DNA of 33,404 nt from an uncultured Algibacter sp. (lineage in GTDB: Bacteria; Bacteroidota; Bacteroidia; Flavobacteriales; Flavobacteriaceae), in NCBI GenBank assembly GCA_938003745.1, contig CALKXS010000186.1:1-33404 (forward strand), in the 5' to 3' direction. Every line of letters starts with the position of its first letter. Within the stretch, counting starts at the first letter, position 1. Positions 1 through 33,404 of this stretch are shown one piece after another. The position numbers and the translations under genes were made by a program. The notes under the pieces are model-generated. The model ran no database searches, was not told the DNA's origin, and saw only the letters and a list, made by a program, of their open reading frames with translations.

Positions 1-199
1 CATGTATAATAAGCATTAGTACTTACTTGCATACATTTACACATCTTCTCAACAGAATAAGTGGATTTATTATGGTTAATAAATTCAAACTTTAACTGCC
101 TTTTAATCAGAAGATGCGAACGGCCTTTTTTAATATATCGCGTTCTTCCTGAGCGTCTTTTAAAGCTTTCTTTAATTCTCTATTTTCTTTCTCTAATAT
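1..199 (-). mobile_element. IS3-family transposase relic (end of orfA, start of orfB), cut by window edge
   Basis: Read on the minus strand, 199 to 107 encodes an orfA C-terminus (LEKENRELKKALKDAQEERD, then ILKKAVRIF and a TGA stop at 107-109). The heptamer A AAA AAG lies at 125-131, the classic IS3 -1 frameshift site. The -1 frame stays open from there to position 1 and reads as an orfB N-terminus (KFEFINHNKSTYSVEKMCKC, then MQVSTNAYYT). The frameshift arrangement is therefore intact over this short piece. The 5' part of orfA is missing: at about 200 the sequence changes to an IS1595-like relic. The rest of orfB lies beyond position 1, so whether the element is whole on that side cannot be seen. 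Confidence 0.8.
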
Positions 200-379
200 A
201 TGGCGACATATGTTACATTGTCTTGCAAAGTCTTTTACGAACTTCATTAAGCTGTATGGTTACATCTTGTACACGTAACCACACTCTGACTTCCTTGAGG
301 CTAAATATTCCTTACAATCTTCATCTGTTTTAAACCGATCAGAGAACTCTAGAAGATTTTGACCCTTAAAAATATCCAT
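200..379 (-). pseudogene. IS1595-family transposase, N-terminal zinc-ribbon relic (frameshifted)
   Basis: Starting at the ATG at 377-379 the minus strand reads MDIFKGQNLLEFSDRF, then KTDEDCKEYLAS, which I recognise as the start of IS1595/ISXO2-type transposases of Bacteroidota. The zinc-ribbon cysteines follow only after frame changes: CTRCNHT, then KDFARQCNIC in yet another frame. The family normally has two CxxC pairs here, so both pairs are still visible but the gene has at least two indels. Immediately after CNICRH the sequence turns into IS3 orfA, so the catalytic domain is missing. This is a dead fragment. The family call rests on my memory of the N-terminal pattern. Confidence 0.7.
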
Positions 380-476
380 AAAATTATATATTTACTATAA
401 ATAAAAATACGTATTCATCTACTGACCTCTACACTTTTTATTTAATAGTAGTAATCTCTATATTAATGCATAAAGG

Positions 477-788
477 ATGGTAGAAATCAAACCTATTTAT
501 CAAAATCAAATAAAACGGAAACCAAGCGTATAACTCAAAAAATTTATTATCAGTGATAACAGATCCATTATACTTGAGGTTGAGTTACCTACATCCAATA
601 TTAATAAACCTAGGATAAAATTTTATGAAAGGATGGGATTTAAACTAAATCAGCATTATTATGAAATACCCCCTATAAAAAAAGATCAATCTCAATTACA
701 ATTAATGTCATATCATAATTTTATATTTAAAAAGGATGTTGACTTGTTTGTTGAAAAAATTATCTTGCTATTTCCAAAAAGTAAATAA
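477..788 (+). pseudogene. GNAT acetyltransferase relic (both ends kept, middle deleted)
   Basis: An ATG at 477 preceded by AAAGG opens MVEIKPIYQNQIKRKPSV and stops at TAA 531-533. MVEIKPI is typical of the first strand of GNAT acetyltransferases. In the same frame after the stop, 540-788 reads an unmistakable GNAT C-terminus: ILEVELPTSN, then RIKFYERMGFKLNQHYYEIP, then LQLMSYH, ending at TAA 786-788. A normal family member has about 170-210 residues; here the central acetyl-CoA-binding part (roughly 80-100 residues) is missing. The gene is therefore a deletion remnant. The stretch 380-476 before it, and 789-841 after it, show nothing else I can support. Confidence 0.7.
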
Positions 789-841
789 TCATAAATTGCT
801 AATAAAGCCAGCTACTAATAATCTCTAAAAAACATAAAAAA

Positions 842-1903
842 CTACGTTGCAGCGATACTGAAACCAGAAGCTATTAAGTTAAGAAGCTTCTTAATATTAG
901 ACAGAACATTTTTCTTTAAACTCTTTTTGATGAGTGGTTTCATAAACAGGCCAAAACCTTTAAAATCGACATATATTTCTATGTTTAGTTTTGTCTGTCT
1001 GTTTTCTAGAGGTTCTAAAATAAAATAACTATTTACTCGTTTTGTAAAAGGAGCCTTAGTTGTCGTTTCTGCATAAACCAATAGATTTTCTTCTACCAAT
1101 CCTTTAATGGTAGTAAATTCAATTTCTTCATTTTTGTTAATTAAACACTTATGTTTTGTACCCGCTCTATTTACTTTATTTTTTTCGTAATCTATTTTAT
1201 CGACACCTTTTGTCCAAAGTAACTTATAATCAAAATTACTAATCACTTCGTAAAGTTCTGTAGCTTCAATATTTACTATTTCTGAATGATGAAACAGTTT
1301 GTGTTTTGGTAAATTCTCTGGTATTGGTTGAATTTTTGGCAATTTATCCTTTAAAGAAACAAGGTTGTTATAGCTAAATGCTATGTTTCCAAAATCGTAT
1401 TCTGCTACTAACTTTTTATCTTTATCACTTAACGTTTGTACATTTTCTGTTAAAAGTGCGTACTCATCTAGAGGTACATTATTCTTTAATAGTCGATGCA
1501 CTTGTATAACATGTATACCGTATGGTTTTCTTGAGTCTTTGACTTTTATAAACTCAATTTCACCATAATGAACTACAAACTTTAGCTTTAAATTATAAGC
1601 AGAAGAACAGGCGCCACAATGACAAATTCTTTGATATTCATAACGTTTTAAATGTGTATGAAATGCCAAATACATGGTCTCTATTTGCTTTTCTAGAATA
1701 GAAACATCAACATTATCTTCTAATTTATATAAAAAAAGAGCATCACCTTCAATTTCGGCCAGCTCCAAATTCATGGTGTTACTATCTATTAAAAGCTCTA
1801 GTAATTCTGTTACAATGTGGCGACTATGACTAATATCTGTATGATGCACAAATTCAGTAAATCCGGAAATATCTGGAATAAAAAGAATTGCTTTTTGGCT
1901 CAT
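842..1903 (-). CDS. DUF2652 (class III cyclase-like) protein with C-terminal SRPBCC domain
   Basis: This 353-residue cytoplasmic protein joins two domains. Residues 1 to about 190 match the DUF2652 family and look like a class III nucleotidyl cyclase half: FIPDISGFTEF (Asp11) and IEGDALFLY (Asp54) sit where cyclases hold their two metal-binding aspartates. A CHCGAC cluster (Cys94, Cys96, Cys99) could bind metal. Residues from about 210 to the end resemble an SRPBCC/START-like ligand-binding domain (HSEIVNIEATELYEVISNFD and a C-terminal helix). There is no signal peptide or membrane segment. The gene stands alone, divergent from holB. Whether it makes a cyclic nucleotide is unknown: the substrate-specifying residues of true cyclases are not obvious. 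The domain assignment is from memory of the families; the ATG at 1901-1903 is the only sensible start. Confidence 0.75.
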   Translation of the reverse strand: MSQKAILFIPDISGFTEFVHHTDISHSRHIVTELLELLIDSNTMNLELAEIEGDALFLYKLEDNVDVSILEKQIETMYLAFHTHLKRYEYQRICHCGACSSAYNLKLKFVVHYGEIEFIKVKDSRKPYGIHVIQVHRLLKNNVPLDEYALLTENVQTLSDKDKKLVAEYDFGNIAFSYNNLVSLKDKLPKIQPIPENLPKHKLFHHSEIVNIEATELYEVISNFDYKLLWTKGVDKIDYEKNKVNRAGTKHKCLINKNEEIEFTTIKGLVEENLLVYAETTTKAPFTKRVNSYFILEPLENRQTKLNIEIYVDFKGFGLFMKPLIKKSLKKNVLSNIKKLLNLIASGFSIAAT

Positions 1904-2108
1904 TATTAGTTTTAGTTCTACTTGATTATCAATATAAAAATAAGTCGATTAATCTTTAATTTATAATAAAAAAATGTTAAAACTCAAAGTTCGTTTTCAT
2001 CAAAAAAAACGAATCTTTAAAAGAGAATAAAAGTGAGCCTAATAATTCATTCTTTTTTTCAAGTATTTGTATTTCATATATACTAAAAAAATTATGTAGG
2101 TTTGTTTT

Positions 2109-3257
2109 ATGCTTTTTGAAAACGTACTAGGACAGGAACACATTAAAAACCATTTGACTACAAGTGTAGATAATGGTAGAATCGCGCATGCACAGTTATT
2201 TATTGGTAAAGAAGGTACAGGAACTCTACCTATGGCTATTGCTTATGCGCAATATTTACTATGTTCTAATACAGATGGAGAAAACATTTATGGAAACGAA
2301 ACTTGTAATTTAAAATTTAAGAATATTTCGCATCCAGATTTACATTTTGTTTTCCCTGTTACAACTAGTGATAAAGTAAAAAGTAAACCTGTTTCTAGTT
2401 TTTACCTAGAAGAATGGCGCAAACTTATAAAAGAGCAACCTTACGGCAATTTATTTGATTGGTACAAGTTACTTGGTGTTGATAACAAGCAAGGAAACAT
2501 TGGCGTTGATGAGGCTCATGAGATTGTAAAATCACTTACTTTAAAATCTTACGAAGGAGGATATAAAGTGATGCTCATTTGGATGGCAGAAAAGATGAAT
2601 ATTGCTTGCGCCAACAAACTTTTAAAACTTATTGAGGAGCCTCCAAACAAGACTATATTTATTCTTATTGCTGAAGATGAAGAGCAGATTATTAATACCA
2701 TCAGATCTCGTTGCCAGATATTACATTTTCCACCATTAGCAGAGGACGTAGTTAAAGAAGCTTTGATTAAACAATACAGTTTAGAAACTTCTGTGGCAAC
2801 AAAAATTGCGCATCAATCTAACGGAAATTATAATAAAGCTTGTGATTTAGTTTATAAAGATTCTGAAGACATCCAATTTGAAGAATGGTTTATTTTCTGG
2901 ATTAGAAGCGCCTTTAAAGCTAAAGGAAACAAAGGTGCCATACTCGATTTAATAAAATGGAGTGAAGACATTGCTAAAACGGGTAGAGAAACACAAAAGC
3001 AATTTTTAAACTTCTGTATCGACTTTTTCCGTCAAGCATTACTATTAAACTACAGCGCTAATGATTTAGTGTTTTTTGAACCTAAAACGAAGTTTAAACT
3101 AGAAAATTTTGCACCTTATATTCATGGTGGCAATATTATGGATATAAGCAATGAGCTACAAGATGCTATTTACCACATAGAGCGTAATGGTAACTCTAAA
3201 ATTATTTTGACGGACTTGTCTATAAAATTGACAAGATTACTGCATAAGAAGTCTTAA
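2109..3257 (+). CDS. holB: DNA polymerase III subunit delta'
   Basis: This is the delta' subunit of the clamp-loader complex that loads the beta sliding clamp during replication. The N-terminus (MLFENVLGQEHIKNHLTTSV, then GRIAHAQLFIGKEGTGTLPM) is the AAA+ start; the P-loop position reads GKEGTGTL and lacks the Lys-Thr/Ser of an active Walker A, as expected for an inactive delta' ATPase. The SRC-type sensor is visible as IRSRCQILHFPPL. The zinc module of the E. coli protein is reduced: only Cys52 and Cys66 can be placed before SHPDLHFVFP, which seems usual in Flavobacteria. Length (382 residues) fits. It converges on the OmpH-like gene with a terminator hairpin between them. A TAGGTTTG box at 2097-2104 is too close to the start to be a convincing promoter. 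Confidence 0.9.
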   Translation: MLFENVLGQEHIKNHLTTSVDNGRIAHAQLFIGKEGTGTLPMAIAYAQYLLCSNTDGENIYGNETCNLKFKNISHPDLHFVFPVTTSDKVKSKPVSSFYLEEWRKLIKEQPYGNLFDWYKLLGVDNKQGNIGVDEAHEIVKSLTLKSYEGGYKVMLIWMAEKMNIACANKLLKLIEEPPNKTIFILIAEDEEQIINTIRSRCQILHFPPLAEDVVKEALIKQYSLETSVATKIAHQSNGNYNKACDLVYKDSEDIQFEEWFIFWIRSAFKAKGNKGAILDLIKWSEDIAKTGRETQKQFLNFCIDFFRQALLLNYSANDLVFFEPKTKFKLENFAPYIHGGNIMDISNELQDAIYHIERNGNSKIILTDLSIKLTRLLHKKS

Positions 3258-3259
3258 TT

Positions 3260-3302
3260 ATAAAATAAAAAAAACACTGATAAATGTGAATTTACCAGTG
3301 TT
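3260..3302 (-). terminator. Rho-independent terminator of the OmpH-like gene
   Basis: The arms AACACTGATAAA (3273-3284) and TTTACCAGTGTT (3291-3302) form a 12-bp stem with one mismatch and a 6-nt loop. On the minus strand the stem is followed by TTTTTTTATTTTA (3260-3272), so it stops transcription coming from 3332. It may also act weakly on holB from the other side. Confidence 0.8.
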
Positions 3303-3331
3303 AATCATTTAGCTTTCAGCAACTTAAAATG

Positions 3332-3862
3332 TTATTCTGCTTTTTTGTAACCAGCATTTAATGCATCTAAAATCGTTTTAGTCAAATCGTTTGCCTCTGC
3401 TCCATACATAACCGTTGCAGCAGCATCGCTTGTTCCTAAAATATAAGTGTATTTGTTAGTCTTACCGTAATCTTTCACAAAATCTTTAACATTAGCAATT
3501 ACAGAATCAATTTCAACTTGGAAATCTTGAGTTAACTTTTGTTGTTCACCTTGCATTCTTTGTTGAAGTTGTTGTTGTTTTTGTTGTAAGCCAGCCATAA
3601 GCGCTTCAGCTTCCTTTCTTTTATTTCTTTGTGCTAATTTTTGAGCTTCTGCTTGTCCTTTTTGTGCTTCCGCTTGAAATGCTTGACCAATACTATCTGC
3701 CATTTTTCTAAAAGCTTCTTCTTTTAATTGAAACTTAGCTTCTACATCTTTCTTTTCTTGATAATCATTAATAACGGTTCCGTTATCCACAAAACCAATT
3801 TTTTGTTGTTGACATGATGTAAATGTGATTAAAGCTAAAGCAACGTAAATAATATTTTTCAT
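3332..3862 (-). CDS. OmpH/Skp-family chaperone, predicted lipoprotein
   Basis: The 176-residue product begins with a lipoprotein signal (MKNIIYVALALITFTSC); the lipobox LITFTSC puts the lipidated cysteine at about residue 17. The mature part matches OmpH/Skp: a first strand KIGFVDNGTVINDYQEKKDV, then a long Gln/Glu/Lys-rich coiled coil (about residues 40-120, with EAQKGQAEAQKLAQR), then a closing strand segment (YTYILGTSDAAATVMYG). Skp proteins are trimeric periplasmic holdases for outer-membrane proteins. Most are soluble in the periplasm; this one appears to be membrane anchored. A TACATTTG box lies upstream and a strong terminator lies downstream, so it is probably a one-gene unit. Confidence 0.85.
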   Translation of the reverse strand: MKNIIYVALALITFTSCQQQKIGFVDNGTVINDYQEKKDVEAKFQLKEEAFRKMADSIGQAFQAEAQKGQAEAQKLAQRNKRKEAEALMAGLQQKQQQLQQRMQGEQQKLTQDFQVEIDSVIANVKDFVKDYGKTNKYTYILGTSDAAATVMYGAEANDLTKTILDALNAGYKKAE

Positions 3863-3903
3863 TTTGATTTTATTTTATTTTGGTTAGATTTTTTTGATTT
3901 TGA

Positions 3904-3911
3904 CAAATGTA
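3904..3911 (-). promoter_or_regulatory. Possible -7 box of the OmpH-like gene
   Basis: On the minus strand this reads TACATTTG, matching the Bacteroidota TAnnTTTG element, about 42 nt before the start codon. A TTTG stretch (3923-3926) lies upstream but only 11 nt away, shorter than the usual spacing of about 17-21, so the -33 part is doubtful. Confidence 0.4.
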
Positions 3912-4107
3912 GTAAAGTAAGTCAAAAAACAGGAATGAATTATTTTGAATTTAACATATAAGAGAAATCTATTTAAAAAACATAATTAATAACCAAACAT
4001 TATTAAAAACAAGATTAAATAAAGCGATCTAAGAAGCTTTTAGAATTCGAGCCTGTATTTGGGCGTTTTAACAAATGAAATCAAACCAGCATTTATTAAA
4101 ATAGTTT

Positions 4108-4968
4108 TTAACTGTTTTTAGCGATGTAAATTATTGATGAAGCTTCTTTTGTAGACATCGATCTTATATTTGAGACTAAACCAACCCAAAAACCTTTTAC
4201 TGGATTCATTTTTCCTGTTTTATATTTTTCTGAAAGAAGACTAACATAAAACGCATCAAACATCATTGGTTTCGTTTTTATAACTTTTAAAGAAAACTTT
4301 TCTAATAAATTAGAAATGGACGCTCTATTAAAATGCCAAAGGTGTCTAGGAACATCTAAAGCTGCCCAAAAGTTTTTATAATACTTTGCATCATAACTTT
4401 TATAATTAGGAACAGCAATTATTAAAGTTCCGTTTGGTTTTAAAAGTTTTTTAAAGATTTTTATTTGATTTTCTAATTTTGGTAAATGTTCTAAAACATG
4501 CCAGAGCGTAATAACATCAAAAGTATTTTCTTTTAAACTTTCTAGATGTTCTGTTTTAAAAACAGAATTATCAGTTTTTTTATTTGCTGCTCCCCTAGCC
4601 TGTTCATTAGGTTCTATTCCAGAAACATTCCAATGGTTTTGTTTTGCTATTTGTAAAAAGTCTCCTGTACCACAACCAACGTCTAAAAGATTTTTACTTT
4701 CTAAAGAAAATGAATTAATAAGTTTAAGCTTTTTGTTTAAAGAATATGTTCTTACCAAATGATAAACCTTTTCGAATAGATTTCTTTTAGAGTCTGTATG
4801 CGAAATATAATCTTCACTTTCATAATACTCAGATAATTTATCTGGACTAGGTTGCGGTGTGGTTTCTAAAAACCCGTATTCTAAATTTTCTGTAAGCTCA
4901 AATGTCTCTCCAGAAACAGAATAATCTTTTACTTTTAAGTATATGTTTTTTTGATTTTTGATTAACAC
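4108..4968 (-). CDS. Class I SAM-dependent methyltransferase
   Basis: This 286-residue protein has a clear SAM-binding Rossmann core: motif I LLDVGCGTGDFLQIA at about residues 91-105, an acidic strand-2 end (VSGIEPNEQA), motif FDVITLWHVLEHL, and LLKPNGTLIIAVPNY. The N-terminal part (about 25-65, with LETTPQPSPDKLSEYY and SEDYISHTD) is characteristic of Bacteroidota methyltransferases of the Methyltransf_11/23 group. No membrane segment is seen, although a C-terminal hydrophobic stretch exists. Substrate is unknown. The start is a GTG at 4966-4968: an in-frame TAA lies just upstream and no ATG is available nearby. It follows mnmG by 77 nt, with a parS-like palindrome in the gap, so it may be co-transcribed with mnmG. 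Confidence 0.8.
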   Translation of the reverse strand: MLIKNQKNIYLKVKDYSVSGETFELTENLEYGFLETTPQPSPDKLSEYYESEDYISHTDSKRNLFEKVYHLVRTYSLNKKLKLINSFSLESKNLLDVGCGTGDFLQIAKQNHWNVSGIEPNEQARGAANKKTDNSVFKTEHLESLKENTFDVITLWHVLEHLPKLENQIKIFKKLLKPNGTLIIAVPNYKSYDAKYYKNFWAALDVPRHLWHFNRASISNLLEKFSLKVIKTKPMMFDAFYVSLLSEKYKTGKMNPVKGFWVGLVSNIRSMSTKEASSIIYIAKNS

Positions 4969-5023
4969 TGATTAATTAATATTATTAAATGGTTTAATTA
5001 AAATAAAACTTAAACAAAACACA

Positions 5024-5039
5024 TGTTCCACGTGGAACA
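5024..5039. promoter_or_regulatory. parS-like palindrome downstream of mnmG
   Basis: TGTTCCACGTGGAACA is a perfect 16-bp palindrome. It differs at a single position from the chromosomal parS consensus TGTTNCACGTGAAACA bound by ParB. It lies between the mnmG stop and the methyltransferase start. Confidence 0.65.
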
Positions 5040-5045
5040 CATATT

Positions 5046-6917
5046 TTACCTCCCCATATAAACTAATAAAACAGAAATATCATTAGGAGAAACTCCGCTT
5101 ATTCTTGATGCTTGAGACACAGTTGCTGGTTGAATTTTTTTCAACTTTTCACGAGCCTCAAAACTCATAGATTTAATTTGAGAATAGTCAAAATTTTCTG
5201 GAATTTTCACATATTCTAATCTAGTAAGTTTATCAGCATTATTTTTTTCTTTTGCTATATAACCAGAATACTTAACTTGAATTTCGGTCTGCTCTATAAT
5301 CTCTCTATCTAAATTATGCTCTTGAATATAGGTTTCAACGCTTTCAACCTTTCTAACATCTTCCATTTCAATATTAGGTCTTGCAAACACCTTAAATAGT
5401 TTACCAGATTGTTTGACCAAGGCAGAATTTTTAGATTCTAAAATTGGATTAATAACCTCTGGTTTTACACTTTGATTTTCAAAAAAGCTAACAAATTTTT
5501 CTGCCGCATTATGTTTTTCTTCCATACGTTTTAAACGCTTTTCGGAAGCCAAACCTAAATCAAATCCTTTTGGAGTTAATCTTAAATCGGCATTATCTTG
5601 CCTAAGCAACGTTCTATACTCTGCCCTAGACGTAAACATTCTATATGGCTCTTCTGTACCTTTTGTAATTAAATCATCAATTAAAACCCCTATATAAGCC
5701 TCACTTCTTTGAAGCGTAAAAGGTTCTTTTTCTTGAACTTTTAAACTTGCATTTATACCAGCCATTAAACCTTGAGATGCCGCCTCTTCATATCCTGTGG
5801 TTCCATTTATTTGACCCGCAAAGTATAAACCTTCAACAAGCTTAGTTTCTAATGTATGTTTTAATTGTGTAGGCGGAAAATAATCATATTCAATAGCATA
5901 ACCAGGTCTAAAGAATTTAACCTCTTCAAAACCAACTACAGATCTCAATGCTTTAAATTGAACATCTTCTGGTAACGATGTAGAAAAACCATTTACATAA
6001 ACCTCACAGGTATTCCATCCTTCAGGTTCAATAAATAGTTGATGACTGTCCTTATCTGCAAACCTGTTTATTTTATCTTCTATTGAAGGACAATAACGTG
6101 GCCCTAAACTTTGAATCCTACCATTAAACATTGGAGATCTATCAAAGCCTTCACGAAGCAAATTATGAACATCTAAACTTGTATGAGTCATATAACAAGA
6201 ACGTTGATTTTTTAACGGACTTGTGGTATCTAAATATGAAAATTTCTCTGGATTATCATCACCAGGCTGTTCAGACATTTTAGAATAATCTAAAGACCTA
6301 CCATCAACTCTAGGAGGTGTTCCTGTTTTCATTCTACCAGATTCAAAACCTAAACTAACAAGTTGTTCTGTAATTCCTGTTGCTGCTCTTTCACCAGCTC
6401 TACCACCACCAAAATTCTTATCTCCAATATGAATTAAACCATTCAAGAAAGTACCATTTGTTAAGACAACAGATTTTGCTTTTATTTCAATCCCTAAAGA
6501 TGTTTTTACACCAATCACTTTATGGTTTTCCACAATTAAACCAGACACCATATCTTGATAAAAATCTAAATTAGGAGTGCCTTCAAGAAGCATTCTCCAA
6601 TCTTCGGCAAAACGCATTCTATCACTTTGCACCCTTGGACTCCACATAGCAGGTCCTTTAGATTTGTTTAACATCTTAAACTGAATTGCAGACGTGTCAG
6701 AAACAATACCGCTGTATCCACCAAGCGCATCAATTTCTCTTACTATTTGCCCTTTTGCAATTCCACCCATAGCAGGATTACAAGACATCTGTGCGATGTT
6801 TTGCAAACTCATGGTAACAAGTAAAGTTTTACTTCCTGTATTAGCGGCTGCGGCTGCGGCTTCACTTCCAGCGTGTCCACCTCCAACTACTATAACATCA
6901 TACACTTCGTTAAACAT
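5046..6917 (-). CDS. mnmG: tRNA U34 carboxymethylaminomethyl-modifying enzyme MnmG (GidA)
   Basis: MnmG is the FAD-binding subunit that works with MnmE to put the cmnm5 group on U34 of certain tRNAs. The sequence shows the dinucleotide-binding start DVIVVGGGHAGSEAA (about residues 7-21), the GidA signature SCNPAMGGIAKGQIVREIDA, a second signature GPRYCPSIEDKI, GLYFAGQINGTTGYEEAASQ, and a C-terminal helical part ending SRISGVSPNDISVLLVYMGR that contacts MnmE/tRNA. Length of 623 residues is normal for the family. The ATG at 6915-6917 starts directly with the FAD fold. A likely promoter lies inside the end of ybeY, and parS-like sites lie on both sides of the gene. Confidence 0.97.
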   Translation of the reverse strand: MFNEVYDVIVVGGGHAGSEAAAAAANTGSKTLLVTMSLQNIAQMSCNPAMGGIAKGQIVREIDALGGYSGIVSDTSAIQFKMLNKSKGPAMWSPRVQSDRMRFAEDWRMLLEGTPNLDFYQDMVSGLIVENHKVIGVKTSLGIEIKAKSVVLTNGTFLNGLIHIGDKNFGGGRAGERAATGITEQLVSLGFESGRMKTGTPPRVDGRSLDYSKMSEQPGDDNPEKFSYLDTTSPLKNQRSCYMTHTSLDVHNLLREGFDRSPMFNGRIQSLGPRYCPSIEDKINRFADKDSHQLFIEPEGWNTCEVYVNGFSTSLPEDVQFKALRSVVGFEEVKFFRPGYAIEYDYFPPTQLKHTLETKLVEGLYFAGQINGTTGYEEAASQGLMAGINASLKVQEKEPFTLQRSEAYIGVLIDDLITKGTEEPYRMFTSRAEYRTLLRQDNADLRLTPKGFDLGLASEKRLKRMEEKHNAAEKFVSFFENQSVKPEVINPILESKNSALVKQSGKLFKVFARPNIEMEDVRKVESVETYIQEHNLDREIIEQTEIQVKYSGYIAKEKNNADKLTRLEYVKIPENFDYSQIKSMSFEAREKLKKIQPATVSQASRISGVSPNDISVLLVYMGR

Positions 6918-6937
6918 AATCTAGAATTTTATTCATT

Positions 6938-6953
6938 TGTTCCACGTGAAACA
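6938..6953. promoter_or_regulatory. parS site in the likely mnmG leader
   Basis: TGTTCCACGTGAAACA matches the parS consensus TGTTNCACGTGAAACA at every defined position. It lies 21 nt before the mnmG start codon and downstream of the predicted mnmG promoter, so ParB bound here could affect mnmG transcription. Confidence 0.75.
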
Positions 6954-6970
6954 TTAATTTAAAAAGCTTG

Positions 6971-7003
6971 CAAATATACAACCTTTACACATCACACTGC
7001 AAA
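6971..7003 (-). promoter_or_regulatory. Predicted promoter of mnmG
   Basis: On the minus strand TTTG (7000-7003) and TATATTTG (6971-6978) are separated by 21 nt, fitting the Bacteroidota -33/-7 pattern TTTG and TAnnTTTG. The -33 part falls inside the last codons of ybeY. Transcription would begin near 6965 and give a leader of about 48 nt containing the parS site. Confidence 0.5.
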
Positions 7004-7405
7004 TTGCTTTAAGTAGTGGTTTTCTCTGTTTCTCATAGCTTTAGCATCTTCATCAGTCTTATCTTTATAACCACAATAATGCAATACACCATGAACAATT
7101 ACACGCTTTAATTCATCGTCAAAAGAAACATTAAAATCTTTAGCATTATCCATTACTCTTTCTATGGAAATAAAGATATCACCAGAGATTAATCTACCCA
7201 TAGTATAATCAAAACTAATGATGTCTGTTAACGTATCATGCTCTAAAAACTCAACGTTTAATTTATGAAGATATTCATCATCACAAAACACATAATTAAT
7301 TTCACCTTCATTATATTCTTCCCCTAAAATAACACTAGAAATCCATGAGGAGATTGCCACTTCATTATCTATTGAAAATTCAGTTTCGTAATTAAAATCA
7401 ATCAT
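6992..7405 (-). CDS. ybeY: rRNA maturation endoribonuclease YbeY
   Basis: YbeY is a zinc-dependent endoribonuclease involved in 16S rRNA 3'-end processing and ribosome quality control. The 137-residue protein shows the family pattern: TLTDIISFDY in the middle and the metal motif HGVLHYCGYKDK (His105, His109). In the common motif HGxLHLxGYDH the third ligand is His; here the matching residue is Asp115. I believe this is shared by other Flavobacteria, so it need not mean loss of activity. The start overlaps the end of the DUF4175 gene by 8 nt, indicating translational coupling and one transcript from 10817 leftward. Confidence 0.93.
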   Translation of the reverse strand: MIDFNYETEFSIDNEVAISSWISSVILGEEYNEGEINYVFCDDEYLHKLNVEFLEHDTLTDIISFDYTMGRLISGDIFISIERVMDNAKDFNVSFDDELKRVIVHGVLHYCGYKDKTDEDAKAMRNRENHYLKQFAV

Positions 7406-10400
7406 TGTATTTCTTGAAATAAGATTGTACTTTCTTTTTATAAATCGGGCGCAAAGGTAGTGCTTGTCTATTTAATATTTCGGTTGTTTTAAAATATTGT
7501 TTGGCAGATGGTATTTGATTATTAGTATTGTTATCAAATACTCTTTTATTAGATTCTGATTCACGCTTATTTTCTTCGCCTTGTTGAAACGTAGCATTCT
7601 CCAATTTCAATAATTGATGTTTAAGATCCATCATCTTTTGAAGCGTTTGATTGGTAAAACCTTTGTTGATTAAATCCAATTCAATCTCTTCCATTTTACG
7701 CTCCAATCTTTGTCCTTTACCGCCTAAACCTTCTTTCTCAATTTGGTCTTGTAATGCTTGTCTTAACTCTTGCTGTTTTTGATAAATTTTGAATAGCTCT
7801 TCACTATTCTGCTCACCAAAGCCATCTCCTGCTCTTCCTCCTTCTTTTCCTTCTCCTGGCTTATCACCCTTTTTTCCTTTTTCTTCCTTTTCACCATTCT
7901 CACCTTTATTTCCCTCTTTACCTTTTTTTCCTTCTTTATTTCCTTCACCCTCTTTCTTGCCTTCTCCATCTTTAGGCTTTCCCTTCTCTCCTTTTTTAAT
8001 GCCTTTTTCCATCATTTTATTAAGTTGTTCTTGACTCATAATAATATCAGGAAGCTGCTCATCACCCTCTCCTTGGCCTTGAGACATTGACATACTCTCT
8101 TGCATATTATCTAAAACATTACTTAAAAAATCTGCCAGATTATTTGCTGCAGTTGTTGCAAATTGCTGTTTAGCTATTCCTTGGTACATTTGATTTTCAG
8201 CAAGCATCGCTATAGCCTTCTCTATATTAAAATATACTTCTGTTATTTCTTTATTTACATTCTCAGGAAGTTTTGGTTGACGTAAAGACAAAGCAAATAA
8301 ACTGTCATCTATGTGCTCAAAATGCTCTTTTAAATTTTGTTGCTTTTTTAAATAACTAGCATATTTATTATGGTTAACCTCAATAGATTTAAACTGATTC
8401 ATTAAAGCTTCCTCGTCAAAAGAAAATATAACAAGATTATCTAAAACTTGTCTTAACATTTCCATATCTTCTTGCATTTGTTCACCTCCACTCATTTGCA
8501 TAGAAGCACCCATTTTTTTGCTCATTTCTTTCATTTGTTGAGCTGCCTTTTTTTGATTTTTTTTTGCTTTAGATTGATTTTTATTTTTTTCTTGATCGGA
8601 TTGTGAACCTTCTTTTTTATCTAAATTTTCAGAAGCTTGTTTTTGTTCATTATCAACTTCCCTTTCATCAACTTTATCCCGAGGAATATCCAAGGGTTTT
8701 TTTAAAGCCTTATTATCTTTTTGAAGCTCTTCTATTTCTTTTTTATAATCATCAAACTTTTTATTAAGTCCATCTTGTTTGTCTTTTGTGTTTTCTTCTT
8801 CGGGTTTATTAGCTAATTTCTCTTGCTCTTCTGATAGCTCTTCTAATTCATCCTTAAGTTTATCTAGCTTCTTTTCAACATAAAAACGCTTTGTTAATTC
8901 TAACAATTGTTGCAAACTTTTCTTCTTATTTTTATTTTGCTTAGCAAGGTCTTCCAATTTTTTTCCTAGCTCGTCCTTATTAATTTTGTCTGTAAGCTTT
9001 TCTAATTCTTTTAATAGCTTCTCGTCTTTTTTAAGTTGCTCTTCGTTATCTTCTAAACGCTTTTTTAAATCTTCTTTAAATTCATCTTTCTCCTTATTAC
9101 CTTTTTGAAAATTTTCTAAATTCTCTTTCAATCTTTTGTTGAAATTTTTCATCATTTGATCTTGGTTCTTCTGACGCTTAAAAAAAGATTCTAACTTCTT
9201 TTTATCATTAAAATTTAAAGCATTCTTTTCCTTTTGGGTTTGTGAAAGCTCCTTCAACTTTTTATCCTGCTCTTCAAATTTCTCTAAAGATTTATTTAAT
9301 TTTTGAATGGTTTCACCTTGTTCTTTCAGCTGCTTTTCCTCTTCTTCTTCATATGTTCGTTTCCTATAGCTGAAAATATTACTTTTTACAGACTTAAATC
9401 TATTAACTACATCATTATCAAATACTTGAAAATAGAAATCATAGGAAACACCTTCTTTAATTTCTAAATTGTTTGGAAAAGCAGAAATGAATTCAGAAAT
9501 ATTAGAAGCAGAGACTTTTATGTTACTTATTTGTTTTTCTTTTTCATTATTGGAAGGATAAAAAACTAACTGCAATTTTGTAAATCCGTAATCATCACTT
9601 ACCTGTCCATAAAAATAAAGCGTTTGTAAATCCAAACTATCTACTTTCATTTTCACATTTAATTCTGGATATTCATCTTTTACAACATCAATATTAAATG
9701 ATATGTTTTCATAATCTTTTAAGTTTTTATTATTTGTACTTACTGCATAATTAAAATTAGAATACATAGATTTTGATGCTTCAAAAACTGTATTATTTTT
9801 TGATGAAAACTTTAAAGTATCTTTAGCATATAAGTAAACCGACTCAGTAGATTTTGTATAAAGCAGCCATTTAATTTTTGTTCCCTCAGGTACTGATGCA
9901 TTTCCAGAACCCTTTAATATTTCATCTTTTCGTTTTGTATATCTAGGATAATCTAACTGCATTTCAAAACTTAAAAGCGAAGGCACTTCAACTACTTTTA
10001 ACTCATATGGTTTTGATGTTACATCATTTGCCAAAAGCTGAAATGTTATATTTTCTTTTGGTTGTCCAAATACATATTCAAACTCCCCTATTTTCTTTTC
10101 TTGCAAAAAATAAGTTTCTCCGTTATACTTTATTTGTGCACTTTCTGGTGTAACCTCTCCAGCCGTTTTTATAATTAATTTATAGTCTTTATTTTCAATA
10201 GCTTTTAAACTATCATTAACCACAAAAAACTGAAACGGTGCAGGCGGCTCATAAGCTGTTTTATAATGCGTAACACGTTCATAACTATCTGTAAACCAAT
10301 TAAAATTTCCGGTAAAACCAATTAAGGCAAGTATAACTATTGGGATTGCTGCGTATTTTAAATACCCAATATTATTTTTGAAGTTGATAGCTAACTTAAA

Positions 10401-10817
10401 CGGAATAGGTTTTAACTCAACCGCCTTTTGCTCTATACTTGCTAATAGTAATTCTGATTTAGATTCGTTATCGTTTAACTGAAGTACATTTAACAATCTG
10501 TCATTAACCTCAGGAAAATGTGATCCAATAATTTTTGAGGCATCATTATAATTAATTCCATTTTGAAGTTTTAATAATTTTGCCAAAGGCAGAAAAATAA
10601 ACTTAACTAACAGGCCTATTTCAACTAAAATAAATAGCCAAAATAGCACAGTTCTTGCCGTTGGATTTAACCATAAAACAGACTCAATAAACAGCGTGAA
10701 TAAAAAATACAATAAGCCAATGGCAAAGAAAAGAATAGCACCCTTTATTAATTCGTTAGTGTAATACCGTCGTATAAACACCTCTAATTTATCTTGTATA
10801 TTTTTAAAATTACTCAT
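7398..10817 (-). CDS. DUF4175-family membrane protein with very long coiled coil
   Basis: This 1139-residue protein belongs to a Bacteroidota family annotated DUF4175. It starts with two membrane helices (about residues 24-45 and 55-77), then a third (about 153-172), followed by a large, probably extracytoplasmic, beta-rich part (about 190-500). From about 500 to 740 it is an extreme Lys/Glu/Gln coiled coil. Another helical region follows (about 740-900). A low-complexity Gly/Lys/Glu stretch (about 940-1010, GEGKKEGEGNKEGKKG-like) and a short C-terminal part rich in Gln complete it. Function is unknown; the design suggests an envelope-spanning or scaffold protein. It is the first gene of a leftward run with ybeY, overlapping it by 8 nt. 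Confidence 0.85.
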   Translation of the reverse strand: MSNFKNIQDKLEVFIRRYYTNELIKGAILFFAIGLLYFLFTLFIESVLWLNPTARTVLFWLFILVEIGLLVKFIFLPLAKLLKLQNGINYNDASKIIGSHFPEVNDRLLNVLQLNDNESKSELLLASIEQKAVELKPIPFKLAINFKNNIGYLKYAAIPIVILALIGFTGNFNWFTDSYERVTHYKTAYEPPAPFQFFVVNDSLKAIENKDYKLIIKTAGEVTPESAQIKYNGETYFLQEKKIGEFEYVFGQPKENITFQLLANDVTSKPYELKVVEVPSLLSFEMQLDYPRYTKRKDEILKGSGNASVPEGTKIKWLLYTKSTESVYLYAKDTLKFSSKNNTVFEASKSMYSNFNYAVSTNNKNLKDYENISFNIDVVKDEYPELNVKMKVDSLDLQTLYFYGQVSDDYGFTKLQLVFYPSNNEKEKQISNIKVSASNISEFISAFPNNLEIKEGVSYDFYFQVFDNDVVNRFKSVKSNIFSYRKRTYEEEEEKQLKEQGETIQKLNKSLEKFEEQDKKLKELSQTQKEKNALNFNDKKKLESFFKRQKNQDQMMKNFNKRLKENLENFQKGNKEKDEFKEDLKKRLEDNEEQLKKDEKLLKELEKLTDKINKDELGKKLEDLAKQNKNKKKSLQQLLELTKRFYVEKKLDKLKDELEELSEEQEKLANKPEEENTKDKQDGLNKKFDDYKKEIEELQKDNKALKKPLDIPRDKVDEREVDNEQKQASENLDKKEGSQSDQEKNKNQSKAKKNQKKAAQQMKEMSKKMGASMQMSGGEQMQEDMEMLRQVLDNLVIFSFDEEALMNQFKSIEVNHNKYASYLKKQQNLKEHFEHIDDSLFALSLRQPKLPENVNKEITEVYFNIEKAIAMLAENQMYQGIAKQQFATTAANNLADFLSNVLDNMQESMSMSQGQGEGDEQLPDIIMSQEQLNKMMEKGIKKGEKGKPKDGEGKKEGEGNKEGKKGKEGNKGENGEKEEKGKKGDKPGEGKEGGRAGDGFGEQNSEELFKIYQKQQELRQALQDQIEKEGLGGKGQRLERKMEEIELDLINKGFTNQTLQKMMDLKHQLLKLENATFQQGEENKRESESNKRVFDNNTNNQIPSAKQYFKTTEILNRQALPLRPIYKKKVQSYFKKYND

Positions 10818-10844
10818 ACTCTATTTTAATACATTGGCTTCAAA

Positions 10845-10857
10845 TTCCGCGAAAGCG
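10845..10857. repeat. Short dispersed repeat, intergenic copy (TTCCGCGAAAGCG)
   Basis: The 13-base sequence TTCCGCGAAAGCG occurs here between DUF4175 and gltX and again, in longer form, at 15653-15672 and (inverted) at 26454-26473. The core CGC-GAAA-GCG could fold as a GNRA-loop hairpin. Confidence 0.6.
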
Positions 10858-10932
10858 AAAAAAGAAAACATACAATTAACTTACTAAACTACAATTTTAA
10901 TTACAACAGCGTTTATAATAATGTGTTAATTG

Positions 10933-10940
10933 TATATTTG
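10933..10940 (+). promoter_or_regulatory. Predicted -7 box of gltX
   Basis: TATATTTG matches the TAnnTTTG element. The expected -33 region reads GTTTATAA (from 10911), a weak match at suitable spacing. Transcription from about 10946 would give a leader near 79 nt containing the palindrome at 10951-10967. Confidence 0.5.
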
Positions 10941-10950
10941 CGACAAATTC

Positions 10951-10967
10951 CTGAAACTAGTTCAGGA
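10951..10967. repeat. Short palindromic repeat in the gltX leader
   Basis: CCTGAA-ACTAG-TTCAGG is a 6-bp-arm inverted repeat followed by ATGACA. It resembles the CCTGAAAC...GTTCAGGATGAC intergenic repeat that I have seen in many Bacteroidota genomes; the family link is from memory. Confidence 0.5.
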
Positions 10968-11024
10968 TGACAGTTTCAATCTACACTTAAATGTAAACAT
11001 TTAAGAATTATTTTTAATTACAAC

Positions 11025-12536
11025 ATGACTAAAAACGTTCGTGTGCGTTTTGCACCAAGCCCAACAGGACCTTTACACATAGGAGGAGTTCGTACTGCTC
11101 TATTCAACTATTTATTTGCTAAAAAACACAACGGAACTTTTGTTCTTAGAATAGAAGATACCGATCAAAATCGCTACGTAGAAGGTGCCGAAAATTATAT
11201 TGTAGATGCATTAAACTGGTGCAATATGCCTTTTGATGAAGGCCCAGGTAAGAACGAAAAATTTGGTCCGTACAGACAAAGCGAACGTAAACATTTATAT
11301 AAAGCTTACGCCGAAAAATTAATAGCATCTGGTAATGCATATTATGCTTTTGATACTGCTGAATCTTTAGATTTTCATAGAAAAGATCATGAATCTAAGG
11401 GCAAAACGTTTATATATAACTGGCATAACAGACTTAAATTAAGTAATTCTTTATCGCTTAACGCAGAAGAGGTAAAAGCTAAATTAGATGCTGGAGAGGA
11501 CTATGTAATTCGTTTTAAATCACCTCAAGATGAAACTTTACATTTAACAGATATTATTCGTGGCAATATGAAAATTGACACCAATGTTTTAGATGATAAA
11601 GTGCTGTTTAAAAGTGATGGGATGCCAACATATCATTTAGCAAATATTGTTGATGACCATTTAATGGAAATTAGCCATGTTATTCGTGGAGAAGAGTGGC
11701 TACCCTCTTTAGCGTTACATTTTCAGTTATACAAAGCTTTTGAATGGGATGCCCCAGAATTTGCACATTTACCTCTTATTTTAAAACCTACAGGAAAAGG
11801 AAAATTAAGTAAACGTGATGGCGATAAATTAGGTTTCCCTGTTTTTCCATTACAATGGGAAGATCCAAAATCAAACGATGTTTCTAGAGGCTACAAAGAA
11901 GATGGATATTTTCCTGAAGCCATGATTAATTTCTTATCATTTTTAGGATGGAATCCTGGAACGGAACAAGAAATTTTTAATCTTAACGAATTAATAAATA
12001 CTTTTGATTTAAGTAGAGTTAATAAAGCAGGTGCACGTTTTGATCCTGATAAAACAAAGTGGTTTAATCACCATTACATGCAAGAGCAAAACAATGATGA
12101 ATTAGCCAAAGTCTTCAAAGCGCAACGTGTAGAATTAGCAGATATAGACACACAATACATTGCTATGGCTGTTGGTTTAATTAAGGAACGTGCTACGTTT
12201 ATTTCAGACTTTTGGGATCTTACACACTTCTTTTTCAATGCTCCAAATTCTTATGATGAAAAAGCATCTAAGAAAGCTATAAAAGAAGGCACAAGCGATT
12301 TAATGAATGAACTAATAAGTATCATTAACGCAAATACAGATTTTACTGTTGAAACACTTCAAACAGAAATTAAAGGTTGGATAACAGCCAAAGAAATTGG
12401 TTTTGGAAAAGTAATGATGCCATTGCGTTTAGCTTTAGTTGGTGCTTTACAAGGGCCAGATGTTTTTGATATTATGTACATGATTGGGAAAAATGAAACG
12501 GTAAAACGTATTAAGAATATTGTAAATACAATATAA
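11025..12536 (+). CDS. gltX: Glutamyl-tRNA synthetase
   Basis: This class I synthetase charges tRNA-Glu with glutamate. The first signature is FAPSPTGPLHIGGVRTALFN (HIGH motif at residues 18-21, reading HIGG as usual for GluRS). DVLKSDGMPTYHLAN-like text (here VLFKSDGMPTYHLANIVDDH) and IRGEEWLPS are family hallmarks; the KMSKS motif reads KLSKRDG near residue 263. The C-terminal anticodon-binding part (about 330-503) is helical. Length of 503 is normal. It is preceded by a TATATTTG box and followed by a strong terminator, so it is a single-gene unit. Together with glnS in the same window it shows that Gln-tRNA is made directly rather than only by amidation of Glu-tRNA. Confidence 0.97.
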   Translation: MTKNVRVRFAPSPTGPLHIGGVRTALFNYLFAKKHNGTFVLRIEDTDQNRYVEGAENYIVDALNWCNMPFDEGPGKNEKFGPYRQSERKHLYKAYAEKLIASGNAYYAFDTAESLDFHRKDHESKGKTFIYNWHNRLKLSNSLSLNAEEVKAKLDAGEDYVIRFKSPQDETLHLTDIIRGNMKIDTNVLDDKVLFKSDGMPTYHLANIVDDHLMEISHVIRGEEWLPSLALHFQLYKAFEWDAPEFAHLPLILKPTGKGKLSKRDGDKLGFPVFPLQWEDPKSNDVSRGYKEDGYFPEAMINFLSFLGWNPGTEQEIFNLNELINTFDLSRVNKAGARFDPDKTKWFNHHYMQEQNNDELAKVFKAQRVELADIDTQYIAMAVGLIKERATFISDFWDLTHFFFNAPNSYDEKASKKAIKEGTSDLMNELISIINANTDFTVETLQTEIKGWITAKEIGFGKVMMPLRLALVGALQGPDVFDIMYMIGKNETVKRIKNIVNTI

Positions 12537-12568
12537 TGAACCTATTATAATTCTTTTATATAAAAAAG

Positions 12569-12595
12569 GCTCTAAATATATTTAGAGCTTTTTTT
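12569..12595 (+). terminator. Rho-independent terminator of gltX
   Basis: GCTCTAAA (12569-12576) pairs perfectly with TTTAGAGC (12581-12588) around a TATA loop, followed by seven T (12589-12595). A preceding A-run makes it work for the converging gene at 12612 as well. Confidence 0.9.
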
Positions 12596-12611
12596 ATATA
12601 ATTGTATAAAT

Positions 12612-13295
12612 CTAAAAAGACAACATCGCTCCAAATACAAACATAGATATATTCCCTTTAAAACGAGAATCGCCACCAGAAGCATCTATATCTTCACTTT
12701 CAAGCTTTTTTAATATGTTAGTTGCGCCATAAATATAATGTGCTCTAAGTTTTAAAAATTTAAAACCAGCTGTAATACCCACTGCCCCATTCAAATTAAA
12801 TTGAGAAATATTACTAATATCTTCTGCAGTTAAATTATCGTAATTATTAATAAAATATCCTTCTTGGTTTTTATCTTCAATTTCTAATCTGCTATTGTAT
12901 TGTAGCATCGGTCCAACATCAAGAGTTACATAAGGTCCTGCAAGTTTTATATGCCCCATTAACGTCAGTTGAGCTGCAAAAAGTTTATAATCTACAAATT
13001 CATTTGTAGCACTAGACGTAGTTGGTCTTCCTAAAATACTAATAGTACTTTCAGATAATTGCATACCATAACTCATATTATACCATCTATGAGGGATCTC
13101 TACTGTGGCAGTTAAACTACCAACAAAACCATCACCTTCGGTTGTTATAAAATTATCAGTTTTAATATCTATTTTAGTAATACCACCAAAAATGCCAATA
13201 CCATTTACAATATCATAATTTCCTTTTTGAGAAAAAGATTTTGTAACAAAACATAGTGTTAGAGCTACTAATAAGAAAATTCTGTTATATTTCAT
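12612..13295 (-). CDS. Predicted outer-membrane beta-barrel protein
   Basis: The product has a Sec signal peptide (MKYNRIFLLVALTLCFVTKS, cleaved after FSQ) and a mature part of about 200 residues with many alternating strands, Gly/Asn-rich turns, and a C-terminal phenylalanine after NISMFVFGAMLSF, as outer-membrane barrels have. I chose the ATG at 13293-13295; a longer reading would use a TTG at 13317-13319 and add eight residues before the signal peptide, overlapping the predicted promoter. Full name and function are unknown. It is divergent from the SPFH gene. Confidence 0.7.
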   Translation of the reverse strand: MKYNRIFLLVALTLCFVTKSFSQKGNYDIVNGIGIFGGITKIDIKTDNFITTEGDGFVGSLTATVEIPHRWYNMSYGMQLSESTISILGRPTTSSATNEFVDYKLFAAQLTLMGHIKLAGPYVTLDVGPMLQYNSRLEIEDKNQEGYFINNYDNLTAEDISNISQFNLNGAVGITAGFKFLKLRAHYIYGATNILKKLESEDIDASGGDSRFKGNISMFVFGAMLSF

Positions 13296-13316
13296 AAGGT
13301 TAAGGTTATAATTAGC

Positions 13317-13324
13317 CAAATATA
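13317..13324 (-). promoter_or_regulatory. Possible -7 box of the beta-barrel gene
   Basis: On the minus strand this reads TATATTTG, a TAnnTTTG match 21 nt before the chosen ATG at 13295. No good -33 element is visible. Its position argues against the upstream TTG start. Confidence 0.4.
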
Positions 13325-13371
13325 ATGTAATTTTAGTATCTTAAAATTTCTAACCTTTTTAATTATTTATT

Positions 13372-14301
13372 ATGCCTATTTTATCAATTATTCTAATTGT
13401 ATTTGGACTGTTTATTTTAATATCTGGTCTATTTACTGTAAAACAACAAACTGCAGCGATTGTAGAACGCTTCGGAAAATTTCACAGTATTCGTCAATCT
13501 GGTCTTCATTTAAAAATTCCTTTAGTAGATCGTATTTCTGGGCGTTTAAGTCTAAAAATTCAACAACTAGACGTTATAGTAGAAACCAAAACCAAAGATG
13601 ATGTATTTGTACGTTTAAAAGTATCAGTACAATATAAAGTTATTAAAGACAAGGTTGAAGATGCCTTTTATAAATTAGATTATCCTCATGATCAAATTAC
13701 AAGTTATGTATTTGATGTAGTACGTGCCGAGGTACCAAAAATGATTTTAGATGATGTTTTCTTAAAAAAAGATGATGTTGCTATAGCTGTAAAAACAGAA
13801 TTAAATGAAGCCATGCAAAATTATGGTTACGATATTATAAAAACTTTAGTAACAGATATTGATCCTGATGCGCAAGTTAAAGAAGCCATGAACCGTATTA
13901 ATGCTGCCGATAGAGAAAAAACAGCAGCACAGTATGAAGGAGACGCGCAACGTATTTTAATTGTTGAAAAAGCAAAAGCTGAAGCAGAAAGTAAACGTTT
14001 ACAAGGTCAAGGTATTGCAGACCAACGTCGTGAGATTGCTCGTGGCTTAGAAGAGTCTGTAGATGTTTTAAACCGTGTTGGTATTAACTCTCAAGAAGCT
14101 TCTGCACTTATTGTTGTTACACAACATTATGATACATTACAAGCCATTGGTAGCGAAACAAATAGTAACTTAATTTTACTACCAAATTCACCACAAGCAG
14201 GTAGCACCATGCTAAATGATATGGTTGCTAGTTTTACAGCAAGTAATCAAATTGGTGAGGCCATGAAAAATCAAAAAGCTTTAAAAAAGAAGAATGACTA
14301 A
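13372..14301 (+). CDS. SPFH/band 7 (stomatin-like) membrane protein
   Basis: The 309-residue protein has one N-terminal membrane helix (about residues 3-22, PILSIILIVFGLFILISG) followed by an SPFH/band 7 domain (about 24-190: AAIVERFGKFHSIRQSGLHL, KIPLVDRISGRLSLKIQQLD, TKDDVFVRLKVSVQYKV, LNEAMQNYGYDI). A helical, Ala/Glu/Lys-rich region follows (about 185-235, with AADREKTAAQYEGDAQRILI). This is the layout of stomatin/QmcA proteins that form large oligomeric membrane scaffolds. Its last codons overlap the start of the next gene by 8 nt, so the two were probably translated together before the downstream gene broke. Confidence 0.9.
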   Translation: MPILSIILIVFGLFILISGLFTVKQQTAAIVERFGKFHSIRQSGLHLKIPLVDRISGRLSLKIQQLDVIVETKTKDDVFVRLKVSVQYKVIKDKVEDAFYKLDYPHDQITSYVFDVVRAEVPKMILDDVFLKKDDVAIAVKTELNEAMQNYGYDIIKTLVTDIDPDAQVKEAMNRINAADREKTAAQYEGDAQRILIVEKAKAEAESKRLQGQGIADQRREIARGLEESVDVLNRVGINSQEASALIVVTQHYDTLQAIGSETNSNLILLPNSPQAGSTMLNDMVASFTASNQIGEAMKNQKALKKKND

Positions 14302-14810
14302 AATAAAAGGAACCATTATCATGCTACTACTCTTTTGTAGTAGCATTTCTTTTGCTCAAAGTAAATCAGAGTTAAAAGAATATGCTCTAAGAGATACTAA
14401 AATAACATCTCAAGCCACTTTAAAAATAGATTTTGATACCGTTTTAAATTATATACTTATCCAAGTGTATTAAACAAAGAAAAAGCTATTGAACTCTTAA
14501 CTTCTACGTTTAGTACCATAAAAGAACAAGGGTTTGTTTTTGAAAAAGCAAATATATTAAACGTATCTTATATTGTTTTTAAACAAGATGAATACCATTG
14601 TTACATTGAAGGGTTTAATCAAATGACCATGAGTGGTATTCGAATCAAATCTAAAAGTTATTTATCAGGCATTTATAATAGTGAAAAAAAATATGGAGCT
14701 TTATAGAAGCTAAACAGATTAAAGATGAAAACTTACTTAAAGCTATTTTTCCAGATTTTAAAACTAGTTTGAACATTCCAAACGATGAAACCACAACTGA
14801 AGAAATATAA
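14294..14810 (+). pseudogene. Secreted protein of unknown function, broken by two frameshifts
   Basis: The ATG at 14294-14296 overlaps the SPFH stop. The first frame begins with a Sec signal peptide (MTKIKGTIIMLLLFCSSISF, then AQ) and ends after VLNYILIQVY. The second frame continues smoothly from about 14450 (YPSVLNKEKAIELLTSTFST, later YHCYIEGFNQM) and fails after a run of eight A at about 14687-14694. The third frame completes the protein (SFIEAKQIKDENLLKAIFPD) and stops at 14808-14810. Rejoined, it would be about 171 residues, a small periplasmic or secreted protein; I do not recognise a named family. One of the two shifts is at a homopolymer, so sequencing error is possible. Confidence 0.75.
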
Positions 14811-14814
14811 TTGT

Positions 14815-14850
14815 AAAGTCTGTTATTTAAAATAACGGACTTTTTATTTT
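14815..14850 (+). terminator. Rho-independent terminator after the SPFH/secreted-protein unit
   Basis: AAAGTCTGTTATTT (14815-14828) pairs with AAATAACGGACTTT (14830-14843) with one T-G wobble; a T-rich run (14841-14850) follows. The position 5 nt past the pseudogene stop fits. Confidence 0.85.
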
Positions 14851-14916
14851 AAAATTCTATTATTAATTAAATGTCACCTTCTACGTAACCGAAAGGTTTT
14901 CAAATTAAAACTAAGT

Positions 14917-15426
14917 TTATAACTTTCTAAATTCAGGAACTGCATCTTTCTTTTCCTCTTCCTTTTTTATATCATCTTTATTTACACTACCCGGAAAACT
15001 CAATGAAGTACTTGTAAATGTGGTTCCAAAATTAATATGAGCATAATACACTTGACTCACAGCATTTTTAACTTGTTCTTCTGATAACTCTTTTAGTGGA
15101 TGAATAAATACCGACCACAATACGCCATCTGAAACGGCATATTTAACGTCTAACGCAGTATGAAAATTGGCAACTAAAGCGGCTTTAATTAATTCTTCAT
15201 TTAAATTATTTGAATCTGCTATAGGCGAAATAATTCGCATTCTATTATGGTTTTCATCAGTAATAGACATCATAGGAATCTCTTTTACAAAAAATTGCCA
15301 CCCTCCTAAATCTCCTTGAATAGAATCACTTACAGTAGTATAAATGGTTTGAAGCTTTTCATTAGACATATTTTGACAAAATATGCTAAATGGAACGAAA
15401 AGTAAAAAAAACACCAGTTTTTTCAT
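14917..15426 (-). CDS. Secreted protein of unknown function
   Basis: This 169-residue product starts with a typical signal peptide (MKKLVFFLLFVPFSIFCQN). The mature part is mixed alpha/beta (DSIQGDLGGWQFFVKEIPMM, later ALVANFHTALDVKYAVSDGV) with a Lys/Glu-rich tail. I do not recognise the family; it looks like the many small conserved periplasmic proteins of Flavobacteriaceae. The ATG at 15424-15426 is chosen because the longer reading from 15459 would put charged residues before the signal peptide. It lies 56 nt downstream of the acyltransferase gene on the same strand, so co-transcription is likely. Confidence 0.65.
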   Translation of the reverse strand: MKKLVFFLLFVPFSIFCQNMSNEKLQTIYTTVSDSIQGDLGGWQFFVKEIPMMSITDENHNRMRIISPIADSNNLNEELIKAALVANFHTALDVKYAVSDGVLWSVFIHPLKELSEEQVKNAVSQVYYAHINFGTTFTSTSLSFPGSVNKDDIKKEEEKKDAVPEFRKL

Positions 15427-15482
15427 AAAATACATTTTCTTGCTAAGTCGAAAAAACAAACGTATCCAAACAAAAAAGAATA

Positions 15483-16637
15483 CTAAACTTTAAAAGGGTG
15501 TCGCTCTTCCCAATCTCTTGATGGATTCATAAATTTAAAAACCTGTTTTAAAACTGCATTAATAAAACCATTGGTATGTTTCAAATATATACGCATTACT
15601 TTTGGCTTCGCTCCTACCGAACTTTTGATTTCCATAGCAGTACGCGCAAAAATTATTTCCGCGAAAGCGTTATCAATACCAAATTTAGTCATATCATAAA
15701 GCATATTTAGATATAATTGATTCGGTTGTTGATGTATGTCATTATACCCTAAAAAATAAGTTTCTAAACTCTCATTATTTAAAATTAGTGAATAGAAACC
15801 AACCAACTCATCATTTAAATAATATCCAAAAACTTTAAAATTATTTTGTAATTCAAGTTTTAGATTATAAAAATGATATTTAGGTAAAATAAAGGTGTTA
15901 AACTTGGCATTGTTAGAAACATTTAGATAAAGATTATAAAGTCTTTCTGATGCATTTTTAATTGCATTAATATCTAATTCTTCACATTGTATAGTTCCTA
16001 ATTTCTTTTTCGCACGTTTATAACGCGTTCTATATTTTTTCTTTAAGCTTCCAATATAATCTTCAATAGACAACCAATTTTGCCTAATTTCCATAATCAT
16101 GTTAGGTTGAACAGAAACGTTATGCAATTTTTGCGATTGGAAAAATTCTTTTTGATTATTAATTTTATCATCTTCAAAAAAATCTTTAAACATGATAACT
16201 CTTATGGTTTTACTCTGAGTTTCTTTTATTTGAATTTTAAGTGCATTTAATGCCTTAAAAACTATTTCAAGATAATCAACCTGAGAAACTTTACTTTCAT
16301 CATAAAACATACCGTGTTGACCCGTATGCATTAAGTTACCCACCACCAATACATTTCCTTTTAATACTTTAGAAACAATACTTTGAAAAAACGTTTTTAA
16401 ACAAGACACCGATGTTTTTCTAAACATGTCTTTTAAATACAATTGCACACGCTGAATAATGGCAACTCCTACTATTGCATCTTCATTAAAAATACCAACA
16501 TAAAAAAATTGAATGTTTTCTGGAGACGAATTTTCTAAAGCCTTAAAATAATTTGGTTGTAAAAAAACATCATGAATAGTGAAGTCTTTCCATGTTTCAG
16601 GAAGTTCACTATAACTTGAATAAATTTGATATGTTTT
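15483..16637 (-). CDS. GNAT/FemAB-like acyltransferase (BioF2-type)
   Basis: This protein (384 residues from the chosen start) has the two-part layout of BioF2-like/FemAB acyltransferases: an N-terminal region and a C-terminal GNAT fold. The basic stretch YIGSLKKKYRTRYKRAKKKL (about residues 190-210) and LVGFYSLILNNESLETYFLG, later LYLNMLYDMTKFGIDNAFAE, are typical. Such proteins transfer acyl or aminoacyl groups, often in cell-envelope synthesis; the substrate is unknown. A start at the GTG/ATG reading near 16673 would place the first codons inside the terminator of the upstream gene and add MCITSVFFIF, so I prefer the TTG at 16635-16637 (KTYQIYSSYSELPETW follows). A dispersed 20-base repeat lies within it, encoding NAFAE. 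Confidence 0.65.
   Translation of the reverse strand, partial: KTYQIYSSYSELPETWKDFTIHDVFLQPNYFKALENSSPENIQFFYVGIFNEDAIVGVAIIQRVQLYLKDMFRKTSVSCLKTFFQSIVSKVLKGNVLVVGNLMHTGQHGMFYDESKVSQVDYLEIVFKALNALKIQIKETQSKTIRVIMFKDFFEDDKINNQKEFFQSQKLHNVSVQPNMIMEIRQNWLSIEDYIGSLKKKYRTRYKRAKKKLGTIQCEELDINAIKNASERLYNLYLNVSNNAKFNTFILPKYHFYNLKLELQNNFKVFGYYLNDELVGFYSLILNNESLETYFLGYNDIHQQPNQLYLNMLYDMTKFGIDNAFAEIIFARTAMEIKSSVGAKPKVMRIYLKHTNGFINAVLKQVFKFMNPSRDWEERHPFKV
15653..15672. repeat. Dispersed 20-base repeat inside the acyltransferase gene
   Basis: TTATTTCCGCGAAAGCGTTA is shared base for base, in inverted orientation, with 26454-26473. Read in the coding direction of each gene, both copies encode the same residues NAFAEI. 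Confidence 0.75.
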
Positions 16638-16639
16638 CA

Positions 16640-16681
16640 ATATGAAAATAAAAAAGACCGAAGTTATACACATCAGTCTTT
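16640..16681 (-). terminator. Rho-independent terminator of the DUF1761 gene
   Basis: Read on the minus strand, AAAGACTGA (from 16681) pairs with TCGGTCTTT (to 16653) with one mismatch, followed by a T-rich tail (TTTATTTTCATA). It lies about 110 nt after the DUF1761 stop. Confidence 0.75.
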
Positions 16682-16789
16682 AATTATGTTAAAATATTAC
16701 AAAATTCCGCTTGATAATAGAAGTTTAAAAATTTACAATGAAATAAAAATATTTTCTAACGAAAGCTTTGTAAGTTACCTCAGGGTTAT

Positions 16790-17275
16790 TTACTTCCAAC
16801 CACAAATAATGGCTCCCATAACACCAAGTGTTACAATCCAGTATCCTGCGTTAATAAAAATATATTTTGCACTTTTACGTTCAAATAAAGCATTAGTACC
16901 TAAAATAGGTAAAGCCACAAAAACACCAGCAAAAACACCGTGAAGTGCGCCATGTTTAAAAGTTCTAAAATGATCTCCATAATCTGCCATAAAAGCTGCA
17001 TATGAAGGTAATGCTTGTGTAGAGTCTCCCCCAATTAAACTTAAAGCACCAGTTTGATGTATACTCATTTGCATCATAGTCATTGCTAGTAAAAAAGCAA
17101 AAATAAAGGCCATAATAAAAATTTTAGCCATATTACCGCCTTTAACCTGCTCGTCTGTCATTCCAGCTTCACGCATCCAAGCATTTCCAAATACTTTTGG
17201 GTTATACCAAATAAATCCGACAACCAGAGCCGAAACAGCTGCAACTAATAGCGCAATGGGGTTTAAATAATCCAT
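16790..17275 (-). CDS. DUF1761-family membrane protein
   Basis: The 161-residue protein has four predicted membrane helices: about residues 6-24 (ALLVAAVSALVVGFIWYN), 52-70 (IFIMAFIFAFLLAMTMMQMS), 108-125 (LHGVFAGVFVALPILG) and 140-157 (FINAGYWIVTLGVMGAIICG). The pattern VGFIWYNPKVFGNAWM followed by AGMTDEQVKGGN is the hallmark of DUF1761. No function is established for this family that I can state. It stands between glnS (42 nt upstream) and a terminator, and may be co-transcribed with glnS. Confidence 0.85.
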   Translation of the reverse strand: MDYLNPIALLVAAVSALVVGFIWYNPKVFGNAWMREAGMTDEQVKGGNMAKIFIMAFIFAFLLAMTMMQMSIHQTGALSLIGGDSTQALPSYAAFMADYGDHFRTFKHGALHGVFAGVFVALPILGTNALFERKSAKYIFINAGYWIVTLGVMGAIICGWK

Positions 17276-17317
17276 AATTTTTGTTTTAGTTAGTATATAA
17301 ATATAGCTATTTTTTTA

Positions 17318-19321
17318 CTAAAGTAACTTAGCCTCAGTAACTAAAAGCTCATTTTTATCCTCTAAGGCTTTAGCTATATAACCATTTACAGCATCATTTT
17401 TATCTTGTCCATTTTCAATCAACACAGACAAAATAAGCGCCACAGCAATTCGAGTTCCTACTTTTTTTACGGCGGTATTAAAAAGTGGCTCTACCTCTTC
17501 GTAGCTCACATTTTTAGCGAGTTCTAAAATTTCTATTCTAACCTTTTGTTGTTTAGCTTCTGGTAAATTAGTATACCTTTTTCCTAATTTCTGAATAACA
17601 TCAATAGCTTTTCGTTGCGATTGTTGTTGATTCTGATTATTATTTTTTTGAGACTGGTTTTGTTGTGGTTTTGGCTTTTGCTTCGCCCAAGAATCTTTTA
17701 AACCAACCGTTTTATTAAAAACTAATTTATCTGAAATTGAATCGTTATCAACATTAAAATACCCTAAACGTTGAAATTGAAACCGCTCCCCTATTTTTGC
17801 TTCAACCAAACTTGGCTCTACAAAAGCTTCGATAACCTTTAAAGAATTTGGGTTTATAAATTCCATAAAGTCTTTGTCTTGATGACCATCTGGCGATTCA
17901 TCACTAAATAAACGATCATATTCTCTAACCTCTGCCTTTAAAGCATGTTTTATAGACACCCAATGCAAAGTTCCTTTTACACGTCTAGAAATATCATCTG
18001 AATACGTACAATGTACTTCTGCAATTTCTCCATTAGTGTCTTTTACAACACCATCTGCCTTAATAATATAAGCGTTTTTTAAACGTACTTCTCCTCCTAA
18101 TTTTAATCTAAAAAATTTATTACCAGCTTCTTCTTTAAAATCTTCTTTTTCAATATATAGTTCTCTAGAAAACGGTACTTTTCTAAACCCAGCACTATCA
18201 TCTTCTTGGTTGTTTTCGGCTTCAAGCCACTCCTCTTTTCCTTTTGGATAATTAGTAATTACAACTTTTATTGGATTCAAAACAGCCATAACTCGTGGTG
18301 CTGTTTTATTTAAATCTTCTCTAATACAAAATTCTAAAAGTGATACATCAATAATATTTTCACGCTTTGCAACACCAACAGTTTCTACAAATTTTCTAAT
18401 TGCATTTGGTGTATACCCTCTACGGCGTAGACCAGAAATGGTTGGCATACGCGGATCATCCCAACCAGAAACCACATTATCTTCTACCAACTTAAACAAC
18501 TTACGTTTACTCATTATTGTGTAGCTCAGATTTAAACGTGCAAATTCACGTTGTTTTGGTCTAAGTTTATTAGTGTCTATTATCTGATCTAAAAACCAAT
18601 CGTAAAGCTCTCTATGAGGTTTAAATTCTAAAGAACATAAGGAGTGTGAAATTTGTTCTATATAATCACTTTCGCCATGTGTCCAATCATACATTGGATA
18701 TATACACCAATCATTACCCGTACGGTGATGATGCTTTTTTAATACACGGTAAATAATAGGGTCGCGCATTAACATATTAACATGCTGCATATTTATTTTT
18801 GCACGTAAAATATGTGAACCTTCATCAAATTCCCCTTTTTTCATTCTGTCGAATAAATCTAGGTTTTCTTCAACCGTTCTATTTCTAAAAGGGCCATCTA
18901 CACCTGCTTGTGTTGGTGTTCCCTTTTGTTCTGCCATAGCTTCACTACTTTGAGAATCTACATAGGCTTTTCCTTCTTTTATTAAGGTAATTGTCCAATC
19001 GTAAAGTTGTTGAAAATACTCTGAAGAATACAATTCTTTATCCCAATTATACCCTAGCCATACAATATCTTCTTTAATGGCATCAACATATTCTTGCTCT
19101 TCCTTAGCGGGATTGGTATCATCAAAACGTAAATTAACCGGTGCATTATATTTCTCACCTAAACCAAAACTAATACCTATGGCTTTAGTATGACCTATAT
19201 GTAAATAGCCATTAGGTTCTGGTGGAAAACGAAAACGTAACGATTCTTTAGACATTCCATTTGATAAATCATCTTCTATAATTCGCTCTAAAAAATTTAG
19301 CGATTTTCTTTCTTCAGGCAT
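17318..19321 (-). CDS. glnS: Glutaminyl-tRNA synthetase with C-terminal extension
   Basis: GlnRS charges tRNA-Gln directly. The sequence shows FPPEPNGYLHIGHTKAIGIS (HIGH at residues 41-44), the family motif RFDDTNPAKEEQEYVDAI, DWTHGESDYIEQISHSLC and the KMSKS motif as TIMSKRKL (near residue 270), followed by the two beta-barrel anticodon-binding domains to about residue 555. The protein is 667 residues, roughly 110 longer than E. coli GlnRS. The excess is a Gln/Asn-rich linker (about 560-590) and a helical tail (IDVIQKLGKRYTNLPEAKQQ, later AVALILSVLIENGQDKNDAV). Some GlnRS carry a YqeY-like C-terminal tRNA-binding domain; whether this is a shrunken version is not clear. The ATG at 19319-19321 begins directly with the conserved N-terminus. 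Confidence 0.95.
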   Translation of the reverse strand: MPEERKSLNFLERIIEDDLSNGMSKESLRFRFPPEPNGYLHIGHTKAIGISFGLGEKYNAPVNLRFDDTNPAKEEQEYVDAIKEDIVWLGYNWDKELYSSEYFQQLYDWTITLIKEGKAYVDSQSSEAMAEQKGTPTQAGVDGPFRNRTVEENLDLFDRMKKGEFDEGSHILRAKINMQHVNMLMRDPIIYRVLKKHHHRTGNDWCIYPMYDWTHGESDYIEQISHSLCSLEFKPHRELYDWFLDQIIDTNKLRPKQREFARLNLSYTIMSKRKLFKLVEDNVVSGWDDPRMPTISGLRRRGYTPNAIRKFVETVGVAKRENIIDVSLLEFCIREDLNKTAPRVMAVLNPIKVVITNYPKGKEEWLEAENNQEDDSAGFRKVPFSRELYIEKEDFKEEAGNKFFRLKLGGEVRLKNAYIIKADGVVKDTNGEIAEVHCTYSDDISRRVKGTLHWVSIKHALKAEVREYDRLFSDESPDGHQDKDFMEFINPNSLKVIEAFVEPSLVEAKIGERFQFQRLGYFNVDNDSISDKLVFNKTVGLKDSWAKQKPKPQQNQSQKNNNQNQQQSQRKAIDVIQKLGKRYTNLPEAKQQKVRIEILELAKNVSYEEVEPLFNTAVKKVGTRIAVALILSVLIENGQDKNDAVNGYIAKALEDKNELLVTEAKLL

Positions 19322-19405
19322 ACTTCTAATCTATTTCCTTAAAATAAGCTTCAAAATTACGGAAATTCAAGCTATTTTAGCTTAATAAGTTTAAGAAGCG
19401 TAACA

Positions 19406-19453
19406 AATTTTAATTAGTAGATACTTATAATACAAAAGCTACTAATTAAAATT
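19406..19453. promoter_or_regulatory. Perfect 15-bp inverted repeat just upstream of the zinc-ribbon gene
   Basis: AATTTTAATTAGTAG (19406-19420) and CTACTAATTAAAATT (19439-19453) are exact reverse complements around an 18-nt spacer. The second arm ends 9 nt before the ATG at 19463, so it may be an operator or an RNA hairpin that covers the translation start. It has no T-run and is not a normal terminator. Confidence 0.6.
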
Positions 19454-19462
19454 ATTTCTAAA

Positions 19463-19671
19463 ATGGAAAACAAAAATTACAGTTGCCCTAAATGTTCAAA
19501 TACACAATATGAAGTTGATGAAATGCGAGCAACAGGAGGAAAATGGTCTAAAATTTTTGATGTTCAGAATAAAAAATTCACTTCTATAACGTGTTCACGT
19601 TGCACAATACCGAGTTTTATAAAACCAAAGCCAGTGCAATTAGTAATATTTTTGATTTATTTACAAATTAA
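19463..19671 (+). pseudogene. Small zinc-ribbon protein (PF09855-like), one-base frameshift near its end
   Basis: The start (NYSCPKCSNTQYEVDEMRAT, then GGKWSKIFDVQNKKFTSITC) matches small nucleic-acid-binding-type zinc-ribbon proteins, with Cys pairs CPKC and CSRC. After CSRC the frame is wrong: the reading continues IPSFIKPKPVQ and runs to 19687, overlapping folB. In the next frame the expected end appears, TEFYKTKASAISNIFDLFTN, and stops at 19669-19671, just 2 nt before folB. One base is missing around 19602. The intact protein would be about 70 residues. Either the gene has recently broken or there is a sequencing error; the short change may leave the metal site functional. Confidence 0.75.
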
Positions 19672-19673
19672 CA

Positions 19674-20036
19674 ATGGGAATAATTAAAGTTGAAAACATT
19701 CGTGTATTCGCACATCACGGCTGTTTAAAAGAGGAAACAAAAATAGGAAGTGACTATAGAGTAGATTTGGAAGTTAAAGCCAATTTACTGCCTTCTTCAA
19801 GGTCAGATCAATTAGTTGATACTGTTGATTATGTGTTTCTTAACCGTATTATAAAAGAAGAAATGGATATACCTTCATATCTTCTTGAAACAGTAGCAAA
19901 ACGTATTTTAAACCGCATTTTTAACGAAGATAAAATGGTAAAAAAAGTAACCGTCTGGGTTAGTAAATTAAACCCTCCAATTGGTGGTGATGTGGAGCGT
20001 GTCACAATAAAAATGACCGATAGACGGAAAAAGTAA
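19674..20036 (+). CDS. folB: Dihydroneopterin aldolase
   Basis: FolB converts 7,8-dihydroneopterin to 6-hydroxymethyl-dihydropterin in folate synthesis. The 120-residue protein has the standard pattern: IRVFAHHGCLKEETKIGSDY with the substrate Glu (Glu21), the core LVDTVDYVFLN with Tyr53, LLETVAKRI, and the catalytic Lys98 in SKLNPPIGGDVERV. Length is normal for the family. It begins 2 nt after the restored end of the zinc-ribbon gene, so the two form one operon. tRNA-Cys follows after its own promoter. Confidence 0.95.
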   Translation: MGIIKVENIRVFAHHGCLKEETKIGSDYRVDLEVKANLLPSSRSDQLVDTVDYVFLNRIIKEEMDIPSYLLETVAKRILNRIFNEDKMVKKVTVWVSKLNPPIGGDVERVTIKMTDRRKK

Positions 20037-20045
20037 TTTTATGTA

Positions 20046-20074
20046 TTGAAAATTGACAAATTTTTATACATTTG
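20046..20074 (+). promoter_or_regulatory. Promoter of tRNA-Cys
   Basis: TTG (20046-20048) and TACATTTG (20067-20074) are 18 nt apart, a good match to the Bacteroidota -33/-7 pattern. Transcription would start near 20081, a few bases before the tRNA at 20086. Confidence 0.7.
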
Positions 20075-20085
20075 CAACATAATAA

Positions 20086-20156
20086 GGTGTCGTGGCCGAG
20101 TGGCTAGGCAGTGGTCTGCAACACCATCTACAGCGGTTCGAATCCGCTCGACACCT
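20086..20156 (+). tRNA. trnC: tRNA-Cys (GCA)
   Basis: A complete cloverleaf can be drawn in 71 nt. The acceptor stem pairs GGTGTCG (20086-20092) with CGACACC (20149-20155), with T as discriminator. The anticodon stem GTGGT/ACCAT holds the loop CTGCAAC, giving anticodon GCA at 20118-20120. The T arm contains GGTTCGAATCC. The CCA end is not encoded. Confidence 0.96.
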
Positions 20157-20160
20157 CAAA

Positions 20161-20195
20161 AAAGCTTTCAGTTTATACTGGAAGCTTTTCTTTTA
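20161..20195 (+). terminator. Rho-independent terminator of tRNA-Cys
   Basis: AAAAGCTTTCAGT (20161-20173) pairs with ACTGGAAGCTTTT (20178-20190) with one T-G wobble and a 4-nt loop; CTTTT follows. It overlaps the end of the converging LysE gene and can serve it too. Confidence 0.85.
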
Positions 20196-20868
20196 TAGGA
20201 CTCATTTGTTCTAACTTTTCTTTATTCTTTTCGTAAGATTCTGGAAACAAGCCCTGAACCAATAACAAAATACCAAAACATAAAATAACAATCGCTATAA
20301 TTCTCTTTGTTTTAAATATAAGTCTTGGCGTTAATTTATCTTTTAAACGTTTTGCAACAAGTATTTTAAATAGGTCTGTAATAAAATAAGAAACAATCAT
20401 TGTTACAACAAAAACAATTTCTCCATTCTCTGATGTGGTTAAAGAATCACCAAGCACCATAAAACCTAACCAACCTAAAAGTACACCAATGTTAATAAAG
20501 TTGAGTAAAAATCCCTTTATAAAGAGTTTACCATAGTCTTTTTGAATTTCAACTTTATGATATTCTTTAACTATAGATCTAAAAGATTTTGATGTTTTTA
20601 CAAATGAAATAATACCATAAACAATAAGTAAAGCACCTCCAAAAATTAAAAAACTAGGATCGTCTTTTATTTTTCCACGTAAACTATTGGTACTATAAAA
20701 TGCGATGACAATAAAAATAATATCGGCTAGAATAACTCCAAAATCAAAAATCAAAGCACTTCTAAAGCCTTTTGTTGCGCTAGTTTCTAGGAGAACAAAA
20801 AAAACGGGACCTATGGTAAAAGCTAAAATAATACCAAAGGGAATTGCCGTTAAAATATCATCAAACAT
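20173..20868 (-). CDS. LysE-family amino-acid exporter
   Basis: LysE/RhtB proteins export amino acids or related small molecules across the inner membrane. The 231-residue protein begins with the family pattern IPFGIILAFTIGPVFFVLLE, followed by ATKGFRSALIFDFGVILADI, and has about six hydrophobic helices (roughly residues 5-27, 38-60, 70-90, 118-140, 148-170, 190-208). A charged C-terminal tail (ESYEKNKEKLEQMSPIKEKL) follows the last helix. The substrate cannot be told. Its 3' end overlaps the tRNA-Cys terminator. Confidence 0.85.
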   Translation of the reverse strand: MFDDILTAIPFGIILAFTIGPVFFVLLETSATKGFRSALIFDFGVILADIIFIVIAFYSTNSLRGKIKDDPSFLIFGGALLIVYGIISFVKTSKSFRSIVKEYHKVEIQKDYGKLFIKGFLLNFINIGVLLGWLGFMVLGDSLTTSENGEIVFVVTMIVSYFITDLFKILVAKRLKDKLTPRLIFKTKRIIAIVILCFGILLLVQGLFPESYEKNKEKLEQMSPIKEKLPV

Positions 20869-20943
20869 AAATACGTAAGGGTTTACACAAAGAAAAGAAA
20901 TATTTTAAAAAACTTACAGCTTATTTTTAATTATAAAACAGTC

Positions 20944-20988
20944 AAAAAAAAGAGCATCTAAATTAATTTAGATGCTCTTTTTTTTGAT
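20944..20988 (-). terminator. Rho-independent terminator of the GIN-domain gene (bidirectional)
   Basis: GAGCATCTAAAT and ATTTAGATGCTC form a perfect stem (20952-20977), flanked by an A-run on the left and a T-run on the right. On the minus strand it lies 16 nt after the stop at 21004. Confidence 0.9.
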
Positions 20989-21003
20989 ACTGAAATATAT
21001 TTA

Positions 21004-21681
21004 TTACTCCTCTATACGTTTAATTCTTCCTCCAAGAACTCTACTTTCATCAACACGTTCTGGGTTTCCATAAATATTAATATCTCCTCCAGCTCTTACT
21101 TTAGCATTAACCAAAGTTGAAGCATTCACATGAGCTTCGCCAGCAATTTTTATAGATACATCTGTAAATTCAGATTTTAAATCTTTACCTGCATAAATAC
21201 CTCCTGTGTATATAGATACGTCTTGATGTTTTGCTTTACCTTCTACTCTTACATTTGCTCCTGTTACCGAACGAATATTAAGGTAATTTACATCTAGGTT
21301 TACTTTTATTTTTCCACCTTCTTGAGCGTTTAAATCTATTTCAAATTGTTTAAATATATCTTTTGAATATACATAGGCACCTTCATTTACATCTATAACA
21401 TCAACACCTGTATAGTATAAACTCACTTTGGTTTTATTTCCATCATAAGCTTCTTCTAATTTCATTTTTATTTTAAGTGTTCCGTTCTTATTATTAACAA
21501 GAACATCTCTATTATTTTTTCCGTTAATAACAATTTTATTTTGATCTGATTTTATAAGCTCTACTTCTATTAAATCATAAACCTTAAGTTCTGTAAATTC
21601 ACCAATTGTTTTTTCTATTGGTTTTTGTGCAAATACTACAGTAGTTATAAACAGTACTAATACTTTTACTAGTGTCTTCAT
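21004..21681 (-). CDS. GIN-domain (DUF2807) secreted auto-transporter-adhesin-like protein
   Basis: The 225-residue protein has a signal peptide (MKTLVKVLVLFITTVVFAQ) and a mature part made of repeating short strands. FTELKVYDLIEVELIKSDQN, GTLKIKMKLEEAYDGNKTKV, later YLNIRSVTGANVRVEG, AHVNASTLVNAKVRAGGDIN and a Gly-rich end (NIYGNPERVDESRVLGGRIK) are typical of the head GIN domain (DUF2807). Family members are predicted right-handed beta-helix proteins exported to the envelope in Bacteroidota; no biochemical function is settled. It is a single gene between a terminator and ybjQ. Confidence 0.85.
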   Translation of the reverse strand: MKTLVKVLVLFITTVVFAQKPIEKTIGEFTELKVYDLIEVELIKSDQNKIVINGKNNRDVLVNNKNGTLKIKMKLEEAYDGNKTKVSLYYTGVDVIDVNEGAYVYSKDIFKQFEIDLNAQEGGKIKVNLDVNYLNIRSVTGANVRVEGKAKHQDVSIYTGGIYAGKDLKSEFTDVSIKIAGEAHVNASTLVNAKVRAGGDINIYGNPERVDESRVLGGRIKRIEE

Positions 21682-21770
21682 TAAGCTATGTTTTTAATTT
21701 TAATGTAAAATTATCAATAATTATTCCGTTGTGAGTTCGGTTTAGGAAAACTTTATAATAAAACAGCTTT

Positions 21771-22070
21771 TTAAGCAACTTTTACAGCGGTTCCTGTAAT
21801 TGAAACTAGAATAACACCAGTTGTATCATTACTTTCTACATCTATAGAAATGCCAACTACAGCATTTGCATTAAGTTTAACAGCATTATTTTTTAAATTT
21901 TGAAAAGCGGTTTCTTTAACTTCATTTACATTATCTGCATAAGATGCATAATATTTTTTCATGCTAAAGGTTAAGGTTGTTTTTGGCATACTTACATGCG
22001 CGCCTGTTACAATACCTAAATAATTTTGAATAATATGGTTTTCAATGGAATTTGTTGTAGTTAGTATCAT
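21771..22070 (-). CDS. YbjQ/UPF0145-family protein
   Basis: This 99-residue cytoplasmic protein matches the small YbjQ family, sometimes annotated as a putative heavy-metal-binding domain: MILTTTNSIENHIIQNYLGI, then VTGAHVSMP, later NLKNNAVKLNANAVVGISID and a last strand VILVSITGTAVKV. Family structures are pentamers; the function is not known. Length is normal. It lies 89 nt downstream-side of the GIN gene with no clear terminator between, so both may share a transcript. Confidence 0.85.
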   Translation of the reverse strand: MILTTTNSIENHIIQNYLGIVTGAHVSMPKTTLTFSMKKYYASYADNVNEVKETAFQNLKNNAVKLNANAVVGISIDVESNDTTGVILVSITGTAVKVA

Positions 22071-22139
22071 TGATTATTTGTTTTGTTTGTTAGTAATTGA
22101 ATTAATGAAAATGTTACAGTTATTTGTTTTTATTTAAAA

Positions 22140-22245
22140 TCATTCACCCTACGCGTTAGGAATAGGACGGCATGTTTGAGCTCCCCGACTTTTTAGAAGG
22201 GAGCGAGTAGTGAAAGCCCGACCCTTGTGGTAACGCCTAAAATAT
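22140..22245. ncRNA. Candidate structured RNA or structured intergenic element
   Basis: This stretch is much richer in G+C than its surroundings and contains three nested inverted repeats: GCGTTA (22153-22158) with TAACGC (22231-22236); AGGACGGC (22163-22170) with GCCCGACCCT (about 22216-22225, one bulge and one mismatch); and GCTCCC (22180-22185) with GGGAGC (22199-22204). It has no ORF. The plus strand runs into the terminator at 22254-22289, while the minus strand would run from rnr towards ybjQ, so the transcribed strand is uncertain. I have a memory of similar sequences in other Flavobacteria but cannot name the family. Confidence 0.5.
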
Positions 22246-22253
22246 TACACCTT

Positions 22254-22289
22254 AAAAAGCCACAAACTATATATAGTTTGTGGCTTTTT
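22254..22289. terminator. Strong bidirectional terminator after rnr and the structured element
   Basis: AAAAAGCCACAAACTAT (22254-22270) and ATAGTTTGTGGCTTTTT (22273-22289) form a perfect 17-bp stem with an A-run and a T-run at the ends. It can end rnr (minus strand) and any plus-strand transcript of 22140-22245. Confidence 0.9.
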
Positions 22290-22317
22290 ATATTCTACTA
22301 AATTTATACAGATTGTT

Positions 22318-22344
22318 TCGTTGCGAAAAAACTCCTCGCAACGA
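22318..22344. repeat. Palindromic intergenic repeat after rnr
   Basis: TCGTTGCGA (22318-22326) and TCGCAACGA (22336-22344) are exact inverted repeats around a 10-nt loop, 8 nt beyond the rnr stop. With its flank (GATTGTTTCG before, CTCCTCGCAA inside) it resembles the GATTGCTTCGTT...CTCCTCGCAATGACG repeat widespread in Bacteroidota; this link is from memory. Confidence 0.5.
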
Positions 22345-22352
22345 TCTCTTAA

Positions 22353-24542
22353 TTAATCTTCTGGTTTTCCTATAAGGTGAAAATCAAGATGTTTTTTAAC
22401 TAAATCTGCATTTTTAACTTTTACAATAATCTCTTCACCTAGTTGGTAAGCTATTTTATTTTCTTTACCAACCATAGAATATGTGTCTTGATCAAAATTG
22501 TAATGATCATCTTTCATGTCGCGAACACTTACCATACCTTCGCATTTATTAGAAATAATTTCTACATAAATTCCCCAGTCTGTTACACCCGATATGACAC
22601 CTACAAACTCCTCATCTTTATGATCTTGCATAAATTTAATTTGCATGTATTTTATAGAATCACGTTCGGCACGTGTTGCTAAACCTTCCATATTACTGGA
22701 ATGTTGACATTTTTCTTCGAAAATATCTTCATTTACCGATTTTCCGCCATCTAAATAATGTTGTAATAAACGGTGCGCCATAACATCTGGATAACGACGT
22801 ATTGGGGATGTAAAATGACTATAATAATCAAAAGCTAAACCGTAATGTCCTATATTTTTGGTTGTATATTCAGCTTTACTCATACTACGAATAGCAAGCG
22901 TATCTACTAAATTTTGCTCTTTTTTTCCGTTTACTTCTTTTAATAAACTATTAAGTGAAGCGGCTGTGGTTTTTCGGTCTTTAAAATTAAGTTTGTAACC
23001 AAATTTTGAAACTACACCTTGTAAATTAGCTAGTTTACTATCGTCTGGTTCATCGTGTGTTCTGTAAACAAAGGTCTTTTTTGGATCTTGTTTTCCTATA
23101 AATTCTGATACTTTACGATTTGCTAACAACATAAACTCTTCTATAAGTTTATTAGCATCTTTACTGGTTTTAAAGAATACGCCTACTGGGTTGGAGTTTT
23201 CGTCTAAATTGAATTTTACTTCAACTTTATCAAAAGATAACGCTCCAGATACCATACGTTTACTTCTCATAATTTTAGCAAGTTCGTTCATTTTTATAAT
23301 GGCATCTGCTATTTTTTGATCGGTTTTATATGTTTTTCCTATAAGCGAAACTGCTGCTGGAATTTCGTTTGTGTAAGATTCTATAACGGCTTGTGCTTCT
23401 TCATAAGCAAAACGCGCATCACTATACGTTACGGTACGACCAAACCATTCGTTTTTAATTTCGGCTTTATCATTTATTTGAAATACGGCAGAAAAGGTTA
23501 ATTTTTCTTCGTGTGGACGTAATGAACAAGCGTTGTTTGATAATACTTCTGGTAGCATGGGTACTACTCTATCTACTAAATAAACAGATGTGGCACGCTC
23601 ATAAGCTTCATCATCAAGAACTGTTCCTTCTTGTAAATAGTGTGATACATCTGCAATATGGATTCCTATCTCATATAAGCCATTATCTAGTACTTCGAAT
23701 GATAAGGCATCATCAAAATCTTTGGCGTCTTTAGGATCTACGGTAAAGGTTAAATCTTTACGCATATCTCTACGTTTTGCTATAATATCTTCTGTTATAG
23801 AAGTATCTAAATTGTTAGCATAAGCTTCTACTTCATGAGGAAATTCGTTTGGTAAACCATATTCTGCAAGAATAGAATGAATTTCGGTATTATGATCTCC
23901 TGGTTTTCCTAAAACTTGAATTACTTTTCCGTTTGGAGAATCGGCTTTTTCGGGCCATTCTTCTATATGAACTAATACTTTATCGCCATCTTCGGCTTTA
24001 AAAGTTTTATTTATTGGTACAAATATGTCTTTATACATTTTTGTACTATCTGGAACTACAAATGCATATTTATCGTGCAACTGAATAACACCAACATATT
24101 CTGTTTTTTCGCGGTTTAAAACTTGGGTAATTTCCCCTTCCATTCTTCCGCGTTTACGACGTTTGTATACATAGAATTCTACTTCGTCTCCATTTAAGGC
24201 TTTATTTATATTATTTGATGCTACAAAAACATCATCTACAAACTCATCACTAATAATATAACCAGATCCTTTTGCAGATAAATCTAATATACCTGTATGA
24301 TATTCGGCAGTTACTATGGCTTTAAACTTACCACGTTCTACTTCTTTAATTTCTTTTTTACCTTGTAAATCGCGAAGTTTTTTTATTATTTGGTTTCGGC
24401 TACTGGCATAATTAACACCTAATTTAGCAGCTATTTGCTTGTAGTTAAAACTTTGATTTCTTTCTTTTTTTAAAATACTTAAGATTGTATTTGATAGGTT
24501 TGAAATTCCTTTTTTAGAATTTCTTTTTCTTTTTTTACTCAT
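22353..24542 (-). CDS. rnr: Ribonuclease R
   Basis: RNase R is a 3'-to-5' exoribonuclease that degrades structured RNA and takes part in rRNA/mRNA turnover. The 729-residue protein has a basic N-terminus and a winged-helix-like segment (about residues 15-65, NYKQIAAKLGVNYASSRNQI), cold-shock/OB domains (about 70-225), the RNB catalytic domain with the metal-binding pattern DPKDAKDFDDALS (around residue 268) and IGIHIADVSHYLQEG, VPMLPEVLSNNACSLRP and HYGLAFDYYSHFTSPIRRYP, and a C-terminal S1 domain (about 640-725, FVGVISGVTDWGIYVEI). The length is normal. It faces the AT-rich gap upstream and ends before a strong terminator. Confidence 0.96.
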   Translation of the reverse strand: MSKKRKRNSKKGISNLSNTILSILKKERNQSFNYKQIAAKLGVNYASSRNQIIKKLRDLQGKKEIKEVERGKFKAIVTAEYHTGILDLSAKGSGYIISDEFVDDVFVASNNINKALNGDEVEFYVYKRRKRGRMEGEITQVLNREKTEYVGVIQLHDKYAFVVPDSTKMYKDIFVPINKTFKAEDGDKVLVHIEEWPEKADSPNGKVIQVLGKPGDHNTEIHSILAEYGLPNEFPHEVEAYANNLDTSITEDIIAKRRDMRKDLTFTVDPKDAKDFDDALSFEVLDNGLYEIGIHIADVSHYLQEGTVLDDEAYERATSVYLVDRVVPMLPEVLSNNACSLRPHEEKLTFSAVFQINDKAEIKNEWFGRTVTYSDARFAYEEAQAVIESYTNEIPAAVSLIGKTYKTDQKIADAIIKMNELAKIMRSKRMVSGALSFDKVEVKFNLDENSNPVGVFFKTSKDANKLIEEFMLLANRKVSEFIGKQDPKKTFVYRTHDEPDDSKLANLQGVVSKFGYKLNFKDRKTTAASLNSLLKEVNGKKEQNLVDTLAIRSMSKAEYTTKNIGHYGLAFDYYSHFTSPIRRYPDVMAHRLLQHYLDGGKSVNEDIFEEKCQHSSNMEGLATRAERDSIKYMQIKFMQDHKDEEFVGVISGVTDWGIYVEIISNKCEGMVSVRDMKDDHYNFDQDTYSMVGKENKIAYQLGEEIIVKVKNADLVKKHLDFHLIGKPED

Positions 24543-25329
24543 GTAATTTTTTAATCATATTCATTTCCTAAGATAGTGGAAATTTTGTTATTAAATAGCT
24601 TTGTTAATTAGAGAAGAATTGCTATTTATTTTTTACAAAGCTACGTTTTATTATTTAAATGATGTTTTCTTAAGGTTAAATCATAAAAAGAAGTTTAATA
24701 TTTAGAAACACATATTATATATTTACCTATTGATTAATATTCTACTTTTCTATTAAATTTTAATTTTTTAGAGTTATCCACATACATATATATATAATCA
24801 GTTTTCTTTTAAAATTTAAAAAAAATAATAATGGTTATTATAGTGTGTTAATAGCGGTATAACTTTATACGTTTTTACTTTGTTTTTAAGTTATAGGTGT
24901 TTTTCAGACCTTAATTAACAGTTTAAAATTTATTAAAACCTTAATAATTAGCTGTTTTTAATTTACTATTAACAGTTGTTAATAACTCAATATTTAGGTT
25001 AATTATTAATAAGTATTTTAATTTTGGTGTTTATAGATACCTCTTTTTAGTCTTAAAAAAATGCTAAAGAAAAGTGGTTAAATTTTAGGTTATTTAGTTC
25101 CAGTTTTTGATTGGAAAATTAATTAGATAATCCTAATTTTATTTTTAAAAAACTATCAACACTTATTAACAAGTAATGAAACATAAAAGACTAAGTAATT
25201 AACAATCTATTTGTAGATGCTAATTAAACGCTATAAAAATAAAATAATTAAACATCTTAAGTCTTTATAGTTATTATAGTTATGAGTTATTATTAACTTT
25301 GTATTTTTAATAAAAACACAATATATATA
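24543..25329. other. 787-nt AT-rich gap with DnaA box: candidate replication origin
   Basis: No ORF of note is present. G+C is very low (15% in 24961-25020 and 18% in 25201-25260). TTATCCACA, the exact consensus DnaA box, is at 24774-24782 and is followed by an AT-alternating stretch. Weaker relatives occur: an 8-bp-arm inverted repeat TATTAACA-GT-TGTTAATA (24967-24984), TTATTAACA at about 25163 and CTATCAACA at about 25153. The gap separates leftward rnr from rightward rpiB. Chromosomal parS-like sites and rnpA lie within 20 kb. The call as oriC is inference; a long regulatory leader for rpiB or rnr is the alternative. Confidence 0.4.
25294..25301 (+). promoter_or_regulatory. Predicted -7 box of rpiB
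   Basis: TAACTTTG matches TAnnTTTG 28 nt before the start codon. No good -33 element is visible at the normal distance. Confidence 0.45.
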
Positions 25330-25764
25330 ATGAATATCTCAATAGGTAACGATCACGCTGGTACAGATTATAAATTTGCTATTAAAGCATTATTAGAGTC
25401 TAAAGGAATTACTGTTAATAACTACGGTACAGATGCAGATGATAGCGTAGATTATGCAGATTTTGTACATCCAGTGGCAGAAGATGTAGAATCTAACAAA
25501 TCTCAATTTGGTATTTTAATTTGTGGTAGCGCAAATGGTGTAGCTATGACAGCAAACAAACATCAAAAAGTACGTGCTGGTTTATGTTGGAACAAAGAAA
25601 TTGTTCATTTAATACGTAGTCATAATAATGCTAACATATTATGTATACCAGCTAGATTTACAGTAGTACAACAAGCTTTAGAAATGGTTGAGGTCTTTTT
25701 AAATACAGAATTTGAAGGTGGTCGTCATCAAAATAGAATTGATAAAATTCCTTTATCGTGTTAA
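25330..25764 (+). CDS. rpiB: Ribose-5-phosphate isomerase B
   Basis: RpiB interconverts ribose 5-phosphate and ribulose 5-phosphate in the pentose-phosphate pathway. The 144-residue protein has the LacAB/RpiB pattern: ISIGNDHAGTDYKFAI with substrate-binding Asp-His, YADFVHPVAEDV, and the catalytic cysteine in ILICGSANGVAMTANK (about residue 65), followed by RSHNNANILCIPARF. Length is normal. It is the first of three rightward genes; the next two (cation transporter and acetyltransferase) are broken. Only 5 nt separate it from the transporter start, so all three once formed an operon. Confidence 0.96.
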   Translation: MNISIGNDHAGTDYKFAIKALLESKGITVNNYGTDADDSVDYADFVHPVAEDVESNKSQFGILICGSANGVAMTANKHQKVRAGLCWNKEIVHLIRSHNNANILCIPARFTVVQQALEMVEVFLNTEFEGGRHQNRIDKIPLSC

Positions 25765-25769
25765 AATAA

Positions 25770-26688
25770 ATGGGGCATAACCATACGCACAATCATTCAC
25801 ATGTTCATAACGACCTAATAAAGATGTAAACTTCTTTGGTCTATATTATTGAATATTATAATAACGGTTGCGCAAATTATTGGTGGTTTACTTTCTGGAA
25901 GTTTAAGTTTACTTAGTGATGCTCTTCATAATTTTAGTGATGTTATCTTTTTAATTATTAGTTATATAGCTAATAAGTTATCAAAAAGAAAAGCATCATT
26001 ACAAAAAACGTTTGGTTATAAGCGTGCCGAAATATTAGCCGCTTTTATTAATGCTTCTACATTAATAATAGTGGCTATTTTGTTAATTATTGAAGCTATA
26101 AAACGCTATAATCATCCTCAAGAGATAGAATCCAACATTGTTATTTGGTTATCTGCAGTTGCTATTTTAGGAAACGGACTTAGCGTGCTTTTATTAAAAA
26201 AAGATGCAGAATCTAATATGAATATGAAAAGTGCTTACCTGCATTTATTTACAGATATGATGGCTAGTATAGCTGCATTAGTTGGAGGCCTTTTAATGAA
26301 GTATTATCAACTGTTTTTGGTAGATAGTGTTTTAACCTTCGCCATAGCTTTATATTTAATTTGGATGGGTTTTGATTTATTAAAAAATTCTACAAAAGTA
26401 TTAATGTTATTTACTCCAGATGAGATTCCTATTGAAGCAATTGTAAAAGATATTAACGCTTTCGCGGAAATAAAAAATGTCCATCATATTCATGTTTGGC
26501 AACTTAATGAAGATGAAATTCATTTTGAAGCACATGTAGATTTTAATAAAGATATAACACTATCATAATTTGATGTTATTTTACGTGATATAGAAAGTTT
26601 GGTATTAAGTAAATACAATATTAACCATGTTAACATTCAACCAGAACATGGTAAAGATGATGTTAAAGATATTATAGTACAAGATTAA
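25770..26688 (+). pseudogene. Cation diffusion facilitator transporter, broken by a frameshift and a stop
   Basis: The gene starts with a His-rich metal-binding N-terminus (MGHNHTHNHSHVHNDLIKM) and stops at once. One frame over, at about 25820, the normal protein continues (KLLWSILLNIIITVAQIIGG, SLSLLSDALHNFSDVIFLII) with CDF helices and metal-site residues SDALHNFSD, and later HLFTDMMASIAALVGG. After VDFNKDITLS comes an in-frame TAA (26566-26568), beyond which the usual C-terminus continues (DVILRDIESLVLSKYNINHV, then NIQPEHGKDD) to the stop at 26686-26688. CDF proteins export Zn2+ and similar ions. As read, it cannot give a full protein unless the indel and stop are sequencing errors. It contains the dispersed repeat at 26454-26473. 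Confidence 0.85.
26454..26473. repeat. Dispersed 20-base repeat inside the transporter gene (inverted copy)
   Basis: TAACGCTTTCGCGGAAATAA is the exact reverse complement of 15653-15672. In the transporter frame it encodes NAFAEI between KDI and KNVHHIH, in the cytoplasmic C-terminal domain. Confidence 0.75.
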
Positions 26689-27133
26689 ATGGGTTTAAAT
26701 ATAATTGTGAAGTCTTTTGAAGAACTTTCAAAAATGGAATTATACAATTTACTTCAATTACGTAGCGAAGTTTTTTGTGTAGAACAAGATTGTGTATATC
26801 AAGATATTGATGGTAAAGATGAAAAATCATTTCACGTTTTGGGTTTTAAAAAGAGAAAATTGTAGCTTATACCAGAATTTTTAAACCAGGTGATTATTTT
26901 TATTTTCTAGTATTGGTAGAGTAGTACTAGCTAAAAATGAAAGACAGTTTAAATATGGAAACGACATTATGAATGCTTCAATTAAAGCAATTAGAATTCA
27001 TTTTAAAGTCTCAAAAATTGAAATTTCAGCACAATGTTATTTAAAACGCTTTTATAATAACCTTGGATTTAATGAAGTAGGTGAGGAATATTTTGAAGAT
27101 AATATTCCGCATATTGCTATGATAAAAGAATAA
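26689..27133 (+). pseudogene. ElaA-type GNAT acetyltransferase, broken by two frameshifts
   Basis: The ATG at 26689 follows the transporter stop directly. The first frame begins VKSFEELSKMELYNLLQLRS, EVFCVEQDCVYQDIDGKDEK and stops after FKKRKL. A second frame gives EKIVAYTRIFKPGDYF, and a third gives SIGRVVLAKNERQFKYGNDI, MNASIKAIR, ISAQCYLKRFYNNLGFNEVG and ends at 27131-27133. All the parts of the ElaA family (about 150 residues, acetyl-CoA-dependent N-acetyltransferase of unknown substrate) are recognisable in order, so two small indels, near 26860 and 26905, are the damage. It converges on the next gene with no spacer at all. Confidence 0.85.
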
Positions 27134-28540
27134 TCAACGTTTTAAAGTAAAGTGCCCTTTTAATACATCTCCTGTGTTAAAACGTATTTGATACCAATAA
27201 TCATCACTTCTTAAAAGTTTTCCATTAAAAGTACCATTCCAACCATTAGAGTTGGGATTTATAGATTTTAATAATTTACCGTAGCGGTTAAAAATTAAAA
27301 TATCTGAAATAGAATTTGTTGTATCATAAACATTCCAAAAATCGTGATAACTATCGTTATTTGGCGTGAAGTATTTTGGAATAATATAATCTTCTAAGGT
27401 TATAAGTACATTAAATTTAGATTCATTACTGTTACAACCAGTCTCTTTATATATATAAATAGTTTGTGGTGTTGTGATAATATCTCCTGCATTTAATGGT
27501 ATTCCTGTTCCATTAGACTGCGTAAAGTAATTTCCGTTGTTAAGTATAGGAAGGGTATAACTTATTCCTATAAAATCATTTAAAAAATCAATAGGAATAG
27601 AATTTTCACATTGATTTATTGAATTAACATAATTTGTAAATGATAAAGGTTCCCATATGGAATGATCTCCGTTAATTTCATCAACTATAACACAACTTAA
27701 ATCTGGATTAGAATCAAAATTTATAAAAGCAATATTATCATTATTTCCACTTTTAATGTTTAAAATACATAAATTGTTATTTATACATTCAAAATTTAAT
27801 AATAACGGATTTTGAGTTAAATCTAATTCTATAAGATTATTATTAGAGCACAACAAGGTATTAAGCATCTTATTATTACTTAAATTTAAATTTGTTAATT
27901 GGTTTAAACCACAATCTAAGAAACCTAAATTAATATTATTAGTTATATCTAGACTTGTTAATAAGTTGTCTCTACATTGAAACCTACTTAACTTTTTATT
28001 ATTGCTAAGGTTAAGATATGTAATTTTATTCATTTCACAACCAAGTACAACCAATTCTGTATTACTAGATGTATCTAGATTTGCTAAATTATTTTCCCAA
28101 CAAACTAAAGAAATAAGGTTAAAGTTTTTTGTGACATCTAAAGCTGTTAATAAATTACCATAGCACCATAAAATTTGTAAATTGATATTCTTAGTAACAT
28201 CAATATTATTTAATTGGTTGCCATTACAATAAAGTTGTTCGAGTTTAATATTTTGACTAATATCAAAATTTGTTAATTGATTTTTAGTACATTCAAGAAT
28301 TGTTAAATTATTAAAATCTTCAATCCCTGTAAGGCTTGTAATATTTTTTAAGTTAACATCTAAATGGTCTATTGTATTTATATTAGCACTCGGAACTGAA
28401 CCATTTAAAGGAGCCGTATCATGACCTAAATCTATTAAAGCTTGTTCAAAATTAGGATCTGGAATAAGCGTTATCTGTGACCAACACAAAAGAGATGTTA
28501 GACAGCATGTAAAAAATATTAAGAAGTTTTTTTTATGCAA
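27134..28540 (-). CDS. Leucine-rich-repeat surface protein with T9SS type-B sorting domain
   Basis: The 468-residue product begins with a signal peptide (KKNFLIFFTCCLTSLLCWSQ). Residues 50-270 are leucine-rich repeats of about 20-21 residues, for example LDITNNINLGFLDCGLNQLT and LNLSNNKMLNTLLCSNNNLI. Residues from about 385 to the end form a gliding-motility-associated C-terminal domain (IIPKYFTPNNDSYHDFWNVY, DILIFNRYGKLLKSINP, NGWNGTFNGKLL, DDYWYQIRF), the type-B signal for export by the type IX secretion system. It is probably a cell-surface or released adhesin-like protein. The only start in frame is a TTG (28538-28540) with a run of eight A just after it, so the real start is uncertain. 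Confidence 0.85.
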   Translation of the reverse strand: MHKKNFLIFFTCCLTSLLCWSQITLIPDPNFEQALIDLGHDTAPLNGSVPSANINTIDHLDVNLKNITSLTGIEDFNNLTILECTKNQLTNFDISQNIKLEQLYCNGNQLNNIDVTKNINLQILWCYGNLLTALDVTKNFNLISLVCWENNLANLDTSSNTELVVLGCEMNKITYLNLSNNKKLSRFQCRDNLLTSLDITNNINLGFLDCGLNQLTNLNLSNNKMLNTLLCSNNNLIELDLTQNPLLLNFECINNNLCILNIKSGNNDNIAFINFDSNPDLSCVIVDEINGDHSIWEPLSFTNYVNSINQCENSIPIDFLNDFIGISYTLPILNNGNYFTQSNGTGIPLNAGDIITTPQTIYIYKETGCNSNESKFNVLITLEDYIIPKYFTPNNDSYHDFWNVYDTTNSISDILIFNRYGKLLKSINPNSNGWNGTFNGKLLRSDDYWYQIRFNTGDVLKGHFTLKR

Positions 28541-28580
28541 TTACAAAGTGTTTAATAATTACAAACATAACTCATAAAAA

Positions 28581-29438
28581 TTAATTACCTACGTAAGTAA
28601 TAACAATCTCTACACGTCTATCAGATTTAGGATCACCACCTAAAGGAAATTTTCTTCGCATACCTAAGTAACGCATACGCTTTTTACTAACGCCTTTTTT
28701 AGCAAAATAATCGTAGATATGTTTTGCTCTTGCTTCAGATAGGTTACGTTTTTTTGTCTTCCTATCTACTGCATCTCTACTATACTGTGTACAACAAACG
28801 TGACCTTGAATAGTAAAATAAATATCATTGCGTTCTACAAGTGCTTTTGCTATAGATTCTAAATTTTTATAAGACCCAGAAACCATTTTACTATAGCCTG
28901 TTTTAAATAAAATATTTTCAAAAGTAAGTTTGTCTCCTACTTTAAGATCGCCTTTAATTTTTTCAGGAATAGTTTTTTCTTTAACTTCTTTTTTAACAAC
29001 AACTTCTGGTTTTACTTCAATAGGTACAGGTATTTTTTCTTTGACAAGAATTTCTACTTTTCGGTTTAAACCTCTTATTTTATGAAGATTTTTTTCGCTA
29101 ATTATTTTTAAGAGAATTTCGCCTTTACCATCTACATTGGTTATTAAGTTTTCACTAATTTCATTGTTAGCAAAAATAGCTTTTATAGCGTGAGCACGTT
29201 GTTGTGAAAGTTTTAAGTTATATGTATCTGCACCAACATCATCACAAAACCCATAAATAGAAATACTTTCAATTTCAATATCAGATAACTTAGAAATAAA
29301 AAGGAGTAAACGGTTTTCTTCCGTATTAGGGACTATAAACTTATCGGTATCAAAATAGACATCATGTGTAAGCTCTTTTTGAGTAAAACCTATATTACAA
29401 CTTAGTAATATTAAAAAATATGCAATAAATTTATTCAT
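28581..29438 (-). CDS. Envelope protein with two OmpA-type domains
   Basis: The 285-residue product has a signal peptide (MNKFIAYFLILLSCNIGFTQ), then two OmpA-like peptidoglycan-binding regions. The first (about 24-133) includes VYFDTDKF, ISIYGFCDDVGADTYNLKLS, QQRAHAIKAIFA and GLNRKVEILVK. A Lys/Glu/Pro-rich linker (about 134-165) follows. The second (about 170-285) includes FENILFKTGYSKMVSGSYKN, IQGHVCCTQYSRDAVDRKTK, NLSEARAKHIYDYFAKKGVS and SDRRVEIVITYV. Single OmpA domains are common; two in tandem without a barrel is less usual. It probably anchors to peptidoglycan in the periplasm. It lies just upstream of the leucine-rich protein and may be transcribed with it. Confidence 0.85.
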   Translation of the reverse strand: MNKFIAYFLILLSCNIGFTQKELTHDVYFDTDKFIVPNTEENRLLLFISKLSDIEIESISIYGFCDDVGADTYNLKLSQQRAHAIKAIFANNEISENLITNVDGKGEILLKIISEKNLHKIRGLNRKVEILVKEKIPVPIEVKPEVVVKKEVKEKTIPEKIKGDLKVGDKLTFENILFKTGYSKMVSGSYKNLESIAKALVERNDIYFTIQGHVCCTQYSRDAVDRKTKKRNLSEARAKHIYDYFAKKGVSKKRMRYLGMRRKFPLGGDPKSDRRVEIVITYVGN

Positions 29439-29484
29439 TTAGGGAGTCGAATGTCTTTTAATAAAGATAGTGTTTATGTAAAAG

Positions 29485-31119
29485 TTATTTTAAGTATTTT
29501 AAATAAGTACTTTGACTTTTTAAAATTTCTGAAGCTTTTTTAATAGCAGGATTATGTATTTTATAATAATCATATAAACCTTCTCTGTACACGTATCTTT
29601 TAACTATTTCTTCTGTTAACAACTCTAATATATAACTTTTATTTTCTGTAATAGCATTGTTTTTAGAGTGCTTTAAGTTTGAAATTAGGGTGTTATAATC
29701 GTTTTTAATATTGTCATCTAAACCTTCTAATACTGAAGCTTCTTGAGCTTTTCTAAGTACTCGTTCTGTGTTGGTTTCATAAGAAAAATTATTAGCTTCT
29801 AAGTAACTTTTAAAGTTAGAAAAATCTTTATCAGATAATTTAAAACTGTTAATATTGCTTACTTTGTTTTTATAGTAATAATTGGTAGCATAATCAAAAA
29901 TAAGATTACTATTAACAACAGCTTTTAATATTTCTGAATTTTTAGATGCTCCTAAATTTTCATCAGGAAAAATACCACCACCATCAAAAACTTTACGACC
30001 ATTTTTAGTTTTAAATTCGTTGTAATTTTCTTGTTTTACACGTACTGCTTCACCTTTATCATCTCTATTCCAATAATCTAAAGCTTGTATACAACGTCCA
30101 GAAGGTGTGTAATAACGTGAAATCGTGATTTTAACCTGTGTACCATAAGTTAATAACTTTGGGCATTGTACTAAACCTTTTCCAAAACTTCTAGAACCAA
30201 CAACAACAGCACGATCTAAATCTTGTAACGATCCAGAAACAATCTCACTTGCAGAGGCGCTACCACCATCAATTAAAACTACCAAAGGTATTTTAGTATC
30301 TATAGTTTTTTTTTGTGTGTAATAGGTTTTATTATATTTTTTAACTTTAGATTTCGTGGTTACCACGAGTTGTCCTTTTGGTACAAATAAGTTTACAATA
30401 TTTATAGCTTCGTTAAGTAAACCACCAGGGTTTCCTCTTAAATCTAAAATAATACGTTCTGCACCTTGTGCTTTTAAATCTCTAAGTGCATAATTGGTTT
30501 CGGCAGATGCTTTTCTATTAAATTTACTTAGAACAATATAACCAGTTTTATCATCAACCATAGAAAAATGAGGTACTGCTTTAATTTCTACTTCGGCACG
30601 TTTTATAGTTGCCGTTTGTGTTTTTCCTTGGCGTTTAAAAGTAACCTCTACAGAAGAGTCTGGAGCGCCTTTTAATAAATTGACAGAGTCATCCTTATGA
30701 TTTTCAATTAAGACGCTACCAACCTTTATAATTTCGTCACCAGCTTTTAATCCCGCTTTATCTGCAGGATAATTTTTATAAGGTTCAATAATTACTAATT
30801 TATCTTTAAAGGTTCTAACACGTGCTCCAATACCAGTATAATCTCCAGTATTATTAATTCTTGCAGCTTCAACATCTTGCTCGTTCATAAAACGTGTGTA
30901 GGGATCTAAATCTGCCAACATACTTTTTATAGCCGTATCCATTAAATCACCTGGATTAGTTTCATCAACATAATTCATGTTAAGTTCTTTAAACAAAGTG
31001 GTAAAGATTTCTATTTGTTTTGCAATTTCAAAGAAATCTTTTTTAAAAGCTGCCCCTGTGAAAAAAATGGTACACGCTAAAACAGGGATTATGATATTTT
31101 TTTTGAATATGTATTTCAT
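29485..31119 (-). CDS. S41-family C-terminal processing peptidase
   Basis: This protease (544 residues from the chosen start) has a signal peptide or membrane anchor (MKYIFKKNIIIPVLACTIFF), an N-terminal helical region, a PDZ domain (about 95-175: GDYTGIGARVRTFKDKLVII, KAGLKAGDEIIKVGSVLI) and the S41 catalytic domain: AERIILDLRGNPGGLLNEAI, the Ser in DGGSASASEIVSGSLQD and the Lys in VVVGSRSFGKGLVQ. Such Ser-Lys proteases cut C-terminal ends of exported proteins. I use the ATG at 31117-31119; an earlier start at 31185 would overlap rnpA and put 22 odd residues before the signal. It follows rnpA by about 31 nt. Confidence 0.88.
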   Translation of the reverse strand: MKYIFKKNIIIPVLACTIFFTGAAFKKDFFEIAKQIEIFTTLFKELNMNYVDETNPGDLMDTAIKSMLADLDPYTRFMNEQDVEAARINNTGDYTGIGARVRTFKDKLVIIEPYKNYPADKAGLKAGDEIIKVGSVLIENHKDDSVNLLKGAPDSSVEVTFKRQGKTQTATIKRAEVEIKAVPHFSMVDDKTGYIVLSKFNRKASAETNYALRDLKAQGAERIILDLRGNPGGLLNEAINIVNLFVPKGQLVVTTKSKVKKYNKTYYTQKKTIDTKIPLVVLIDGGSASASEIVSGSLQDLDRAVVVGSRSFGKGLVQCPKLLTYGTQVKITISRYYTPSGRCIQALDYWNRDDKGEAVRVKQENYNEFKTKNGRKVFDGGGIFPDENLGASKNSEILKAVVNSNLIFDYATNYYYKNKVSNINSFKLSDKDFSNFKSYLEANNFSYETNTERVLRKAQEASVLEGLDDNIKNDYNTLISNLKHSKNNAITENKSYILELLTEEIVKRYVYREGLYDYYKIHNPAIKKASEILKSQSTYLKYLK

Positions 31120-31150
31120 TTTTTGACTAAATTGTAACTTAAAAACGTAT

Positions 31151-31528
31151 TTATTTTTCTGAAACCTTGTTAGAAAACTTTTCAAATAGCTGTTTCATTT
31201 TAGATTCAACAAGTGCCAAAGTTGGTTTGTCTTTACCAATGTACAAAATCATAAACGCATGCGGTGTTGTTAAATTGTTAAAATAAATAGCTTTATTTAA
31301 TCTATAAGATTCTCTTAATAAACGTTTTATTCTATTTCTATCTACAGCAGTCTTAAAATTTCGCTTGCTAACAGATACACCTGTTTTAGCAATTAAATTG
31401 TCGTCAAAAACGGTTGACATATAAACTAAACGCAAAGGGTATGCCGAAACGGATTTTCCCTCAGTAAACATTTGGTCTATGAGCTTTTTGCTCTTTAACT
31501 TTTCTTTTTTGTTGTATGTGAATGTCAC
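31151..31528 (-). CDS. rnpA: Ribonuclease P protein component
   Basis: RnpA is the protein cofactor of RNase P, which trims the 5' leader of precursor tRNAs. The 125-residue basic protein shows the family pattern: KLKSKKLIDQMFTEGKSVSA, YPLRLVYMS, KTGVSVSKRNFKTAVDRNRI, KRLLRESYRLNK (the RNR motif) and a helical end. It begins with GTG (31526-31528). Its usual neighbour rpmH (ribosomal protein L34) is not next to it; instead a small unknown gene lies upstream and the S41 protease downstream. Confidence 0.93.
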   Translation of the reverse strand: MTFTYNKKEKLKSKKLIDQMFTEGKSVSAYPLRLVYMSTVFDDNLIAKTGVSVSKRNFKTAVDRNRIKRLLRESYRLNKAIYFNNLTTPHAFMILYIGKDKPTLALVESKMKQLFEKFSNKVSEK

Positions 31529-31606
31529 AGAATCGATTTAAGAAATCAAAGGTAATGAAATTAAAAAATCACTTGGAACCGTATTTAATATTTTGTAATA
31601 TTTGGT

Positions 31607-31831
31607 TCACTCTATAATCTCGTAGTCAATGTCAAGTTTTCGTAAAGACCTTAATGCAGAACCCGAATTTTTATCTTCTACCTCAATATCTACTGGGTCT
31701 CCTTCTAAAAGAATCTCTGTAAGTTCATTTGCTAAAGATGCGTTAATGTTAGATGAAATTTCTACAATACATTTGGCTATCGCTCTTTTATCCGGTCTAT
31801 GTGAATCACAAGACAATAAGTTTAATTTCAT
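31607..31831 (-). CDS. Small acidic protein, possibly L7/L12 C-terminal-like
   Basis: The 74-residue protein (MKLNLLSCDSHRPDKRAIAK, CIVEISSNINASLANELTEI, LLEGDPVDIEVEDKNSGSAL, RSLRKLDIDYEIIE) has an alternating strand-helix pattern. It resembles the C-terminal domain of ribosomal protein L7/L12 in the order of its parts: a strand, a helix ending in a Leu/Ala-rich face, a short loop with a Gly-Asp-Pro-like turn, another strand, a helix and a last strand. The similarity is at the level of pattern only. No membrane segment is seen. It lies 78 nt upstream of rnpA on the same strand, so it may be transcribed with it. Confidence 0.6.
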   Translation of the reverse strand: MKLNLLSCDSHRPDKRAIAKCIVEISSNINASLANELTEILLEGDPVDIEVEDKNSGSALRSLRKLDIDYEIIE

Positions 31832-32143
31832 AAAATAGATTTATTAATGTAAGATACAAGAATTGTAAAGGGTATAAGGTACATATACTTTCCTTAGTTC
31901 ACTTTTATATAATTGAATCGCCTTTAAATAGTTTATTGCACCATTCATTGTTAAATAATGAATAAAACCATAAAGTTTAGAGTGGTTTTTACTAACCTAA
32001 CTTACTAGAGAATCTCATTATCTTTTTCTTCTAATTCAATGATTTTATAAGATGATTTAAAAATAGAATTCTATTTAAAATGTTCATAAAACCAGTAGAG
32101 GTGAATGGCATAACATGCTTTCCGACTATAATTGTAATGCTAT
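31832..32143. other. Gap without a clear gene
   Basis: No ORF or promoter that I trust is present. On the minus strand about 32075-32015 reads IFKSSYKIIELEEKDNEIL before a TAG, which could be the tail of a lost gene, but it is too short to identify. The right end abuts the IS3 element. Confidence 0.3.
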
Positions 32144-32176
32144 TGTAGACTACCTAATAAATTTAGGACAAAATTT

Positions 32177-32862
32177 TTAAGCCACTTTTTTATTTTTAAT
32201 ATTTAAATATTCTTGTTTTATTTCTAAAGGAGTTTTATACTCTAAAGAAGAATGTAATCTTTTGGTGTTATACCATTTTATATCGTGATTAATTATATAA
32301 TGAGCGTCAAAAAATGATTTGAACTTATATCTGTAAACACATTCATATTTTAGAGTTTTAAAGAAAGATTCTGCTACTCTATTATTCCAACAATTCCCGT
32401 TTCTACTCATAGATTGGGTTACCTTTAAATTGTTTCCTAATAAGTTTTTCATTGTAGTGGATGCGTATTGAGCTCCTCTATCTGAATGAAAAATATGATG
32501 TTCTGTAATCGCTTTTCTTTGCTAATAACCATGTTTTATAAACCGTATTTTCAGTAGTCATATCATCACTTAAAGTCCAAGCAATCAATTTTCTATCTGC
32601 CAAATCTAAAACCATAGTAAAATAATACCATTTCTTACCCATTCGTATATAGATAATATCAGAAACTCATTTTCTGCTAATTGAGTACTTATAAACTCTC
32701 CTTTTCTCTACTTATATCTTTTGTTTTTAGCCAATTATAAAACGCACTATTACTTACTTTCATGCATTTTCACCTCCTCCCAACAGGGAAATAATCTTTA
32801 TTTGATAAAATAAATTCATATCTCACTTATCGCTCATGGAGAGGATGCTTACCGCCTTTTTT
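32177..32862 (-). pseudogene. IS3 transposase orfB (DDE integrase), broken
   Basis: In order on the minus strand the usual parts can be read across several frames: VRYEFILSNKDYFPVGRR, then an in-frame TGA where Cys is expected, KCMKVSNSAFYNWLKTKD, EFISTQLAENE, VSDIIYIRMGKKWYYFTMVL, DLADRKLIAWTLSDDMTTEN, HHIFHSDRGAQYASTTMKNL and SMSRNGNCWNNRVAESFFKT, LKYECVYRYKF with the catalytic Glu in AESFF. At least three frame changes and two stops are present, so no active transposase can be made. The final 91 codons (32177-32452) are still open. Confidence 0.8.
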
Positions 32863-33103
32863 AATATATCGAGCTCTAACTTTACGTTTCTTAACCCTTT
32901 TTCTAAAAGTCGAATACGTTTCTGGCCTTCTGATAATACTGAAGTAGTGGTGAAATCACCAAAGTTTTCTTCATAAGATTTACACTATTATAAATCATAC
33001 TAACATTGAGATTGTATTCGCTACTAACTGAATTTACACTTTGACCTGATTGTAATAATTCTACAATCATTAACTTAAATTCATCTTCATACTTTTTTGC
33101 CAT
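32823..33103 (-). pseudogene. IS3 orfA (helix-turn-helix protein), frameshifted
   Basis: It starts MAKKYEDEFKLMIVELLQSG, QSVNSVSSEYNLNVSMIYN, the helix-turn-helix of IS3 orfA, then a frame change near 32990. The second frame continues GDFTTTSVLSEGQKRIRLLE, KGLRNVKLELDILKKAVSIL and stops after SMSDK at 32823-32825. The open part at 32903-33103 alone would give only 66 residues. Confidence 0.8.
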
Positions 33104-33286
33104 AATTCAAATGTAAGATTATAGACTGTATTTTTTTGTCCTGTTAAAGGTAGACATTCGACTATAGACCGTTTAATAGAAATAAAACCATATCTAAAAT
33201 ATTATGATAAAGAAACTTGCATCTTACACAAAGAAACTATGTATAGTTTAAGAAAAGTTAAATATAATTTGAATATCCGTTTTCAC

Positions 33287-33404
33287 TCATAATCCAGTAA
33301 TATTTGCTATTACAAGTCTATCAAAGAGTTTATCTTCAAAGTATCTTCGGTTTAATTTATATACAAATTCATTGAGGTATAATTGAAGATACTTTCCTTT
33401 TATT
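33287..33404 (-). pseudogene. IS1595-family transposase C-terminus, running off the window
   Basis: From the window end leftward the minus strand reads KGKYLQLYLNEFVYKLNRRY, FEDKLFDRLVIANITGL and a TGA at 33287-33289. The pattern ...YLNEFVYKLNRR...FDRL is the C-terminal end of IS1595/ISXO2-type transposases. The N-terminal part lies outside, so whether the gene is intact is unknown; a matching N-terminal relic lies at 200-379. The 33157-33286 stretch beside it holds only a small inverted repeat, AAACTAT-GT-ATAGTTT at 33234-33249. Confidence 0.75.

Follow-up and report, generated by a model that had tools for sequence, protein, structure and literature searches.

What lies between the rnr-like and ybjQ-like genes of an uncultured Algibacter sp.: a structured RNA gene, a leader of ybjQ, or a repeat acquired from elsewhere? 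Within the window (the whole 33,404-nt stretch of DNA analysed), a G+C-rich folded unit of 85 nt was delimited at 22153-22237 (+), beginning with GCGTTAGG and ending with GGTAACGCC (Table 1). Comparison with related sequences suggests that it very probably belongs, as one of many copies, to a family of non-autonomous mobile repeats dispersed in Bacteroidota.

Table 1 Features of the element and its surroundings in the window.
Feature	Position	Strand	Basis and remarks
Repeat element, three-way-junction fold, GTTTGAGC subtype	22153..22237	+	Covariance model R1, 98.5 bits
P1, 5' strand GCGTT	22153..22157	+	Pairs with 22232-22236; 100% paired in 35 diverse relatives
P1, 3' strand AACGC	22232..22236	+	Pairing across 35 diverse relatives
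P2, 5' strand, GGA here, GGG in the family	22159..22161	+	Middle pair covaries GC/CG/TA
P2, 3' strand CCC	22217..22219	+	Covariation of P2
P2b RY step, AC here, A.G mismatches on either side	22167..22168	+	Covariation in 89 copies of other subtypes; window copy by alignment column
P2b partner, GT here	22210..22211	+	Covariation in 89 copies of other subtypes
5' strand of the apical stem (GCTCCC), in the hypervariable arm	22180..22185	+	Fold and alignment
Apical stem, 3' strand GGGAGC	22199..22204	+	Fold and alignment
P3 hairpin ACC-CTTGT-GGT; loop and length differ widely among copies	22221..22231	+	Copy comparison, 35-relative alignment
A/T-rich 3' flank, element to terminator; family consensus CAAATA-type	22238..22252		Flank comparison
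rnr terminator, hairpin and T-tract; outside the element, which sits behind it	22253..22290	-	Sequence, fold
rnr-like exoribonuclease gene; 3' end faces the element 3' end	22353..24542	-	Pfam RNB 1.8e-105
ybjQ-like gene, 82 nt from the element 5' end	21771..22070	-	Pfam YbjQ_1 2.6e-19

Composition and fold of the window copy

The G+C content of the unit is 54%, compared with 29.7% for the whole window and 22-27% for the flanks, bearing out the contrast drawn in an earlier note on this DNA. When the stretch including the terminator was folded, z-scores of -3.96 and -4.75 were obtained for the + and - strand respectively, and neither was equalled in 200 dinucleotide shuffles (0/200 for each strand). 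The same note had described three nested inverted repeats followed by a perfect terminator. The outer repeat (GCGTTA at 22153-22158 with TAACGC at 22231-22236) and the apical one (GCTCCC at 22180-22185 with GGGAGC at 22199-22204) stand, but the middle pairing (AGG-CGGC/GCCCG-CCT), while present in the single-sequence fold, is not conserved in the family, relatives supporting other pairs in its place. The terminator hairpin exists (22253-22290), but it belongs to rnr on the opposite strand and is separate from the element. A scan of the window stretch against Rfam 15 returned no family at the gathering cut-off and nothing at E≤10; the suggested Flavo-1 motif therefore found no match even at this permissive level.

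Copy number and spread among organisms

The element was located at 40 places in its own genome by blastn, and at 65 using a covariance model derived from 17 copies. It is present in 32 of 60 genomes of relatives and in 64 of the 109 Flavobacteriaceae genera sampled, with up to 39 strong copies per genome. A search of named genomes with a degenerate pattern for the right end only gave more than 116 stretches among the matches listed; almost all of these yielded a complete element, left and right ends included. The matches listed are mostly from Flavobacteriaceae (Algibacter, Tamlana, Polaribacter, Winogradskyella, Tenacibaculum and others), and also include Chitinophagaceae, Parabacteroides, a Bacteroides fragilis plasmid and Treponema. 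Viral contigs carry the element rarely (15 stretches, several of which are chance matches). Copies do reside on conjugative Bacteroides plasmids. Three Bacteroides/Parabacteroides loci (L242, L243 and L252) represent plasmids of the pBF9343, p5482 and pMMCAT types; on pMMCAT, the TAG within GCGTTAG is itself the stop codon of a LuxR-type gene.

A three-way junction shared by diverse subtypes

The left end common to the copies is GCGTTAGGGATTG and the right end is AAAGCCCGACC-(hairpin)-GGTAACGCC, with (T/C)GCGTTAG as the conserved 5' end. The conserved fold is a three-way junction formed by P1 (GCGTT/AACGC), by P2 with an inner RY step and an apical arm, and by P3. At least six inner subtypes are built on this one frame; the apical arm is hypervariable, with some copies having only a few bases there and others over 100, and the element as a whole measures ~60-180 nt. 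The P2 pairing GGG/CCC covaries to GCG/CGC and GTG/CAC. Pairs backed by relatives are G7-G9/C80-C82 (alignment columns), the two-pair A-RY-G/A-RY-G step and the separate ACC..GGT hairpin. Among 89 copies of other subtypes, the P2b RY/RY step occurs as GT/AC (28), GC/GC (19), AC/GT (11) and AT/AT (9).

In 35 diverse copies, 98.1% of cells are paired; shuffling lowers this to 88.3%, and slid controls do not exceed 40%. The covariation score is 0.254 compared with 0.071 for shuffled data. The 17 copies from the own genome are 93.2% paired (87.3% shuffled). The covariation score was reached by 0 of 500 shuffles in both alignments (A1 and A2). Homologues with compensatory stem changes, on which the earlier note had made its suspicion of a structured RNA depend, are at hand in the 17-copy and 35-copy alignments and, for P2b, in the 89 copies.

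Mismatches in the RY step comprise 12 G.T and 0 A.C when read on the + strand, suggesting that the + strand is probably the one that folds. This assignment is limited to the inner stems because the terminal stems, with 19 G.T and 18 A.C, are neutral between strands; an impression from 17 copies that all stems favour + strand wobbles was accordingly abandoned, only the inner step being biased.

Some copies harbour further sequences. A second repeat, ATATTTATATTCATGAATTC...GAATCATGAATA, lies inside L021 and L023 (own genome), L198 and L213, at a fixed site between the P2b step and AAAGCCCG. Another insert, ACTCATCCATTATTATTT...GTGATTGCTTCGCAGTT, is found in the left arm of L118 and L206, immediately after GCGTTAGCGATT.

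Placement at gene ends and empty sites

The 3' end of the element faces the end of an opposite-strand gene in 118 cases and a gene start in 59. Two settings prevail: the element immediately follows either a stop codon or the T-tract of a terminator, the window copy belonging to the latter. Where a facing stop codon lies within 400 nt, 138 of 317 copies sit 0-20 nt behind it. In three strongly differing phages (L093, L096 and L098), the element is located 13, 3 and 0 nt behind a putative terL, a name given on motifs; the terL neighbourhoods are too diverged to define a junction. On pBF9343-type plasmids, it follows the stop codon of a serine recombinase/resolvase gene. This recombinase was considered as a partner of the element and set aside as an ordinary neighbour, other plasmids having other neighbours.

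The rnr and ybjQ genes are adjacent in five relatives that contain neither element nor terminator, with a spacing of 1, 2, 42, 59 and 104 nt, compared with 282 nt in the window. Relatives with the rnr-ybjQ pair also lack two other features of the region 22253-22349, namely a second inverted repeat (CGTTGCGAGGAGTTTTTTCGCAACG) and the rnr terminator, and the intergenic region thus grew by several features. Empty sites recur elsewhere. The element follows the stop codon of the gene upstream of pheS in some genera, and in others the spacer there is short and empty (TAAGAATTCTTAAATTTGC and similar); likewise, the gene for a 437-aa Fe-S protein has the element in some genera and an empty site in others. 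At both of these genes, different inner subtypes occupy the identical site in different genera, so the site was either hit repeatedly or the inner part exchanged.

A direct-repeat search of 191 copies detected no target-site duplication. None of the loci compared offered a very recent insertion together with its exact empty counterpart, hence the junction is not fixed to the base. Likewise, no strain-level empty site was found in Bacteroides plasmids, all homologous plasmids examined carrying the element.

Judged from these loci, the element behaves as a non-autonomous insertion and not as a leader. The earlier note had allowed for a riboswitch-like leader of ybjQ, a reading suggested by the position of the element 82 nt upstream of the ybjQ start. 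The five relatives in which rnr and ybjQ are 1-104 nt apart with no element between them argue against a leader or riboswitch, as does the orientation of ybjQ, opposite to the probable functional strand of the element. Given also the missing Rfam match, a ybjQ leader or a Flavo-1 RNA is barely credible. Of the identities that the earlier note entertained, a mobile structured repeat is strongly supported, by the 65 own-genome copies, the occurrence in dozens of genera, the compensatory changes and the empty orthologous sites.

Codon phase of the stop-to-element distance

For copies 0-20 nt behind a stop codon, the distance from stop to element is a multiple of three in 99 of 138 cases (phases 99:21:18). 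In many cases the same gene bears copies in several genera; some copies must therefore be old, and copies are not independent. Counted by gene family, 47 of 75 are in phase (p=1.9e-7, 0-20 nt), as are 31 of 51 single-copy gene families (p=5e-5) and ~36 of 57 under very loose family clustering (p=1.3e-5). No comparable effect was seen more than 20 nt from the stop or on the 5' side of the element.

The C-termini of the upstream genes are native and conserved, indicating that the stop codons have not moved. Three trivial or general origins of the phase were discarded. Decoy motifs behind 1967 other stop codons are unphased, which argues against an artefact of the ORF procedure. Selection on stop-codon readthrough does not account for the phase, since continued reading into the element extends equally far whichever frame is used. 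Finally, the phase is not a general property of REPs, as only 7 of 22 E. coli REPs near stops (400 kb of MG1655) are in phase, below the number expected under the element's effect (p=0.003).

Newly fetched copies, a test set beforehand, gave 34:8:4, mostly from families already seen; for held-out new gene families 6 of 13 are in phase (p=0.24), a sample that is too small. The phase is strong in pooled data, but the held-out families by themselves do not confirm it.

Proposed mechanism and rival explanations

Spread as a single strand offers a tentative account of these observations, to which we would give somewhat less than an even chance. An enzyme supplied in trans would spread the copies by recognising the folded + strand as single-stranded nucleic acid and joining it at the T-rich, exposed 3' ends of transcription units. 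This would resemble REP mobility, but without a Y1 (RAYT) transposase detectable in these genomes. Searches for Y1/RAYT and reverse transcriptase genes yielded no mobilising gene; genomes with old copies may no longer have the enzyme, or it may be something other than a Y1 transposase or a reverse transcriptase. The phase furthermore suggests, speculatively, that a ribosome on the mRNA, during either translation or termination, could set the joining point, with the edge of the terminating ribosome or an in-frame A-site cut as possible cues. Such translation-coupled spread, with the ribosome fixing the joining point and the element landing whole codons behind the stop, seems to us distinctly improbable, and we know of no precedent for a mobile element of this kind.

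The element may alternatively be the REP of a Bacteroidota TnpA_REP (RAYT) of subclass 2.6, with a Y1 HUH transposase excising and inserting the folded single strand, which we consider possible but rather unlikely. Genes of this subclass in Bacteroidota are reported to be flanked by 'atypical secondary structures' lacking a GT[AG]G foot, further copies of which occur at other places in the genome (PMC6006769). The element fits this in outline (host phylum, atypical structure and dispersed copies), and these structures could be its own family, the comparison being one of descriptions only. The absence of target-site duplications and the similar clustering of E. coli REPs within ~20 nt of stop codons (PMC12306157) are likewise in line with a RAYT. 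However, PF01797 has no match at E≤1e-3 in G026, G038 and G043, three genomes that are 99-100% complete and contain 31, 10 and 8 copies, and the own genome (G000) has only broken IS200-like copies, none flanked by the element. The Y1 and REP-transposase loci read, which included a few Bacteroidota RAYT loci but no subclass 2.6 genes, contained 0 element matches, and E. coli REPs lack the codon phase (7/22). The broken IS200-like transposase genes of the own genome (L031-L034) are situated at C169, C12 and C96; a GCAGACGGGGTA-type end accompanies two of them. The element is a short palindromic repeat dispersed intergenically in many copies (65 copies, 64/109 genera), as REPs are; we do not claim REP/RAYT membership because the GT[AG]G tetranucleotide is absent from the hairpin foot and the transposase was not found.

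It is less probable still that the element acts in cis under selection, as a folded 3' UTR through which the upstream gene would be affected in its translation termination, its transcript ends or the stability of its mRNA. Tight placement behind the stops of the same genes across genera, with differing inner subtypes per site, would suit such a role, and REPs ≤15 nt from the stop codon have been reported to stall ribosomes (PMC12306157). Yet G.T pairs are tolerated on the strand that runs antisense to this gene, five relatives do without the element at the window locus, and readthrough length is independent of the entry frame, leaving frame selection via readthrough unsupported. A retro-type element, the + strand RNA being copied into DNA at T-rich gene ends by a reverse transcriptase in trans, appears more doubtful again. 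It would accommodate the A-rich 3' flank (CAAATA) against T-tracts, the one-sided 3' anchoring with no target-site duplication, and the codon phase at mRNA ends, but neither the own genome (89% complete) nor any of G007, G038 and G043 (99-100% complete; 25, 10 and 8 copies) has an RVT_1 match. Reverse transcriptase is present in G026 and others, and no element was found in the reverse-transcriptase loci read. A MITE of a DDE transposon was rejected: P1 does provide inverted ends of 5-6 bp, but the 191 copies are devoid of target-site duplications.

Comparison with known systems

Searches of 5.4 million open papers did not find GCGTTAGGGATTG, CAATCCCTAACGC or GGGTCGGGCTTT among the matches listed, and the repeat family has apparently never been named. 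It seems to be a REP-like, non-autonomous structured repeat not previously described, with an unexplained anomaly of placement. A very common dispersed sequence of a major marine bacterial family is contained in no Rfam family. It is an oriented marker of gene ends that would confound predictions of operons, terminators and sRNAs, and its codon-phased distance is a testable anomaly. If the phase stands, the ribosome must play a part in either mobility or selection, and such a part is predicted by none of the REP, MITE and attC models.

Integron attC sites act as a folded single strand, the non-coding one, and lie directly behind stop codons, and all of these traits appear to recur in the element. 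However, the end motifs are reversed (GTTA...TAAC in the element, TAAC...GTTA in attC), and the element occurs as single dispersed copies in housekeeping contexts, with no cassettes. An attC identity was rejected, as the ends GCGTTAG and TAACGCC do not conform to 5' RYYYAAC and 3' GTTRRRY. Group IIC introns favour the downstream side of intrinsic terminators, a preference shared by the element, which differs from them in its length of only ~60-180 nt, the lack of a ribozyme match in the Rfam scan and its opposite facing; several of its hosts are furthermore without a reverse transcriptase. Flavo-1 RNA is likewise a flavobacterial structured motif, but the element does not match it at any level of the Rfam scan.

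The structures of TnpA_REP subclass 2.6 (RAYT group 5) share with the element, by description only (PMC6006769), an occurrence in Bacteroidota, an unusual structure and dispersed copies, but an association of the element with a transposase gene was seen in no locus read. By analogy, REP elements are the nearest counterpart in behaviour. Like REP/BIME sequences, the element is dispersed, intergenic, palindromic, present in tens of copies, often ≤20 nt from a stop codon, non-autonomous and without target-site duplication. It is in contrast 2-3 times longer, adopts a three-way junction in place of the single REP hairpin, has no GT[AG]G foot and abounds in several genomes with no detectable RAYT, and it is both orientation-specific and codon-phased to the stop.
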